Source of the DNA: Nitrospirota bacterium
Lineage (GTDB): Bacteria; Nitrospirota; Thermodesulfovibrionia; Thermodesulfovibrionales; UBA6898
DNA length: 64,000 bases
Direction: 5' to 3'
Assembly (NCBI GenBank): GCA_021783515.1
Contig: JAJXTV010000001.1
Span: 1-64,000 of the forward strand
A model generated the notes under the pieces. The model was not told where the DNA came from. It did no database searches and saw nothing but the letters and a program-made list of their open reading frames with translations. The position numbers and the translations under genes are program-made. This document shows, piece by piece, positions 1 through 64,000 of the stretch (position 1 is the stretch's first letter; each line of letters begins with the position of its first letter).

Positions 1-20
1 ACACCGAATGAATGAAAACC

Positions 21-422
21 TCAGGTGTAGCGAAGAGATGGTAGCTGACGACAAAGGCGTAAAAAGACTCTTTTTACGAGCGGATTATTGCGGGCTCTTG
101 ACAGGGTGGCCTTTAATGGGTGACCCCATTTCCCTTTGTTATACGGGACGATGGTTATCGACTGGCTGGTACCCCTGTCGACCGTAAGAACGTCCGACGT
201 GCCCGCTGAAACGATACCCGCAGACATCAAGATATAACCGTTCTCGCCCGCAGTAGCATAAATGCCTGCAGTCTGCGACCCCGCCCCCTTCTCGATCGTC
301 CGCGAATTGTCGTGGTAGTCCATGCTTACGCTGCCGGCAAACCCCCGGACCGCCGTCAACGAGATAAATCCTACCATCAACAAAACGATTGCGTATTTAT
401 TATTCTTCATTCCGCACCGCAT
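21..422 (-). CDS. Small secreted protein of unknown function
   Basis: 133 codons with a clear Sec signal peptide (basic MKNNK, hydrophobic stretch, cleavage near the Ala after residue 29). The ATG at 422 has an AGGAGG four bases upstream; the internal ATG at 410 is too far from it. The mature part is rich in Ser, Gly and Thr. The last ~35 residues are Arg-rich and look unlike the rest, so the C-terminus may be altered by a frameshift or recombination. It lies downstream of the displaced Rhs tip and the membrane gene. I do not recognise a family. Confidence 0.5.
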   Translation of the reverse strand: MRCGMKNNKYAIVLLMVGFISLTAVRGFAGSVSMDYHDNSRTIEKGAGSQTAGIYATAGENGYILMSAGIVSAGTSDVLTVDRGTSQSITIVPYNKGKWGHPLKATLSRARNNPLVKRVFLRLCRQLPSLRYT

Positions 423-432
423 GCTCCCTCCT

Positions 433-843
433 CTATCTTTTCGCCCTCTTTATCCTGAAAAACTTTGTATTTCTAACGCACCAGCTAAGTATGAGCATTG
501 AGGCCAAGGCCAAAATGGCTGCACCTGCAATATACAAATGGTTACTCGTCGGCATAGGAAGCAGACCATGTTTAAAAATCAGAAAGGCTGTACCAAAGGT
601 AATGCAGTAGTATGTTCCCTGATAAAACAGAAGCTTGATTCTTGAGTAGCGCCGAAAATCTCCGTATCCAAAAGTCAAACCAACTAACATAATAGGATAA
701 ATTATGCCCATATCAATTATGAAATTTGTCCATTTTTGCGACATCCTATGCCCAAAATAAATCTGCAATAGAACACCAGCTGCGAGAGAAGAGACAACAA
801 TCGCAATGAGCTTCAGTTTATCGATGACGTCATTCTTATTCAT
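433..843 (-). CDS. Four-helix membrane protein, candidate immunity protein of the displaced Rhs tip
   Basis: 136 residues with four predicted hydrophobic segments (about 12-30, 41-60, 75-92 and 103-122) and a basic C-terminus. Its ATG overlaps the end of the Rhs tip gene by four bases, the usual coupling between a polymorphic toxin tip and its immunity gene. Base composition is AT-richer than the core genome, as expected for an acquired cassette. The immunity role is inferred from position only; no immunity family is recognised. Confidence 0.55.
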   Translation of the reverse strand: MNKNDVIDKLKLIAIVVSSLAAGVLLQIYFGHRMSQKWTNFIIDMGIIYPIMLVGLTFGYGDFRRYSRIKLLFYQGTYYCITFGTAFLIFKHGLLPMPTSNHLYIAGAAILALASMLILSWCVRNTKFFRIKRAKR

Positions 844-1628
844 GGCTCAAAATACTCAATTTCGTCTTTCCAACATCCAAACGTCGCCGTTATTGCATCC
901 GCTGCAATCCCCCATTTAGCAACCCTTCCGCCCCATCTTATCAAATCCCTAAATATCATTGACTTGGCGGGTGTAACTAGGAAAGGCATGGCATAAACCT
1001 TCGAACTTGCTGGCGTCGTGAAGGCGTGCCGCCAAGCGGCATAATCAAAAACACCCTTCGCACCAACTCCCATCACTTCGATTCGATTGTCTCCGCTCAC
1101 TATGTTGTTTGCCATACAGTTGCAGTAGAAGTTGAGCCCCGCGATCCCATCCTTAACGGGATCTCCCGTGAGTCTTTGTGAAGCCCCAAAATTTGAAACC
1201 CCAGCATTTCTCTGAGAGCTCGCAAAATTTGAGAAGGCATTGCTACCATCCCCCAACTTAACCGGCGTACTAATCCTTCCATTGGCTCCCAACGGAGGTT
1301 CCGAGAATGTACCATACGTATCATAAGACGGACCGAACGTCATCGGGTCCAGACTGATCGACACGGCGATCCAATCTGGGAAGGCTGGCCCACCAAACTT
1401 TCTATACGTATCGCTTCCGAACAGCTCACTGCTTGAAAAGCTAAACGACATCCCCGATGGCTCGCTGCCTCCCGGATAGGGATACACTACTATTGAGAAC
1501 GGATCAGTGGGAGTGGGCTCCTCGCCGCCCACGTCGCCACACCCACCGATTTGATCAGTGCAATGCCCAGTCGGATCAGTATAGCGAAGAGGATTGTTCA
1601 TTACATGATACCGTCTGAAAACTGCCAT
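840..1628 (-). CDS. Displaced Rhs C-terminal tip (partial Rhs protein, putative toxin)
   Basis: From about residue 10 the protein has the hallmark end of an Rhs core (MNNPLRYTDPTGH), followed by ~240 residues of variable tip rich in Ser, Gly and Phe. There is no shell domain or YD repeats, and no credible start, so it is a 3' remnant whose upstream part was replaced by the truncated transposase. The tip contains a Cys-rich stretch (FYCNCMANN) and a C-terminal Trp-rich part; no nuclease motif is obvious. In Rhs loci, orphan tip-immunity cassettes lie downstream of the intact gene and can recombine into it. Toxic activity is not shown by sequence. Confidence 0.65.
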   Translation of the reverse strand: MAVFRRYHVMNNPLRYTDPTGHCTDQIGGCGDVGGEEPTPTDPFSIVVYPYPGGSEPSGMSFSFSSSELFGSDTYRKFGGPAFPDWIAVSISLDPMTFGPSYDTYGTFSEPPLGANGRISTPVKLGDGSNAFSNFASSQRNAGVSNFGASQRLTGDPVKDGIAGLNFYCNCMANNIVSGDNRIEVMGVGAKGVFDYAAWRHAFTTPASSKVYAMPFLVTPAKSMIFRDLIRWGGRVAKWGIAADAITATFGCWKDEIEYFEP

Positions 1629-2937
1629 CGGCGGAATTAGTGCATTTACTCCGCACCTGGCATTTGCCGCAGTTGCTCAAAGGGAAGTGGTAAATCGTTA
1701 TGTCCTTTTGATAATCGCGGAAACTCTCCCGTGTGGTTACTCCTTGCGGGCAGGTGAGGGTCTTTTTCTTTTCGTCATATTTGAACATGCTTTTCGGATA
1801 GACCAACCTGGCATGGGGACTGCGTATAGTGCACAGCGGAGCAATCATCTCACTGCCGTGCTCTTTCAACTGTTTTCTGATTAGTCCTTCTCCGTAAGCA
1901 GTATCACCGATTACTTTCGCAGGAATAAGTCCGAGTCCTTTTTGTTCGATTATTGTCTCAACCGCAGTCTTTCCATCATTGCGATTGCCGGGCATGACAA
2001 CTATATTTGTTATGAAGCGGCTTTCAACTGTCTCCGCTACATTCGCCCTATATCCGATGAATTTCTTTGTTTTAGACTTACGCCCACATCTTGCGTCTGG
2101 ATCTATAGGAGAGACGAGCATGTCTTTTGGTTTTTCTTGATGCTGCTTCTCTTTCACTTCACCGTCTTGGTCCTTTTCGAGATTCTCCTGCAATATGCGG
2201 CGGAGCATGTCTTTCTTCTTTCTTATATCCTTGTCTCCAACAGCCCTTGTTTGCCGGAGAACAGCGCGGGCATCGTTTACTACCTCTACGAGTTTCCGTT
2301 TCTTCTTTTCAGCATCAGGACGACCAGGGCCTTCGCTATTCACTGACTCTCTGGTATATTCAGTCATGTCTATCTCGGATGCTATCCTCTCATAGGCGTC
2401 TTTGTATCTGCCTTTTAATGGCTTGAGGATCTCAAAAATGCTTTTCTTAACAAGTTGCACCATTGTAGGGACAGCTATGTCGGCGATGACGTGGGTCGCA
2501 TCAATCCGCTGGATTTCGTTCTTTTCAATAAGGCCCTGCTTTATAAGATGGGAAAGAATGCGGTCAAATATCTCCTTCTCTTTTCCATTTTCGAGAAGTC
2601 TTTTCCTGAAATCTCCAAGAGAAGAATGGTCAAATGGTCTTTCGTCAAGAGAGAGGCCAAGAGCATATTTGATTTGAATGTCGTACATACAGGCCTGTTC
2701 CATTTCACGATCAGAGAGGTCCTTGTGGAACTGGAGGATGGTAGCCATCGCGAGAAGAGCCGGCGATATTGCGGGCCGCCCATTGTCCTTGCAATACATG
2801 GATTCAAACTGCTTATCCTTTAATAGAGGCGCTACGATTTCTCTAAATTTACGGTAGAAGCTGTCTTGTGGAATGAGCTGCTCGCAAATGTAATCGGCAT
2901 CATAAAAGCTTCCCTGGTGCTCACGGTATTTCAGCAT
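1576..2937 (-). pseudogene. IS1182-family transposase, 3'-truncated
   Basis: The 453 remaining residues match the IS1182-type DDE transposase layout: an N-terminal MLKYREHQ..F start, a DGRPAISPALLAMATILQF-like region, a DATHVIADIA motif (first Asp), GDTAYGEG (second Asp) and a C-terminal zinc-like Cys cluster. The start at 2937 has AGAGGAG eight bases upstream; the longer frame to 3045 runs into the preceding gene. After the Cys cluster the frame enters Rhs-tip DNA, so roughly the last 100 residues, including the final acidic catalytic residue, are missing. It should be inactive. Confidence 0.8.
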
Positions 2938-3010
2938 CTGCTCTACTCCTCTTGAGAAATTATTGCCCTTATAATCTGCAATCAATGTGCCAGTAAAATT
3001 TCGCATCCTG
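1630..3010 (-). mobile_element. Truncated IS1182-type insertion sequence
   Basis: The element contains the broken transposase. Its 5' end lies between the stop of the small membrane gene (3020) and the transposase start. Its 3' end is lost where the reading frame runs into the displaced Rhs tip near 1625-1632. Because one end is missing, no inverted-repeat pair or target duplication can be defined; both boundaries are approximate. Confidence 0.6.
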
Positions 3011-3019
3011 CTCTGCTCA

Positions 3020-3253
3020 TTACTTCTCAAGATTACGGAGTTCACTTTTAAAGTACCTGTATACTTTTTTGAAGGTTAGAATCCCTAAATACGCAGCTAT
3101 GATTAATCCGCCTGCGGCGATTATGATGCCTCTCGCATCAGGTTGATTCGATAGGAAAGGAATGCCTATCGTAAGGGAAATTACCACTAATACAGCATTG
3201 AAGACGATCAATGCTATGACAAGTGAAATTAAGAAAGCACCTAATTTTTCCAT
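3020..3253 (-). CDS. Small two-helix membrane protein following the Rhs gene (candidate immunity)
   Basis: 77 residues from the ATG at 3253, with GGAG upstream. Two hydrophobic helices (about residues 5-27 and 37-57) are followed by a basic tail. It begins 38 bases after the Rhs stop codon, the position of an immunity gene for the Rhs tip. Its stop codon is immediately followed by the insertion sequence. The family is unrecognised and the function inferred from position. Confidence 0.5.
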   Translation of the reverse strand: MEKLGAFLISLVIALIVFNAVLVVISLTIGIPFLSNQPDARGIIIAAGGLIIAAYLGILTFKKVYRYFKSELRNLEK

Positions 3254-3290
3254 AAAAAGAGGTCTCCGAACATCGTCTGCACCATAAAAG

Positions 3291-5225
3291 TTAATGACAT
3301 TTGTTGTTGATGGGCTTACGAGGCTCTTTAAGAGCATCCTGTATGACTTCCCATCCATGTGTGGTCTTAGCCCAACCAGCCCAAAATACTGGTAACATTT
3401 CACCGGCAACAACAGCTGTCAACAATGGGTTCTCGGTTGCTATTCCCGTAAACACTATCGCTGTACCGCCAATGGCTATAGTTTGAATTCCTTCTGCCGT
3501 GCTCAATACACCGGTTATGAACATTCCTGTATCAAAGAGCCCATACGGATCGATACTGTTTACGGGATTGTTGCTCGCGTACTGGTAAAGATTTGTCTGC
3601 AAAGAAAGAGGTTTTCCGACACTATCGACATATCCGAACAGATCCGTATCCCCTCCGACAAAACCAATCGGATCTTTTGCCGTCCACTTCCCTATCAGCG
3701 GATCATAATCCCTAGCGCCGAATCTCACCAGAGCGGTATCCCTGTCGTACACTCCCCCGGCGAACCCAAACGGCTGGAAGCCGGGATTGGTATCCTTGGT
3801 GACATTGCCGAATTCATCATAGTCCAACTGTTGAACAACTTGACCAGTTGCAACATCCACTACAAGCCGAGGCGACCCCAGCTGGTCGGTCACAATCTTA
3901 TATTTCTCCCCGTCCTTTACCATGTATTCCGGCACATTGGTCTTCGGCCCATAAACAAACCTCGAAACTATATTACCACTTCCGTCAAGCTCGACAACTG
4001 GCCTCAACTGGTCCTCGTACAAGAACCCCTGCTCAAGCGTTCCATTTATCGCTTTGCCGACCCTTCTATGCTGCCCATCGACAATGTAGCTGATCCTCGT
4101 GCCGTCAGCCTTCACGACCGAAATCAGATTGCCGAAATTATCGTAGTTGTACGATGTCGTTCCTTCGGGGCCAGTCTTACTCAATAGCTCGCCGTTGCCC
4201 GTATAAGCATATGAGTGGGACCCGTAAGCGACAAGTCGATCCTGATCGTCATACGTGCCATTAATCGTAATAGCGCCGCCCGTATATGACAACCGATTGC
4301 CGTTGGAATCGTATTCATAATGACTCACCACCACGTCGTCTTTTTTCACGTCAGTGAGCCGTCCGCTCTGGTCATACGAGTATGCAAAGGTGTTTGTCAC
4401 GCCCGCAATAGTCTCGGTCTTCTGCTCGATCCTTCCCAGGCTGTCTCTCGTGTATTGGACGCTTATGCGGGGAGATCCATTATATGAGGCGCTGAACGTT
4501 GTTGGCTCGCCGAAGCCGTTATACGTCCATGTGTCACTCAGATTGCCGAGGGTCGTGCCCGTAATAAGCCCGTTTCCAGGGTCTCTGCTTATCGACAGAC
4601 TGCCTGCGCCAGTGAGAAGGCCGTCATCATCATAGGCGAATCCAATAGCGTTTCCATTTACACTTTCGGAAGTGACGTTGAAATCGTTGTCGTACTCAAA
4701 TCCCACTGTACCATTACCCCCCCCCGACCAAGTGGTCGATGTCAGGAGAGAGCCATCATATGTGAAAGCAGTGTTTTCCGTTATGTCCATTGCCGGCATA
4801 CCCGAACCCGCAGGCCTATCTTCCTCGATCAGGTTCCGGTCGAGGTCGTAGGTGTAGGCAGTATTCACATTCGCTGGGCCAATGGCCGGAGGCAAATAAT
4901 CCTTCACGAGATCCTGTGGCGTGTAATCGAACCCGTGCGTCGGCTTGTCAGGAGGAGTTATCGAGGTCACGTTTCCGTTCGAGTCATAGCCGTAAGCGAC
5001 CGACGAGGTATCCGGAAGGGTCTCCTTTGTCACCCTCCCGGCTTCGTCATATGCTAACCCGATATTTCTTAGGAGCGGATCGGTGATGCCACGAAGATTA
5101 TTCTGTGCGTCGTAACTTATGCTGTAACTACGCGATTCAGCCCCTTCGCCCTGGGTGATCGATGTCAGCCGGCCCTTTGGTGGCGGGTTTGTTTGAGCAG
5201 CCTGAAGCAATAAGCCGGGTACCAA
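3291..5225 (-). CDS. Rhs/YD-repeat protein with short hydrophobic tip, 5'-truncated
   Basis: 644 codons containing many YD repeats (YDxxGRLT, YDSNGNxxS, YDxxxRL), then the Rhs core end (YDPLIGKWTAKDPIGF, YQYASNNPVNSIDPYGL) and an ~85-residue tip with two hydrophobic stretches. Rhs proteins form a shell around a C-terminal toxin and are usually above 1,200 residues with an N-terminal export or PAAR part. Here neither is present and the only start is a poor TTG, so the 5' half appears deleted. The small membrane gene downstream would be its immunity partner. Confidence 0.8.
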   Translation of the reverse strand: MVPGLLLQAAQTNPPPKGRLTSITQGEGAESRSYSISYDAQNNLRGITDPLLRNIGLAYDEAGRVTKETLPDTSSVAYGYDSNGNVTSITPPDKPTHGFDYTPQDLVKDYLPPAIGPANVNTAYTYDLDRNLIEEDRPAGSGMPAMDITENTAFTYDGSLLTSTTWSGGGNGTVGFEYDNDFNVTSESVNGNAIGFAYDDDGLLTGAGSLSISRDPGNGLITGTTLGNLSDTWTYNGFGEPTTFSASYNGSPRISVQYTRDSLGRIEQKTETIAGVTNTFAYSYDQSGRLTDVKKDDVVVSHYEYDSNGNRLSYTGGAITINGTYDDQDRLVAYGSHSYAYTGNGELLSKTGPEGTTSYNYDNFGNLISVVKADGTRISYIVDGQHRRVGKAINGTLEQGFLYEDQLRPVVELDGSGNIVSRFVYGPKTNVPEYMVKDGEKYKIVTDQLGSPRLVVDVATGQVVQQLDYDEFGNVTKDTNPGFQPFGFAGGVYDRDTALVRFGARDYDPLIGKWTAKDPIGFVGGDTDLFGYVDSVGKPLSLQTNLYQYASNNPVNSIDPYGLFDTGMFITGVLSTAEGIQTIAIGGTAIVFTGIATENPLLTAVVAGEMLPVFWAGWAKTTHGWEVIQDALKEPRKPINNKCH

Positions 5226-5339
5226 GTCCCCCTTCCCAGAGCTGAAGCTCTTTAATCATTACAACCGGATAAATGCAGGAATGTCTGCTCTTCTTGCAAA
5301 CTATACTCCACCTCCGGCAGCCCCCGCTCCGACTCCGTG

Positions 5340-5642
5340 TTAAACCACGTGGCTTCCCAGGCCCCTCATGGAGCCTCTCACAAAATCAGGATATAAATTT
5401 GTCTTTATCCATCTGTCGGCTTTTGAAACAGCATCGTCTCCGCTTTTCTCAGAGTAAAATTCTTTCAGGGACGTGCCGCCTTCTTTGGGGAAATATATGA
5501 GTACCGCATGGAAAATACCTGCTCCACGGATGTCGAACCCCAATGTATGAAAAATACCTTCTTCATCGCTATCTTCCCCAACTACAAGGAAACCGAAAAA
5601 GAGACCACCGACTTTTGTAAAACAGTCATACGCTTGTTTCAT
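5340..5642 (-). CDS. Hypothetical 100-residue protein
   Basis: The start at 5642 has a strong GAGGAGG six bases upstream. The protein is soluble and mixed alpha/beta in appearance, with several GxF and GxFH repeats, and ends in SHVV. The frame stays open for 17 codons above the start (reading ..FFDADGIINEEVF), so the gene may itself be an internal remnant of something longer. It lies upstream of the truncated Rhs gene. No family is recognised. Confidence 0.45.
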   Translation of the reverse strand: MKQAYDCFTKVGGLFFGFLVVGEDSDEEGIFHTLGFDIRGAGIFHAVLIYFPKEGGTSLKEFYSEKSGDDAVSKADRWIKTNLYPDFVRGSMRGLGSHVV

Positions 5643-6019
5643 AAATACCTCCTCGTTGATGATGCCATCGGCATCGAAGAATACAAATAGCCGTTACATG
5701 TCTAACCTGACAATAAGAAGTTTGTCCGGTTGCTGAAACTGTTAATCGGCCTCCAAGTATTGCCGAAGACTATTTTTCGTCCCGATTCCCTCCTCAAGAA
5801 GCTGTTTTTATCCTTTCCCTCATTCTACCTACTTAACCCTATAAGTCAACTATTGCTTACAGAGACCAATTCCAGGAACGTAACTTTCTGGATGAACACC
5901 TCGTTTGGGCAGGAAGCTATCTAAGAAAAGTTTTAACAGAAAGTGTCGCTGTCTCAAAATCGCGCCAGTGTCGATAAGTCCGTGGAACACGTCAGTCAGG
6001 TCAGGCGACGCCGGCCTGC
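5643..6019. other. Gene-free stretch between the Rhs island and the core genome
   Basis: AT-richer than the recO side. I see no tRNA, no convincing hairpin terminator and no protein-like frame in it. It marks the border between the accessory Rhs island and the conserved recO-era block. Confidence 0.4.
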
Positions 6020-6739
6020 CTAAAACGCCCTCGCCTTCAGTTTTTTTTCCGTAACGTACCTGACGTGTTCGTCGAGGACATTCGTAAGCTCCGCAACAAG
6101 TGGTTCTGACGGACGGAGTCTTCCCAGTTTCGCGGGGTCCCAACCGAGCAGGGTCGAGGAAAGACGTATCGCCCCCTGAGAGAGACAGATCGGGGATTCG
6201 TATCCTTTTGCGCACCCTTTGCAAAGTACGCTGCCGTGGGCGAGATAAAAGACCTCCCCCCGCGTCCCACACCTGCCGCAGCTGTGAAGTCCCGGAAGAA
6301 AGCCGGCAATCTCGAGGAGTTTGAGTTTGTAATAGACCGGCAGCAGTCTGGCTTCCCCGTCGGCCTCCATCGCCTGGAGCGTTTCCGTCAGCAGCGCGTA
6401 GGTCTTGCTGTTGGCGTCCCTTTCCGGAACAAAATGCAGCGTCAACTCGATCATCTCGCAGACCCGGAGAAAACTCCTGAGTGAACTCCGGATGGTATGA
6501 AAGGGATGAATAATGTCCGACTGGGTCAAACGGGGCAGCGCCGCGTCTTCCTTGCCCCAAAAGGCGATCCGCGCACGCGTGAGAGGCTCGAGGCTGCTGC
6601 CGAACCTGCTCTTGATTTTTCGAGGGCTCTTCGCAAACGCCTTCAGGAGTCCGTATTCCCCGGTGAGGTACGTGACGATAAGGTCGGCTTCGCCGAAGGG
6701 AAAGGTCTTGAGGACGATGCCTTCCGTCCGGTGAAGCAT
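6020..6739 (-). CDS. recO: DNA repair protein RecO
   Basis: 239 residues, the usual RecO length. It has an N-terminal OB-fold starting MLHRTEGIVLKTFPFGEADLI, a helical middle and a C-terminal zinc site (CGRCG..C..C, about residues 156-177). RecO loads RecA onto SSB-coated DNA with RecR in gap repair. The ATG overlaps the stop of the upstream gene (TAATG), so translation is coupled to the BFN nuclease gene; era and the aminotransferase lie upstream in the same run. Confidence 0.93.
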   Translation of the reverse strand: MLHRTEGIVLKTFPFGEADLIVTYLTGEYGLLKAFAKSPRKIKSRFGSSLEPLTRARIAFWGKEDAALPRLTQSDIIHPFHTIRSSLRSFLRVCEMIELTLHFVPERDANSKTYALLTETLQAMEADGEARLLPVYYKLKLLEIAGFLPGLHSCGRCGTRGEVFYLAHGSVLCKGCAKGYESPICLSQGAIRLSSTLLGWDPAKLGRLRPSEPLVAELTNVLDEHVRYVTEKKLKARAF

Positions 6740-7191
6740 TACATGATATTACCGAAATCTTCGGGCTTCAGGTTCTTCAGCCACTCGTCGAGCTCATCGG
6801 CCGTCCTCGTGGCCATGATGCCGTCCTCGACGAAAATGGAGGCACTCGCCCTGAGCGCGACCGCAACGGCATCGCTCGGCCTTGAATCGATGAGGGTTTC
6901 CTTCCTGCCGTCGTTCAGGTAAATGAGGGCATAGTAGGTATTGTCGACGATCTCGGTGACCACGATCTTCGTAATCTTTATCTTCAGTCCGTCGGTAATA
7001 TTCTTGACGAGGTCATGGGTCAGCGGCCGCGGCGTCGCAACCTTCCCCAGGGCGAGGGCGATAGAGTCGGCTTCAGGCTTCCCGATCCATATCGGAAGTG
7101 TCCCGGCGCCGTTGACCTCCTTGAGAAGAAGGATATACATGTTGCTTCTCGGATCAAAAAGCAGGCCTTCCACCTTCATTTCAACCAGCAT
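6739..7191 (-). CDS. Bifunctional nuclease (BFN/DUF151) family protein
   Basis: 150 residues with the DUF151 core: IGKPEADSIALALG near residue 37, then the SRPSDAVAVALRASASIFV segment near residue 104. Homologues range from plant BFN nucleases to uncharacterised bacterial proteins, so nuclease activity is plausible but unproven here. Its ATG abuts the Era stop codon (TAGATG) and its own stop overlaps the RecO start, giving a tight era-BFN-recO operon. Confidence 0.85.
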   Translation of the reverse strand: MLVEMKVEGLLFDPRSNMYILLLKEVNGAGTLPIWIGKPEADSIALALGKVATPRPLTHDLVKNITDGLKIKITKIVVTEIVDNTYYALIYLNDGRKETLIDSRPSDAVAVALRASASIFVEDGIMATRTADELDEWLKNLKPEDFGNIM

Positions 7192-8109
7192 CTACCGGTA
7201 CCCCAATTCATGCAGCATCTTCTTGTTATCACGCCATCCCTTCTTCACCTTCACCCACAACTGGAGAAAAACCCTGGCGTCGAGAAGTTTTTCGATATCG
7301 ATACGGGCGAGAGTTCCGACCTCTTTGAGCTTTCTGCCTTTTGCTCCTATTATTATACCTTTTTGACCTTCTCTTTCAACATAGATATTGGCGCTTATCG
7401 ACACGATGCCGTCCGGCCGCTCGGTCCAGGTCTCGACCTCGACGGCGATCGAATAGGGGACCTCATCGCCGGTCTTCTCCATGATCTTCTCCCGTATGAT
7501 CTCCGCCGCCATAAACCGCTCAATCTGGTCGGTCACAATGTCATCGGGATAATACTTCGGGCCGGGAGGGAGATACTCCGATAATTTTTCGAGGACGATG
7601 CCGACCCCGTCTCCCTTGAGCGCGGAAACAGGGACGATCTCGCGGAAAGGAAAGAGCTCCCGGTAATGGTCGATCATCCCGAGAATATCATGCTTCTTCA
7701 CCTCGTCTATCTTGTTGATCAGCAGGAAGACCGGCTTGCCGGTATCGGCAAGGGAGCGGATAATCTCCGTGTCTCTGTCCGCATTCCGGCCCGCCTCCGC
7801 CACGAAGACCACCACGTCGATCTCCGAGAGGACGTCGCGCGCGGCACGGACCATCACTTCTCCAAGGAGGTTTTGCGGCTTGTGGATGCCGGGGGTATCG
7901 ATAAAGACGATCTGCGCACCGGGAAGGTTCCTGATCCCGAGTATTTTGTTTCTGGTCGTCTGCGGATGCGGAGCGACGATCGAGACCTTCTGCCCCAGGA
8001 ATGCATTGAGCAGAGTAGACTTCCCGACGTTCGGCCTTCCGATTATTGAAACATATCCCGAGCGAAAAGATTCCTGCACCAGACCCCCGAAAAAGTTGCT
8101 CTCCGCCAC
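7192..8109 (-). CDS. era: GTPase Era
   Basis: 305 residues. The G motifs are in order: GRPNVGKST (G1, ~residue 23), DTPG (G3), NKID (G4) and SAL (G5), followed by a C-terminal KH domain with GAKGRKLKEVG. Era chaperones 16S rRNA 3'-end maturation and 30S assembly. Translation probably starts at GTG 8109, four bases after the aminotransferase stop, so the genes are coupled. Confidence 0.95.
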   Translation of the reverse strand: MAESNFFGGLVQESFRSGYVSIIGRPNVGKSTLLNAFLGQKVSIVAPHPQTTRNKILGIRNLPGAQIVFIDTPGIHKPQNLLGEVMVRAARDVLSEIDVVVFVAEAGRNADRDTEIIRSLADTGKPVFLLINKIDEVKKHDILGMIDHYRELFPFREIVPVSALKGDGVGIVLEKLSEYLPPGPKYYPDDIVTDQIERFMAAEIIREKIMEKTGDEVPYSIAVEVETWTERPDGIVSISANIYVEREGQKGIIIGAKGRKLKEVGTLARIDIEKLLDARVFLQLWVKVKKGWRDNKKMLHELGYR

Positions 8110-8112
8110 GGG

Positions 8113-9306
8113 TCAGGCGGCAAGCCGCCCGACCGCCTCCCGTATCCTCTCGACGCCCCTTCTGATGTCTTCGAACGATGTCGCATAGGAAAGACGGATG
8201 TAGTTGTCGGCGCCGAAGGCCGATCCGTGCACGAGCGCGACCCTCGCCTCCTCGAGCAGATACAGCGCAAGGTCGGCCGAAGACGCTATCTGCCTTTCCC
8301 CCGCCTTCTTCCCATAGAGTTTCCCGGTGTTCGGGAAAGCATAGAATGCGCCCTCCGGCATGAGACAGCTCATCCCGTCTATCCTGTTGAGTTCTTCGAT
8401 GAGATAGCGCCTCCTCTTGTCGAACTCCGTCCTCATCGCGGCGACAAAATCCTGCGGGCCCCGCAGCGCCTCTATTGCCGCCTTCTGGGTGATCGAAGTG
8501 GGATTGGACGTCGACTGGCTCTGGATGTTCGTCATCGCCTTGACGATCTCGGCCGGCCCCGCGGTATACCCGATCCTCCATCCCGTCATCGCGTGGGATT
8601 TCGATAGTCCGTTGATGAGCAGAGTCTTCGACTTCACCTCGTCGCCGAGAGAGGCGACACTGATGTGTTCCGCCCCGTCATATACAAGCTTTTCGTAGAT
8701 CTCGTCGGAGACGATATAAAAATTATGCTTCAGCGCCAGCTCTGCGATCTTCTGAAGGGTCTTCCTGTCATAAATCATTCCGGTCGGGTTCGAAGGCGAA
8801 TTGAGGATCAGGGCCTTCGTCTTCGCTGTAATCCGTTCCTCGAGCGCCTCGGCCCTCACCCTGAAGGAATCGGCCTCGAAGGTCTCGACGAAAACCGGGA
8901 CCGCGTCGTTCAGCAGCACCTGATCGGGATAGGAGACCCAATACGGCGCGGGGATAATAACCTCGTCGCCCGGCCCGTAGAGGGCCTGCGCGACATTGTA
9001 GAGGGAATGTTTTGCGCCGGTGGAGGCGATGATCTCATCTCTCTTATACGACAGCCCGTTGTCAGCCTTCAGCTTGTCGATAATGGCGTCTTTCAACGGA
9101 TCTATCCCGCCGACGGCCGTATACTTCGTAAAGCCGTCCTTCATCGCCTTTACGGCAGCCTCTTTTATATTTTCCGGCGTGTCGAAATCCGGCTCGCCCA
9201 CCCCGAAGCTGATCACGTCCTCGCCTGCCGCCTTCATCGCCTTCGCCTTGGAGTCTATGGCGAGCGTCGGCGACGGCTTGATCTTTCTTGCCCTGTCGGA
9301 AAGCAT
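8113..9306 (-). CDS. aspC: PLP-dependent aspartate aminotransferase (class I fold)
   Basis: 397 residues with the class I/II aminotransferase layout: substrate-loop motif VGEPDFDTPENI, SPSNPTGMIYDR, and the PLP lysine in NGLSKSHAMTGWRIGY (about residue 235). It interconverts aspartate and oxaloacetate with glutamate and 2-oxoglutarate; several members also accept aromatic or prephenate substrates, so the exact substrate is open. It is first in the run before era. Confidence 0.88.
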   Translation of the reverse strand: MLSDRARKIKPSPTLAIDSKAKAMKAAGEDVISFGVGEPDFDTPENIKEAAVKAMKDGFTKYTAVGGIDPLKDAIIDKLKADNGLSYKRDEIIASTGAKHSLYNVAQALYGPGDEVIIPAPYWVSYPDQVLLNDAVPVFVETFEADSFRVRAEALEERITAKTKALILNSPSNPTGMIYDRKTLQKIAELALKHNFYIVSDEIYEKLVYDGAEHISVASLGDEVKSKTLLINGLSKSHAMTGWRIGYTAGPAEIVKAMTNIQSQSTSNPTSITQKAAIEALRGPQDFVAAMRTEFDKRRRYLIEELNRIDGMSCLMPEGAFYAFPNTGKLYGKKAGERQIASSADLALYLLEEARVALVHGSAFGADNYIRLSYATSFEDIRRGVERIREAVGRLAA

Positions 9307-9376
9307 ATATGTTCTCTCGTCTCCTCTTCAGAAATGTTCCGATATATTAGCACAACGCGGGAATGATTGAAAAACC

Positions 9377-9408
9377 GAAGGGGAAGACATTCCACGCCTT
9401 CCCCTTCA
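9377..9408 (-). terminator. Rho-independent terminator after the Sec-peroxiredoxin gene
   Basis: On the minus strand a 10-bp stem (GAAGGGGAAG / CTTCCCCTTC) is followed by GGTTTTTC, about 30 bases after the peroxiredoxin stop codon. Confidence 0.75.
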
Positions 9409-9435
9409 TCAGATATCAATAAATAGACCGCACTG

Positions 9436-10047
9436 CTACTTCATCGCTTCGTATACCTTGCCAACCATCTTCGCCGATGGCTTAAGGGTCTTGTCGCCCT
9501 CTTGCTTCCAGCCCACCGGGCAGGCCTCATCGCCGTGAGCACCCATATACATGTTGGCCCGCACCTTCCTGAGCAGTTCCTCGATGTTTCTGCCGAGATT
9601 ATAGAAGTTCACTTCCGAATTGAGCAGTGTGCCTTCGGGGTTTATGATGAATGAACCCCTCAACGCCAGACCGGTTGCGCTGTCATAGACGCCGAACATC
9701 TTAGAGACGCAGCCAGTCGGATCTGAGCCCATCGTATATTTCACCTTTTCGAGCAATTTTTCGTCCCTCTGCCAGGCAAGATGGACGAATTTAGTATCGG
9801 TGCTGACGGTGATCACCTCCGCCCCCGCCTCTGCGAATTTGGCGTGCAGCTCTGCCAGAGCCGCGAACTCCGTCGCTCAGACGAAGGTGAAGTCGGCGGG
9901 ATAGAAAAACAGCACGGTCCATTTCTTCTTTCCCTTGAGCCCCTGGAGGGTAACCTCTCCAAAGTCGCCCTTCGCAGGCTCATAAGTTTCCAGCTTGAAA
10001 TCAGGGACATTCTCCCCGACCCGTAACCCGCAACAATGCTCTCCCAT
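9436..10047 (-). CDS. Selenocysteine-containing 2-Cys peroxiredoxin (UGA at 9877-9879)
   Basis: Reading through one in-frame UGA gives a 203-residue AhpC/Prx1-type peroxiredoxin. The UGA is residue 57 and falls at the peroxidatic position: FYPADFTFV-U-ATEF, where relatives have FVCPTE or FVCATE. The resolving Cys in EACPVGW (about residue 175) is kept. The protein reduces hydrogen peroxide or organic peroxides using thiol donors. The ATG at 10047 has AAAAAGGAGG upstream, and without readthrough the product would be a dead 56-mer. A hairpin core starts 12 bases after the UGA. It is third in an operon headed by the promoter near 10800. Sec-peroxiredoxins are known, mainly in anaerobic bacteria. 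Confidence 0.93.
9850..9864 (-). promoter_or_regulatory. Probable bacterial SECIS core in the peroxiredoxin mRNA
   Basis: GCGGCTCTGGCAGAG begins 12 bases after the UGA and folds as a short hairpin (CTCT/AGAG with flanking pairs) with a G-rich loop. The same 15 bases occur after the UGA of fdhA. The location fits the SelB-binding SECIS of bacteria, which lies inside the coding region just 3' of the UGA. Confidence 0.6.
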
Positions 10048-10125
10048 ATTCTCATCCTCCTTTTTGACTTATAATTAAAGCTTACTATGAAATGGCGGGG
10101 CCTGATAGCCCCGCCCTGTCACATG

Positions 10126-10296
10126 TTAATGGACGGTAGCTTCGCCTTTGAAGACCTTCCGGCCGCAAGCGGGGCAGGTCGTCTCCTCTTCGTCGGACCA
10201 GAGCTCGACGTCATGTCCGCACTTCAGACAGTTCACGGACGCCGGCACCGGCATCTTCTTCACGCTGCAATGGCTCTTCCCGCTGTTGTTTTTCAT
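10126..10296 (-). CDS. Zinc-ribbon/rubredoxin-like 56-residue protein
   Basis: 56 codons with two knuckles, CLKCG (~residue 24) and CPAC (~residue 42), the spacing of a zinc ribbon or rubredoxin-like metal site. The start at 10296 has GGAGGAAAG upstream. It lies between a hypothetical gene and the Sec-peroxiredoxin in the same operon, so a redox or metal role linked to peroxide defence is plausible. Its first 86 bases overlap the upstream gene in another frame. Confidence 0.7.
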   Translation of the reverse strand: MKNNSGKSHCSVKKMPVPASVNCLKCGHDVELWSDEEETTCPACGRKVFKGEATVH

Positions 10297-10720
10297 CTGC
10301 TTTCCTCCATCCTTCTTGCGCGAGGCGGTTCATACGGCTTATGCCCCACGACTTGAACCGCTCTATATACGCCTTCTTGTCAGTATTGGCCAGTTTGACC
10401 AGTTCTTCCCGCTCCCTCACAGAATCCGCCCTGTCGGTCGGATAAATACCATCCCAGGTGCAATAGCCCTCGTCAAACAGATAGGCGGGACTCGCCTCCG
10501 CCGCCGGCAGCTTCTGACTCATAAAGCGGGCTATCTCCATATCGTATTTGATGATCCAGCCGTTGTCCCTGATCATGGTTTCCGCGTCATACGCCACTCC
10601 GGATGAGCAGACCGGACAGTACAGCTTTTCAAGCACCTCGTCCGGCATAATCTCGTCGCGGAACTGAAAACTCGCGCTGTTTTGCCCGCATACACACATT
10701 TTCTTATGTTCTACGCACAT
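10211..10720 (-). CDS. Cys-containing protein of unknown function, first gene of the peroxiredoxin operon
   Basis: 169 codons. The N-terminus has paired cysteines (CVEHKKMCVCG and YCPVCSSG), suggesting a metal site, followed by a DNGWIIKYDMEIARFM helix. The last ~30 residues overlap the zinc-ribbon gene and are low-complexity Glu/Arg, so the natural end may be earlier or altered by a frameshift. It is transcribed from the strong promoter just upstream. No family is recognised. Confidence 0.6.
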   Translation of the reverse strand: MCVEHKKMCVCGQNSASFQFRDEIMPDEVLEKLYCPVCSSGVAYDAETMIRDNGWIIKYDMEIARFMSQKLPAAEASPAYLFDEGYCTWDGIYPTDRADSVREREELVKLANTDKKAYIERFKSWGISRMNRLAQEGWRKADEKQQREEPLQREEDAGAGVRELSEVRT

Positions 10721-10787
10721 TTTCGATTCTCCTTCTCTCCCTTTTCATGGCCATCGATCATACAGAAAGCGACAGCTTATAGTAATT

Positions 10788-10815
10788 ATTCTAACATAAT
10801 AATTATTATTGTCAA
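10788..10815 (-). promoter_or_regulatory. Sigma-70 promoter with palindromic operator for the Sec-peroxiredoxin operon
   Basis: On the minus strand, TTGACA (10815-10810) and TAGAAT (10793-10788) are separated by 16 bases. The spacer contains a perfect 14-bp palindrome, ATAATAATTATTAT (10796-10809). AT-rich ATAAT-type palindromes resemble Fur/PerR operators. Placed exactly in the spacer, the site predicts repression and, given the peroxiredoxin, control by a PerR- or Fur-type regulator. The regulator's identity is inferred. Confidence 0.7.
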
Positions 10816-10847
10816 GTTTTTTGAGAGTCCCCCCTTTGCCAGAGACC

Positions 10848-11121
10848 CTATTCCGATTCGAAGAGGTCGACTTCGGCAGTCTCCGCCCCCGAAATTGCGA
10901 CATCGAGAGGGGGAAGATTGCGATCGAGAAATATCTTCAGTACCTTAATCTGGAGGGTATTCTTCTGCGCCTCCGTGCAATTCCTCAGGAGGAGCCTCGT
11001 CAGCGCCTCGACCGCCTCGGTCGGGTCTGCCTTGATATCGGTAATCCGATTGTCCTTACCCAGCGTAAGCTGCCGACCCTACCGCAAAAACACCCTCGGA
11101 AATCTCATACGGCATGTTCAT
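10848..11121 (-). pseudogene. Small gene interrupted by a frameshift
   Basis: A good start (ATG 11121, AGGAAGG upstream) opens MNMPYEISEGVFAVGS and soon meets TAA. One base away in phase, a coherent frame continues to TAG at 10848 (QLTLGKDNRITDIKADP, later VLKIFLDRNLPPLDVA, ending LFESE). A single-base shift near the GTCGGCAG at ~11070 would join them into a ~90-residue soluble protein. It is either a decaying gene or a sequencing error. Its promoter carries the same inverted repeat as cydA. Confidence 0.55.
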
Positions 11122-11154
11122 AATAATCCTTCCTCTCTCGCCAATATAACATAC

Positions 11155-11208
11155 AGGACTGTTTACGTCCTGCTTGCTATATTGTATATACTCCGGCCCG
11201 TAAGTCAA
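11155..11208 (-). promoter_or_regulatory. Promoter and inverted-repeat operator upstream of the frameshifted gene
   Basis: On the minus strand, TTGACT (11208-11203) and TACAAT (11186-11181) have a 16-base spacer. Just downstream lies AGGACTGTTTACGTCCT (11155-11171), an AGGAC-N7-GTCCT inverted repeat also present at the cydA promoter. The position downstream of -10 suggests a repressor site. Confidence 0.6.
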
Positions 11209-11380
11209 TCCTTATCATTTCGTATCGATTTCTGTTTGAGGCAACGGCTCCTGTGCCCAACGCCCTTAGCCGGGCCATCCTTCAGTAAAAGGATCTATAA
11301 GTAGCCGCTGTTGCCGGGTATTACTGGATTGCCTTTAGAACAAAGGGTTACAGAGGAACGGGCATCGGACCCTAAAATGC
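11209..11380. other. Gene-free intergenic stretch upstream of cydA
   Basis: Between the two divergent operator-bearing promoters I see no protein-like frame, no tRNA and no strong hairpin. Confidence 0.4.
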
Positions 11381-11416
11381 TTGACTTCTCTTCGCATTCA
11401 GGACTAAACTAGTCCT
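11381..11416 (+). promoter_or_regulatory. cydAB promoter overlapped by an Rrf2/IscR-like operator
   Basis: TTGACT (11381-11386) is followed 17-18 bases later by a weak -10 (CTAAAC or TAAACT). The -10 lies inside the inverted repeat AGGACTAAACTAGTCCT (11400-11416). GACTAAA-type dyads are typical of IscR/Rrf2-family sites. An Rrf2 gene lies directly after cydB, so autogenous cluster control is likely but inferred. Confidence 0.6.
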
Positions 11417-11506
11417 GTTTAGGGAATTCTATCTTACCAGAAATTGTCAACGGGGTCATTTCGTGGGAAGATAGGAACAGGAAAAGGTCAAAAAGGAGGA
11501 AAGGGT

Positions 11507-12859
11507 ATGGATGCATTGGCACTCAGCAGGCTTCAGTTTGCGGTAACGAGCATGTTTCATTTCATCTTCGTGCCGCTGACGCTGGGGCTGTCCATCCTCG
11601 TTGCGTACATGGAGTCCCGTTACGTACGCACCGCAGATGAGACATATCTCAGGATGACAAAGTTTTGGGGGAAACTGTTTCTTATCAATTTCGCGCTCGG
11701 CATAGTCACCGGCATCACCATGGAGTTCCAGTTCGGCATGAACTGGGCGGAATATTCAAAATATGTCGGGGACATCTTCGGCGCGCCGCTCGCCATAGAG
11801 GCGACGGTCGCGTTCTTCCTTGAGTCCACCTTCATCGGACTCTGGGTATTCGGCTGGAACAAGCTGTCTAAAAGAGCCCACGCTGTCTCGATCTGGCTGG
11901 TGGCGGTCGCCACGAACCTCTCCGCGCTCTGGATACTGCTCGCAAACGGCTGGATGCAGCACCCCGTCGGCTACACCCTCCGCAATAACAGGGCCGAGAT
12001 GACCGACTTCGTCGCGCTAGTCACAAACAGCTACGGCTGGCTCAAGTTCTTCCATACGCTTCTTTCAGGGTATGTCATCGCGGCGTTCTTTGTTATGGGC
12101 ATCTCCGCGTACCACCTCCTGAAAAGAAACGATCTCAATTTCTTCAGGCGGTCGTTCAGGACGGCGGCAACGTTCGGTCTGCTCAGTTCGATTCTCATCT
12201 TTCTCGTGGGGGACTTCCATGCAGCGGAAGTGGCAAAGACCCAGCCGACAAAATTTGCGGCGATGGAATCCGTCTGGGAGACGAAACAGGGGGCCGATTA
12301 CAACCTTATCGTGGTTCCCGATCCCGCCAACGAGCGCAATTCTGTCGAGGCGATAGGCATTCCGAAGCTCATGAGTTTTCTTGCCTTCGGAAACGCACAG
12401 GCCGAGGTGAAGGGGCTAAAGGAGTTTACCCCGGCTGAACGGCCGCCGCTCCTGCCAACCTTTATCAGTTTCAGGCTGATGATCATCTCCGGAGTGCTCT
12501 TCGTCCTTCTGACTATCATCGCATTCTTTGCGTCCCGCGGCGACACGCTCGACTCCCGGACGACACTGCTTACGATCATGCTCTACGCTCTGCCCCTGCC
12601 CTATCTCGCCGCCCAGTTCGGCTGGATCGTCGCCGAGGTCGGCAGACAGCCTTGGATCGTTTATGGGGTCCTGAAGACCTCTGACGCGGTCTCGAAGGCC
12701 GTCAGTCCTGCGCAGGTATGGGCCTCGCTCATCGGCTTTACCTTTCTTTACGGGTTCCTGGCGGTCGTCGATATCTATCTCCTCACCAAAACTGCAAAGA
12801 AGGGTCCTGACAGCGACCTCTCCGCGATCATAAAAACCGCTCGCACTCAGGAGGTGTAA
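11507..12859 (+). CDS. cydA: Cytochrome bd oxidase subunit I
   Basis: 450 residues; start ATG 11507 with AAGGAGG upstream (the longer GTG frame at 11444 is not needed). It is a multi-helix membrane protein with the family features: haem-ligand His in LSRLQFAVTSMFHFIF, the GITMEFQFGMNW segment, the WMQHPVGY loop and a short Q-loop (KGLKEF..ERPPLLPTF). It oxidises quinol and reduces oxygen to water in the inner membrane with high affinity, typical of microaerobic life or oxygen defence. cydB follows after one base. Confidence 0.96.
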   Translation: MDALALSRLQFAVTSMFHFIFVPLTLGLSILVAYMESRYVRTADETYLRMTKFWGKLFLINFALGIVTGITMEFQFGMNWAEYSKYVGDIFGAPLAIEATVAFFLESTFIGLWVFGWNKLSKRAHAVSIWLVAVATNLSALWILLANGWMQHPVGYTLRNNRAEMTDFVALVTNSYGWLKFFHTLLSGYVIAAFFVMGISAYHLLKRNDLNFFRRSFRTAATFGLLSSILIFLVGDFHAAEVAKTQPTKFAAMESVWETKQGADYNLIVVPDPANERNSVEAIGIPKLMSFLAFGNAQAEVKGLKEFTPAERPPLLPTFISFRLMIISGVLFVLLTIIAFFASRGDTLDSRTTLLTIMLYALPLPYLAAQFGWIVAEVGRQPWIVYGVLKTSDAVSKAVSPAQVWASLIGFTFLYGFLAVVDIYLLTKTAKKGPDSDLSAIIKTARTQEV

Positions 12860-12860
12860 G

Positions 12861-13889
12861 ATGGCATTTCAGATAATATGGTTCGTTCTGTGGGGTGTGC
12901 TCTGGGCCGTCTATTTCATGCTCGACGGCTTCGACTTCGGCGCAGGCATGCTCTACAACTTCATATCGGCGGATGAAACGGAAAAGCGGATCGTCACGCA
13001 CACGATCGCGCCCGTCTGGAACGGCAACGAGGTCTGGCTGATTACGGCCGGCGGCGCCACCTTTGCGGCATTTCCGACGACGTATGCACTTATGTTCAGC
13101 TACCTGTATTCGGCGCTGCTGCTCGTGCTCTTCTCGCTGATCGTCAGAGGGGTATCGCTTGAATTCAGGGAAAAATCGGACAGCCCGGCCTGGAAAAAAG
13201 GATGGGACATCGGCATCTTTCTCGGAAGCTTTCTCCCGGCGCTCCTCTTCGGGGTGGCCTTCGGGAACATCTTTCACGGGCTGCCGATGGATGCAGACGG
13301 CTACCACGGGTCGCTCCTCTCGCTGCTGAACCCGTACGGCCTGCTTACCGGCGCGCTCTTCGTGCTCCTTTTTCTCGTCCATGGCGCGATATATCTCGCG
13401 GTGAAAACCTCGGGAGGACTCGCGGAAAAGGCAGCCGGCCTCGCCAATAAGATCTGGGTTGTGCTCCTCGTCGTGGCAGTGGCGTTCCTGGCATACACCT
13501 ATTTCGCAACGAACCTTTACGCGAACTATTTCAGCACCTACGTCCTCCTGATCGTTCCGGTACTCGCCGTGCTGTCGCTGCTGGCCATACGGCTTTTTGC
13601 CGCAAAGGGACAGTATCTGAAGTCCTTCTTCGCGTCCTGTCTGACTATTGTCATGGTGACGTCCACGGGCGTGATCGGGCTCTACCCGAACCTGATACCT
13701 TCCAGCCTCGACCCGAACCACAGCCTCACCATCTTTAATTCGTCCTCGAGCGTCTATACGCTGAAGATCATGACGGTGGTAGCGCTTATCTTCGTTCCGA
13801 TCGTGATCGCATATCAGATCTGGACCTACCGGGTCTTCAGACAAAAGACAACGCCGCTTGACATAGCAGCCGAAAAAGAATCATATTGA
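12861..13889 (+). CDS. cydB: Cytochrome bd oxidase subunit II
   Basis: 342 residues with eight or nine hydrophobic helices. The family signature is FVLWGVLWAVYFMLDGFDFGAG near the start, followed by WNGNEVWLITAGGATFAAFP. It pairs with CydA to form the quinol oxidase. No CydX or CydCD genes follow in this window; a hairpin lies before the next gene. Confidence 0.96.
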   Translation: MAFQIIWFVLWGVLWAVYFMLDGFDFGAGMLYNFISADETEKRIVTHTIAPVWNGNEVWLITAGGATFAAFPTTYALMFSYLYSALLLVLFSLIVRGVSLEFREKSDSPAWKKGWDIGIFLGSFLPALLFGVAFGNIFHGLPMDADGYHGSLLSLLNPYGLLTGALFVLLFLVHGAIYLAVKTSGGLAEKAAGLANKIWVVLLVVAVAFLAYTYFATNLYANYFSTYVLLIVPVLAVLSLLAIRLFAAKGQYLKSFFASCLTIVMVTSTGVIGLYPNLIPSSLDPNHSLTIFNSSSSVYTLKIMTVVALIFVPIVIAYQIWTYRVFRQKTTPLDIAAEKESY

Positions 13890-13900
13890 TAGTGAGTATG

Positions 13901-13927
13901 CCGGGAGGGGAAGCAATCCCCTCCCGG
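13901..13927 (+). terminator. Strong hairpin between cydB and the Rrf2 gene
   Basis: A perfect 10-bp GC-rich stem (CCGGGAGGGG / CCCCTCCCGG) has a 7-base loop and is followed by AGAATAATTTG rather than a T-run. It may act as a weak terminator or mRNA-stabilising hairpin that lowers expression of the regulator relative to cydAB. Confidence 0.5.
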
Positions 13928-13949
13928 AGAATAATTTGAGGGGCTACTG

Positions 13950-14360
13950 ATGCAGATAACCCGTGAAACCGACTATGCCATACGTTGCGTCTATTACCTT
14001 GCCGGGAAGACCGGGAATGTGACGATGGTCGATGAAATCTCGAAAGAGATGAACATCCCTAAGAGCTTTCTCGCCAAGATACTCCAGAAGTTGAGCAAGG
14101 CCGAAATAGTAAAATCCTACCGTGGAGTCAAAGGCGGGTTCGCCATCGCGAGGGGGCCCAAAGAGATCTCGCTCCTGGATGTCATCGAGGCGGTCCAGGG
14201 GCCTGTCGCCATGAATATCTGCGCGCTTGACGAGACCCTCTGCGGGTTCAGCAGTACCTGCACGATCCATCCCGTCTGGGTCGAAGTGCGAAAGGAAGTC
14301 GAAAAGCTTCTCCGTGACAAGAATTTCTCTGCGCTTCGCGCTGCGGGAGGGAGGGACTAA
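13950..14360 (+). CDS. Rrf2-family transcriptional regulator
   Basis: 136 residues with an N-terminal winged helix (MQITRETDYAIRCVYYLA, then the recognition region PKSFLAKILQKLSKAEIV and RGVKGGF). Three cysteines (CALDETLCGFSSTC, about residues 91-104) in the usual Fe-S ligand region indicate a redox-sensing cluster of the IscR/NsrR/RsrR type. Following cydAB, it is the likely reader of the AGGAC-N7-GTCCT sites at 11155 and 11400. Confidence 0.88.
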   Translation: MQITRETDYAIRCVYYLAGKTGNVTMVDEISKEMNIPKSFLAKILQKLSKAEIVKSYRGVKGGFAIARGPKEISLLDVIEAVQGPVAMNICALDETLCGFSSTCTIHPVWVEVRKEVEKLLRDKNFSALRAAGGRD

Positions 14361-14452
14361 ATTGCGCCAGGAAGTTATTTCATGCAGATCCTGAGCAATA
14401 ATTACCTCCGTAATCCCTTGTCTCAACCCCATTTTTCTAAAAGGAGGAGATT

Positions 14453-14863
14453 ATGGCAATAGAATGGACACCCGACCTCGCAACCGGCGTCGACCTGATC
14501 GACGCTCAGCACAAGGAGCTGTTCAGCAGAATCAACAACCTTCTCGAGGCGTGCAAGCAGGGCAAAGGGAAGGAAGAAGTCGGAAAGACGATCGCATTTC
14601 TGGAGCAATACGTGGTCGAACATTTTTCGGCCGAGGAAAAACAGATGTCATCTGCCGGGTATCCTGCTGCCCCTGCCCACAAGGCTCAGCACCACATATT
14701 CATGGAGAACTTCTCGTCGCTGAAACAGAAATTCGAAGCCGAAGGGCCGGGGGTGCATATCGTCGTCGGCACCAACCAATTCGTGGTAGACTGGCTGAGA
14801 TCCCACATCCGCAAGCTGGACAAGGAACTCGGCCAATTTCTCAAGTCCCGGCCCGCCGCATAA
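14453..14863 (+). CDS. Bacteriohemerythrin
   Basis: 136 residues with the di-iron hemerythrin pattern: WTPDLATGVDLIDAQHKELF (His), an H..E helix (VVEHFSAEEKQM), HKAQHHIF and a C-terminal WLRSHIRKLD. AAGGAGG precedes the ATG. Such proteins bind oxygen reversibly, buffering or delivering it, which fits the neighbouring bd oxidase. Confidence 0.93.
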   Translation: MAIEWTPDLATGVDLIDAQHKELFSRINNLLEACKQGKGKEEVGKTIAFLEQYVVEHFSAEEKQMSSAGYPAAPAHKAQHHIFMENFSSLKQKFEAEGPGVHIVVGTNQFVVDWLRSHIRKLDKELGQFLKSRPAA

Positions 14864-14908
14864 GCAGCGGCGGCGCGCTTTTCCGAAGTCGCCAGGTCGA
14901 AGCCGGTT

Positions 14909-15259
14909 CTATTTCGCCGACGGCGCCGGCGCGTTCGGTGAAGCGGGCGCATTCTGTATGGGGCCGGCCGGCGCGACGGGTAATTTCGTCTTCTGTTCGA
15001 CCGCCGCCGGCGTCCTCTTGATGACTGATCCGCCCCTGGCGGTGATGATCGAAAGCGTCAGCGACGTAATCATAAAAACGACCGCGGAGATCGTCGTCAG
15101 TTTGCTGAAGATCGTCGCGGCGCCGCGTGCGCCAAAGAGCGTCTGGCTCGATCCCCCGAAGGCGGCGCCGAGTTCGGCCCCTTTTCCGCTCTGGATCAGC
15201 ACGATAAACACCAAAAAGAAACACACTATAATGTGAAGAATCAAAATCGCCGTATACAT
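14909..15259 (-). CDS. secG: Preprotein translocase subunit SecG
   Basis: 116 residues with two transmembrane helices (about 2-22 and 54-74), separated by the family loop QSGKGAELGAAFGGSSQTLFG, and an Ala/Pro-rich tail. SecG aids SecYEG export. It is coupled to tpiA (the start codon touches the tpiA stop), the common tpiA-secG pairing. Confidence 0.93.
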   Translation of the reverse strand: MYTAILILHIIVCFFLVFIVLIQSGKGAELGAAFGGSSQTLFGARGAATIFSKLTTISAVVFMITSLTLSIITARGGSVIKRTPAAVEQKTKLPVAPAGPIQNAPASPNAPAPSAK

Positions 15260-16008
15260 CAGTTCTCCTTCTTAAAGCTTGCTATCCGTCCGAAACTTTC
15301 GGGTTTAAGACCGGCGCCGCCGACAAGGGCGCCGAACACGTCTTCACACGCCATGAGGCTGTCTACGTTGTCCGGCGTAACGCTTCCACCGTAGATGATC
15401 CGTACCGGCCCCGCTTTGTCTCCGTAAAGTCCGGAGATAACCTTTGCGATAAAGGCATGGACCTCCTGGGCCTGGTCCGCCGTCGCGGTCTTGCCGGTGC
15501 CGATCGCCCATATCGGTTCATAGGCTACGACAAGGTGTTCTGGGCTCACTTCAGTCAGCCCCGTTTCGACCTGCCTCTTGATGACGTCGAACGCCCGGCC
15601 GGACTCCCGCTCATCAAGAGACTCGCCGACGCACATGATCACTTCGAGACCGGCCTTTTTCGCCGCCCTCACCTTCCTGTTGACGGCCACATCGTCCTCA
15701 GAAAAATACTGCCGCCGCTCGGAATGTCCGATAATCACATGGCTGCAGCCCGCATCAAGGAGCATGGCGGGGGAAACCTCGCCCGTAAAAGCCCCCTTTT
15801 CTTCCCAAAAGACGTCCTGCGCCGCCATTCTCACCGCCGAGCCCCTTATCTCCTCCGCTGCGGCAAAGAGCGCCGTAAAAGGCGGCGCTACCACGATCTC
15901 CCTGTCCTCCAGTCCCCGGACAAGCGGAAGAAAGGCGCGAAAGAACTCTTTCGTCTCGGAAATCGTCTTGTTCATCTTCCAGTTCGCTGCAATGCAGTAT
16001 TTTTTCAT
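15259..16008 (-). CDS. tpiA: Triosephosphate isomerase
   Basis: 249 residues of TIM barrel. Catalytic residues are visible: Lys in AANWKMNKT, His in IIGHSERRQYF, Glu in VAYEPIWAIGTG, and the phosphate loop YGGSVTPDN. It interconverts dihydroxyacetone phosphate and glyceraldehyde 3-phosphate in glycolysis and gluconeogenesis. Confidence 0.97.
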   Translation of the reverse strand: MKKYCIAANWKMNKTISETKEFFRAFLPLVRGLEDREIVVAPPFTALFAAAEEIRGSAVRMAAQDVFWEEKGAFTGEVSPAMLLDAGCSHVIIGHSERRQYFSEDDVAVNRKVRAAKKAGLEVIMCVGESLDERESGRAFDVIKRQVETGLTEVSPEHLVVAYEPIWAIGTGKTATADQAQEVHAFIAKVISGLYGDKAGPVRIIYGGSVTPDNVDSLMACEDVFGALVGGAGLKPESFGRIASFKKEN

Positions 16009-16042
16009 AATCCGTTTAATTTAATGCATAAAGAAATTCTTG

Positions 16043-16600
16043 TCAAGCCCGGTTATAGCGGTTCATTGCCATCTCTATGCCGCTGCCGATTATATCGGAA
16101 ACCGAATCAGCGGCCCGTTCTACCGCCGCCCTTATCACGGGGAGCTCGTCTCTCCGGAACTTCGACAGGACATACGATTCTACAGCGTGTTCCCCGTCCC
16201 GTCCTATGCCGATCTTCACCCTCACGAACTCCCGCGAACCTATGCTCTGGATAATCGATTCCACTCCCTTGTGGCCGCCCGATGAACCGCTCTTTCGGAT
16301 CTTCAGTCTCCCCGCATCCATGTCGAGATCGTCGTGGACTACGATGATGCTCGAGGGAGAAAGGAAGTGCTTGTCGACAAGCCTCCTGACCGCGGAGCCG
16401 CTTTTGTTCATAAACGTCAACGGCTCCATGACGACTATCCTCTCGCCGTCAATGGAACCGTCGCATATCCGGTACCCTGTCTTCTCCCTGAACTCAAGGC
16501 CGTGCTTCTCCGCAAAGAGGTCGGCCACGAGGAACCCGACATTATGACGGGTCCCGGCATATTTGGTCCCCGGGTTACCGAGTCCGACAACAAGCCACAA
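16043..16600 (-). CDS. pth: Peptidyl-tRNA hydrolase
   Basis: 185 residues. It has the Pth start VGLGNPGTKYAGTRHNVGF with the catalytic His, then PLTFMNKSG, and VVHDDLDMDAGRLKIRKSGSSGGHKG. It releases tRNA from peptidyl-tRNA that drops off ribosomes. It follows rplY by three bases, the common rplY-pth pair. Confidence 0.96.
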   Translation of the reverse strand: MWLVVGLGNPGTKYAGTRHNVGFLVADLFAEKHGLEFREKTGYRICDGSIDGERIVVMEPLTFMNKSGSAVRRLVDKHFLSPSSIIVVHDDLDMDAGRLKIRKSGSSGGHKGVESIIQSIGSREFVRVKIGIGRDGEHAVESYVLSKFRRDELPVIRAAVERAADSVSDIIGSGIEMAMNRYNRA

Positions 16601-16603
16601 AAA

Positions 16604-17278
16604 TTACTTCTCCTTCTTCTCGGCTCCTTCTTCTTCCTTCTTGCCCTTCTTCGCCACCTCGGGCTCGGCCGGCTCGGCAGCCGCGGCAGCCTCCGCGCCT
16701 TCGGCCGCAGGCGCAGCCTCCACGACAGCGGCGGTCACCGTGACGATCACCTCAGCCCCCTCGGAGAGAACCTTGATCCCTTCCCCGAAGGTAAGGTCGC
16801 GTACGTGAACAGACTGGCCCACTTCAAGCCCTGAGATATCGACCTCCATCCTTCCCGGTATCTTATCGGGAAGACACTCGATCATCACCTCGCGCAGGGT
16901 GTGCTGCAGTATCCCGCCGTCTCTCTTGACGCCGATCGGCTCTCCTATGGTCGTCACGTGCACAGGCACCCTCACCGCCTCGGTAAGCGATACCTCGAAA
17001 AAGTCGGTATGAAGCAGTTCCCCCTTGATCGGATCGACCTGATAGTTCTTCAGAAGCGCCAGCTTCTTTTCGCCGTCCCCGAACTGGAGATCGACCATCA
17101 CCTGCTCTCCGGACATGGAGTTGATGAGCTTCGCCAGTTCCTTCTTGTTGAGTTTGATCGACTGTGCGCTTCCTCCTCTATAGAGCACAGCGGGGACCAT
17201 GCCCTCCCTTCTCAGAGACCGGGCTACCCCCTTGCCGTGATCTTCCCTTCTTTCCGCTACTATGCTTACCCTTTCCAT
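16604..17278 (-). CDS. rplY: Ribosomal protein bL25 (CTC-type long form)
   Basis: 224 residues. An N-terminal L25 5S-rRNA-binding domain is followed by the CTC beta domain. The C-terminal tail alternates Ala/Glu/Lys and is low-complexity. It lies between prs and pth, as in many bacteria. Confidence 0.95.
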   Translation of the reverse strand: MERVSIVAERREDHGKGVARSLRREGMVPAVLYRGGSAQSIKLNKKELAKLINSMSGEQVMVDLQFGDGEKKLALLKNYQVDPIKGELLHTDFFEVSLTEAVRVPVHVTTIGEPIGVKRDGGILQHTLREVMIECLPDKIPGRMEVDISGLEVGQSVHVRDLTFGEGIKVLSEGAEVIVTVTAAVVEAAPAAEGAEAAAAAEPAEPEVAKKGKKEEEGAEKKEK

Positions 17279-17302
17279 TTTTCCTCCTCTTCTCTCTTCT
17301 CG

Positions 17303-18247
17303 CTATGCAAACAGCGAACTTATCGATGATTCCTCATGAATCCGTTTGATCGCTTCTCCGAGCAGAGAAGCGATGTTCAATACGGTCAACTTGCTGCATT
17401 CTTCCCTCTTGCTGTCAAGAGGAATGGTGTTGGTAACGATCATTTCCTCAATCACGGACTTGTTGATCCTCTCGACCGCGACCCCGGAGAGCACCGCATG
17501 GGTGCAGACAGCGGAGACCTTCGTCGCCCCCTTTTCCCTCAACGCCGAGGCGGCCTGAGTCATCGTCCCGGCGGTATCAACCATGTCATCGAGAATCAGC
17601 GCGTCCATTCCCGAGACATCTCCGATGACGTTCATCACCTCGCACTCGTTGGCCTTCTCCCTCCTCTTGTCGACGATCGCGATCGAGCATTTGAGCTTCT
17701 TGGCAAATGACCGGGCACGTTCGACACCGCCTGCGTCCGGAGACACTATTACCAGGCGGTTCGCGTCGAATTTGCTCCTGATGAACTCAAGGAGTATCGG
17801 GCTGGCGTAGAGATTGTCCACGGGGATATTGAAAAAGCCCTGTATCTGGCCGGCATGCAGATCTACCGTAAGGACCCTGTTCGTGCCGACCGCGGCGATG
17901 AGGTCCGCAACCATCTTCGCCGATATCGGAACCCTCGGCTGCACCTTCCTGTCCTGTCTGGCATAGCCGTAATAAGGGATCACAGCGGTAATCCGGCCTG
18001 CAGATGCCCGTTTCAGCGCATCGGTAATCAGTAGCAGCTCCATCAGGTTGTCGTTTACCGGCGTCGAGGTGGGCTGCAGCACAAAGACATCCGAGCCTCT
18101 CACGTTTTCGTTCAGGCGAACCTGGCTCTCGCCGTCGCTGAACGTCGACACGGTTGCGTCGCCAAGCTTTATCCCCAGAAAGGCCGCAACGTCCTTAGCA
18201 AGGCCGGCATGCGACGTGCCGGTAAACAGCTTCAATCCCTGAGGCAT
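17303..18247 (-). CDS. prs: Ribose-phosphate pyrophosphokinase
   Basis: 314 residues. It has [20 protein letters not shown], the PRPP-loop region DMVDTAGT (about residue 220) and the ATP-binding YARQDRK segment. It makes PRPP from ribose 5-phosphate and ATP. tRNA-Gln lies just upstream on the same strand. Confidence 0.96.
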
Positions 18248-18359
18248 GACATCCCCTCATCCGCGCACAGGGTACTCGGCCTGCGGCGGCACCTTCTCTC
18301 GGTTATCATCTCTTTCACTCCTTTTGTCCTTCCTGTCGAACCTCAGAACAATCGCAAAC

Positions 18360-18434
18360 TGGCTGGGGCGGGAGGATTCGAACCTCCAAATGGGAGATCC
18401 AAAATCTCCTGACTTGCCGTTTGTCGACGCCCCA
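18360..18434 (-). tRNA. tRNA-Gln (anticodon UUG)
   Basis: 75 bases including an encoded CCA. The acceptor stem TGGGGCG pairs with CGCCCCA, the anticodon stem GGAGA/TCTCC encloses the loop TTTTGGA (anticodon TTG), and the T-arm contains GGTTCGAATC. It lies between ispE and prs, co-oriented. Confidence 0.95.
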
Positions 18435-18497
18435 ATAACAACGACGGCATCAGGGGCCGAAAAACGCCTCTCCGTTCATTCTCCGGATATCTCATGC

Positions 18498-19337
18498 TCA
18501 TACCAGCGTTCTCACCACCCTGCACCAGTGCTTTCTTAAAAGCGACGAAGCGGCTTCCGCCTCCACACGGGAGGAGAAGACCCCAAACACCGAAGAACCG
18601 CTCCCGCTCATGGCAGCGACAACCGCGCCGTTTTCCAGAAGCGTCCCTTTTATATCCGCTATTACCCGGCATTTCCCGACAACACCTTTTTCGAGGTCGT
18701 TGCCGATCATCTGCCGCAGGGAAGGATAGTCCTTCCTGTCAAGAGCTTGACAGAACAGTTTAATATCAACGGATTTTTTTGTCAACTCGGGCTTATACGC
18801 GCCATACGCCCAAGCCGTGGAAACACCGATGTCCGGTTTTACGAGCAGCATCCAGACGGAGGCCTTCGCCGCAATGCCCCGCACCCGCTCCCCCCGTCCC
18901 TCCGCAAAGGCAAAGGGGCTTTCTCCGATAAAAAAAGGCACATCCGACCCCAGCCGGGCGCCGAGTTCCATCAGAACGTCTGCGTCGAAGTCGAGCCCCC
19001 AGAGCCTGTTAAGACCTTTGAGCGTACAGGCGGCATCGCTGCTGCCCCCCCCGAGACCGGCAGCGTGTGGGATCTTCTTTTCAAGCACAATCCTTGCGCC
19101 CCCGGAATACCTGCTATGCCGCTTCAAAAGCTCCGCAGCCCTGTACACAAGGTTTTCCGAAGGGGGAATGTCGAGGTCAGAGATCAGGTCCACCTCAGCG
19201 GCCTCCTCGAACGAGATGCGGTCGGAGAGGCTGACCCGCTGCATCGCGGTGACGATATCGTGATACCCGTCGTTTCTCTTTCCGGAGATAAAAAGGAACC
19301 AGTTGATCTTTGCCGGGGCCTCTGCGGTAAATCTCAT
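18498..19337 (-). CDS. ispE: 4-diphosphocytidyl-2-C-methyl-D-erythritol kinase
   Basis: 279 residues, GHMP kinase family. It starts with APAKINWFLFISGKRNDGYH and has the ATP loop PHAAGLGGGSSDAACTL and the late AAMSGSGSSVFGVF. It performs the ATP-dependent step of the MEP isoprenoid pathway. It follows the TPR gene and precedes tRNA-Gln and prs. Confidence 0.95.
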   Translation of the reverse strand: MRFTAEAPAKINWFLFISGKRNDGYHDIVTAMQRVSLSDRISFEEAAEVDLISDLDIPPSENLVYRAAELLKRHSRYSGGARIVLEKKIPHAAGLGGGSSDAACTLKGLNRLWGLDFDADVLMELGARLGSDVPFFIGESPFAFAEGRGERVRGIAAKASVWMLLVKPDIGVSTAWAYGAYKPELTKKSVDIKLFCQALDRKDYPSLRQMIGNDLEKGVVGKCRVIADIKGTLLENGAVVAAMSGSGSSVFGVFSSRVEAEAASSLLRKHWCRVVRTLV

Positions 19338-19361
19338 GGCGCGACGATCAGGACCGAAGAA

Positions 19362-21062
19362 TCAGGGGGTATTGACCGGCCGAAGGCCCCTGATCTTCTT
19401 CTCCAGCCGCTCCTTCAGCCCCTCTTCCTTCTTATTGGAACGCAACGCCTTCTCCCAGGCATCGCGGGCCTTCTCCGGGTCGTGCATCATCTGATAGATG
19501 TCTCCGAGATGCTCGAGTATCACGGGGTCTTCCTGCGACAGTCCGACCGCTTTCCTGATCGCTCCGAGCGCCTCAGGGTATTTCGCCTGTTTAAAATAGG
19601 CCCAGCCGAGACTGTCCAGTATGAAGCCGTTGTCCGGCTTCAGATCAAGGGCGCGTTTGATCAGATCCACAGCTTCATCAAGATGGATGCCCTTGTCGGC
19701 AAAGGAGTACCCGAGATAGTTCAGCACGTCGGCGTTTTTCGGGTTGATCGCAAGGGACTTCCTGAGATATGTAACCATATCGTCAAAACGGCCGGTCTTG
19801 TCCGCAACAATCCCGAGACTGTAATACAGCTCGTCGTTGTCGCTGAACCTCGCGACGGCGTCTTTCAATATCTTCTCCGCCTTTTCATACTCCTGCTTGC
19901 GCATATACTCGCCGGACAGGTAAAGGTATATCTCCGGCTTGTCCTTCTCAAACTCGAGAATTTCCTGATAGGTCCCGATCGCCTCGTCGGCCTTCCCGAG
20001 CCTCGAATAAATATAGGCGAGGTGCAGGAAGGCATTGATGTTCTTCGGGTCCTGAGAAACGATCGCCTTGAGCTCGGTCTCCGCCTGGTCAAACTGCTCC
20101 ATCTCTTCGAGGACGAGGGCGTAATAATACCGCACTTCGTTGTCCTTGGGGTTCGCCCGGACCGCATGTCCCAGTTCGTCGAGCGCCCTGTCATATTCCT
20201 TCTCCTCAAAATAGAGCATCCCCAGCCTGACATGCATATCGATATTGCCGGGCTGCTGTCTGCTCAGTGCTTCGAGCTCCTCGATCGCCTTCCCCACAGA
20301 CTTCTGTTTCAGGTAGACCTGCGCCAGCCGCTCCCGCGCCTGCGTGTTGTGCGGGTTCTTGGCGATCGCAGCCTCATAATTTTCAATCGCCCCGTCGAGC
20401 CGGCCGGCCATCTCGTCGATTAGCCCGAGCTTGAAGTATGTCGTGTCGAGGTCCGGCCGCACCTCGATCGTCTTCTGCAGAACATCGCGCGCCTTATCCA
20501 GGTCTTTCTTTTCGATATAGAGAGAACTCAGATAATCGAGGGAAACATAGTCCGTCGGGTCCTTTGCCACGAGCCCCTCAAAGACCGTCACCGCATCGTC
20601 GATCTGGTCGTGATTGTAGTAAAGCCTCCCGAGAAACCGCGCTGCGTCCCGGTCGTCCGGTTCGACCTTCAGGATATGCCTGGTGACCTCGATCGCTTCC
20701 GGCAGCTTCTTGCGATCACCGTATATTTCCGCGACGATCATAAGGGCCGGGACATAATCCGGAGAGTCCTTGAGTACCTGTTGGGCGTTCCGGAGCGCCC
20801 CGTCGACATCCCCCGTGCGGGAAAGCACGAGACTCACCTGCGTCCTCAAATAGGGAGATTTCGGATCGTATTCGAGGGCCTTCCGGTAATATGTGAGCGC
20901 ATCCTCCCACTGATAAGAGATAACGGCATCGTAGCCCCTCATAAAATAGTACTCGGCTTCATAGGAGGGGGCGGAAATCCGGACCGCCGGCTCGGTCGGC
21001 TTCACCGACTTCGCCGAACAGGCGGAGACAAGCACCGCCATTAATAGTATCGCACATCTCAT
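19362..21062 (-). CDS. TPR-repeat lipoprotein
   Basis: 566 residues from ATG 21062. A short lipoprotein signal ends in the lipobox VSAC, so the mature protein is lipid-anchored. The rest is about 14 tandem tetratricopeptide repeats with typical Y.LG.. and A...Y..AL motifs (for example NPKNADVLNYLGYSFADKG). TPR solenoids scaffold protein complexes; here the partner is unknown. It is the first gene of the ispE-prs run. Confidence 0.85.
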   Translation of the reverse strand: MRCAILLMAVLVSACSAKSVKPTEPAVRISAPSYEAEYYFMRGYDAVISYQWEDALTYYRKALEYDPKSPYLRTQVSLVLSRTGDVDGALRNAQQVLKDSPDYVPALMIVAEIYGDRKKLPEAIEVTRHILKVEPDDRDAARFLGRLYYNHDQIDDAVTVFEGLVAKDPTDYVSLDYLSSLYIEKKDLDKARDVLQKTIEVRPDLDTTYFKLGLIDEMAGRLDGAIENYEAAIAKNPHNTQARERLAQVYLKQKSVGKAIEELEALSRQQPGNIDMHVRLGMLYFEEKEYDRALDELGHAVRANPKDNEVRYYYALVLEEMEQFDQAETELKAIVSQDPKNINAFLHLAYIYSRLGKADEAIGTYQEILEFEKDKPEIYLYLSGEYMRKQEYEKAEKILKDAVARFSDNDELYYSLGIVADKTGRFDDMVTYLRKSLAINPKNADVLNYLGYSFADKGIHLDEAVDLIKRALDLKPDNGFILDSLGWAYFKQAKYPEALGAIRKAVGLSQEDPVILEHLGDIYQMMHDPEKARDAWEKALRSNKKEEGLKERLEKKIRGLRPVNTP

Positions 21063-21223
21063 TTTCACCGGATAACCTCGCTTTATCGGTCTGCGTCTGC
21101 GGAGAAAGCCGCACACATCAGGAAACATTTTTTATTATGACATAACGGAGGGGTTTCCACCAGTTCTGACCGGCCCGTGCTCACCCCCGCGGGCTGCCCG
21201 TCGTGAGGGCCGCAGCGGGGCCG

Positions 21224-21988
21224 TTACTCCGCGGATGAGTCCTCGCCGCCGAATATGTGGGGATAGAGCTTTCTCGCGCATTCAGGGCAGAGGCCGTGGC
21301 TGAATTCGGCCTGGGAATGCTTCCTTATGTAGGACTCGATCTGGTTCCAATATCCCGTGTCGTCGCGGATCTTCTTGCAGGAGGCGCAGATAGGGAGAAG
21401 CCCGCTCAGCGTCTTGACCTTGGTGAGGGCTTCGCGGAGCTCCTCTATCAGCTTTTCACGCTCCTGCTGCACGCACTTCCTCTCCTCGATCTCCTGCTTC
21501 AGGGCCGCATTCGCCCCGGAGAGCATGGCAGTCCTCTCCCTCACCTTGAATTCCAGGTCCTCATACGCCTGTTTCAGGGCCACCGCGGCGGCCCTTCGCT
21601 CGCGCCTCGTTGCGGCATCGCCGAGCTCGCGCGCAATCGCGGGGCAGAGCCGCGCAAGGTTCCCCTTCAGGATATAGTCGTGCGCGCCCGCCTTCATCGC
21701 CTCCACGGCCGTTTCCTCGCCGATCTTCCCGGAAACTACGATAAAGGGGAGATCGATCCCGCTTGTCTTCAGCAGATTCAGTGCATCGAGTCCGCTGAAT
21801 TGAGGCATCACGTAATCGGAAAGCACAAGGTCCCACGACTCCCCGAGCAGCGCGGCCTCCATCTCGTCGCGGCTCTGGACACGCCTGAGATAAAGATCGT
21901 ACCCGCACCGCCGCAGTTCCCTCCGCGCCAGGAGCGAATCGTCTTCTGAATCCTCGATATGCAATACACGGAGGGACCCTGCCATCAT
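21224..21988 (-). CDS. Response regulator with coiled coil and C-terminal Cys-pair domain
   Basis: 254 residues. The receiver domain (about 5-125) has acidic residues EDSEDD, phospho-acceptor Asp in LVLSDYVMP and Lys in ILKGN. A long coiled coil (about 140-205) follows. The C-terminal module with CASCKKIRDD..W and CPECARKLYP occurs in many signalling proteins and probably binds metal. There is no DNA-binding domain, so output is probably via protein contacts. Confidence 0.85.
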   Translation of the reverse strand: MMAGSLRVLHIEDSEDDSLLARRELRRCGYDLYLRRVQSRDEMEAALLGESWDLVLSDYVMPQFSGLDALNLLKTSGIDLPFIVVSGKIGEETAVEAMKAGAHDYILKGNLARLCPAIARELGDAATRRERRAAAVALKQAYEDLEFKVRERTAMLSGANAALKQEIEERKCVQQEREKLIEELREALTKVKTLSGLLPICASCKKIRDDTGYWNQIESYIRKHSQAEFSHGLCPECARKLYPHIFGGEDSSAE

Positions 21989-22123
21989 ACCCCTTTCTTC
22001 GCAGCCTTCCTCGTCGGTCGGCGCAGCGCCGGTGAGAAGCCCGTACCCGACCCGCTGCTGCCGGCATAATTCAGTGTATCCAACGCCGAACGGTCCGTCA
22101 AGACCTCGCTGCAGTCATCTGCG

Positions 22124-22151
22124 TTGCATTCTCCCGGCGTAATGATATAAT
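22124..22151 (+). promoter_or_regulatory. Sigma-70 promoter for the YceI gene
   Basis: TTGCAT (22124-22129) and a perfect TATAAT (22146-22151) are separated by 16 bases, 55 bases upstream of the start codon. Confidence 0.65.
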
Positions 22152-22206
22152 TTCTTTACCGGCGGGGGCTGTATGCGCCCGGATAATACGAACGAGGAGG
22201 CGCTGC

Positions 22207-22743
22207 ATGGCAAAATGGAATATCGACCCCGATCATTCGGTCGCGGCATTTTCATCGCGTCACATGAAGATTGCGAACGTACGGGGACAGTTTAACGGGA
22301 TCACCGGAACGATCGATTTTGACCCCGCGAACCCGGCGGGGGCATCGGTGAGGGCCGAAATAGCGATCGCTTCCCTTACGACCGGTATCAAGCAGCGCGA
22401 TGCGCACCTGCTCAGCGCCGATTTCCTCGAGGCGGCCGCCTACCCCTCCATGTCCTTTGTGAGCACAAAGATCGAACCGTTGGCCGGCGGCCGGGCTAAG
22501 GTCACCGGCGACCTCACCCTTCGCGGCACCACGCGCTCCGTCACCTTCGATGCGGGATTCTTCGGGCCGGTGAAGAGCCCTGAGGCGCTCGGCGGGGAGA
22601 CCACGGTCGGCTTCAGCGCATCGACTATGATCAACCGCTTCGACTTCGGCGTCAAATGGGACGTCAAGATGGACGACGGCTCGTTGATCGTCGACAGAGA
22701 AGTGAAGATCAGCATCGACGTGGAGGCGGACCTGGAGGAATAG
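22207..22743 (+). CDS. YceI-family lipid-binding lipocalin-like protein
   Basis: 178 residues, starting AKWNIDPDHSVAAFSSRHM, the YceI signature, with FDPANPAGASVRAEI and SFVSTKIEPL later. The fold is a beta barrel that binds polyisoprenoids. No signal peptide is present, so this copy is probably cytoplasmic. GAGGAGG precedes the ATG. Confidence 0.9.
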   Translation: MAKWNIDPDHSVAAFSSRHMKIANVRGQFNGITGTIDFDPANPAGASVRAEIAIASLTTGIKQRDAHLLSADFLEAAAYPSMSFVSTKIEPLAGGRAKVTGDLTLRGTTRSVTFDAGFFGPVKSPEALGGETTVGFSASTMINRFDFGVKWDVKMDDGSLIVDREVKISIDVEADLEE

Positions 22744-22766
22744 CGCTGCGGTCCCCGCAGTCGTGT

Positions 22767-23852
22767 CTATGGCACCTCGGGCATCTTCACGACAATATCC
22801 TCCCCGGTAAGGGCCTCATTCAAAAAAACCTTCAGAGAGCGCTTTTCCTCCGGGGTCAGGCCGAGCGGCTTCAGGACCTTGCTGCCGGGTCCCCCTCCCC
22901 TGTCGAAAAATTCGATCACCTCATCGAGGGTCCCGAAGACGCCGTTATGCATGTAGGGGGCGGTCTTTGAAACGTAGCGGAGCGACGGGGTCCTGAAGGC
23001 CTTCCAGTCCTTTGCGTCCTTCGTGATGAGATACCTGCCGGGGTCTTCCCTCACGTTCCGGTATCCGTCGTAATGGTAGACCTTCGCCACGAACCGCATC
23101 GTAGTGGTGACTCGCGGGTCGTCCAGCAGTTTCGGGTTTTCGGGCACATTCAGCGCATAAAACCTGTCGTCGGCGAGATCTGCCCCGTCATGGCATTCGA
23201 TGCACTTCCCTTTGCCCTTGAAGACCACAAGCCCCTTTTTTGCGTCTTCCGACAGCGCCGATTCATCTCCCTTCAAAAACCTGTCGAGAGGCGTGACCTT
23301 CGAGATGAGCGTTCTTTCAAAGGCGGCGATCGCCATCGCGATCCTTTCCCTGGTCACCTCCCCCCCGAAGACCTTCCTGAATTCGGCCCTATACTCAGGC
23401 ACCAGCTGGACCTGCTCTTCGAGATAGTCGAGGTTCTTGTTCATCTCGAAGGCGGACATCATCGGAAAAAGCGCCTGTTCCTCGAGCGTCTTCGCCCGCC
23501 CATCGTAAAAAAGGTACTTCCGGAAGGCGGCATCGATGAGCGTCGGCGAGTTCCTCCAGTTCTTTGTGGTCGGGTAGCTGAGTGAAATGTCGAGCCCGTC
23601 CGTGAATGCAAGCTCGGGATTATGACAGGTCGCGCAGTTCATCGTGCCGTCACCGGACAGCCTCCTGTCGAAAAAGAGCTTCTTTCCGAGTTCGATCTTC
23701 GCGGGCGTCTGCGGGTTGTTCGCCGGAATGGGTACGGCCTGAAGCGGCGCCAGTTCGGCGGCATGCGAAGGGCAAACCGGCGCAAGGCCAAAGAGCACGG
23801 CTAAGGTTGAGCATAACACTGCTACTGTTTTCGACCAAGAACTCATCGTCAT
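22767..23852 (-). CDS. Di-haem cytochrome c peroxidase (CcpA/MauG family)
   Basis: 361 residues from ATG 23852 (GGAGAGA upstream), with a Sec signal ending near SHAAE. Two c-haem sites, CATCH (~residue 81) and CIECH (~residue 225), plus the C-terminal YMHNGVFGTLDEVIEFF segment define the family. It reduces peroxide in the periplasm with electrons from small cytochromes. A MITE-like repeat lies directly upstream. Confidence 0.93.
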   Translation of the reverse strand: MTMSSWSKTVAVLCSTLAVLFGLAPVCPSHAAELAPLQAVPIPANNPQTPAKIELGKKLFFDRRLSGDGTMNCATCHNPELAFTDGLDISLSYPTTKNWRNSPTLIDAAFRKYLFYDGRAKTLEEQALFPMMSAFEMNKNLDYLEEQVQLVPEYRAEFRKVFGGEVTRERIAMAIAAFERTLISKVTPLDRFLKGDESALSEDAKKGLVVFKGKGKCIECHDGADLADDRFYALNVPENPKLLDDPRVTTTMRFVAKVYHYDGYRNVREDPGRYLITKDAKDWKAFRTPSLRYVSKTAPYMHNGVFGTLDEVIEFFDRGGGPGSKVLKPLGLTPEEKRSLKVFLNEALTGEDIVVKMPEVP

Positions 23853-23873
23853 ATTGTCTCTCCATTGTATGAA

Positions 23874-24069
23874 AATCGCCAGAAAGGCGGGGATAGTGGC
23901 CCGAAAAACCTTCCGTAGCGATTCCTTAGCGCATCGGAAGCAACCCCGACAGTTTCCACCCCGGTCAAAACCTCCTCTGAAGTCCTGTATTCCCGCCGCC
24001 ATGCTAAATCAGCGCATATCGCATCAGGAAGGATTTGAGGGACGCTGTCCCCGTCGGGATGCAACGGTA
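23874..24069. repeat. MITE-like dispersed repeat, copy 1
   Basis: An ~196-bp element that is clearly related to 49634-49827 on the same strand. The ends form an imperfect inverted repeat of about 38 bp (GGCGGGGATAGTGGCCCG against, on the other strand, GACGGGGACAGCGTCCCT, both followed by ..CCTTCC..GCGAT). It has no coding capacity. The conserved inner block CCTGTATTCCCG-CGCCATGCT is shared with copy 2. It sits between the cytochrome c peroxidase start and the DsbA-like stop. Confidence 0.75.
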
Positions 24070-24072
24070 TCG

Positions 24073-24681
24073 TTAATTCTTCTTTCCCGAATCCTTCAGT
24101 TCCTCCTCCACCGCCTTTTTCAGATACTCATAGGGGACGTCTCCGACGATCTTCCTGCCGTTGATGAAAAAGGTCGGCGTGTTATACAGATCGAGAGAAA
24201 GTGCGAGCTTCACGTCCCGGTCGATCTCTTCCCGATGTTTCTTCCGGTCGATCGACTCGATGAATTTCTTCATGTCGAGCCCCAGTTCCCTTGCGTACCC
24301 GATGAGACTGTCACGGTCGAGTTTGGGGGATCTCTTCAGGAGCAGATCGTGCATCTCCCAGTATTTCCCCTGGTCTCGGGCGGCAAGAGCCGCCTCGGAG
24401 GCAATAAAAGAATAATCGCGGTACTTATACGGGTAGTTCCTGATAGCGAGCCGTATCTTGCCCCTGAACGTATCGAACAGTTTTTCGACGACCGGACCGG
24501 CCGCCTTGCAGTGCGGTCACTGGAAGTCGAGGAATTCTATGATCGTTACCGGCGCGTCTTTCGGCCCCTTTTCCGGCGAGTCGCCGACCGGCACGCGGTA
24601 GCGCTGCAGGTCGGCAAATGCCGGCAGACACATCATGAGGACCAAGACAACCGCGGTCGGGGAAATTGCTCTTTTGCTCAT
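24073..24681 (-). CDS. Selenocysteine-containing DsbA-like thioredoxin-fold protein (UGA at 24517-24519)
   Basis: 202 residues if the in-frame UGA (codon 55) is decoded. A signal peptide (about 1-22) is followed by APVTIIEFLDFQ-U-PHCK, where relatives have the CPxC active site, so the motif is U-P-H-C. The cis-Pro region is intact (LYNTPTFFINGRKI, ~residue 172). It is probably periplasmic and works in thiol oxidation or disulfide exchange. The start has GGAGGTGGCG upstream. It follows the formate dehydrogenase genes on the same strand, 62 bases after the NrfD-like gene. Confidence 0.9.
24489..24503 (-). promoter_or_regulatory. Probable SECIS hairpin of the DsbA-like gene
   Basis: CGGCC-GGTCC-GGTCG starts 13 bases after the UGA. 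It forms a 5-bp stem (one G-U pair) with a GGUCC loop, resembling the GGUC loop of known bacterial SECIS elements. Confidence 0.55.
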
Positions 24682-24701
24682 CGCCACCTCCTTCCGGACG
24701 A

Positions 24702-24730
24702 CCCGGCGGAGCATAGCACGCTCCACCGGG
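24702..24730 (-). terminator. Hairpin between the NrfD-like gene and the Sec-DsbA-like gene
   Basis: An 11-bp stem (CCCGGTGGAGC / GCTCCGCCGGG, one G-U) has a 7-base loop and no T-run. It probably gives partial termination or mRNA processing within the operon rather than a full stop. Confidence 0.45.
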
Positions 24731-24743
24731 CCGCGGTCATATC

Positions 24744-25877
24744 TCAGCGCCCGGTCTTCGCCCCAGCCGGATGAAACACGGGAAGATACATCGCCGCCAG
24801 TCTATAGAGGAAGATCGCCAGAGACACGAGTCCGATCGTGATCGCAAACTCCTTCCATGTCGGGAAATAACTCGCTCCCGAGCTGGTCTGCGCGAAGAAG
24901 GTGACATTGAAACGGTTCATCACGATGCCTGCGATGACCAGCGAAACCGAAAGCAGGGTGCCGTTGACAGATTCCCGAGTCGATTTCATCGACAGAAGTA
25001 TCATCGGCAGCACGACGCCTACGACGATTTCGATGAGAAACGCCGTGGACGCGGCGCCCCCTTGAAAGACCATCGGCATCGCTCCCCTCACGATGAGATC
25101 GGCCACCCTCACCGCGAGATAGACCAAAAGCGCGATCGACGTACCCTTCCCGAGACCCGAAACGATCTCCTTTTCCTGTTCACGCCCGAAGGCCCTCGCG
25201 CTGACTACGGACTCGAAGGTGACCATGGCCAGCCCGAGCGCAATGGCCGACAGATAGAAGAGCTGGGGGATGATCGGGGAGTACCAGATCGGATTGAGCT
25301 TTGCCGGGACGATGAGGAAGAAGGCGCCCAGGGACGACTGGTGCAGATAGGAGAGGATAATCCCGGCGATCACCAAGGGGAAAGTCAACCCCTTCATCAC
25401 CTTCAAAGCCCCTGTCCATCCCCACTTCTCCAAGAAGGCCGATGAAAACTCAAGCGCGAGCACAGTCGTGTAAAGGGTGATGCACCAGACTACCTCGAAC
25501 ATGATCGAATGGTGGTTCCACATGACAAGTGGATGCCAGAAACTGAGGGGCTTTCCTATATCTACGATCAGCCCGACGATCACCATGAGATATCCGATGA
25601 AGGCGGTCAGCACCGCCGGCCGCGCGATCGGCTTGTACTTTTTCATGTTGAAGATATAGACCGCCGCAGTGACGGTGAAGCCCCCCGCGGCAAGCGCCAC
25701 GCCGGAGAGGACGTCGAAGCCGACCCATAGCCCCCAGGGGAAATTGTCCTGCAGGTCGGTCGACGCGCCGAGACCGAAGGCGAACCGGTAGATCGCCGCG
25801 TATGCTCCGATCGCCATCAGGACGAGCAGGACGATCGTTCCTCCGCTCAGGAATGAACCTGTCTTTTTCGTTTCCAT
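24744..25877 (-). CDS. NrfD/HybB-type integral membrane subunit
   Basis: 377 residues from ATG 25877 (GGAGGGATAACG upstream), with about ten hydrophobic helices. NrfD-type subunits pass electrons between the periplasmic Fe-S subunit and membrane quinones. With the two upstream genes it forms a three-subunit formate dehydrogenase whose anchor is NrfD-like rather than the cytochrome b of E. coli FdnI. Confidence 0.88.
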   Translation of the reverse strand: METKKTGSFLSGGTIVLLVLMAIGAYAAIYRFAFGLGASTDLQDNFPWGLWVGFDVLSGVALAAGGFTVTAAVYIFNMKKYKPIARPAVLTAFIGYLMVIVGLIVDIGKPLSFWHPLVMWNHHSIMFEVVWCITLYTTVLALEFSSAFLEKWGWTGALKVMKGLTFPLVIAGIILSYLHQSSLGAFFLIVPAKLNPIWYSPIIPQLFYLSAIALGLAMVTFESVVSARAFGREQEKEIVSGLGKGTSIALLVYLAVRVADLIVRGAMPMVFQGGAASTAFLIEIVVGVVLPMILLSMKSTRESVNGTLLSVSLVIAGIVMNRFNVTFFAQTSSGASYFPTWKEFAITIGLVSLAIFLYRLAAMYLPVFHPAGAKTGR

Positions 25878-25879
25878 CG

Positions 25880-26689
25880 TTATCCCTCCTTCTCGCTGTC
25901 GGAGCCGCCGGTGCCCTCGGCCCTGCTGCCGCGGTTCCTGAAGTAGGCGATCGCCGAAAGCACAACGGCGCCTCCCACGACCGCATAGGGAATCTTCGAC
26001 AGGGACGCCCAGGTGAGATCGGGGAGTTCGGCCTTCGGGACCTTCGTGTTGAAGCCTATGTCCTCGAAGGGCTGCGAGGAGAGATAGACCCACGACGTCC
26101 CCCCCGCCTCCTCCTTGCCATAGATATGGTTTATATACTTTCCGGGGCTGCTCTTGAGCCGCCTCTCGGCCTCCGCAATCACTTTATCGTGGTCGTCGAA
26201 GTACATGGTCTGGGTCGGACATACCTTGACGCAGGCCGGGATGAGGCCGTTTGCGACCCTCTCGGAGCAGAAGGTGCATTTCTGTATGGAGGGGAGCGTC
26301 TTGTCCCATTCGTATTTCGGGATCTGGAAGGGGCACGCGATCATGCAGTACCTGCAGCCGATGCACCTATCGAATTCGTAGACCACCGGCCCCTCCTGCG
26401 TCTTGACAAGGGCCCCGACGGGGCAGGCCGACGCACAGGCCGGGTTCTTGCAGTGCATGCACTGGTTCTTTACGAAGCTCCAGACCGGGCGGGCCGGCTG
26501 GTCCTGTTCGACATAGTTAATGTTGGTATAGCATTCCGAATTGAGTTGGGGAGGGTTGGTGAAGTTGCCGTACATCACCGTATGCTTCACACCCCGGAGG
26601 TTCCACTGCTTGCAGGCGATCTGGCACCCCCTGCAGCCTATGCACCGTGTAAGATCCACCAGTACGCCTTTTGGTTTTGCGTTTGCCAT
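25880..26689 (-). CDS. Formate dehydrogenase iron-sulfur subunit (four 4Fe-4S sites)
   Basis: 269 residues. Four ferredoxin-type Cys clusters are visible: CIGCRGCQIACKQ, CMHCKNPACASACP, CIGCRYCMIACP and CTFCSERVANG..ACVKVCP. A C-terminal helix (about 223-245) anchors it to the membrane. It relays electrons from FdhA to the NrfD subunit. Spacing is 10 bases to fdhA and 2 bases to the anchor gene. Confidence 0.92.
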   Translation of the reverse strand: MANAKPKGVLVDLTRCIGCRGCQIACKQWNLRGVKHTVMYGNFTNPPQLNSECYTNINYVEQDQPARPVWSFVKNQCMHCKNPACASACPVGALVKTQEGPVVYEFDRCIGCRYCMIACPFQIPKYEWDKTLPSIQKCTFCSERVANGLIPACVKVCPTQTMYFDDHDKVIAEAERRLKSSPGKYINHIYGKEEAGGTSWVYLSSQPFEDIGFNTKVPKAELPDLTWASLSKIPYAVVGGAVVLSAIAYFRNRGSRAEGTGGSDSEKEG

Positions 26690-26699
26690 GTCCGCCTCC

Positions 26700-29600
26700 C
26701 TACAGCTTTTCGACGTTGACCATGAAGGCCTTCGTCTCGGGGATCATCGTGTTGGAATCGCCGATCGTCGGGGTGAGCAGGTTTGCGCTGTCGCCGCCGC
26801 TTCCGTCGGCGGGCCACTGCCAGCCGAAATGCCAGGGCAGCCCCACCTGATGCACCGTATTGCCGGCGATCTTGAAGGGTTTCAGCCTTCCGGTGACGAT
26901 CGCCTTCGCCCAGAGCTCTCCCCGGGCGGAGGAGACCCTCACCTTGTCGCCGCTCTTTATCCCCTTCTCGACCGCGAGCTCTTTGCTGAGTTCGAGAAAA
27001 ACCTGGGGCACCATCTCGAGTTGCCAAGGCTCATGCCTCGTCAGCACACCGGTCTGCCAGTGCTCCGAGACGCGATAGGTCGTGGCGACGAAAGGATACC
27101 TCACATCGCAGGAGGCGAAGATGTCCTCGGGCGCGACCTTCTGGCCCTCCTTCGAATACCAGAGCTTGATAGTCGGGCTGTTGTACTGCTTCGACATCGG
27201 ATTTTCCTGTATCGGGCATTCCAGAGGCTCGTAATGCTCGGGAAAGGGACCGTCCGCAAGCCCCGGCCCGAATATCGATCCGACCCCGTCGGGCTTCATG
27301 ATAAAGGGCAGTTTGCCGCCCTCCGCAGCCAGCGGCGGGGCGGGCCCGTCAGGAACGTCCCCCTCCCATGTCCCCGGCTTATTGGTGGCGGGGTTGATCT
27401 TCGAGGGGTTCCACTTCAGCACGGGACGCGCAGGGTCCCACGGCCTGCCCTGGGAATCGACTGCGCAGCGGTTATAGATGATCTTTCTGTTTACCGGCCA
27501 GGCCCAGGCCCATCCGGGAAAGAGGCCAAGACCGGTGGGGTCGGCCTTTTCCCTTCGCGCCATCATGTTGACGGGCTTCCCGTCCTTCTGCGTATAGCTT
27601 TGCGAATAGAGCCAGTTGCCGCACGTCGTGGTGCCGTCGTCCTGCAGGTTTACGAAAGAGGCGCAGAGATCTCCCTTCCTGGCGATAAGCTTCGGCGGCA
27701 CCGCCTTCTTGTCGTAGAGGTCTTCGAGATGGTAGCCGTTGATCTCCATGGCGATCTTGTGCGTATCAACCTCTTTAACCTTGCCTTCCGCGCCCTTCTC
27801 GCCGTAGTCCCAGGTGAGATTGACGATGGGATCGGGGAAGGCGCCGCCCTGCTTTTGGTACATCTTCCTCACCCTGAAGAAGAGCTCGTTCATGATGTCG
27901 GAATCGGACTTCGACTGGCCGACCGGCTCAATCGCCTTATATCGCCACTGCGCCAGCCTCCCCGAATTCGTAATGCTCCCTTCCTTCTCGACCGAGAAGC
28001 AGGCCGGGAGCATGAAGACCTCGGTCTGGATGTCCTTCGGATTCATCCCGGGGCCCCGCCAGAACGAGCCGGTTTCGTTATCGAAAAGGTTTACGTTCAC
28101 CATCCATTTGAGCTTCGAGAGCGCCTTTCTCACCTTACCGGCGTTAGAGCCGGAGCATGCGGGGTTCTGGCCCCATGCGAAGAAACCCTCGAACTTACCC
28201 TTGAACATCTGGTCGAAGAGAACGAGCCACGAGCCGTTTTGGCCTTCGTCGAGCTTGGGGAGCCATTGATAACCGAAGTCGTTGTCCTTCGTCGCCTTGT
28301 CGCCGTAAATCGCCTTCAGATAGCTCGCCATATATTTGGGCTTGTTCGACCACCAGTTAACGCTCTTTGTCTCCTTCGTCTTGGGGGTATTCTTGTCGTT
28401 GTAGGTTGCAAGATCTGTCCATGAGGCGGTCGGCGTCGCGAGATAGCCCGGAAGAGTGTTAAACAGAAGTCCATGGTCGGTCGAGCCCTGCACGTTCGAT
28501 TCGCCCCGGAGCGCATTCACGCCCCCTCCGGCCATGCCGATATTGCCCAGGAGCATCTGGATGATCGTCATCGCCCGTATGTTCTGGGTGCCTATCGTAT
28601 GCTGGGTCCAGCCCATGGCGTAGCATTCCGTACCGGCCTTGTCGCGGACCCCGGTGGATGCATACAACCGGTAGACCTGAAGAAGCACGTCCTTCGGCGT
28701 CCCGGTGATCTCTGAAACCTTCTCGGGCGTGTATCGTGAATACTGCCTCTTCAGGAGCTGGAAGACGCAGTGCGGGTCCTTCAGCGTCCGGTCCTGTTTC
28801 GGGACGCCGCTCGCATCGAGCTGGAAGGCCCACGTCTTTTTGTCGTATTTCCTCGTTTTCGGGTCATAGCCCGAGAAGAGGCCGTCGAGGTCCGTGCAGG
28901 TTTTGAAATCTGGATTGACGAGAAAAGGGGCGTTCGTATAGTTGACGATATATTCCCTGAAGTACATATCGTTGCCCAGGATGAAGTTGATCATGCCGCC
29001 CAGGAAGGCGATATCAGTGCCCGAGCGCATCGGGGCATAGAGGTCGGCCTTTGCCGCGGTCCTCGTGAACCGGGGATCGACAACTATCAGCTTCGCACCC
29101 CTCTGCTCGCGCGCCCTCTGGATCCATTTCATCGAGACCGGGTGGTTCTCGGCGGGGTTTGCGCCCATCACCAGCACTACGTCGGCATTCTTGAGGTCCA
29201 CCCAGTGGTTTGTCATTGCACCGCGACCGAACGACTCTGCCAGAGCCGCAACAGTGGCGGAGTGTCATATTCGGGCCTGATGCTCGATATATACGAGTCC
29301 CCAGGAACGAAGGAGCTTCTGGAGCAAGTAGCATTCCTCGTTGTCGAGGGCGGCACTGCCGACGTGGGCAATCGCATCGGTCCGGTTCACTACAAATTCC
29401 TTCTCGACCTCCTGCTCCTTTCCGTCGGGGGTCTTTTCCTTTACCTTGGTTTTGGATTTTGACTTGAAGGTCCTGTCGCGGACGTCCTTGATCTTCTTTG
29501 CGATCTCATCGAGCGCCCACGCCCATTCGACCTCCTTCCAGTCGGTCGCGCCGGCCGCACGGTACATCGGCCTCGTGAGCCGCGTCGGATTGTTAACGAC

Positions 29601-29876
29601 CTGATAGAGGGAAGCCCCTTTCGAACAGAGCGTCCCCTCGCTGATGGGGTGGTCGGGATCGCCCTCGGCATCGATGAGCCTGCCGTCTTTCGTATAGGCG
29701 AGGATGCCGCAGCCGACCGAGCAGTAGGGGCAGATCGTCTTGGTCACCTTGGCGTCCCTTATCCGCAGCTCCTTCTCGGAGGCGGCAGCCTCCTGCGGAG
29801 ATAAACCGGCGCCGATCGCGCCCGCCACCGCCGTACTGCCTGAAAGCTTCAAGAAATCACGTCTCGATACATCCAT
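26700..29876 (-). CDS. fdhA: Formate dehydrogenase catalytic subunit, selenocysteine (UGA at 29265-29267)
   Basis: 1,058 residues when the UGA at codon 204 is read as Sec: HQARI-U-HSATVAALAESFGRGAMTNHW, the exact active-site context of Mo/W formate dehydrogenases. An N-terminal Tat signal (SRRDFLKLSG) directs it to the periplasm. A 4Fe-4S site starts with CPYCSVGCG (49-56). It oxidises formate at a bis-pterin Mo or W centre. It is the first gene of fdhA, Fe-S subunit, NrfD anchor, DsbA-U. Confidence 0.96.
29235..29249 (-). promoter_or_regulatory. SECIS core in fdhA
   Basis: GCGGCTCTGGCAGAG begins 15 bases after the UGA. It is base-for-base identical to the core in the Sec-peroxiredoxin gene and encodes AALAE in the same frame in both. 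It folds as a short hairpin. Confidence 0.6.
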
Positions 29877-29939
29877 GCCGAACCTCCACGTAAAAAGATT
29901 TTCAAAAAATCCGCAGCCTTGGTCTCATGCATGCCGTCC

Positions 29940-29953
29940 GCTATTGATGCGCC
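29940..29953 (-). promoter_or_regulatory. Possible sigma-54 promoter of the formate dehydrogenase operon
   Basis: On the minus strand, AGGCGC-ATCAA-TAGC has GG and GC exactly ten bases apart, about 65 bases upstream of fdhA. The -24 and -12 elements match the consensus only partly. The divergent sigma-54 activator gene makes it plausible. Confidence 0.3.
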
Positions 29954-30096
29954 TCGACGATTCATTTCTTTCATCCGGCCGGTCGCTAATAATTCATAAA
30001 CAACTCATATCGACCTATTAATATCTTTCATCATCTTATTCTCCTCTGTTCATATTGTCAAGATGAAAGCAACGTCATCGCCCGTCTCCGGCCGGC

Positions 30097-32022
30097 ATGA
30101 AAAAAGTCGGAACAGTGCTGCACTCTCTAGAACGGAATTTTCCTCTTGTGCTACTATTGAAAGGAGTGGAAAGGCTCATCGGCAAGCTGAAATCGATCAA
30201 CCTCTGGCATCTTGTCTGGGTGATCGTCCTTTCGGAAATCTTCACCGCGCTCCTTAATATTACGATCATACGACTTTGGTGGGGAGATATTTCCCGCGAG
30301 GTGGTGATCATAGGAGCAATCGATTCGTTCATCGTTTCGGCCACGGTCGGGGCCCTCATCATCTACCTCTTCCAGCAGTTCCGCAAGACTGAGCACAAGT
30401 ACCGGGTGCTGGCGGAAAATGCCTGGGACGCCATCTGTCTGGTAGACATGAAGGGACGGCTTCTCGAAGCCAACATGAAGATGGAGGAGCTTTCCGGGTA
30501 CGGGAAGGCGGAGCTTCTGGGGATGGATTTCCTGCTTCTCTGTCCCCCCCAGACTCCCGGCGCGACCTTCGAGCAGGAGATAAGGATCGGCGCCCCGTAC
30601 GAGGCGGCCTTCGTGAGAAAGGGGGGGGAGACCATTCCGGCCGACATAGCGGTGGCGCTCGCCGAATACGACCGCCGGCAGACGGCCCTGGTTACGATAC
30701 GCGACATCACCCTCCGCAAGATGATGGAGAAGGACCTCGACAACCTGCGGCTGAACCTCGAAGACCTGGTGCGGGAGCGGACGGCCGAGCTGGCGATATC
30801 CAATATGCTCCTGAAACGCGAGGTGAAAGACCGGAAGTTCGTCCAGGAAAGGCTCAACCTCCTGAAAAAGGCGGTCGAGTCGATACCGATAGGCATCACG
30901 ATCACCGATATCGCCGAAAGAAAGATCGTCTATACGAACCCGGCCGAGGCGGAGATCCACGGCTACGCGGTAGAGGAACTGCTCGACAGCCACGTCGGGA
31001 TATTCGCCCCGCCGGAGATCTGGAGACCTCTGGATTTCAACGTGCTGCAGCTGCGGAGCGCCTGGCAGAGGGAAAGCACCAACGTAAGGAAAGACGGCTC
31101 CCGGTTTCCCGTTCTCCTCACCTCGGTCCCCGTCGCTGACGATAAAGGGGAGCCGGCCGCAATCATCACGCTTTGCGAAGACATTACCGAAAAAGTCAGA
31201 CTTCAGGAAGAGGCGAAGTTCATCCAGACGAAACTCATCCAGGCCAACAAGATGACCGCGCTCGGCACGCTCGTATCGGGGGTGGCCCACGAGATCAACA
31301 ACCCCAACAACTTCATCCTCTTCAACACGCAGCTGCTCTCGGGTGCATGGGAGGACCTCGTCCGGCAGATCTCCGAATCCCAGGGCGAAGAGATCGACTT
31401 TACGGTCGGCGGCCTGCCCTTTTCGGAGATGAGAGAGGTTATGCCCAAGCTCCTCTCGGGCATCGGCGAGGGATCCCGCAGGATCAAGAACATCGTCGAC
31501 GGCCTCAAGAGTTTTGCGCGGCAGGACACCTCGCTGCTCGACGGCAGCGTCGACATCAACAAGGTCATTACCGCCTCCGCAGCGATCATGGGGAACCAGA
31601 TCGCCAGGCATACCGACCGGTTCGCGCTCGATTTTGCCGAAGATCTCCCTGCCGTAAAGGGAAGCGCCCAGCAGCTTGAGCAGGTGGTGATCAATCTGAT
31701 CATGAACGCGGTCCATGCGCTTCCGGACAGGAGCGGAGGGGTCCGGATATCCACCGCTTTCGATGAGGCCTCCTCCTGTGTAATAATACGCGTCAGAGAT
31801 GAAGGAACGGGAATGACGCCGGAGGTGATGGAGCGGATCATGGAGCCTTTTTTCACGACAAGACTCCAAGAGGGGGGGACGGGTCTCGGCCTTTCGATCT
31901 CCTACTCGATCATCAAGGACCATCGGGGCTCTCTCAAATTCGATTCCGTGCCGGGGCACGGGACGACCGTGACCGTAACGCTCCCGGCGGCCGTCCCTGA
32001 ATCGGGGAGGGAGGCCGAATGA
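30097..32022 (+). CDS. Membrane PAS sensor histidine kinase
   Basis: 641 residues. Two transmembrane helices near the N-terminus (about 35-55 and 75-92) are followed by two PAS domains (about 95-215 and 255-370) separated by a coiled coil, then a HisKA-type dimerisation helix with the phospho-His in GVAHEINNPNNF (~residue 400) and an HATPase domain (N box, GTGMTP, GGTGLGLSIS). It overlaps the downstream regulator by four bases, forming a two-component pair. The signal is unknown; a link to the divergent fdh operon is positional. Confidence 0.9.
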   Translation: MKKVGTVLHSLERNFPLVLLLKGVERLIGKLKSINLWHLVWVIVLSEIFTALLNITIIRLWWGDISREVVIIGAIDSFIVSATVGALIIYLFQQFRKTEHKYRVLAENAWDAICLVDMKGRLLEANMKMEELSGYGKAELLGMDFLLLCPPQTPGATFEQEIRIGAPYEAAFVRKGGETIPADIAVALAEYDRRQTALVTIRDITLRKMMEKDLDNLRLNLEDLVRERTAELAISNMLLKREVKDRKFVQERLNLLKKAVESIPIGITITDIAERKIVYTNPAEAEIHGYAVEELLDSHVGIFAPPEIWRPLDFNVLQLRSAWQRESTNVRKDGSRFPVLLTSVPVADDKGEPAAIITLCEDITEKVRLQEEAKFIQTKLIQANKMTALGTLVSGVAHEINNPNNFILFNTQLLSGAWEDLVRQISESQGEEIDFTVGGLPFSEMREVMPKLLSGIGEGSRRIKNIVDGLKSFARQDTSLLDGSVDINKVITASAAIMGNQIARHTDRFALDFAEDLPAVKGSAQQLEQVVINLIMNAVHALPDRSGGVRISTAFDEASSCVIIRVRDEGTGMTPEVMERIMEPFFTTRLQEGGTGLGLSISYSIIKDHRGSLKFDSVPGHGTTVTVTLPAAVPESGREAE

Positions 32023-33431
32023 GGGCGCTGTACCCGTCTTCTCCGGTGATCCTCGTGGACGATGAGCCGCAGATACTGCTGAGCTTCAGCGTGCTCCTCA
32101 AAACGGAAGGCATCAATAATATCGTGACGGTCGAAGACAGCCGCAAGGTACTGCCTCTGCTTTCCGGACAGGAGGCCGCGCTGATCGTACTGGATCTGTC
32201 GATGCCCCATCTGCCGGGCTTCACGCTGCTTTCGGAAATCAACGCCGCCTTTCCGCATATACCGGTGATCATCGTTACCGCCACCGACAACCTCGAGACC
32301 GCGGTCGAGTGCATGAAGAGCGGCGCCTTCGACTATCTCGTCAAACCGGTCGAGCCTGACAGGTTGCTGTCGAGTATCAGAAAGGCGCTCGACATGTCGG
32401 CCCTCCAGGACGAGGTCTCGTCGCTGAAGCATTATCTTCTCACCGACCAGCTGAAGCATGAGTCCACCTTCAGCCCCATCGTCACGAACAGCCGTAAGAT
32501 GCGGGCGCTCTTCAAATATGCCGAGGCGATCTCCGTCTCACCCCAGCCGGTGCTCATTACGGGCGAGACGGGCGTCGGCAAGGAGCTCTTCGCCAGGGCG
32601 ATACACGAGTTGAGCGGCAGAAAAGGCGAGTTTGTCGCGGTGAACATCTCGGGGCTCGACGACTCGATGTTTTCCGACACGCTCTTCGGCCACAAGAAAG
32701 GCGCTTTCACCGGCGCAGATGCTGCGCGGGAGGGGTTGATCGCGCAGGCCTCGGGAGGAACGCTCTTTCTCGACGAAATAGGCGACCTCAGCGAGGTCTC
32801 CCAGGTCAAGCTCCTGCGCCTCCTTCAGGAACACCGGTATCTGCCCTTGGGGTCGGATGTGTACAAGCAGGGCGACGCACGGACAATCGTCGCCACCAAC
32901 CGCGATATTGCGGAACTGATAGCGCAGGGGAAATTCCGCAAAGACCTCTTCTTCCGCCTCCGCACTCACCAGATCCAGATACTTCCTCTCCGCGAGCGGA
33001 GGGAGGACATCCCGGTCCTGCTCGACCATTTCCTCGGGGAAGCCGCGCGCTCCCTCGGCAAGAAGAAGCCGACGCACCCTCGCGAGCTCGTTACTCTTCT
33101 TTCGACCTGCTCGTTTCCGGGCAACGTGCGGGAGTTGCAGGCGATGGTCTATGACGCGGTCGCAATGCATAAGGGGGGAGTCCTCTCGATGGACAGCTTC
33201 AAGTGTACGATAAGTCAGGATGCGCCCGGCCAGATCGTAGCGACCGCAGGCGGACCGCGAAGAGATGTGGTAGAGGATGTCTTCGGCAAGTTCCCGACCC
33301 TGCAGGAGGCGGAGGATTACCTCGTCTCGGAGGCGCTCCGGAAGGCAGACAACAACCAGGGGATCGCCTCCTCCCTTCTCGGCATCACCAGGCAGGCCCT
33401 GAACAAGCGGCTGAGCCGGTCTCGGAAATAG
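32019..33431 (+). CDS. NtrC-family sigma-54-dependent response regulator
   Basis: 470 residues. The receiver domain has phospho-Asp in LIVLDLSMP (~residue 54). The AAA+ domain has Walker A GETGVGKE and the sigma-54-contacting GAFTGA loop. The C-terminal Fis-type helix-turn-helix includes NNQGIASSLLGITRQALNKRL. It activates sigma-54 promoters when phosphorylated by the upstream kinase. A strong -24/-12 promoter lies 185 bases downstream. Confidence 0.95.
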   Translation: MRALYPSSPVILVDDEPQILLSFSVLLKTEGINNIVTVEDSRKVLPLLSGQEAALIVLDLSMPHLPGFTLLSEINAAFPHIPVIIVTATDNLETAVECMKSGAFDYLVKPVEPDRLLSSIRKALDMSALQDEVSSLKHYLLTDQLKHESTFSPIVTNSRKMRALFKYAEAISVSPQPVLITGETGVGKELFARAIHELSGRKGEFVAVNISGLDDSMFSDTLFGHKKGAFTGADAAREGLIAQASGGTLFLDEIGDLSEVSQVKLLRLLQEHRYLPLGSDVYKQGDARTIVATNRDIAELIAQGKFRKDLFFRLRTHQIQILPLRERREDIPVLLDHFLGEAARSLGKKKPTHPRELVTLLSTCSFPGNVRELQAMVYDAVAMHKGGVLSMDSFKCTISQDAPGQIVATAGGPRRDVVEDVFGKFPTLQEAEDYLVSEALRKADNNQGIASSLLGITRQALNKRLSRSRK

Positions 33432-33615
33432 GCCCCAGAGGGGTGCGACATTTTTTGCAGGCCGGTTTGAAGAAATAAGCCGCAACATAGCGACATAACT
33501 GGATTTTATACGATTCTCGCCAGGGACCGGACAACTTTTGTCGCATACCCTGCCGTCAATAGTCCTTATTCATCGTCCCAACCAGTTGAAATAAAGACTT
33601 TTACCCGGACCGGGA

Positions 33616-33631
33616 TGGCACAAGTCATGCA
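33616..33631 (+). promoter_or_regulatory. Sigma-54 (-24/-12) promoter upstream of the four-Cys microprotein pair
   Basis: TGGCACAAGTCATGCA matches the TGGCAC-N5-TTGCA consensus except for one base, with the GG-N10-GC spacing exact. Transcription should start near 33642. The NtrC-type activator gene just upstream is the likely regulator. Confidence 0.75.
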
Positions 33632-33646
33632 TTGACTATCAGTGTT

Positions 33647-33829
33647 ATGGATACGAGATGCCCGCATTATCTGAAGATTCTCATTACGCTCTGCAGGGCG
33701 GACGGCAAGATTTATGCCCCTAACTACCTCGAGCAGCATGAATATTGCCGCAGCGGTGACCATCCCCGCTGTCCCCTATTCATGAAAAGAGCGGCCCAGG
33801 ACAAAAACCGCGGCGGGGAAGACAGATGA
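33647..33829 (+). CDS. Four-cysteine microprotein, copy 1
   Basis: 60 residues from ATG 33647. The pattern is CPHY-x7-C-x6-YAP-x3-E-x3-YC-x6-PxCxxF, closely matched by the next gene, so the two are paralogues. Four invariant Cys suggest a metal site. No Shine-Dalgarno is evident: the predicted sigma-54 start site is only about five bases before the ATG, so it may be nearly leaderless, or the TTG at 33632 may be used from another promoter. The family is unrecognised. Confidence 0.55.
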   Translation: MDTRCPHYLKILITLCRADGKIYAPNYLEQHEYCRSGDHPRCPLFMKRAAQDKNRGGEDR

Positions 33830-33920
33830 AAGACCGCGGCATGCCGATCATGCTCCATGCAAGGGCCCCGAGATGAAACCGGTCGACAACCCCGGGGGAA
33901 AAAAGGAGGTCGGGAAAACC

Positions 33921-34088
33921 ATGAGATGCCCTTTTTTCAGGCAATATTATGTCGGCGTCTGCTCGGGCCACACATTCCCGTATGCGCCGAGCCAGGATGA
34001 AAAAAAGCAGTACTGCATGACCGACGAGTTCCCTCAATGCCTGATCTACGAACAATACTTTTCCGGCGGGGGCGCGGAAAAGAAATAG
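33921..34088 (+). CDS. Four-cysteine microprotein, copy 2
   Basis: 55 residues from ATG 33921 with AAGGAGG eleven bases upstream. It has CPFF-x7-C-x6-YAP-x3-E-x3-YC-x6-PxCxxY, the same layout as the preceding gene. Both end in a charged tail. Probably cotranscribed from the sigma-54 promoter at 33616. Function unknown. Confidence 0.65.
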   Translation: MRCPFFRQYYVGVCSGHTFPYAPSQDEKKQYCMTDEFPQCLIYEQYFSGGGAEKK

Positions 34089-34180
34089 CGCCTTCGTCTC
34101 CTGTCCTTGCCTCCTCACCGGGCATAAGGCTCCCGGGAAGTGAGGAAATATTCCGGGGTTTCTGCTACAATATCCCTCGT

Positions 34181-34256
34181 GCCGAGATAGCTCAGTTGGC
34201 AGAGCAGCTGATTCGTAATCAGCAGGTCGCCAGTTCGACTCTGGTTCTCGGCTCCA
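34181..34256 (+). tRNA. tRNA-Thr (anticodon CGU)
   Basis: 76 bases including encoded CCA. Acceptor stem GCCGAGA/TCTCGGC, anticodon arm GCTGA-TTCGTAA-TCAGC (anticodon CGT), T-arm with GTTCGACTC. It is followed by a strong terminator. Confidence 0.95.
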
Positions 34257-34266
34257 TAAAATAGAT

Positions 34267-34298
34267 GGGTTATGCGGTCTTCCGCATAGCCCTTTTTT
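34267..34298 (+). terminator. Terminator of tRNA-Thr
   Basis: An 11-bp perfect stem (GGGTTATGCGG / CCGCATAGCCC) with loop TCTT, followed by TTTTTT. Confidence 0.9.
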
Positions 34299-34493
34299 CT
34301 TTCCCTATGCCGACGTTGTGCCTACGCTTTTTTCTTGCCAGGTATGTACCGCTCCGCGATAAGTCAGACCGGGAAGTTTTCAACGCAAATCCCGCCCCTT
34401 TCTTCTTGACTCCACTCTGACAGGCTTCGGGCCGCCCTCCCCGCCTCCGTGACGATATTTACGCAACGAGAGAGTAAAGCTGCGGGCGGAAAC

Positions 34494-34521
34494 AAAAAGG
34501 GCGGGACCAGTCGTCCCGCCC
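34494..34521 (-). terminator. Terminator downstream of the IPTL-CTERM remnant
   Basis: A 9-bp stem (GGGCGGGAC / GTCCCGCCC); on the minus strand it is followed by TTTTTGTT. Confidence 0.75.
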
Positions 34522-34547
34522 TCCGCCTCTTATTGCCCAATCAGAAA

Positions 34548-34787
34548 TCAGCCTTCGGACCTTCTCTGTCTCCTCAGATAATATACCGATCCCGCACCCG
34601 CCAGAAAAAGAAAGATGATCATTCCCCATTCGGTTATGGTGGGCACGGCTGCAGCTGCAGGATTTGCGTCAAGCCTGACATTGTCGCGGCGGGGCGATCT
34701 GGTGCCTGGGCAAGAAAGAGCGCATGCCGGGGTGAGCCGCGCATGATGAAATGTGGGTAGACAGACAGGAGTATCCTTCCGGATCAC
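34548..34787 (-). pseudogene. C-terminal remnant of an IPTL-CTERM surface protein
   Basis: The last ~32 residues are a classic IPTL-CTERM sorting tail: AVPTITEWGMIIFLFL, a hydrophobic helix, then YYLRRQRR. The upstream ~45 residues do not resemble a secreted domain and there is no proper start, so the gene body is lost. The tail is normally removed during surface sorting. Its own terminator survives downstream. Confidence 0.7.
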
Positions 34788-34906
34788 ATTATCTTCAGCC
34801 CGGGACGGGGAGGATGTATTATATCGACGAAGGCTCCGGAGAGCCGATCGTCATGCTTCGTCAGGCCCTTGGAAAAAACTCGTTATACCGTATGGTGACT
34901 TTGTAG
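34751..34906 (+). pseudogene. 5' fragment of an alpha/beta hydrolase (haloalkane dehalogenase-like)
   Basis: Translating from ATG 34751 gives an N-terminus (WVDRQEYPSGSHYL, then GRMYYIDEGSGEPIVML) that looks like the start of haloalkane dehalogenase/OleB-type hydrolases. Homology stops at residue 35, exactly before the expected HGNPTWS oxyanion loop, and a short unrelated tail ends at TAG 34906. The remaining ~250 residues are absent. Confidence 0.65.
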
Positions 34907-35250
34907 CTGATGTTCACACTCCTGGAGGTGACGCCGTTTCCCTCGCACTTCAGCTCTCCCTCCTTCAACGCCGTATGGGTCCTGATCATGCCAGCCACCA
35001 CCTGGTCCAGATGAAACCCGTCGGTGCAATCACCGCAGTCTTTGTTCAGGCATTCGACACGGAAATACGCGTGGCTGCAGGAGGAAAAATTAAGGGTCCG
35101 CATCAGGTGAATCGCGCTTACCCCCGCCCTGTTGTGTTCCATGTCGACGACGATGCTCGACACCTCGGGGAACCGCTGAGATATCAGCCCCGCGTCCTGC
35201 CTCTCCTGCATCCTCTCCAGCTTTGCGTCGCACCTTTCACGATAAGTCAT
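34861..35250 (-). CDS. Hypothetical protein with central Cys motif
   Basis: 129 residues from ATG 35250. A helical N-terminus (MTYRERCDAKLERMQERQD) precedes a beta-rich region with CxxxCGDC (~residue 76) and a final SVNISYKVTIRYNEFF. The tail overlaps the hydrolase fragment on the other strand. I do not recognise the family; codon use is like its neighbours, so it looks genuine. Confidence 0.6.
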   Translation of the reverse strand: MTYRERCDAKLERMQERQDAGLISQRFPEVSSIVVDMEHNRAGVSAIHLMRTLNFSSCSHAYFRVECLNKDCGDCTDGFHLDQVVAGMIRTHTALKEGELKCEGNGVTSRSVNISYKVTIRYNEFFPRA

Positions 35251-35565
35251 TGTCCGCCTTTCCACCAGGGCACCTGCAGATCAGGAGGCTTCCCGGCCGC
35301 AACCGTTTGACAACATTATGCCAATGAGACCCTTCAGGCTTCTTCATCCTGCCCCGGCGCCTCCTTTGACGCGACCCGCCATTCCGTCATGCGCCCATGA
35401 AAAAAGGCCGCGAAGCTAAGCAGTCTTCGTGGCCCTCTATGCAGGAAAGACTCTGAAACCTCTGTCCTTATTAGAACACACCCGGGCCCAATAGTCCAGG
35501 CAATTCCGCTGCCGTTGCCGGTAAAGTGCCCCCTGTCTCCCGCGCCGAGGCAGGGAACAGCCCGG
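35251..35565. other. Intergenic region containing the greB terminator
   Basis: No protein-like frame is seen. The notable object is the hairpin at 35399-35434. Confidence 0.4.
35399..35434 (-). terminator. Rho-independent terminator downstream of greB
   Basis: On the minus strand the stem GGCCACGAAG / CTTCGCGGCC is followed by a run of seven T. Confidence 0.85.
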
Positions 35566-36066
35566 TCATTCGCAGTATCCTACGGACGTCACCACGAATA
35601 CCTCCGTGCCCCTGGGCCTGGCCACCACCACTTCGTCGCCCTCTTCCTTTCGCAGAAGAGCCCTTGCCATCGGAGAATCGATGCTGATAAAGCCTTTTTC
35701 GGCGTCGCATTCGTCCGGACCGACTATTCGGTACCGAAACGCATTCCCGGCGGAGTCCTCAAGCCCGACCCAGGCGCCGAAGAACACTTTCGACACGTCG
35801 TCCGGCGTCCTGTCCACGACGACCAGCTCGTTCAGCCTCCCCGTGAGAAACCGTATCCGGGAGTCGATCTGGCGCAACTGCTTCTTGCCGTAGATATACT
35901 CGGCATTCTCCGAGCGGTCCCCCATCGCCGCGGCTTCGGCAACCGCCTGCGTGACCTGGGGACGTTTTACCTTCCAGAGATATGAAAGCTCCTCGCTCAA
36001 ATGGGTCCGCCCTTCAGGGGTGATATAGCGGGAGGTGTTCGTCTTCCTGCGGGACGGTCTTTGCAC
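35566..36066 (-). CDS. greB: Transcription elongation factor GreB
   Basis: 166 residues. The N-terminal coiled-coil begins ITPEGRTHLSEEL and has GDRSENAEYIYGKKQLRQID, with the acidic tip used for transcript cleavage. The C-terminal FKBP-like domain has SPMARALLRKEEGDEV. It rescues backtracked RNA polymerase. A basic N-terminal extension (MQRPSRRKTNTSRY) marks GreB over GreA. Confidence 0.92.
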   Translation of the reverse strand: MQRPSRRKTNTSRYITPEGRTHLSEELSYLWKVKRPQVTQAVAEAAAMGDRSENAEYIYGKKQLRQIDSRIRFLTGRLNELVVVDRTPDDVSKVFFGAWVGLEDSAGNAFRYRIVGPDECDAEKGFISIDSPMARALLRKEEGDEVVVARPRGTEVFVVTSVGYCE

Positions 36067-36069
36067 GCC

Positions 36070-36273
36070 CTATCTTCCTTTCCTGTCGGAAGGGTCCTTC
36101 CGAGGCGTGCAGGTGATGATAAAATTTTCCGGCCCCAGGTCCGGGTTCTTCTCAAGCTCCTCGACAAAGACGGTAAGCGCCTTTCGCATGAAGGCCGAGA
36201 AGTGCACTCGCCCCGGCAGCGCAAGGATCCTCTGCCGTGTGTCTTCGTCGATTGTTGCGGTATACTTTGCCAT
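36070..36273 (-). CDS. Hypothetical 67-residue protein
   Basis: It begins MAKYTATIDEDTRQRILALP, then VHFSAFMRKALTVFVEELEK, resembling a ribbon-helix-helix-like small protein, though the fold cannot be assigned with confidence. It lies just upstream of greB on the same strand, three bases apart, so cotranslation is likely. Confidence 0.6.
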   Translation of the reverse strand: MAKYTATIDEDTRQRILALPGRVHFSAFMRKALTVFVEELEKNPDLGPENFIITCTPRKDPSDRKGR

Positions 36274-36460
36274 AAGGTCCCCCGTTTCTGCGTATGATAG
36301 GATATTATACCGAAAACGGACCTTCGACTTGCCGGGGACAGGCCGTCCACGGCGATATGCAAAAAGCCGAGGGGCAGATATGGTAGACTATGAGTACCAT
36401 GCCGGTTGTAGCACGGGATACGTGCAAGACGGAGACCGGCCAAAAGGAGGAGCGGCCATA

Positions 36461-37003
36461 ATTAAGCAACGACGAGCAGTGCCCGCGAGGGTTGTTGATA
36501 AGACCCGCATTAACGATCAGATCAGGATGATCAAGTCGAAGGAGATCAGGGTTGTCGACGATGAAGGGCAACTCGGCATCATGGATATTCCTTCGGCGCT
36601 GAAACTCGCCGAAGAGCGCGAACTGGATCTCGTGGAAATCAGTCCCCAGGCCGAGCCGCCGGTATGCAAGATAATGGACTACCGGAAGTTCAAGTTCGAG
36701 CAGGGCAAGAAACTGCGCAAGGCCAAAAAGCACCAGACGACCCTCACACTGAAAGAAATCAGGATGCGGCCGCTGATCGATACCCACGATTATGAATTCA
36801 AGAAGCGCAATGTGAGGAAGTTCATCGAGCATGGCGACAAGGTGAAGGTCACCATGCGTTTCAGGGGCCGGGAATTCAGCAGACAGGAACTCGGGGCGAG
36901 TATTCTCCAGAAGCTGGCAGCGGAGCTGGCGGACGTCGCCAAAATAGAGTCCCAGCCGAAGATGGAAGGCCGCCAGATGGTCATGATTCTCATGGCTTCC
37001 TAA
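36461..37003 (+). CDS. infC: Translation initiation factor IF-3 (AUU start)
   Basis: 180 residues. It reads RINDQIRMIKSKEIRVVDDEGQ, EPPVCKIMDYRKFKFEQ, then the C-terminal domain LTLKEIRMRPLIDTHDYEFK. There is no ATG, GTG or TTG near the conserved start. AAGGAGG (36444-36450) sits ten bases before ATT 36461, so IF-3 uses AUU, the known autoregulatory start codon (ATA 36458 is the alternative). The usual rpmI and rplT do not follow; cspA does. Confidence 0.9.
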   Translation: MKQRRAVPARVVDKTRINDQIRMIKSKEIRVVDDEGQLGIMDIPSALKLAEERELDLVEISPQAEPPVCKIMDYRKFKFEQGKKLRKAKKHQTTLTLKEIRMRPLIDTHDYEFKKRNVRKFIEHGDKVKVTMRFRGREFSRQELGASILQKLAAELADVAKIESQPKMEGRQMVMILMAS

Positions 37004-37094
37004 GGGCCGGACCGGGACTCCTTTTTATTTCTTGCTAATTATGCGTCAGTATGATATCCTACAAGTAGAATTTTGGAAGTTTTTGCCGTTAATG

Positions 37095-37129
37095 AGGCCA
37101 CAAAGACTTTTGATCTTGTGGCCTTTTTT
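37095..37129 (+). terminator. Terminator hairpin between infC and cspA
   Basis: AGGCCACAA / TTGTGGCCT stem with TTTTTT. It ends infC transcripts, or, if a promoter near 37030-37055 is used, it would lie in the cspA leader. Confidence 0.75.
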
Positions 37130-37177
37130 GTTGGTACCTTCCGGATTTGAGTCTGAAGATAAGGAGGTATACCGAAT

Positions 37178-37378
37178 ATGGCACAGGGAACAGTAAAGTG
37201 GTTTAACGACAGCAAAGGTTTCGGCTTCATCACAAATGAAGACGGAAGTGAAGCATTTGTCCACCATTCGTCCATCCAGGGCAACGGCTTTAAGAGCCTT
37301 GCCGAGGGTGACAGGGTCAGCTTTGATACCGAAAAGGGCCCGAAGGGCCCCAAAGCGATCAACGTCGTCAAGCTGTAA
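37178..37378 (+). CDS. Cold-shock protein (CspA family)
   Basis: 66 residues with RNP1 (KGFGFI) and RNP2 (VFVHHS-like AFVHHS) motifs: [20 protein letters not shown]. It is a single OB-fold RNA chaperone. AAGGAGG precedes the ATG. Confidence 0.95.
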
Positions 37379-37435
37379 GAGAGGAATGCCCTCCCGGTGG
37401 AGGGTCTTCTCATAAAGAAGACTGACGGACCGCCG

Positions 37436-37468
37436 AAAAAAAGGCCCGGGAAATACCCGGGCCTTTTT
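37436..37468. terminator. Bidirectional terminator between cspA and hsp20
   Basis: Stem GGCCCGGG / CCCGGGCC with loop AAATA, flanked by an A-run on the left and a T-run on the right, between convergent genes. Confidence 0.9.
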
Positions 37469-37497
37469 GATTCCTGCAGAGGACGGCGGCAGCGATA

Positions 37498-37956
37498 CTA
37501 CTCGATAACGAGTTTCTTGATCTTGCTCTCTTCTTCTACCTTCTTCGCATCGAACTCGATATGCAGGACCCCGTCTTTGAAACTGGTCTTTGCCGAGTCC
37601 ACGTCGATGTCTTCGCCGAGCGAAAGGATCCGCGTCATCTGGCCCCTCGAGATCTCCCGGATGATGTAGTCGTTCTCGGAGACCTCCTTGTCCTGATGGG
37701 CCTTGACGATGACCTTCAGAAGATTTTCCTCGATCTCGACGTCCAGGTCGTCCTTGGAAGCCAGGGGGACCGCCGCGTCAATGCAGTACTTCCCGTCCTT
37801 CTTATAGGCATTGATCCTCGGGCTCTGGTTCCTGCCCTGCTGCGTTCTGATCGTCGAGCCAAACGAGTTTGCGAATTCGTTGAAGAACTTGTCGAACTCA
37901 TCCAGCAAAGGGGTTGAAAGGCTTGTTCTGGTAAGCGGAAACAGCATTTTTGTCAT
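37498..37956 (-). CDS. Hsp20-family small heat-shock protein
   Basis: 152 residues. The alpha-crystallin domain (about 45-140) includes DLDVEIEENLLKVIVKAHQ and the late GVLHIEFDAKK. The second ATG (37956) is the likelier start because GGAGGT lies six bases upstream and abuts the first ATG. It is an ATP-independent holdase. Confidence 0.92.
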   Translation of the reverse strand: MTKMLFPLTRTSLSTPLLDEFDKFFNEFANSFGSTIRTQQGRNQSPRINAYKKDGKYCIDAAVPLASKDDLDVEIEENLLKVIVKAHQDKEVSENDYIIREISRGQMTRILSLGEDIDVDSAKTSFKDGVLHIEFDAKKVEEESKIKKLVIE

Positions 37957-38039
37957 TGTCATACCTCCATGGAGTATATGTTTTTACAGGGGCAAGGCCT
38001 CCTGTCGTTCGAGGTGGTAGCCGCCATCCTCAGTAGTAA

Positions 38040-38068
38040 TTTTAAACAAGCCGCAGCGTCATTGTCAA
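38040..38068 (-). promoter_or_regulatory. Sigma-70 promoter of hsp20
   Basis: On the minus strand, TTGACA (38068-38063) and TTAAAA (38045-38040) with a 17-base spacer. No CIRCE-type inverted repeat is seen. Confidence 0.65.
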
Positions 38069-38117
38069 TCTTCCGACAGGACCGACAAGACATCCGCCGG
38101 GTCCCAGCCGGGAGGGT

Positions 38118-38146
38118 TTGACAGCCGCGCGGTTTCATGTTAAAAA
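38118..38146 (+). promoter_or_regulatory. Sigma-70 promoter of zwf
   Basis: TTGACA (38118-38123) and TAAAAA (38141-38146) with a 17-base spacer. Confidence 0.6.
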
Positions 38147-38269
38147 AGTAGCAGACGATCCTCTCTTCCTACAGTCGGATCTTCCGGGGCAAAACAAAGG
38201 ATGCTCAGAAGAAGAGCCGATGACCTGCGGAAACGGGCGATCCTTTCCGATTGATAAAGGAGATTACAG

Positions 38270-39640
38270 ATGACTGCTCACTCGGACGCATTCGTGTTCT
38301 TCGGCGCAACGGGCGACCTTGCCTATAAACAGATCTTCCCGGCCCTCCAGGCCCTGATCAGGGAGGGACGCCTGAACGTCCCGATCATCGGCGTGGCGAA
38401 ATCAGGTTGGGACCTCGAAAGGCTGCGGCAGCGGGCGAAGGACAGCCTCGAAAAACACGGTGGCGTCGACGAGGAGGCGTTCCGGAAGCTCTCTTCCCTG
38501 CTCCGGTATATCGACAGCGACTACACCGACGAGTCGACCTACCGGGAACTGCGCAGGGTGCTCGGGGAAGCGCGGCAGCCGCTTTACTATCTGGCGATCC
38601 CTCCGAGCATGTTCGCAACTGTCGTGGACGGGCTCTGCAGGACCGGCTGCGCCGAAGAGGCCCGCGTCGTCGTAGAAAAACCGTTCGGCCGCGACCTTGC
38701 ATCAGCGAGAGAACTGAACCGGATCCTCACCGCAGCGTTTCCGGAGAAGGCGATCTACCGCATCGACCACTTCCTCGGCAAGGAGCCTGTCCAGAATATC
38801 TATTACAGCCGTTTCGCAAACTCGATCTTCGAGCCGATCTGGAACCGGAATTACGTCGCGGGAGTGCAGATCACCATGGCCGAAAACTTCGGCGTTCAGG
38901 GCAGAGGAGCGTTTTACGAAGAGGCGGGGGCGGTCCGCGACGTATTGCAGAACCACCTGCTGGCGATCGTGGCCTTTCTCGCGATGGACGCTCCGAGCGG
39001 CGACAATCCCCTGGCGCTGCGGGACGAGAACACCCGCCTGCTTAGAGCGGTGCGCCAGCTCGATCCGGGGGAAGTAGTTCGGGGCCAGTTCAAGGGGTAC
39101 CGCCGCGAGCCGGGAGTCGACCCGCACTCCGGCGTCGAGACCTTCGTGGCACTCAGGCTCCACATCGACTCGTGGCGATGGGAGGGGGTGCCTTTCTACA
39201 TCAGGACCGGCAAGTACCTGCCGGTCTCTTCGACTACCGTCACGGTCGAGTTTAAGCGTCCCCCCCGGGAGGCGTTCGGGGAAGTGGTCCCGACGATGTC
39301 GAACCACTTCAGGTTCCGGCTCAGTCCCGACGTGCTGATCGAACTCGGCATCAGGGTGAAAATGCCGGGGGAAATCGGCGTGGGGGAAGACGTCGCGCTC
39401 ACGCTCGTTCAGAGCGAAGGCGACGCCATGGAGCCTTACGAGCGCCTGCTCGGCGACGCCATGGCCGGAAACCCGGCGCTCTTTGCGCTGGAGACAACCG
39501 TCGAAGAGCAGTGGCGGATCGTCGAGCCGATACTCAACAGCGCAACGCCGCTCTACTTTTACGAGCAGAGCACCTGGGGGCCGGCGGAGGCCGATCAGAT
39601 CATTGCCGGGGACGGTCCCTGGTACAATCCCGCGCCGTAG
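38270..39640 (+). CDS. zwf: Glucose-6-phosphate 1-dehydrogenase
   Basis: 456 residues. Coenzyme loop FFGATGDLAYK, active-site RIDHFLGKE (~residue 164) and IRTGKYLP near residue 314 are all present. It oxidises glucose 6-phosphate to 6-phosphogluconolactone, supplying NADPH. AAAGGAG precedes the ATG. Confidence 0.95.
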   Translation: MTAHSDAFVFFGATGDLAYKQIFPALQALIREGRLNVPIIGVAKSGWDLERLRQRAKDSLEKHGGVDEEAFRKLSSLLRYIDSDYTDESTYRELRRVLGEARQPLYYLAIPPSMFATVVDGLCRTGCAEEARVVVEKPFGRDLASARELNRILTAAFPEKAIYRIDHFLGKEPVQNIYYSRFANSIFEPIWNRNYVAGVQITMAENFGVQGRGAFYEEAGAVRDVLQNHLLAIVAFLAMDAPSGDNPLALRDENTRLLRAVRQLDPGEVVRGQFKGYRREPGVDPHSGVETFVALRLHIDSWRWEGVPFYIRTGKYLPVSSTTVTVEFKRPPREAFGEVVPTMSNHFRFRLSPDVLIELGIRVKMPGEIGVGEDVALTLVQSEGDAMEPYERLLGDAMAGNPALFALETTVEEQWRIVEPILNSATPLYFYEQSTWGPAEADQIIAGDGPWYNPAP

Positions 39641-39647
39641 CGGCGCA

Positions 39648-39923
39648 TCATGGCCTCCGTTTGTTTCCCTCCTTCCTTTCCGGAAGCCGCCCGGTCGCAA
39701 GAAACTCCAGCTCGGCGGCGGTTACTCTTTCGTCCTTCAAGACCCACTTTGCCCGATGGACAAGATCCGACTGGACGAGGAGCCGGATGCCGGAGCGGGG
39801 ATTGAGCGCATCGGCAGGTTCGGTCTTTGCCCGCACGCCCTCCGCTTCCAGAAGCAGTCTGATCACTTCGCCCTCGGCATGGGTCGGAAGCCTGGCGATA
39901 ACTGACCACTCGTCAAACGGCAT
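39648..39923 (-). CDS. DUF2007-like small protein
   Basis: 91 residues: EWSVIARLPTHAEGEVIRLLLEAEGVRAKTE..., the ferredoxin-like fold pattern of DUF2007 (PII-like putative signal transducers). It is convergent with zwf, with seven bases between stops. Confidence 0.65.
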   Translation of the reverse strand: MPFDEWSVIARLPTHAEGEVIRLLLEAEGVRAKTEPADALNPRSGIRLLVQSDLVHRAKWVLKDERVTAAELEFLATGRLPERKEGNKRRP

Positions 39924-39946
39924 AGGCTCATCCCGCGTTCATGGCC

Positions 39947-40630
39947 TCAGTTGTTCTTTTTTTCATAATCAGCGATCAACTTCTTCAGCCGCGCTGCAGA
40001 CTCGGGGACCCTGGGCACCTCTCCCCGCGCGATCTCGTGAGGGGTGACTTCCTTCCCGTAGAAACCGGCGTCCGCCTCGTCATCGACCTGGAGGGCCGAA
40101 CCCTGGATCGCAAGGCCGGCAAAAAGGCCGCGGCTCCGCGAGTAGGAGTATACCTCCGCCTTCAACTGCACGTCGGTAGCGGCAGAGGCCTCCCGTCCGA
40201 CCGGCCCGGCCGCGACGCCGGCGTCCGCGCCAAGGGTAAACTTACCCCTCAGAATTCCCTCCACGCTCCTTTTCGTCTTGAAGACAAGGATCACGTCCAC
40301 GGACTCGACCCCGATCTGCCAGCCTATGCTGCCGCCCGTGAGCGTGATGAAGACGGGATCACTCCACCTGCCGTTTTCACGGAGGAGCAGAACGCCCTGC
40401 CCGTATCTTCCGCCAAGGATGAACCCCGCCCTGATCACGCCGGGGATGATCGCCACGCCCTCTGCCTTTGCAAGCAGCGCCGGGGGGATCGTCCTCTCCG
40501 GTATCGAGGCGAGCCGGTTCATCACGTCTATCGACTCTTCGATCTTCGCCCTGGTGCTTGTCGCCAGCGCAGGGACCGCCACGGCAAGACAGCACACTAT
40601 CGCAGCCGTAATGAGTATTCCTCTTTTCAT
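39947..40630 (-). CDS. SYLF-domain (YSC84-like) lipid-binding protein
   Basis: 227 residues from ATG 40630 (GGAGGTTGCG upstream), with a signal peptide ending near ALATS. The SYLF core has AKAEGVAIIPGVIRAGFILGG, then the QIGVESVDVILVFKT and AEVYSYSRSRGLFAGL segments. SYLF domains bind phosphoinositides in eukaryotes; bacterial forms are exported and of unclear role. Confidence 0.9.
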   Translation of the reverse strand: MKRGILITAAIVCCLAVAVPALATSTRAKIEESIDVMNRLASIPERTIPPALLAKAEGVAIIPGVIRAGFILGGRYGQGVLLLRENGRWSDPVFITLTGGSIGWQIGVESVDVILVFKTKRSVEGILRGKFTLGADAGVAAGPVGREASAATDVQLKAEVYSYSRSRGLFAGLAIQGSALQVDDEADAGFYGKEVTPHEIARGEVPRVPESAARLKKLIADYEKKNN

Positions 40631-40857
40631 CGCAACCTCCTTTTTTTGAAATTCTAGCACGAAATTGTTCGACTGCAAATACCCGGAGGAAAGGGGAGCG
40701 GGCCCGTCTCCGCTGCTGGACAAACCCCCGGCGCGGACCTTATACTATGCACAGGAGCCGCCCGGTGGATGACAAAAACCGCATTTTTTCTTCTCCCCCT
40801 TCCTGACCGCCTTCGGCCGGCGCCGGGGGGTGCCCGCAGGACGGCCTGGTCCTTCCC

Positions 40858-41616
40858 GTGGTTGGCGGGAAGGCAGAAGATGCCGGCCTTCGCACGGACA
40901 CTATCAGGGCTGCAATAAGGGCAAAATATGCCGAGGTCGCGGTATCTGCCGCCGGGAAATTCGCCTATCCGACAGGCAGGGCCGGCGCGGAAGCCCTCGG
41001 CTATAACCCCGACGCTGTCCGCCAAGCGCCGCCAGAGCTTCTTGAATCCTTTTGCGGCGTCGGTAATCCCTTCCTCCTTGCGGAAATTCGGCCGGGCGCG
41101 ATCGTTCTGGATTTTGGATGCGGAGCGGGATTCGATCTTTTCATAGCAAGCCGCCTGGCGGGTAAAAACGGGCGCCTCTTCGGCGCGGACCTTACGGCCG
41201 AGATGGTGCGCCGGGCGACAGAAAATCTCTCCGCCGCGGGCGTCACGAATTACGAGGTGACAAAGATCGAATCTGAAGAGCTCCCTTATCACTCCGGTTT
41301 CTTCGACGTCGTCATCTCAAACGGGGTGATCAACCTCTCCCCGGACAAGCAGGCCTGCTTCAGGGAGCTGCAGCGGGTACTCAAGCCGGGCGGAATGCTC
41401 CAGTTCGCCGACGTGGTGCAGGAAGACGACCTGCCGGCAGGGACGTCGGACAGCCCTGAGGCATGGTCTCAGTGAGTAGGCGGGACCGTCCCGGTTCGGG
41501 ACGAGCTGAAGATGATGAAAAACGCCGGATTTGCGGAGGTCGAATTCAGGGGGACGTCGGGGTTCAGGACCTCTCCGCATACCGCAGGCGCCCTCTTTAG
41601 GGCATATAAGCCCTAA
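40858..41616 (+). CDS. Selenocysteine-containing ArsM/UbiE-like SAM methyltransferase (UGA at 41473-41475)
   Basis: 252 residues if the UGA (codon 206) is decoded. SAM loop ILDFGCGAGFD-like (VLDFGCGAGFD) and NGVINLSPDKQACFRELQRVLKPGG are ArsM-like. The UGA falls in EAWSQ-U-VGGTVP, where ArsM proteins have a conserved Cys (WxxC[IV]xGA). After it the protein continues DELKMMKNAGFAEVEF to the normal end. The partner Cys of arsenite MTs (SNCVINL) is Gly here, so the substrate may not be arsenite. The start is GTG 40858 with a weak ribosome site. Confidence 0.85.
41487..41503 (+). promoter_or_regulatory. Probable SECIS hairpin of the ArsM-like gene
   Basis: A perfect 7-bp stem CGTCCCG-GTT-CGGGACG begins 11 bases after the UGA. 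Confidence 0.65.
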
Positions 41617-41666
41617 CGCTGTCTGTCGATAGATAATGCTGAAGCCGCAAGAAGCAGGACAGCCGC

Positions 41667-43310
41667 TCAGGCCTTCCCGAACTCCCTCATCTTCAGTTCT
41701 TTTCTCCTGATCTTTCCGCTCACCGTCTTAGGCAGGTCTTCGACGAACTCGATCTTCCGCGGATACTTATACGGCGCCGTGCGTTCTTTGACGAATTGCT
41801 GTAGTTCGGCTACAAGCTCGGCCCCGGGCTCGTGCCCCTTTGTCAGCACGACAAACGCCTTCACCACTTCCCCCCTGATCTCGTCCGGGCTCGCCACGAC
41901 CGCAGACTCCCTGACGGCAGGATGCTCGATGAGGACGCTCTCTACCTCGAACGGTCCGATCCGGTAGCCGGAAGTAAGAATGATATCGTCGCTTCTGCCT
42001 ACGAACCAGAAGTATCCCTCCTCGTCTTTGTATGCGCGGTCGCCGGTGATATACCACTGCCCCCTCTTCGTCCCTTCCGTCGCACCGGGGTTCCCGAGAT
42101 ATTCGCTGAATAACCCCACCGGTCTGACCGGGCTTATCCCCAACGCGATATCTCCCTCGACACCTGCCCCGAGCGGCAGCCCTTCTTCATCGACGACATC
42201 CACTCTGTAGCCCGGCACCGGCAGCCCCATCGAACCGGGTTTCACAGGGAGACACCTGAAGTTAGCCAGCATGTTGACCGTCTCGGTCTGGCCGTAGCCG
42301 TCATAAACAGGGAGTCCCGTCCTTTCCTTCCATATCTCGATAATCTCCTTATTCAGCGGTTCGCCTGCGGCGACAAAATGCCTCAGCGTACGAAAGTCCG
42401 GTCTGGTCCCCGCCAGGTCCTTCACCATCATCCGGTAGGCCGTCGGCGGCCCGCAGAACGTCGTGATCGGATATCGCTCCATCGTCTCGGCCACGAACGA
42501 CGGGACGAACTTGCCTCTCTTGTAAAACGAAAAAATCGTCGCTCCCATATGCCAGGGGCCGAACAGGCTCGACCAGGCGGCCTTTGCCCATCCCGGATCG
42601 GAGAGGTTCCAGTGGAGATCTCCCGGCCTGAGGTCAAGCCAAAACCTGCCGGTCGTCAGGTGCGCAAGCGGGTACGACGCCTGCGTATGGAGCACGATCT
42701 TCGGAGGACCCGTCGTTCCGGAGGTGAAATAGATCAGCCCCGGATCGTCCGAAGGCACCCGCTCTCCTTCGAAGGGGGCAGCGCCTTCCCGGTCCCTCAG
42801 GTAATCATGCCATCCCTGTCTTTTCCCGATCACGACGAGCAAGGGCGATCCCCCCCTCCCGGAAGACGCAAGAGCAGCCACAGCCTCTTCCACCTTGCCG
42901 GCGTCTTCGGGGACCGCAATCACCGCCCTTATGTCGGTTGCAGAAAGGCGGTATTCGATATCCTTGGCGCTGAGCAGCGTTGCGGCCGGCGCGGGAACCG
43001 CACCGAGCCGCATCAAGCCGAGCATAACTTCCCACCACTGAGGGATGCCGGGAAGCATGACGAGCACCTTGTCTCCCCTGCGAAGCCCCATCTTTCCGAG
43101 CGCGGCCGCGCCTTTCGAAGAGAGGAGGCGCATATCGGCAAAGGTATATTTCTCCTGTCGCGTCCCATCCGTCCAGAAAAGGGCGGTCCGCTTACCCCAC
43201 AGGTCGAAAACATCCAGGGGAAACGAGAAATACTCCGGAACTCGCAGGTGATATTCTGCATATTCTTTCCGGTAGTCCTGCATGTTAAAAGCTGCATCGC
43301 CGGGGGCCAT
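41667..43310 (-). CDS. Acyl-CoA synthetase (medium-chain/ACSM-like)
   Basis: 547 residues from ATG 43310 (AGGGGA upstream). AMP-binding motif YFTSGTTGPPKIV (~residue 206), YGQTETVN, YITGDRAYKDEEGYFWFVGRSDDII and the C-terminal KTVSGKIRRKEL lysine define the ANL superfamily. It activates a carboxylic acid to its CoA thioester via acyl-AMP. The substrate is not resolved. Confidence 0.9.
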   Translation of the reverse strand: MAPGDAAFNMQDYRKEYAEYHLRVPEYFSFPLDVFDLWGKRTALFWTDGTRQEKYTFADMRLLSSKGAAALGKMGLRRGDKVLVMLPGIPQWWEVMLGLMRLGAVPAPAATLLSAKDIEYRLSATDIRAVIAVPEDAGKVEEAVAALASSGRGGSPLLVVIGKRQGWHDYLRDREGAAPFEGERVPSDDPGLIYFTSGTTGPPKIVLHTQASYPLAHLTTGRFWLDLRPGDLHWNLSDPGWAKAAWSSLFGPWHMGATIFSFYKRGKFVPSFVAETMERYPITTFCGPPTAYRMMVKDLAGTRPDFRTLRHFVAAGEPLNKEIIEIWKERTGLPVYDGYGQTETVNMLANFRCLPVKPGSMGLPVPGYRVDVVDEEGLPLGAGVEGDIALGISPVRPVGLFSEYLGNPGATEGTKRGQWYITGDRAYKDEEGYFWFVGRSDDIILTSGYRIGPFEVESVLIEHPAVRESAVVASPDEIRGEVVKAFVVLTKGHEPGAELVAELQQFVKERTAPYKYPRKIEFVEDLPKTVSGKIRRKELKMREFGKA

Positions 43311-43406
43311 ATAACTATCCCCTAGCACAAAAAAGGCAGTCTGTCCAACCGGACCTTCTGGCGGGAGAGCGGGCTATTGCAATTTGCATCACGCTAAACT
43401 TTTGGT

Positions 43407-43435
43407 TTGACATAAGAAATACTCCGTGTTAATAA
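43407..43435 (+). promoter_or_regulatory. Sigma-70 promoter of the first two-CW gene
   Basis: TTGACA (43407-43412) and TAATAA (43430-43435) with a 17-base spacer, 25 bases before the start codon. Confidence 0.7.
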
Positions 43436-43459
43436 TACTGGTTAGCGGGGGAAAATGTC

Positions 43460-43786
43460 ATGAAGAAACTCAATTGCTGGGAGTATAACCGTTGCGGCAG
43501 GGAACAGGGCGGTGCCAGAACCGAAGAATTCGGCACATGTCCCGCCTCAACCGAAAAGAAGCTGCACGGCATTCACGGCGGTGAAAACGCCGGGCGGGCA
43601 TGCTGGGTGGTGGAGGGTACGCTCTGCGACGGGAAAAAGCAGGGCTCGTTCTCGAAGAAATACGATACCTGCATGTCCTGCGACTTCTGCAGAAAGGTCC
43701 GGGACGAGGAGCAATCGGGCTGGCACCCCTCGGCGACCCTGTTTATGATGATCTCCTTCGGCGGCAGGACGGGGAGGGAATGTTGA
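43460..43786 (+). CDS. Two-CW domain protein, copy 1
   Basis: 108 residues. Two Cys-Trp motifs (NCWEYNRCGR and ACWVVEGTLC) plus CPAS, KYDTCMSCDFC and an HGGENAGRACW core make this a member of the two-CW small Cys-rich family. Seven or more Cys suggest a metal or redox role. It ends soon after the last Cys cluster and lacks the C-terminal helix seen in copy 2. Confidence 0.75.
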   Translation: MKKLNCWEYNRCGREQGGARTEEFGTCPASTEKKLHGIHGGENAGRACWVVEGTLCDGKKQGSFSKKYDTCMSCDFCRKVRDEEQSGWHPSATLFMMISFGGRTGREC

Positions 43787-43792
43787 AGTCCT

Positions 43793-44107
43793 CTACCTGT
43801 TCTCCTCCATCTTTTCGAGGAGGAGCAGAGAGGGGATCATCTTTTCTCCCTCTTCGGCCTTTACCGAATTGTAAAAATCACATGTGCCGCAGACCTTGAA
43901 TTTTTCGCCGAAGCTCCCCTGCTTTTTGCCCCCGCACATCGTGTCTTCTATGACCCAGCAGGTCCTGCCCGCATTCTTGCCGCCATGGAAGCCGTCGAAC
44001 CAGACATAGGTAGACGCCGGGCATACTCCCAGTTCATACGCATTTGTCCCCCCGAGCTGCCTGCCGCATTCGTTGAACTCCCAGCAGTTTTTCCTCTGCC
44101 CGCTCAT
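43793..44107 (-). CDS. Two-CW domain protein, copy 2
   Basis: 104 residues from ATG 44107. NCWEFNECGRQLGG, CPAS, HGGKNAGRTCWVIEDTMC and KFKVCGTCDFY align residue by residue with the convergent neighbour, followed by a helical tail. Convergent paralogues ending seven bases apart point to an inverted local duplication. Confidence 0.75.
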   Translation of the reverse strand: MSGQRKNCWEFNECGRQLGGTNAYELGVCPASTYVWFDGFHGGKNAGRTCWVIEDTMCGGKKQGSFGEKFKVCGTCDFYNSVKAEEGEKMIPSLLLLEKMEENR

Positions 44108-44142
44108 CGCTGTCCGTTCTCCCTTTCCGCTCTCTGCACGCG

Positions 44143-44430
44143 CTATATGATCATCAGCCCCGCGCGATAACGGTCTTCCTGCGGCATCGACCATTTGACC
44201 AGCGCGATATGGAGCTTTCCTTTCTGATGCTTGTCGTCCCATTCCACAACGTGTCCCGGCACGAGGGGGAAGCAGGTAAGAACACCGATCCCGGAACTGC
44301 TGGCGTCGACGATTTCGCCGCTGGCCTCAATCCTCTGAAATTCCGCGTTCTCCGACGACAGGACGATAAACTGAATCGGGGAGTGATAGGGGACTCTCGT
44401 ATGTCTGCGTTTTTCTTCCTGGCTATCCAT
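44143..44430 (-). CDS. PilZ-domain protein
   Basis: 95 residues: RRHTRVPYHSPIQFIV, then GEIVDASSSGIGVLTCFPLVPGHVVEW, the RxxxR and D/NxSxxG c-di-GMP-binding motifs of PilZ. A single-domain protein, so it probably transmits c-di-GMP level by protein contact. It lies downstream of mlaD. Confidence 0.85.
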   Translation of the reverse strand: MDSQEEKRRHTRVPYHSPIQFIVLSSENAEFQRIEASGEIVDASSSGIGVLTCFPLVPGHVVEWDDKHQKGKLHIALVKWSMPQEDRYRAGLMII

Positions 44431-44580
44431 ACATTACTTCGGCAACCCCGCTGTCCCGCTCTTCCACGGGACCGGTGGCTTTGCGCCCTGCCCTTTCAGG
44501 CAGTTTGCTATTTTCCGTAACTTATACTGAATATACGGTTATCCGGACAGAAAAGTCAATATATTCCAGGGGAAGTTTCC

Positions 44581-45642
44581 CTAGAAAAGGCTGAATTTGA
44601 AGTATTTCGTCGGCTCCTTCCTGATGTCCTCCGTCAGCAGCCTGAGCTCCTTCACCGTCTCCTTCAGATCGGACGCGGTCTCGCCGTCCCCGACGAGCAC
44701 TCCCGCCGCGCCTTCGCCCTTTTCGATCTTCTCCAGTACCGACGAGAGGCGCTTCGAAGCGGCGTCGAGGTTATCATACAGGGACGGGTCGGCGATCAGT
44801 CTGCCGATCGTCCCCGACGGGCTGTTGAGCTTCTTCCCGACTTCATCGGCGGAAGAGGCCGCTCCGAGAAGCCTCGAATAGAGCTGGTCGTCTTCGAGGA
44901 GCTTGTTCAGCGTCCCTGAACCGGTCTCAAGTTTCCTGCTGAAGCCCTCGAGCGACTTAGAAGACGCCGAAAGCCTTTCGTACAGGGAAGGGTCCGTCAT
45001 CAGAAGGCCGACGGTGCCCTTGCCGTTTCTGATGTTCGAGGTGATTGCCGCAAGGTTCCTCGACGACTCCTTCAGATTATCGTAGAGGGCCGGGTCATCG
45101 AGAAGTCGGGAGATCGTTCCCTTGCTCGTATCGACCTTCTCCACAAGGCTACCGAGTTTATCAATAAACTCGGTGACCTTCTTGATCGACTGCCCGCCCG
45201 TCTCCATCACATCCTTCAGGTCTATCTGCGCCGTCCCGCGGACCATGTCTCCCTCGGCAAGGGGAGCGGCGTTCGGGGTCCCCGGGCTCAGCTCGACGTA
45301 CTTGTCTCCGAGAAGGCCCATCGTGAGCACGGTCACCGTTGCGTCCTTTTTCAGAAACCCGAGGACCTTTTTGTATATCGAAAGCGTCACGACAGTGCCG
45401 TGCTGCGGGTCGAGACTGATGTCCTCCACCGACCCTTCCTCTATGCCGTAGATCCAGACCGGCGCACCCCTCTTCAGCCCCTTCACGTCCGACATCATCG
45501 CATTGATCCTGATCTTGGGATTGATGATGCGCTCGATGCTGCCGGCAAAAAACACTCCCAAAAACAGGACGACGAGGGCGACCGTGATGATGAGGCCGGA
45601 TGTTATCTGCGCCCACCTGATTTGTTTCTTCAGATCAAACAT
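44581..45642 (-). CDS. mlaD: MlaD-type MCE-domain lipid transport protein
   Basis: 353 residues from ATG 45642. An N-terminal transmembrane anchor (about 11-33) precedes an MCE domain (about 38-120: RINAMMSDVKGLKRGAPVWIYG), then a long helical region with repeated DDPxLYDxL/LxxSxxxLE segments. It forms the periplasmic ring of an Mla-type phospholipid shuttle. It overlaps mlaF by eight bases. Confidence 0.88.
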   Translation of the reverse strand: MFDLKKQIRWAQITSGLIITVALVVLFLGVFFAGSIERIINPKIRINAMMSDVKGLKRGAPVWIYGIEEGSVEDISLDPQHGTVVTLSIYKKVLGFLKKDATVTVLTMGLLGDKYVELSPGTPNAAPLAEGDMVRGTAQIDLKDVMETGGQSIKKVTEFIDKLGSLVEKVDTSKGTISRLLDDPALYDNLKESSRNLAAITSNIRNGKGTVGLLMTDPSLYERLSASSKSLEGFSRKLETGSGTLNKLLEDDQLYSRLLGAASSADEVGKKLNSPSGTIGRLIADPSLYDNLDAASKRLSSVLEKIEKGEGAAGVLVGDGETASDLKETVKELRLLTEDIRKEPTKYFKFSLF

Positions 45643-46405
45643 GTTTTCCTCCCTGTTCTTCAGCGCAGTCCGGCCCCGGCGGGCAGACCTCGGCGACAAA
45701 TACCCTGATCCCCGGAATATCGGAATGCAGAAGCTCCCTGCCGGTGCCGTCAAAGAGGAGCGCCCCGTCCTTCAGGAATATGTACCGGTCGGCCACCTTA
45801 AGCGCATCGCTCACCTTATGGGTCACCATGATAAATCCCTTCCCGTCTTTCGAGAGGTCGGCAATCAGTCTGCATATGTTGTCGGCGTTGACCGGATCGA
45901 GGCCGGTCGTCGGCTCGTCGTAGAGAAACATCTTCGGGGTCGAGAGAGCGAGTGCCCGGGCGATCGACACCCGTCGATGCATGCCGCCGCTCAGCTCTTC
46001 CGGCATAAGGTGTATCGCCTGTTCCACTCCGACAGACGCGAGGATCTCGCGCACTCTGGCCTCGATCTCCTCGTCGGACATCGAGGTGTATTCGCGCAGG
46101 CAGTAGGCGACGTTTTCCTTCACGTCAAGGGAATCAAAGAGCGCGCCCTCCTGAAATACGATGCTGAACTTCATCCGGACGTCCCGGAGCGCGCCGTCTC
46201 CCTTCCCCGTAATATCCTCTCCTTCTATAAGGATCCTCCCGGCATCGGGGCTTAAAAGTCCCAGAATGAGCCGCAATATCGTTGTCTTTCCTTCGCCGCT
46301 TCCCCCGAGAATGACCACCCGTTCGCCGAACCCGATCGAGACGCTGACGTCGCGCAGCACCCGCCGCGCCCCGTACGAAAAACTCACCCTGTCGAGCACG
46401 ATCAT
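45635..46405 (-). CDS. mlaF: Mla-type ABC transporter ATP-binding protein
   Basis: 256 residues. Walker A GGSGEGKTT, signature ELSGGMHRRVSIARAL and Walker B MFLYDEPTTGLDP are present. It powers lipid transport with MlaE and MlaD. Confidence 0.93.
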   Translation of the reverse strand: MIVLDRVSFSYGARRVLRDVSVSIGFGERVVILGGSGEGKTTILRLILGLLSPDAGRILIEGEDITGKGDGALRDVRMKFSIVFQEGALFDSLDVKENVAYCLREYTSMSDEEIEARVREILASVGVEQAIHLMPEELSGGMHRRVSIARALALSTPKMFLYDEPTTGLDPVNADNICRLIADLSKDGKGFIMVTHKVSDALKVADRYIFLKDGALLFDGTGRELLHSDIPGIRVFVAEVCPPGPDCAEEQGGKHV

Positions 46406-47166
46406 ACCGAGAACCCCAGGACGTAGAGGAGCACTCTCGTCAGGAGGAAGTCGGAGATGATGATCATCACGATCGACAGCACGACCGCCATCGTCGTCGA
46501 CTGCCTCAGCCCCACCGCGCCTCCCCTCGTGGAAAGGCCCGTGTAACAGCAGATCACCGCGATGAGATAACCAAAGACAAAGGGCTTGATGGCGCCCGCG
46601 AGGACATTTTCCGTCGTCAGGATATTGCGGATCGAGCTCCAGTAGAACGTGCCGCTCTGGTGGCTCACGAAGACATTGATATAGTACCCGCCAAGGAGGG
46701 AAACCGCGACTCCGATGATCGTCAGGGCCGGCAGCATAATCAGAGAGCTCACGACCCGGGGAGTCACCAGCTTCTTCACCGGGTCGAAGCCGAAGACCCG
46801 TATGGTGTCGACCTGATGCCCCAGCACCATGGTTCCGAGCTCCGACGCCATCCCCGCGCCCACCCGACCGGTAAAGACAAGCGCAGTAACGACCGGCCCC
46901 AGCTCCCGCACCACCGAGATCCCCACGATCATGCCGATGTACATCTTCATCCCGAGGTTCGACAATTCCGCAGACAACTGCAGGGACAGGGCCATGCCGA
47001 CGAAGAGGTCGACAATCACCACGATTAGGAGTGAGCCCGCCCCTGCGTAGTCCATCTGGATCAGCGCGTCCTTATAATAGAACGGCCTCCTCACTATTCC
47101 CGCGAGCCCGCGCCAGGAAAGCGCATAGAAGTCCTGGAGGTCGCTCAAGAGGCGCTTTATCTCCAT
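46402..47166 (-). CDS. mlaE: Mla-type ABC transporter permease
   Basis: 254 residues with five or six helices and the MlaE family core RELGPVVTALVFTGRVGAGMASELGTM. It overlaps mlaF by four bases. Order mlaE-mlaF-mlaD. Confidence 0.93.
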   Translation of the reverse strand: MEIKRLLSDLQDFYALSWRGLAGIVRRPFYYKDALIQMDYAGAGSLLIVVIVDLFVGMALSLQLSAELSNLGMKMYIGMIVGISVVRELGPVVTALVFTGRVGAGMASELGTMVLGHQVDTIRVFGFDPVKKLVTPRVVSSLIMLPALTIIGVAVSLLGGYYINVFVSHQSGTFYWSSIRNILTTENVLAGAIKPFVFGYLIAVICCYTGLSTRGGAVGLRQSTTMAVVLSIVMIIISDFLLTRVLLYVLGFSV

Positions 47167-47302
47167 GCCTGAATACCCCGCTCACATCGTCTTCTCATCA
47201 GGTAATAATACCAAAAAAAGCGGGGTCTCGGGCGGACAGGCGACCGGAAAGGGCAAAAACCGCCCTCCTTGCGGCGCAGCGCGCCGCCTCCCGGCGAAAC
47301 AG

Positions 47303-47443
47303 CTATCGCCCGACGATCATCCGGATCATGTCCCTGACGGCCAGGAAATACCCGTGCCTTACGAAAAAAAATACCTCAACCGCAAACACGGCCAGTACCG
47401 CGAGCACCAGGACAGAAAGCACTGCTTTTCCGTAATCGGTCAT
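47303..47443 (-). CDS. Single-helix membrane microprotein
   Basis: 46 residues from ATG 47443 with GGGGGGA upstream. One hydrophobic helix (about 7-28) and a basic end. It lies upstream of mlaE on the same strand. Function unknown. Confidence 0.45.
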   Translation of the reverse strand: MTDYGKAVLSVLVLAVLAVFAVEVFFFVRHGYFLAVRDMIRMIVGR

Positions 47444-47674
47444 CTTCTTTCCCCCCGGGTTCGGCGCTTCTGCGCTCTGCGAGAGTCCACCGCTTCGCAT
47501 CGATGTGCACGGGGAAGCGGCTCCTTCCAGATAGTCGGCCCCTCTACACCGCCAACAGATAGAGTCTACCACAGTACGCCCTGACGGGAAAGAGCAAAAC
47601 CGGGGCGTCCTGCGCAGCGGCAGTCCCCCGGGAGAAGCTTTTCACGGCAGGAAGGATATAATGAGAATAACGCC

Positions 47675-48931
47675 ATGTCACGCTTGAAGGGGTTCGGCAA
47701 ACATACTCCCGGGTTCGGGGGGCTCGACATCCTGAAGTTCATCGGACCGGGATTTCTGGTCGCGGTGGGGTTCATCGATCCGGGGAACTGGGCCTCGAAC
47801 GTCGCAGCAGGTTCTCAATACGGATACTCCCTGCTCTGGGTCGTCACGCTCTCGACGCTCATGCTGATCGTCCTTCAGCATAATGCTGCCCATCTCGGAA
47901 TCGTGACCGGACTCTGTCTCGCCGAATCGTCGACCCGGTACTTCCGCAGGCGGACCGGCAGACTCTTTCTCGGCAGCGCCCTGGCGGCAGCGGGAGCGAC
48001 CGCGATGGCTGAAGTCCTCGGCGCGGCGATAGGGCTCAATATGCTCTTCGGCCTTCCCCTGAAGATCGGGGCGTTCCTGACCGCCGGCCTCGCGGGGTAT
48101 CTCCTGTTTTCGAACGGCTACCGGAGGCTGGAGAAATGGATCATCGCCTTCGTGTCTCTTATCGGCTTTTCGTTTCTCTTCGAAATCAGTCTCGTGCATA
48201 TCGGATGGGCCGGCGCGCTGAAGGGATGGACAGTGCCTTCGGTCCCCCCAGGCTCGCTTCCGATCGTCATGAGCGTGCTCGGGGCAGTCGTGATGCCGCA
48301 TAACCTCTTTCTCCATTCCGAGATCATCCAGAGCAGGCAGTGGAACAGGGAGGCAGAGGAGGTGATCGGCAAGCAGCTGAAATACGAGTTCGCCGATACC
48401 CTCCTGGCGATGCTGATCGGATGGGCGATCAACAGCGCGCTGGTAATCGTGGCGGCGGAGGTTTTCCATGCGCACGGGACCGTCGTGTCCGACCTTGCCC
48501 AGGCGGACATCACGCTAAGGCCGCTCCTGGGCAACTCCGCGCATATCATCTTCGGCGCGGCGCTCGTGATGGCGGGGTTTTCCTCCTCCGTTACCGCCGC
48601 GATGGCCGGAGGGAGCATCTTCGCCGGAATGTACGGAGAGCCCTTCGATATCTCCGACAACCATTCCCGCGCCGGCGCGGCGATTACCTTCGGGCTGGCG
48701 GCGCTGGTCGTGCTTTTTCTCCGTGACTCCTTCAGCGGGCTGATCTGGAGCCAGGTGGTCCTCGCAATCCAGCTGCCGTGGACGATCTTTGCCCAGATAG
48801 CGCTCACCTCTTCGTCGCGGGTAATGGGCAGGCACGCGAATTCTCTCACCGGCAATGTTCTTCTCTGGGCAACCGCCGCAATCGTGGCGGTTCTCAACGT
48901 CATGCTCGCGGTAGAGATGATGCGGGGATGA
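47675..48931 (+). CDS. Nramp-family divalent metal transporter
   Basis: 418 residues with eleven hydrophobic helices. The metal-binding motifs are intact: FIDPGNWASNVAAG in TM1 (DPGN) and VVMPHNLFLHSEI in TM6 (MPHN). It imports Mn(II) or Fe(II) with protons. Confidence 0.9.
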   Translation: MSRLKGFGKHTPGFGGLDILKFIGPGFLVAVGFIDPGNWASNVAAGSQYGYSLLWVVTLSTLMLIVLQHNAAHLGIVTGLCLAESSTRYFRRRTGRLFLGSALAAAGATAMAEVLGAAIGLNMLFGLPLKIGAFLTAGLAGYLLFSNGYRRLEKWIIAFVSLIGFSFLFEISLVHIGWAGALKGWTVPSVPPGSLPIVMSVLGAVVMPHNLFLHSEIIQSRQWNREAEEVIGKQLKYEFADTLLAMLIGWAINSALVIVAAEVFHAHGTVVSDLAQADITLRPLLGNSAHIIFGAALVMAGFSSSVTAAMAGGSIFAGMYGEPFDISDNHSRAGAAITFGLAALVVLFLRDSFSGLIWSQVVLAIQLPWTIFAQIALTSSSRVMGRHANSLTGNVLLWATAAIVAVLNVMLAVEMMRG

Positions 48932-49031
48932 GGGAGAAACAGTCTGCTCCGTCATTTCCCTTGCGTCAATCGGACCATGTCTCCCCGAAAGTTCACCCGT
49001 CGACAATCTCAGTGCGACATTTAAGACGGGG

Positions 49032-49634
49032 CTATTTCCCCCGGATCCTCGGAAAAAATTTCGGCACCGCCCTCCGGTACTCGATATACTCCTGCCCGAA
49101 GCGGGCCGCAAGCTCTTTCTCCTCGAGCGGTATGACGAAGATGTTGATCACAAGGAAATCGAGGGCGGCAGCGATCCCTACGGCAGCAACCGCGGTGAGA
49201 AAAAACATTCCCGCCAGCATCATCGTATGTGAAAGATAGGTCGGATGCCTCACCACGGAAAAAATCCCTTTCGTCACAAGCCTGTTCGACGCATCAGGCG
49301 ATATCTCCGGAATGCCCATGAGGCCGCGAAGGCTCAGAAGCACTCCGGTTCTGACCTGAAGGGCAACGCCTGCGGCAAGCAGGAGCCCTCCGGCAATACG
49401 CAGCGATAACGGCAGATCAAACCGGTAATGCAGAACCGGCGCCCGATTGTGAAAAACAACATATGCAAGCGGAGGCCAGAGGAGGGCCGGCATAAGATAT
49501 GTCAGCGTGCCGAGACGCCTGAAGATCTTCGGAAAGCCGTGCACCGGTATCCAGAAAAGCGGGATGACCGGCCAGACCATAACCGTGGCGAGGGCAAGCA
49601 GGTCGTTCACATCAATTCTCCGGTTTGCATACAT
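49032..49634 (-). CDS. Isoprenylcysteine methyltransferase-like membrane protein
   Basis: 200 residues with four or five helices and the ICMT/PEMT C-terminal signature VTKGIFSVVRHPTYLSHTMML..., then LEEKELAARFGQEYIEYRRAVPKF. It methylates an unknown thiol or lipid with SAM. Its ATG directly abuts the second MITE-like repeat, which therefore supplies the upstream leader; no good Shine-Dalgarno is seen. Confidence 0.8.
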   Translation of the reverse strand: MYANRRIDVNDLLALATVMVWPVIPLFWIPVHGFPKIFRRLGTLTYLMPALLWPPLAYVVFHNRAPVLHYRFDLPLSLRIAGGLLLAAGVALQVRTGVLLSLRGLMGIPEISPDASNRLVTKGIFSVVRHPTYLSHTMMLAGMFFLTAVAAVGIAAALDFLVINIFVIPLEEKELAARFGQEYIEYRRAVPKFFPRIRGK

Positions 49635-49827
49635 ATCGCCACAGAGGCGGGGAGGGCGGCCCGAATGGCCTTCTGTCGCGATCCCCTACCGCAGCGGTCA
49701 CGTCGGCAGCGCCGGGGCTGGACATGGCGTGAAGAGAAAGCCCTGTATTCCCGACGCCATGCTCCATCAAATCCTATCGCACCATGAAAGATGTGAGGGA
49801 CGCCCTCCCCGCCGGTACGCAACGATA
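49634..49827. repeat. MITE-like dispersed repeat, copy 2
   Basis: A ~194-bp element homologous to 23874-24069. The ends are TATCG...CGATA with inner TIR blocks GGCGGGGAGGGCG (49646) and, inverted, CGCCCTCCCCGCC. It contains CCTGTATTCCCGACGCCATGCT, as in copy 1, and an extra internal inverted repeat CATGGCGT/ACGCCATG. It exactly fills the gap between the radical SAM stop codon and the membrane methyltransferase start. Confidence 0.75.
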
Positions 49828-49830
49828 GGG

Positions 49831-50880
49831 TCAACGCCCTTCCCCGATACAACACTGCGGGTCTTCGGCAAGCATATCTCCTTCGCCCGTAGCATGGGAG
49901 AACGCATACGCGATCGCACGGCAGCCCCTGCAGACCGCCCAGCGCATACACCGGCCGCATCTGCCCTTATACCTCGTCCTGTCCCGAAGCGCCTCCAGCA
50001 CCGGCGACATCGCCCAAACCTCTCTTATACGGTCCTTTCTTACATTCCCTATCGGCATGAAGAGTCTCCGGCAGGGGACGATCGTCCCGTCGGGCAGAAA
50101 GGTCAGCCCCGACAGGCCCGCAGCGCAGCCCCCGGTCGCAACGTCTCCCGCGTCGGCATCGACGGAAGCGATAAGCTGCGACGCCACGGGGTCCCCGGTG
50201 ACGACCTCCGGACCCTCAGACTGCAGGGAAAAAATCTCTTTATATATCCGCTCCACCTCTTCTTTACCGATCATCCTGTCGATGAGCCCAAGCCCCCTTC
50301 CGGAGGGGACGAGCCTCGAAAAGCCGAGCCGCTGCACCCCGAGCGATCGCGCCAGATCCACGAGCTCGGTGAACCGTCCGGCATTCAGCCCCGACAACGT
50401 GGCGTTCATCGTCACTCTCAGCCCGGCGTCAAGGAGATGTCTTATCCCCTTTAACGACGAAGAAAAGCTTCCTTTTCCCCTGATCGAGTCATGGACCTCC
50501 TCAGGCCCCTCCATGCTGACCTGGACGCCTTTTACGGAAAGACGGGAGAGCATGGCGGCCCGCTTCTCATCGATGAGCGTGCCGTTTGAAAGGAGGTAGA
50601 GGTCGAACCCCCCGCCGCCTATCGCTTCGAGGACATCCGGAAGGTCGTCCCGCAGAAAGGGCTCGCCTCCGGTAACGCTCATGCTTCGTGAAAAAGAGAT
50701 GCCGTAGACCTCGCTCCAGGTGTCGAGCATCCCGGAGACCTCGTCCACGACGGATGAGATCTCAGCGAGGGAGAGCTCTTCGCTTCTTCCGCCCGTCTGA
50801 TAGCAGTGGCTGCACCTCAGGTTGCAGCGCTCCGTCAGATGCCACTGGATGAAAAACTCATGAGAATTCGTTATCGGCAT
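49831..50880 (-). CDS. Radical SAM/SPASM-type enzyme, candidate maturase of the upstream selenopeptide
   Basis: 349 residues. The radical SAM cluster is TERCNLRCSHCY (~residue 18), with GGEPFLR and a TIM-barrel body. The C-terminal SPASM/twitch Cys set is GGCAAG..., PCRRLFMPIGN, GRCGRCMRWAVCRGCRA and DPQCC, as in PqqE-, NirJ- and RiPP-maturase-type enzymes. No clear ribosome site precedes the ATG; the reading frame of the upstream peptide, if read through all UGAs, would end six bases before it, allowing translational coupling. Confidence 0.85.
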   Translation of the reverse strand: MPITNSHEFFIQWHLTERCNLRCSHCYQTGGRSEELSLAEISSVVDEVSGMLDTWSEVYGISFSRSMSVTGGEPFLRDDLPDVLEAIGGGGFDLYLLSNGTLIDEKRAAMLSRLSVKGVQVSMEGPEEVHDSIRGKGSFSSSLKGIRHLLDAGLRVTMNATLSGLNAGRFTELVDLARSLGVQRLGFSRLVPSGRGLGLIDRMIGKEEVERIYKEIFSLQSEGPEVVTGDPVASQLIASVDADAGDVATGGCAAGLSGLTFLPDGTIVPCRRLFMPIGNVRKDRIREVWAMSPVLEALRDRTRYKGRCGRCMRWAVCRGCRAIAYAFSHATGEGDMLAEDPQCCIGEGR

Positions 50881-50967
50881 TGCATATCATGAGCGCGCCT
50901 TTGCCGGGCGCCTCGACTTATTGTACCACCGCCCCGGAACAATAGGAGAGAGAGGACAAATAACAGA

Positions 50968-51003
50968 GAGGCGGACAGGCAAGCCATGCTCACCGTCCGC
51001 CTC
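50968..51003 (-). terminator. Hairpin between the peptide gene and the radical SAM gene
   Basis: On the minus strand a perfect 9-bp stem GAGGCGGAC / GTCCGCCTC with an 18-base loop is followed by TCTGTTATTTGT. It would give partial termination, keeping precursor mRNA above enzyme mRNA, as is common in RiPP loci. Confidence 0.5.
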
Positions 51004-51012
51004 ACGAAATTT

Positions 51013-51030
51013 CGTTGCCGACCGGCAACG
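51013..51030 (-). promoter_or_regulatory. SECIS-like hairpin of the selenopeptide gene
   Basis: CGTTGCC-GGTC-GGCAACG is a perfect 7-bp stem with a GGUC tetraloop. It begins 18 bases after the first UGA, 9 after the second and 0 after the third. E. coli fdhF SECIS also presents GGU in its apical loop. The overlapping palindrome ACGAAATTTCGT lies at 51004-51015. Confidence 0.55.
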
Positions 51031-51153
51031 TCAGCTCTTTCAGCCCTTTCACTTGTGGCATACCTTGCCAGGGTTTTCCTTCGCCGCCTTCTGAAGTCTG
51101 CTCCAGAAGGCCGCCTCCTTGACAAGAGCCTCTCTGCTCAATGTCTTCTTCAC
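51031..51153 (-). CDS. Candidate multi-selenocysteine precursor peptide (RiPP-like)
   Basis: From GTG 51153, with AGGAGGT seven bases upstream, comes a basic amphipathic leader (MKKTLSREALVKEAAF, then WSRLQKAAKENPGK). The core reads V-C32-H-K-UGA35-K-G-UGA38-K-S-UGA41-R-C43. The UGAs fall at exact three-codon intervals (51049, 51040 and 51031). A GGUC-loop hairpin follows. Hairpin spacing fits decoding of the first two UGAs, with the third as stop (40 residues, coordinates given); full readthrough would end at 50887 (88 residues). It is upstream of a radical SAM/SPASM gene. That the host makes selenoproteins is shown by four others in the window. If no UGA is decoded, a 34-residue peptide ending KVCHK results. 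Confidence 0.6.
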
Positions 51154-51334
51154 CCGTCTCACCTCCTCCTCCCGCGCAGGCCGTAGTCATGATGCTCAAG
51201 GCCCTGCCAAAGGCCTTATTCACACCTTACCTCCCGCCGGGAGAAAGTCAAGGCGGCGGGAATGACGGCAATAAGAATATCCCGGTCAAGGGAGGGACTG
51301 AGGCACGTACGCTCCTCAGGCGCCGGGGTCGCTG

Positions 51335-53347
51335 CTATTCCGCGGGCTTGGCTCCGACCGGCGAGGAAATGCCCTCGGCGGGCAGCTCTGCGGGTTCCTC
51401 GGTCTGCACCGCCTCCCGCTCTTTTTCGAGCCTTATCCTCTCCTTGATGCCCTTCAGCCGCTCTTGCACTTCCCGTGTCAGGCTGTCCGCCTCTTCATAG
51501 TTGCTTATGACGCGCGGCGTCACCATGAGGATCAGCTCTTTTCTCGTGTGCGTACTCGACGTCGATCCGAAGAGGTAGCCCACCAGAGGGAGATCGCTGA
51601 GCAGCGGCAGCCCGTTGCGGGTCGTCTGTTTGCTCTCGTTGATGATCCCCCCGAGCACCAGCGTGTGGCCGTCCTGCACAATCGCCGTCGTCGTCGCCTT
51701 GCGCTGGGTGAACCCCTGAAAATCCTCGCCCCCGATCTTATAGACGTTGCCGACCGCGCTTACTTCCTGCACCAGTTTCAGGGTCACCTGTTTCTTGTCG
51801 TTGATATGCGGCGTGACGGTAAGGATCGTCCCGGCCGACTTGAACTGCACCTGGGACGTAGTGTTCACCGTCGTTCCGGCGCCGGCCGTCGGCTGGGTGA
51901 TCGACGTCGCCACCGGCACCTCGTCCGCAATCTCGATCTTCGCCTCCTTGTTGTCGAGCGCGAGGATGTTCGGGCTCGCCAGCACGTTGAGTTTCCCCGT
52001 CGAAGCGGCGGCAGTGATCAACAGATCGAACTTCCTTGGGGCGAGGATATTCGCGAAGGCGTTCGCCGGCTGCGTGAGGATCTGGTCGGCGCTCGCCGGA
52101 AACTGGAACCGGTTCGTGTCGGTGTTAAACTGGAGCTTATCGGTGTTCTTGTCGGTGAACCCGCCGAGGAGATCGAAATCGTAGTCACGGTTGGAGGTCT
52201 GCACCGAAGACTTCAGCAGCCATTCGATACCGAACTGGGTGCTGTCGTCGAGGGTGATCTCGGCGATCAGCACCTCGATCAGCACCTGTTTGGGCTGCAC
52301 GTCCAGCTTCTTGATCGTCTCGAGCAGGGAGAGATACCCCCTCGGCGTCGTCTTGACAAGAAGCGCGTTGATATCCTCGTACGCCTCTATCTGAATCTCC
52401 CCTTCTATCTCGCCCGCAAGCCCCTCCTGCACCGATGCGCCGGCCGGCGGCGCCGCCTGCTGTCTCTGGCTGCGGCCGCGCGGCTGTTGTGACGAAGGCG
52501 CCGGCGGAACGGCGGGGGAGGTGCTCCTGACCGCCGTCCCTTCGGCCTTCTTGTTCGCGTAGACATTCTTGAGGATCTCCATCAGCTTCTTCGCCTCGCC
52601 GTTTTCGACGTAATAGACGAAGGTCCTGACGGTATCGCGCTCGGTCGAAGGGATGTCGATCGCCTCGAGCAGCTTCAGAAACTTCAGCATCCCCGCAGGG
52701 GGAGCGGTCACGATAAGCATATTGGACGGCTCGTATACGACAATGTCGGTGCCCCGCGGCATCAGGTTCCTCACGATATTCGCCACGTCGCCGGCCTTCA
52801 CGTATTCAAGCGGTACCTCCTGGGTGATAAAACTCTGGTCCTTGGGGATGACCGGCGACTTGCCGGTGCTGACCGGGACAGGCTGCTGTTTCGCCGTATC
52901 GATCGGCACGATCTGGTAAAAGCTGCCGTACTTTACCGCCGTAAACCCGTTCATCTCGAGTATCGACTGGAAGGTTCTGAACAACTCGCTCATCGGCACC
53001 TTGTTGTAGGACTGGATCGTGATCTTCCCCGTGACGCCAGGGGCGATGATATAGTTGATCTTCAGCATCTCGCAGATCGTCGCGATCACCGTCTCGATCT
53101 CGGCATTGTCGAAGTTGAGCATCACATACTGCTCTTTCTGCTTGCCTTCCGGACCAAGGGGCTCGGCCTTCTTTTCTCCGGGCTTCTTCTCGGCCTCCGC
53201 CTCCTTCTTCGGCGCTACCTCGGGCAGGGTCAGCGTCTCGGCCGGCTGCTGAACGGCGGGCATCTCGGCCGGCTTCACCGCCTGCTTCGGGGCGCAGGAC
53301 GCAACGAAGAAAAGCAGCAGGGCACACGAAATCGCCGCGCGGCTCAT
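51335..53347 (-). CDS. gspD: Type II secretion secretin GspD
   Basis: 670 residues. A lipoprotein-type signal (VASC) and a Glu/Lys-rich linker are followed by N-domains (NYIIAPGVTGKITIQSYNKVP, about 95-350) and the secretin domain with VPVATSITQP and the C-terminal KTTTAIVQDGHTLVLGGII-like core and LILMVTPRVI. It forms the outer-membrane pore. Last gene of the gspEKLMCD run. Confidence 0.92.
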   Translation of the reverse strand: MSRAAISCALLLFFVASCAPKQAVKPAEMPAVQQPAETLTLPEVAPKKEAEAEKKPGEKKAEPLGPEGKQKEQYVMLNFDNAEIETVIATICEMLKINYIIAPGVTGKITIQSYNKVPMSELFRTFQSILEMNGFTAVKYGSFYQIVPIDTAKQQPVPVSTGKSPVIPKDQSFITQEVPLEYVKAGDVANIVRNLMPRGTDIVVYEPSNMLIVTAPPAGMLKFLKLLEAIDIPSTERDTVRTFVYYVENGEAKKLMEILKNVYANKKAEGTAVRSTSPAVPPAPSSQQPRGRSQRQQAAPPAGASVQEGLAGEIEGEIQIEAYEDINALLVKTTPRGYLSLLETIKKLDVQPKQVLIEVLIAEITLDDSTQFGIEWLLKSSVQTSNRDYDFDLLGGFTDKNTDKLQFNTDTNRFQFPASADQILTQPANAFANILAPRKFDLLITAAASTGKLNVLASPNILALDNKEAKIEIADEVPVATSITQPTAGAGTTVNTTSQVQFKSAGTILTVTPHINDKKQVTLKLVQEVSAVGNVYKIGGEDFQGFTQRKATTTAIVQDGHTLVLGGIINESKQTTRNGLPLLSDLPLVGYLFGSTSSTHTRKELILMVTPRVISNYEEADSLTREVQERLKGIKERIRLEKEREAVQTEEPAELPAEGISSPVGAKPAE

Positions 53348-53838
53348 TTTGCCGCCTTCGCGTTATCTATCGTCTTTATTCTTTCCATGCTCAGGTCGAT
53401 CACCTCGCCGTTCCATTTTAGCACAGCCTGCCTCGCCGATACGTCAACAATTTCGGTCTTTTCGATCTTGTCGCCCTTCCTCACCGCAACGGGCTTCGCC
53501 TTGTCTATCGACACGTAGGCAACATAGTCCCCGAACGCATCGAGCACAATGCCCTTCAATGCGAACTCCGGCCTCTTCTCCGGAGGAAGGGCCGCCGCTG
53601 CCGCCGGCTTCGGCGGCGCATACGTCCTGGAGGGGCTGAACAGGTTCTTTTCGATTATGTCCCGGCTCCAGGCCGGCCGATACTCGGCCCCCGTCCGGGC
53701 CTGCGCCGCCTTCGGCGCCTGGGGGCTCACCGTGACCTCCGAAAGGGGGTCCAGCGCCGCAGCTTTAGTATAAAAATTCCAGCACGCATATACAAACAGA
53801 AAAAAAACGGCCGTCAGCAGAAAGATCTTCCGTATCAT
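53344..53838 (-). CDS. gspC: GspC-like inner-membrane protein
   Basis: 164 residues. One N-terminal helix (about 5-22), then an HR-type domain (RDIIEKNLFSPSRTY, LKGIVLDAFGDYVAYVS). It links GspD to the inner-membrane platform. It overlaps gspD by four bases and lacks the PDZ domain of classical GspC, so it resembles the short GspC/PilP type. Confidence 0.8.
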   Translation of the reverse strand: MIRKIFLLTAVFFLFVYACWNFYTKAAALDPLSEVTVSPQAPKAAQARTGAEYRPAWSRDIIEKNLFSPSRTYAPPKPAAAAALPPEKRPEFALKGIVLDAFGDYVAYVSIDKAKPVAVRKGDKIEKTEIVDVSARQAVLKWNGEVIDLSMERIKTIDNAKAAK

Positions 53839-54362
53839 AACTTCGCCAGCCCCGACACCTGTATCTTGAACTTCAGGTCTTTCGGGTTTTGCATATTCGT
53901 GATGCTCAGCCCCAGTTTGTCGATCCTGATCAGGAGGGCGTCAGACTCCACCGAGCGGAGAAAGTCGCCCATCTGCCTGATCCCGCCGCTGCCTTCGAAA
54001 TATATCGGGATACTGCGGTAACTGCCGGCCTGAGAGACCTCCATCGGACGTATCGTCATGACGGAGAGGCCGGCCTTCGCGGCAAGGTCCGAAACCTCTC
54101 CTTGCAGCCTGGCCGCAGCGAGGAACTCGGATTTTTCCGGAAGCAAGCCCTTTTCGAGCGTCCCCACTTCGCGGGAAACGGCCTTGATGTCTTCACCGGC
54201 AGCGGCCGAGGACTTCAGATACTGCTCCTCTTTCTGCATCATCGTGTATTCCGATGACAGGCGGTCCCTCAGGGCTTCCGCCCCGGGCCGCAGATAGTAA
54301 TTCTCGAAGACGAAAGCGGCCAGGACCACCGCCACCGCAACAAGCCCATAGCGTTTGCTCAT
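53835..54362 (-). CDS. gspM: GspM/PilO-like protein
   Basis: 175 residues: one N-terminal helix, a coiled coil and a ferredoxin-like domain (SVMTIRPMEVSQAGSY..PIYFEGSGGIRQMGDFLRSVE). It is an inner-membrane assembly component. It overlaps both neighbours by four bases. Confidence 0.8.
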   Translation of the reverse strand: MSKRYGLVAVAVVLAAFVFENYYLRPGAEALRDRLSSEYTMMQKEEQYLKSSAAAGEDIKAVSREVGTLEKGLLPEKSEFLAAARLQGEVSDLAAKAGLSVMTIRPMEVSQAGSYRSIPIYFEGSGGIRQMGDFLRSVESDALLIRIDKLGLSITNMQNPKDLKFKIQVSGLAKL

Positions 54363-55630
54363 CGCCCTTCGACCTCCATCCTGAGCGCAAACCGCTCCTC
54401 TCCTTCACGCGCGAGAATCGGGGCCGAAAACGCCACGTTCGTAAACACCTTCGCTTTTTCGAGGGCCGTGATCACCGCCGACGTCTTCCCGGTGAACCCT
54501 TCTATCTCGACCTTGCCCTTGTCGTCCACCGAGAGATTGATCAGCCAGGCCTCCTGCGGCAGCGCCCCGCTGAGTTCGCTCAGCGCCCTGATCGCAAGGT
54601 TGCTCTTTCCGCGGAAATCCCGCAGCGTCTTCCTGTCGTCTCTCAGGACGTCGAGTTTCTTCCTCTCGGTGAGCAGCCCTGCCGCCCGCGCATGGACCGC
54701 CGAGCGCTTCGCCTCGACCGCTCTGAGCGCATTCCATTCCTTGTAGTAGGCCGTCGCCCCGGTCAGGAGAAAGACCACGAGAGACGCCGCCGCCAGACCG
54801 CCGATGAGCCAGGGATAGGGGTCGGCAGCAGTCCTTGCGAGGTCCTCCGGCAGAAACTCCGGCATCAGCTCCTGCTTCCCGCCGGCCGTAAAGGCAAGCG
54901 CCCCGGGCGTAACTGCCTGAAATTTCCTGGCCCCGAACCTTTCCGCCGCCGGCTGTCCAATGTTCCCCATGAAATAAACCTGGCCCGGGTAGAGGGCCGT
55001 AAGACGCTCAAGCTCGCGGGAGATGTCCGTGCCCTTCGGAAACCCCTTCAGATACAGCGGGATGGAATTCTTCATCCCGACCACTTCGTAGCCGGACCCG
55101 GTCGCATTCACGAAAAGGCCGCTGACGCTCTTCTGTCCCGACAGATCGAGCAGGCTCCGGAGGGCGATCAGCGCGCTGCACCGCACCGACAGCACGGGGA
55201 TTCCGGCGGCAGTCGCCATATTCGTCGCTTCGCGGACGGCATCTTTTCTGATCGACAATACCAGGGCCTTCGTCCGTCCCGCCTCCACCGGGCCGGTAAC
55301 GAAGTCGAAGAGATATTCGTCGACAGGAAGCGGAAGGTATTTCTCGAGCTCGAACATAAGGGCCTTCTTCAGGTCGTTTCTCTTCATCGCCGGCATCTCG
55401 ATCAGCTGATGAGAGAAACGCTGCAGCGGCAGCCCGATCACCGCCCCGTCGGGGCCGTACTCCTTCTTCCAGCGTGTCAGCGCGCCGGAGATAAAGTCGG
55501 CCCGCTCTTCCTTAGCAACCGGAAGGGCGAGGCCCTCGGATTTCACGGTCTTCTTCGCGGTCAGGCCGGATTCCACCAGCTCCAGTCCGAGCATGTCAAG
55601 ACCGAAATTAACTCCTGCTATTTTCCGCAC
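54359..55630 (-). CDS. gspL: GspL/PilM-PilN-like fusion protein
   Basis: 423 residues from GTG 55630 (GGAG five bases upstream). The N-terminal part is actin-like, PilM-type (VNFGLDMLGLELV, RNDLKKALMFELEKYLPLPVDEY). A central transmembrane helix (about 280-300) is followed by a PilN-type coiled coil and fold. It recruits the GspE ATPase to the membrane. It overlaps gspK. Confidence 0.82.
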   Translation of the reverse strand: MRKIAGVNFGLDMLGLELVESGLTAKKTVKSEGLALPVAKEERADFISGALTRWKKEYGPDGAVIGLPLQRFSHQLIEMPAMKRNDLKKALMFELEKYLPLPVDEYLFDFVTGPVEAGRTKALVLSIRKDAVREATNMATAAGIPVLSVRCSALIALRSLLDLSGQKSVSGLFVNATGSGYEVVGMKNSIPLYLKGFPKGTDISRELERLTALYPGQVYFMGNIGQPAAERFGARKFQAVTPGALAFTAGGKQELMPEFLPEDLARTAADPYPWLIGGLAAASLVVFLLTGATAYYKEWNALRAVEAKRSAVHARAAGLLTERKKLDVLRDDRKTLRDFRGKSNLAIRALSELSGALPQEAWLINLSVDDKGKVEIEGFTGKTSAVITALEKAKVFTNVAFSAPILAREGEERFALRMEVEGR

Positions 55631-56606
55631 TTTCACTCCAGTAAAGGGTATGTATCTTGTATGTCCCTCCGGCCGGCTGCCTCTCGACCACCGCAACCAC
55701 CTTCATTGCAGTGCCCTCTTTATGCGCCCGCGCCGTCACCTCAATTCTCAGCACCTTCGATGCAGTTGCGCTGAACCCGAGATTCGTGAACTGCTCCGGC
55801 ACGAACGTGAACCCGCCGGCATCCGCTGTCCTCTGTTTCATCACCGCCTCGATCTCGAAATCATTCATGCCGAGCATCGTCATCATGCCCTTCGAGACGG
55901 TGTTGATATTCATCCCGCCTTTTCCGAACGTCGTGATGAGCGGCAGCAGGGGATGTATCTCCTTCGAGCCGTAGAGATATTCGGGCTTCATGCCCTTGAC
56001 CAGCAACAACTCCTCCGGCACGTCGAAGAAGCTTTTTTTTGAGGTGTACGGCTCGGGAAGCGACTCATAGTAGTCGTCTCCGGCGCCGAGCAGGCGGTGG
56101 GTTACCTTGCTTGACGGGTCCCTCCAGTCCTGCACCGAGTCGACAAGCGCGGGGATCTCGTCTTCGGGAATCCCGGTGTATTCAAGAAGCTTTTTGAAAC
56201 GGTCCGGCTGGACATAATTGATGTTGATCTTCGAATCTTCGTCGGTGATGCCGATGTTCAGTTCCCCATCGCCGATGACTCTCCTTCCGGTGACGGGGGG
56301 GGTCGTCCTGTCGACGCGGAAGTTGCCTTCCGTATCGAAAAAATCGAACGAAGGGTCCTTGTCGGACATCAGGTACTGCAGGGCCTCCTGATAGCCGGAA
56401 AGCGCCATATAGTACGAAAGGGTCTCTTCCTTGAGGTTGCGCGTGCCCGCCGCATTCGCCCTGGTCGAACCGAGATAGTTGAAGGCGACGATCATCAGCA
56501 TCATAAGGACGAACAGCACCATGATCAGCGCAATGCCGTCTTCCCGGGCGAAGGGCGAAGGGTGAAAGGTGAACAGTCCGCGTTTCTCTCCCTGTCGCTC
56601 TTTCAC
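55608..56606 (-). CDS. gspK: Minor pseudopilin GspK
   Basis: About 332 residues. Prepilin-like FAREDGIALIMVLFVLMMLM, lacking the Glu at +5 as usual for GspK, is followed by the large globular domain with ITDEDSKININYV and repeated helix-hairpin-like segments (LVKGMKPEYLYG). Start uncertain: GTG 56606 (AAAGG upstream) is preferred over GTG 56627 or 56636, the last overlapping the gspE stop. It caps the pseudopilus. Confidence 0.85.
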   Translation of the reverse strand: MKERQGEKRGLFTFHPSPFAREDGIALIMVLFVLMMLMIVAFNYLGSTRANAAGTRNLKEETLSYYMALSGYQEALQYLMSDKDPSFDFFDTEGNFRVDRTTPPVTGRRVIGDGELNIGITDEDSKININYVQPDRFKKLLEYTGIPEDEIPALVDSVQDWRDPSSKVTHRLLGAGDDYYESLPEPYTSKKSFFDVPEELLLVKGMKPEYLYGSKEIHPLLPLITTFGKGGMNINTVSKGMMTMLGMNDFEIEAVMKQRTADAGGFTFVPEQFTNLGFSATASKVLRIEVTARAHKEGTAMKVVAVVERQPAGGTYKIHTLYWSESAENSRS

Positions 56607-56632
56607 CGTTAACCTTTCACTTTTCACGATCC

Positions 56633-58309
56633 TCACAGTCCCACCTGCGTCACCCTGAGCACCTCGTCGAGCGTGGTGGTGCCATCCTTCACCTTCCGCA
56701 TGCCGTCTTCTCTGAGGGTCCGCATCCCGAGTGCGACCGCCTTGTCTTTTATATCCTTGACCGTGGCCCTCCCCATGATCAGGTCCCGTATCTCGTCGCC
56801 GACCGGCAGCACTTCGAAGATCCCGAGCCTTCCTCGGTATCCGGTCCCGGAGCAGTTGTCGCATCCCTCTCCCGTCCACATCTCCGTAATCATGCCGCCC
56901 AACTTCCTCCCCAGTTCCTCCGGCACCGGCCGGCTCACCTTGCACCGGGGGCAGATCTTTCTGACAAGCCTCTGGGCCATGACGCATATGAGCGTCGAAG
57001 AGACGAGATAATTCTCGATGCCCATGTCCATAAGCCTCGTAACCGCGCCGGGCGCGTCGTTGGTATGGAGGGTGCTGAAGAGCAGATGCCCCGTCAGCGC
57101 GGCATGGATTGCGATGCCGGCCGTCTCGATGTCCCTGATCTCGCCGACCATGATGATGTCCGGGTCCTGCCGGACGATGTGTCTGAGGCCGCTGGCGAAG
57201 GTGAGCCCTATCTTCGGCCTCACCTGTATCTGGTTTATTCCCGACATGAGGTACTCGACCGGCTCCTCGATCGTGATGATCTTCTTTTCGGCCGAATTGA
57301 TCTTGTCGAGCGACGCGTACAGGGTGGTCGACTTGCCGCTGCCGGTCGGACCCGTGATCAGGACCATGCCGTAGGGCCTCTTGATCGTCTCCTCGTAGAT
57401 ATCGAGCAGGACCCTGTCGAACCCGAGCTGCTCGAGCGTGATGAAGGCCGACTCCTTGTCGAGGACCCTCATCACGATGCTCTCCCCGTAGATCGTCGGA
57501 AGGGTCGAGACCCTGATGTCCACCGCCTTCCCTGCGACCTTCAGCTTGATCCTGCCGTCCTGCGGAAGCCTCCGTTCCGCGATGTTCATCTGCGCGAGGA
57601 GCTTCACTCTCGAGGAGACCGCCGAATACATCCTGGCCGGCAGCACCTCTTTTTCGTACAGCACGCCGTCGACGCGGTAGCGGACCCTCACGCTGATTTC
57701 TCCCGGCTCGATATGGATGTCGCTGGCGCGGTCCTTTACCGCATTCTCGATGATGAGGTTGACGAGCTGGATAATGCCCTTCTCCTGGGCGAGGTCCCTC
57801 AGGTGGCTGATCTCCCCGGTCGCGTCCGCCCCGGGAGACTCGTCGACGGAGGCGTCTTCGATCACCTGCTGCATCACGGCGGACCGAGACCCCTTCAGAA
57901 GCTGCAGGTGTCTGAGGATATCGTCCCTTCCTGCCAGCGCCGTCTCGACCTCGTACCCGAGAGAGGACCGGATCGCTTCGATGCATTCCGTGTTCGTCGG
58001 GTCGCCGACCGCCACCGAAAGCACGCCGTCGCTGACCGCAAGCGGCAAGATCAGATTGTTTTCGAGAAACTGGTAGGAGATCTTCTCGACCGGGATCGCC
58101 TCGGGGAAATCCTTCGCCTCGACGACCGGCAGCTGAAACTGCACCGCCAGCGCCTTCATGATCCGTTCTTCCGGCATCTCGCCGTCCAGGAGTATCTCGC
58201 CGAACCGCCTTCTGCCGCCCTCGGCCTGCTGGATCTGGAGTACCCTCCTGATTTCGGCCTCGTCGATGAAGCCCATCTCAAGGAGTATTTCCCCGATCTT
58301 CTTATGCAT
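56633..58309 (-). CDS. gspE: Type II secretion ATPase GspE
   Basis: 558 residues from ATG 58309. It has an N-terminal MHKKIGEILLEMGFID domain, Walker A GPTGSGKSTTLY, the Asp/His boxes, Walker B IIMVGEIRDIET and a C-terminal tetracysteine zinc site (CPRCK...CDNCSGTGYRGR). It powers pseudopilus assembly. It heads the run E-K-L-M-C-D. Confidence 0.95.
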   Translation of the reverse strand: MHKKIGEILLEMGFIDEAEIRRVLQIQQAEGGRRRFGEILLDGEMPEERIMKALAVQFQLPVVEAKDFPEAIPVEKISYQFLENNLILPLAVSDGVLSVAVGDPTNTECIEAIRSSLGYEVETALAGRDDILRHLQLLKGSRSAVMQQVIEDASVDESPGADATGEISHLRDLAQEKGIIQLVNLIIENAVKDRASDIHIEPGEISVRVRYRVDGVLYEKEVLPARMYSAVSSRVKLLAQMNIAERRLPQDGRIKLKVAGKAVDIRVSTLPTIYGESIVMRVLDKESAFITLEQLGFDRVLLDIYEETIKRPYGMVLITGPTGSGKSTTLYASLDKINSAEKKIITIEEPVEYLMSGINQIQVRPKIGLTFASGLRHIVRQDPDIIMVGEIRDIETAGIAIHAALTGHLLFSTLHTNDAPGAVTRLMDMGIENYLVSSTLICVMAQRLVRKICPRCKVSRPVPEELGRKLGGMITEMWTGEGCDNCSGTGYRGRLGIFEVLPVGDEIRDLIMGRATVKDIKDKAVALGMRTLREDGMRKVKDGTTTLDEVLRVTQVGL

Positions 58310-58384
58310 AACTTGCCTCTGCGCCGCCCGGGAGTGCCACAATACGGTATTGTACCGGATCGGCCGCAGCCGCCTCAAGGGAGT

Positions 58385-59482
58385 TCAATTCACGTATTCC
58401 CTTCGCGCCCTGCTTCCAAGAGAGGTGACGATCTCATACGGGATCGTATTGATCCTCCCCGCAAGCTCAGCGGCCGTGATCGTCTCATCGCCCTGACGCC
58501 CGAGCAGGACCACCTCGTCGCCCTCCCGGACGCCCCCGATCCCGGTCACGTCGAGCATCGTAAGGTCCATGCAGACCCTTCCCACCACCGGCGCCCGCCT
58601 GCCCCTGACGAGCATCTCCGCGTTGTTCGAAAAAAGACGGTTGTACCCATCCGCATACCCGGCCGGCACGACCGCTATCTCGCTTTCCCTCCGCGTTACG
58701 AAGGTCCTGCCGTAGCTGACCGGGGTGCCAGTCCGCAAGCGCCTGACGGCCAGCAGATTCGTCCTGACGTTCATGAGAGGCGTCAGCCCATAGTCCTCAT
58801 TAAACGGGGAGCAGCCGTAAAGGAGAAGCCCCGGCCTGGCGGCGTCCAGGACCGCATCGGGAAAGCTGAGCACCGCGGCGCTGTTTGCGATGTGGCAGAG
58901 GGGACGCCTGCCGATCCGTGCGGAAACCGCGTCCCTGATCACGCTGAAGACATCGAGCTGGCTGACCGCAAAAGACCTGTCGCCGAGATCGGCCTCCGAA
59001 AAATGACTCATCAGCCCTTCCAGCTCGATTCCCTCCATCCCGGCGATCCCGGCTATCTCGTCGACTGCGGTTTCGGGGGCGAACCCCACCCTCCCCATGC
59101 CGGTATCCACCTTTACATGCACGCGGACCTTAGTCCCCCTCCTGGACGCCTCGCGCGAAAAAGCGAGCGCCGACTCCCTGTCCTGGATCACGGGGATGAG
59201 GGAATACGTGAAGTAATCTTCAATGGAGGCGCGGTCGAAGAGCACGATGATCCCCGCCCGGATGCCCGCCTCCCTCAGCAGCTTCGCCTCGCCGGTGAAT
59301 GCCACCGCGAGACGATCGACGCCGAGGGAAACGAGTCTTCTGGATATCTCTACCGAGCCGTGTCCGTAGGCGTCGGCCTTGACGATCGCGATAACGGTCT
59401 TCTTGTTGACGATTTTCCTGACAACTGCAAGGTTGCGCTCGAGCGCGGAGAGATCGATGACGGAGGAAGGCCCTCTATTCAC
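58385..59482 (-). CDS. alr: Alanine racemase
   Basis: 365 residues. PLP lysine in [15 protein letters not shown] (~residue 34), GYADGYNRL, and the C-terminal [13 protein letters not shown] with catalytic Tyr region. It makes D-alanine for peptidoglycan. It overlaps tatA by eight bases. Confidence 0.95.
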
Positions 59483-59693
59483 CCTTTTCCTTGCCGCCGT
59501 CCCCCTTGCCTTCTTCCTGCGAGACTTTCTTCTTCGGCGTCACGTCGATCTCATCAGGCTCGGATGTCGCCTTTTTGAAATTCTTGATCGCCGAACCGAT
59601 GCCCTTGCCGATCTCCGGCAGCCGGTTCGCGCCGAAGAGGACCAGCACGATCACGAGAATGACGAGCAGCTCTGGCATTCCCAATCCAAACAT
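59475..59693 (-). CDS. tatA: Twin-arginine translocase subunit TatA
   Basis: 72 residues. One helix ([27 protein letters not shown]) with the FG hinge, an amphipathic helix and a charged tail. It exports folded Tat substrates such as the FdhA of this window. Confidence 0.93.
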
Positions 59694-59871
59694 GTATGGC
59701 CTCCTGTAATTATTTCACCCGCGCCGCCTGCTGACATGCCGTCGCCCCGGCGGAACTTTTTCCATATCTTTTTAGTTTATTCAAAAATGCGCGCCAATAC
59801 AAGTTAAAAGCACCGGCATAAAAAGATTTTTCTCTTGCGGAAAGCAGGCCGCATCTGGTATAAATAAAGGT

Positions 59872-60083
59872 AGATTTGCAAGGCTGGGATAAATACCTGC
59901 CCTGTAGGTGATATATGGGAAAGTTGATCCGGCAAATTAGATCTTTTGGGAGCCCGCGTAAGGTGTCGGTGTGCATGTTGACCAGGTGTCAAAAGCCTAA
60001 AGCCACCTTTATGGCACCCACCTATCCAATAGGCGGATCTGATTTTTCATATACACGACAGGGCGGGATACATATTATTTTTA
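59872..60083 (+). ncRNA. ssrS: Probable 6S RNA
   Basis: A long rod: ACCTGCCCTGT..GTGATATATG..GATCC (59893-59930) pairs with GGATC..CATATACAC..ACAGGGCGGGA (60036-60069). It encloses a central region with GGGAGCCCGCGTAAGGTGTC and the 3' CACC..CCAATAGG-like signature typical of 6S RNA. A promoter (TTGCGG 59835, TATAAA 59859, 18-base spacer) precedes it and a T-rich tail follows. It regulates sigma-70 RNA polymerase in stationary phase. 6S genes are often near rarA. Ends are approximate. Confidence 0.7.
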
Positions 60084-60153
60084 TGACGCTGGCGGCTGTA
60101 GTATTGGCGCTTTTGGGTGGTAACGTGGGGGAAAAGAGAAAATACGATATTTC

Positions 60154-60177
60154 AAGGTCTGCTTTGGCAGACCTTTT
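60154..60177 (+). terminator. Hairpin between 6S RNA and rarA
   Basis: A perfect 9-bp stem AAGGTCTGC / GCAGACCTT with loop TTTG and TTCAT behind it. No gene-like frame is convincing between 60084 and 60280. Confidence 0.6.
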
Positions 60178-60280
60178 CATAGATTTGAAACAAGAATTTT
60201 CTTTTAAAACCGGATCTTCCGGCCTCTCTCCCACACAACTGACCCTGCCGACACTATAGTCCCGCCCGAGGGGCTATAAC

Positions 60281-61555
60281 GTGGAACTCTTCAAAACCGA
60301 AAGCAGGACACCTCCGCTCGCGTGGAGGATGCAGCCGGGGGACTTCGGTGATTTCCTCGGCCAGGCAGCTCTGCTCGGCCCGAACAAGCCCCTCAGGAGG
60401 CTGATTGAGGAAGACAAGATCGTCTCGCTCATCCTCTACGGCCCTCCGGGCACCGGCAAGACCGCCCTCGCCCATCTTATTGCAAAAAAGACCAAGGCAG
60501 GCTTTATCTCGCTGAACGCCGTCACTGCCGGCGTCAAAGATATCCGGGAGGCGGTCTCGCTCAGGTCCGCAAAGACGATCCTCTTTGTCGACGAGATCCA
60601 CCGGTTCAACAAAGTGCAGCAGGACGCTCTCCTGCCCCACATCGAGACCGGCGAACTGACCCTCGTCGGGGCGTCGACCGAGAACCCGTTTTTCTCTCTC
60701 GTTCCGGCCCTTTCGTCGCGATCGCTCATCTTCCGGCTGAACCCGATCCCCAAAGACGATCTGAAGGCGCTGCTCTTCCGGGCGCTGAGCGATACCCGCG
60801 GCCTCGGCTGCAGCGGGGTCTCGCTCGCGGAAGGAGCCGCCGACTTCATCGCCTCGGTCAGCGAGGGAGACGCCAGGCGGGCGCTCAATACCCTCGAGCT
60901 TGCCTTCCTCTCACTCGGCGACTCAGGCGGTGAAGGAAGGCTGATCACGCTCGACCGGGTGAAAGAGGCCATTCAGAACAAGACGCTCTACTACGACGAA
61001 GACGACCATTACGACACGATTTCCGCCTTTATCAAAAGCATGCGGGGTACGGCCCCTGACGCGACCGCCTACTGGCTGGCGAAAATGATCGAATCGGGGG
61101 AGGACCCGCTCTTCATCGCGCGTCGGATCGTGATCTGCGCGGCCGAAGACGTCGGAAACGCCGATCCCCGGGCTCTCGTCGTCGCGGTCTCGGCGATGCA
61201 GGCGCTGGAGAGGATCGGCATGCCGGAGGGGAGAATACCCCTTTCGCAGGCGGCGCTCTACGTTGCATCCGCCCCGAAGAGCAACGCATCATACCTGGCT
61301 ATCGAGAAGGCGACGGAGGCCCTGCGGACAGAGCCGGTCCAGCCGGTGCCCGCCCATCTCAGGGACTCGCATTATAAGGGGGCACAACGGCTGGGAGCCG
61401 GGAAAGGGTATGTCTACCCCCACGACTCCCCCGGACATTATGTAAAACAGGATTATCTGAACAGGGAAAAGCACTTTTATCACCCGTCTTCAGAGGGGTT
61501 TGAAAGGGTTATTAAATCACGGCTGCAAAAAAGGAGGAGCACACCCGATGAATAA
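60281..61555 (+). CDS. rarA: Replication-associated recombination protein A (RarA/MgsA)
   Basis: 424 residues from GTG 60281 (GAGGGG upstream). AAA+ ATPase with [27 protein letters not shown] and [10 protein letters not shown]. It acts at stalled forks. Its end overlaps the rny start by eight bases. Confidence 0.94.
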
Positions 61556-63110
61556 TGCGATATATCTGCTGGTAGCTATCGGTGTCGGAATCGCGGTCGG
61601 CCTGATTATGAGTCTCATCTACCGGAACGCCCTCAAGGCCCAGAGGGATTCAATCAATACCGAGAAAAAGAAGATGGCCGAGGAGGCGCAGAAGGAGGCG
61701 GAGTCGCTCAAGAAAGAGGCGACGATCGAGGCAAAGGACATCGTCTATCAGGCGAAGACCGAGGCCGAAAAAGAACTGAGGGAGCGGCGCAGCGAGCTCA
61801 ACCATCTCGAAAAGAGGCTCAGACAGAAGGAGGAGTCGATCGAACGGAAGTTCGATGTCATCGACAAGCGCGAGCACGACCTGGGCAGGAAGGAAAAGGA
61901 CTTCAGCGCGAAGGAGCGCTCGATACAGGAAAAAGAGAACCGGTACGGCCAGCTGCTGAAGGAGCAGACCGCCGTACTCGAAAGGCTCTCCGGCATCTCT
62001 TCCGAGGAGGCGAGACAGGAGATCCTCAGGCGCACCGAGGAAGAATCTAAGTTCGAGGTGGCGAAGCTCGTCAAGAAGATCGAGGACGAGGCGAAGGAGA
62101 ACGCCGACAGAAAGGCGAAGGAGATCATGGGCTCGGCGATCCAGCGGTACGCGAGCGACTATGTGGCCGACGCCACCGTCACCGCGGTGAGCCTTCCGAA
62201 CGACGAAATGAAGGGCAGGATCATCGGCAGGGAGGGCCGCAACATCAGGGCGCTCGAGGCAGCGACCGGAGTCGATCTGATCGTCGACGACACACCCGAG
62301 ATGGTGACGCTCTCGGCCTTCGACCCGGTCAGGAGGGAGGTCGCGAGGCTCTCGCTCGAACGGCTGATCTCGGACGGCCGCATCCATCCGACGAGGATCG
62401 AGGAGATCGTCGAGAAGGTGAGGAAGGAAGTCGAGATCAACGTCCGGGAGGAAGGAGAGAAGGCGGTCTTCGACCTGGGGCTCTCCGGCATCCACCCGGA
62501 GCTCGTCAGAACGCTCGGCAGGCTCAAGTACCGGACCTCTTACGGACAGAACATGCTGCAGCACTCCCGCGAGGTGGCGTATATCGCCGGCATGATGGCG
62601 GGAGAGCTCGGAGTGGACGCAAAGCTGGCGAAGCGGTCGGGGCTTCTGCATGACATCGGCAAGGCGGTCGACCACGAGATCGAAGGGACGCACCAGGAGA
62701 TCGGCGCCAATCTCGTCCGGAAGTTCGGCGAGAACAACAAGGTGGTAAACGCCGTCCTCGTCCATCACGGCGAAGGGGAGCCGATCACGGTGGAAGCGGC
62801 CCTTGTCGCAGCCGCCGACGCCCTTTCCGCCGCCCGGCCGGGAGTGAGGAGGGAGAGCATCGAGCATTACCTCAAGAGGCTCGAGACTCTCGAGAAGATG
62901 GCGCTTTCCTTCAAGGGCGTGGACAAGTGCTACGCCATCCAGGCGGGCAGGGAGATCAGGATTATCGTCAAGCCCGAAGACGTCAACGACGAGATGTCCT
63001 CGATGCTCGCCAGGGACCTCTCGAAAAAGATCGAGGCCGAGATGTCCTACCCCGGCCAGATCAAGGTGACAGTGATCAGGGAGGCGAGATACGTGGAATA
63101 TGCGAAATAA
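61548..63110 (+). CDS. rny: Ribonuclease Y
   Basis: 520 residues from ATG 61548 (AAGGAGG upstream). N-terminal membrane anchor (about 4-25), a long coiled coil (30-200), a KH domain ([21 protein letters not shown]) and an HD domain ([14 protein letters not shown]). It starts mRNA decay at the membrane. Confidence 0.96.
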
Positions 63111-63131
63111 GGTTGCGGCACGGTTCAGGGC

Positions 63132-63914
63132 ATGAAAGTCCTTTTTATCGGAGACATCGTCGGAAAGCCGGGCAGGACTGCCGTCAAGGCGCTCCTGCCG
63201 GGGCTGGTCGACAAATGCAAGATCGACTTCGTGATCGCCAACGGCGAGAATGTCGCGGGGGGGTTCGGCCTGACCGAGTCGCTCGTGGCCGAGCTTTTCA
63301 GGACCGGCATCCATATCATCACCACCGGCAACCACGTCTGGGACAAGAAGGATTTCATCCCCTATATATCTAAGGACGACAGGGTGGTGCGGCCCCTCAA
63401 TTATCCACCTGGCGTCCCCGGCAACGGAAGCGTCGTTTTCACCCTTCCGGGCGGCCTCAAGGCCGCGGTCCTGAATCTCTCCGGCAGGGTATTCATGACC
63501 GGCATGGACTGCCCGTTCAGGACAGCCGGCCCCGAGATCGAAAGGCTCTCGGCCGAGACGAAGATCATCATCGTCGACTTCCACGCCGAGGCGACCTCCG
63601 AAAAAATCGCCTTCGGCTATTATGTCGACGGCAGGGTGAGCGCCGTCGTCGGCACGCACACCCACGTCCAGACCGCCGACGAAAAGGTACTCAGGAACGG
63701 AACCGCCTATATCACCGACGTCGGCATGACTGGGCCTTCGTATTCGGTAATCGGGATGGACGTCGACCAGATCATCGGGCGCTTCCTTACCAGCATGCCC
63801 GTGAGGTTCGAGACGGCACAGGGGCCGGTAGTGCTGTCTGCGGTCACGATCGACATCGATAACGAGACCGGCCGGGCGTCCGGCATCCAGAGGCTCCAGC
63901 TGACATATCCGTAA
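63132..63914 (+). CDS. ymdB: YmdB-family metallophosphoesterase
   Basis: 260 residues: VLFIGDIVGKPGRTAVK, IANGENVAGGFG, ITTGNHVWDKKDF, then VDFHAEATSEK and GTHTHVQTADE, the di-metal binding motifs. YmdB cleaves 2',3'-cyclic nucleotides and modulates RNase Y; it follows rny. Confidence 0.93.
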   Translation: MKVLFIGDIVGKPGRTAVKALLPGLVDKCKIDFVIANGENVAGGFGLTESLVAELFRTGIHIITTGNHVWDKKDFIPYISKDDRVVRPLNYPPGVPGNGSVVFTLPGGLKAAVLNLSGRVFMTGMDCPFRTAGPEIERLSAETKIIIVDFHAEATSEKIAFGYYVDGRVSAVVGTHTHVQTADEKVLRNGTAYITDVGMTGPSYSVIGMDVDQIIGRFLTSMPVRFETAQGPVVLSAVTIDIDNETGRASGIQRLQLTYP

Positions 63915-63936
63915 GGGGCTATCGGCGGGCGAGGGA

Positions 63937-64000
63937 GTGGAGCGGCTGAAGGAGGGCGACCGCGTATATGTCGCCGGCGCGCTCCGTCCCTTTGTCGGGA
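63937..64000 (+). CDS. Possible start of a further gene, cut by the window end
   Basis: An open frame from GTG 63937 reads MERLKEGDRVYVAGALRPF.... The start is weak (GAGGGA directly adjacent). Too little is present to identify it. Confidence 0.25.
   Translation, partial: MERLKEGDRVYVAGALRPFVG

Follow-up and report, generated by a model that had tools for sequence, protein, structure and literature searches.

A probable precursor gene for a selenium-containing RiPP-like peptide beside a radical SAM/SPASM enzyme in Nitrospirota

Introduction

A 2026 review lists one family of Sec-containing RiPPs (TIGR04081) among 119 prokaryotic selenoprotein families (PMC13188914). The maturase of this system is SbtM, which makes a thio(seleno)oxazole (PMC11002830). 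The peptide family described here is absent from the inventory of the 2026 review (PMC13188914), which covers Lewis 2021 and Haft and Tolstoy 2025, where it may still be mentioned. If our reading of the locus is true, the family would be a second Sec-containing RiPP family, unrelated to the first and present across at least two phyla.

The DNA analysed, called the window throughout, comprises positions 1 to 64,000 of the forward strand of contig JAJXTV010000001.1 from a Nitrospirota bacterium (GCA_021783515.1). The window probably encodes the precursor for a RiPP-like peptide that contains selenium, together with a dedicated radical SAM/SPASM maturase; two UGA codons of the precursor are very likely translated as Sec, with a third (UGA41) as the stop.

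Results and Discussion

The precursor gene

The precursor gene lies on the minus strand from 51153 to 51031, and the predicted peptide has 40 residues, VKKTLSREALVKEAAFWSRLQKAAKENPGKVCHK-Sec-KG-Sec-KS. Its start codon is the GTG at 51153, which is preceded by a strong ribosome site, GGAGGAGGTGA. The peptide is made up of a leader of about 31 residues (MKKTLSREALVKEAAFWSRLQKAAKENPGKV), which contains W and is helix-like, and a nine-residue C-terminal core, C-H-K-Sec-K-G-Sec-K-S, with the motif C-x2-U-x2-U-K-S. Three in-frame UGA codons occur at nine-base intervals in the one message. The standard code ends the frame at residue 34, so ordinary gene callers easily miss the precursor. The features of the locus are as follows.

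51154..51175, minus strand: ribosome binding site region GCGGGAGGAGGAGGTGAGACGG, with a similar purine-rich site in 50 of 51 homologues
51031..51153, minus strand: predicted selenopeptide precursor gene, 40 codons and a UGA stop
51049..51051, minus strand: UGA codon 35, predicted Sec1
51040..51042, minus strand: UGA codon 38, predicted Sec2
51031..51033, minus strand: UGA codon 41, predicted stop
51013..51030, minus strand: SECIS-like hairpin CGUUGCC-GGUC-GGCAACG, perfect 7-bp stem, in the 3' UTR directly after the stop (covariation, RNAalifold, window fold)
50968..51003, minus strand: second strong hairpin (GAGGCGGAC...GUCCGCCUC) between the peptide and maturase genes (fold; whole stretch z -4.8)
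49831..50880, minus strand: radical SAM/SPASM maturase, 349 aa (Pfam PF04055 and PF13186)
49032..49634, minus strand: PEMT/ICMT-type methyltransferase, adjoining the maturase

The sequence elements named in a preliminary description of this DNA are all present: the strong ribosome site, the in-frame UGAs, the perfect 7-bp GGUC hairpin and the downstream SPASM gene. The short precursor peptide that it proposed is borne out by a conserved small gene in homologues. The motif given there, C-x2-UGA-x2-UGA-x2-UGA-x-C, is right in its letters, but the third UGA is better read as the stop, and the TGC for the last Cys falls in the untranslated hairpin. The gene extent, put at 51153 to 50887, is corrected here to 51153-51031, and the two or three Sec with one or two Cys are settled at two Sec and one Cys.

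Comparison with known systems

The SbtA/SbtM system (TIGR04081 'selenobacteriocin' and TIGR04082) resembles this locus in that a radical SAM/SPASM enzyme adjoins a short precursor in which UGA encodes Sec and which has an insertion element close by. A selenobiotic relative that makes a thio(seleno)oxazole would be of the same general kind, and SbtM is among the NCBIfam models that match the maturase, at 133.6 bits. This score is nevertheless far below the TIGR04082 cut-off of 350 bits, and the 349 residues align only to the C-terminal part of the 516-position SbtM model, which is much longer than the maturase here. The peptide has no match to TIGR04081 (up to E = 10, with Cys replacing Sec) and no SGUG motif; its core, C-x2-U-x2-U-K-S, is at the extreme C-terminus and its hairpin follows the stop codon. 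It is therefore improbable that the locus is such a relative, and the earlier impression that the core differs from the Geobacter selenobiotic is supported. As far as sequence comparison can tell, the system works like the SbtA/SbtM type but is not a member of the TIGR04081/TIGR04082 family.

Related maturases (31-36% identity) are found in the ACGX system (TIGR04340 neighbours) and in related systems whose precursors have C-x2-C-rich C-termini, beside peptides with C-terminal CxxC-type runs. These precursors contain Cys instead of two Sec and have different leaders, and the maturase here scores 147.9 with the rSAM_ACGX model against a cut-off of 400. PqqE, mycofactocin MftC and AhbD/NirJ share the superfamily and the domain order of the maturase, but it is far below every equivalog cut-off and has another partner peptide. 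SkfB, CteB and PapB-type enzymes (sactipeptide/ranthipeptide) are fold or sequence relatives of the maturase only.

Decoding of the UGA codons

There are 59 distinct homologues of the peptide, 51 that were compared codon by codon and eight from another phylum. Codons 35 and 38 are UGA in all 51 distinct genes, never UAA, UAG, UGC or UGU, and are also UGA in the eight further homologues. At the third position the 51 genes have UGA (30), UAA (15), UAG (4) or a sense codon just before a stop (2). Variability at the three codon positions is 0.156/0.132/0.329 within the frame versus 0.376/0.417/0.454 beyond codon 41. Behind the second UGA, Lys (40/41) and Ser (41/41) are kept and the changes in their codons are nearly all synonymous; single-base differences are 175 synonymous to 5 non-synonymous for Lys and 204 to 0 for Ser, counted over pairs that are not independent. 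Purifying selection acts on the codons between and after the two UGAs and ends at the third UGA.

The invariance of codons 35 and 38, taken with this coding signature, argues that both are translated and that the third UGA is a stop. UGA35 and UGA38 are almost certainly read as Sec, with termination at UGA41, as the preliminary description had it for the internal codons and in one of its two models (40 residues, ending at UGA41). Going by the alignment, the two invariant internal UGAs of the precursor are not a product of chance. The gene for the maturase also ends in UGA, hence this genome uses UGA as a normal stop too. Cys codons (TGC or TGT) at the UGA positions, which had been envisaged for relatives, are found in none of the 59 peptides of the family, which thus has no classical Cys/Sec pair of its own; such Cys forms are the rule for bacterial selenoproteins without being required. 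Homologues without the UGAs, with sense codons in their place or without the leader had been named as evidence against a Sec peptide, and the outcome of this comparison favours the Sec reading.

The other model had all three UGAs read as Sec and the frame running to 50887, with three Sec, two Cys and a maturase coupled to the Sec supply. The frame is indeed free of UAA and UAG as far as the maturase, and RCRS/SCRS recurs after UGA41; the recurrence is explained by the hairpin sequence. UAA or UAG takes the place of the third codon in 19 of the 51 genes, which identifies UGA41 as a stop, many homologues stop before the maturase, coding conservation ceases at this codon, and UGA41 is only 7 nt from the hairpin loop. 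At this locus the model, coupling of the maturase included, is refuted.

The SECIS-like hairpin

The SECIS of Escherichia coli fdhF is a short hairpin that carries GGUC in its apical loop and lies about 20 nt downstream of the Sec UGA. The hairpin in the window differs in that it is in the 3' UTR, is placed after a stop UGA and would serve two UGAs. Across 38 different sequences 88.7% of the cells in the stem are paired, and five of the seven pairs have double-sided (compensatory) changes. The covariation score is reached in 0 of 500 shuffles and slid controls are far lower, which bears out the SECIS-type hairpin of the preliminary description. RNAalifold recovers the same stem unprompted. The inner six pairs are kept across homologues and the outermost pair is not, and the loop reads GGUC or nearly so. 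When the UGA region is folded with a shortened 3' end another structure results; with downstream sequence the minimum-energy fold contains the 7-bp hairpin.

The published bSECIS rules give a loop of 3-9 nt, a G in the first two loop positions and a distance of 16-37 nt from the UGA (PMC13188914). In the window UGA35, UGA38 and UGA41 lie 25, 16 and 7 nt, respectively, before the start of the loop, with similar spacing in most homologues, and the hairpin agrees with the loop and distance rules for UGA35 and UGA38 and not for UGA41. By the published range, one 3'-UTR element is thus at a suitable distance from both Sec codons but not from the stop. Its free energy is -10.2, the bSECIS criterion being -7.5 kcal/mol or lower. 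With the upper stem alone, 34 of 51 homologues pass all bSECIS rules including energy; some of the failures are marginal energies or cases in which the script picked another hairpin. Three UGAs of one message that are read as Sec, Sec and stop would offer a natural test of how SECIS distance decides between Sec and stop.

In two loci (L032 and L042) the two Sec codons and the GGUC loop are 38 and 47 nt apart, which exceeds the bSECIS distance normally seen, and another hairpin (UCCCGC-AGUU-GCGGGA) lies between these codons and the GGUC-loop hairpin.

The gap between the peptide and maturase genes in the window is 150 nt and includes the second strong hairpin. This hairpin is possibly a terminator or attenuator; a simple terminator scan did not call it. 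In L031 and the Syntrophaceae-type loci (L249-L257) the peptide stop, the hairpin and the maturase start run together, so that the maturase can only start at or within the SECIS region or the peptide end. This arrangement suggests translational coupling of the maturase in those lineages.

Selenocysteine machinery and other selenoproteins

SelA (598.5 bits) and SelB (372.7 bits) are both encoded on the same contig as the peptide, with scores above cut-off. Among relatives, SelA is present in 24 of the 25 genomes that carry a close orthologue of the maturase; the exception, G057, has no selA and has a tRNA-Sec at 71 bits. SelB is found at E 1e-60 or better in 16 of 18 further or distant genomes checked. 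Two more carriers, draft MAGs like G057, are incomplete in this respect, G312 having neither selA nor selB and G331 having no selB. Three of the features by which a bacterial selenoprotein is recognised, namely a conserved in-frame UGA with flanking coding conservation, the hairpin geometry and Sec machinery in the carriers, are found together here.

Three other genes in the window are candidate selenoproteins, each followed by a SECIS-like hairpin.

9439-10068, minus strand: peroxiredoxin, AhpC/PrxU-like, TGA at 9879
24091-24801, minus strand: DsbG-like thioredoxin-fold protein, TGA at 24519
about 26703-29800, minus strand: formate dehydrogenase alpha subunit, TGA at 29267 (892.6 bits, cut-off 814.2)

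The preliminary description counted four other genes in the window that decode UGA as Sec; these three are supported and a fourth was not identified.

Distribution of the peptide

The hosts of the peptide homologues are Nitrospirota, Desulfobacterota of the Syntrophaceae type and one MAG labelled Deferribacteres. When 296 genomes of the phylum are searched with a profile of the peptide, 38 give a match, and all 38 have exactly two UGAs within the 40-position match. The profile also matches further members of the class of the Syntrophaceae MAG (Desulfobacterota), with cores such as CFSUKKUKNQ, CYSUKKUKGK, CLKUKGUKSK and similar. None of the eight homologues from this class has UGA as its final stop.

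A candidate with Cys in place of Sec in G029 and G255 (E about 5e-5) was treated as a chance match because in G029, the one inspected, the frame has no near start codon and apparently overlaps another reading frame. A weak match in G027 was rejected, with no sensible peptide and no partner maturase.

The maturase and its pairing with the peptide

The CxxxCxxC motif and the SPASM cysteines C252, C270, C308, C311, C317, C320 and C343 are invariant in the maturase alignment. The nearest folds to its AlphaFold model (pLDDT 84) are SuiB, anSME, PqqE and SkfB, which are enzymes that act on peptides or proteins. The maturase passes none of the NCBIfam cut-offs, that of SbtM included, and its best score is with AhbD (175 bits). 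No RRE domain was seen.

Matches to the maturase at E 1e-60 or better occur in 29 of 61 related genomes, 25 of which have close orthologues (identity 57% or more). The same small gene is found upstream of nearly all these orthologues, which is where the preliminary description proposed to look for the leader. In the 296 genomes both genes are present in 37, the peptide alone in one (G307, at a contig edge), the maturase alone in one (G064, with no detectable peptide) and neither in 257 (Fisher p about 8e-45, with no correction made for common ancestry). The pairing with a radical SAM/SPASM enzyme proposed earlier therefore extends to 37 of the 39 genomes with either gene. In G057, G244 and G285 both genes are kept on different contigs, so a functional connection is a better explanation than linkage alone. 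A single branch of the tree (support 80/79; 83% of bootstrap trees) has all the peptide-associated maturases on the same side. It is likely that the peptide is the substrate of this maturase.

The enzymes of a separate radical SAM/SPASM clade (L033-L036) are 38-41% identical to the maturase and have no such peptide beside them.

Nature of the system and proposed mechanism

A short ribosomal precursor that is linked to a modifying enzyme is the arrangement expected of a RiPP. The tiny gene is inherited together with a dedicated peptide-modifying enzyme and so seems to represent a new family of modified peptides that contain selenium; a new seleno-RiPP-like family is computationally well-supported.

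The peptide might instead be a small selenoprotein that is left unmodified, a redox or metal-binding peptide with two Sec, with the radical SAM enzyme acting on another substrate. Its C-x2-U-x2-U looks like a redox or metal-ligand motif, a redox function is assumed for most selenoproteins (PMC13188914), and thioredoxin-reductase-like and MerA/Lpd-like flavoproteins are near some maturases. This is unlikely given the one-to-one co-occurrence with the SPASM enzyme even when the genes are unlinked, the RiPP maturases among the nearest folds of the enzyme, and a leader/core layout that is typical of RiPP precursors. A regulatory role has also been considered, in which UGA35 ends a 34-residue leader peptide and the remainder is an RNA element or attenuator that controls the maturase, and the strong second hairpin between the two genes would suit such a role. 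The codons after UGA35 and UGA38 are under selection at the amino-acid level, positions 35 and 38 are never UAA or UAG, and the gene is kept apart from the maturase in G057 (with its hairpin), G244 and G285; a purely regulatory reading frame is hardly credible on these grounds.

For the modified selenopeptide, which we prefer, the following mechanism is proposed. SelB with Sec-tRNA very probably decodes both UGAs by means of the one SECIS hairpin just past the stop codon. At UGA41, with the loop 7 nt away, the hairpin would already be entering the ribosome, leaving this UGA to the release factor. The leader is presumably bound by the SPASM enzyme, which may then modify the C-terminal Cys/Sec core. 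Bond formation from Sec or Cys would be the most likely modification, giving selenoether/thioether cross-links or a heterocycle like that of SbtM. With two Sec and one Cys, the nine residues of the core would put an unusual substrate chemistry on offer, and the case for Se- or S-based bond formation on the core is close to evenly balanced.

Of the roles considered for the product, that of an intracellular cofactor-like peptide, redox-active or metal-binding, is the most likely, ahead of a secreted antibiotic, and its chance is about even. An intracellular role appears to fit better than a bacteriocin because the spread looks vertical, export genes are absent and the genes persist when unlinked. 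Taken as a whole, our fullest proposal is a tentative one: a new RiPP class in which the SPASM enzyme ties the two Sec and one Cys of the core into selenoether/thioether bonds or a metal site, giving an intracellular selenium-containing peptide cofactor of anaerobic bacteria, with one 3'-UTR SECIS and the third UGA as the stop.

Neighbouring genes

Within the flanks read there is no conserved gene for a transporter, a protease, immunity or regulation; RiPP loci often have a conserved protease or export gene, but need not. The PEMT/ICMT-type methyltransferase has homologues close to the maturase in 8 loci of the comparison. It matches the methanethiol S-methyltransferase MddA weakly (31.3 bits, below cut-off), and is at most accessory. 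As candidates for a general operon partner, YceI-like proteins (9 loci), the PEMT-type methyltransferase (8), thioredoxin-reductase-like proteins (10) and MerA/Lpd-like proteins (4) were considered; each turns up in a minority of the loci and none is general.

Related loci with other precursors

A related SPASM enzyme is associated with a different precursor family, ending in C-x2-U-x2-C-K, in L055 (7550 region) and L056 (7388, 4923 and 5811), and both genomes have selA. The L056 locus also contains all-Cys paralogues (SCCSCKSCK, SCRTCRACF). These two loci are possibly a second seleno-RiPP lineage with an internal Cys/Sec pair, and this C-x2-[U/C]-x2-C family is a more distant analogue of the pair that is missing from the peptide family described above. 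They hint at repeated replacement of Cys by Sec in C-terminal motifs of this kind. In L044, L046, L049 and L050, more distant SPASM enzymes have beside them precursor-like ORFs that end in Cys-rich sequences such as CRQCSSCHGCR and GGCGGCGG.
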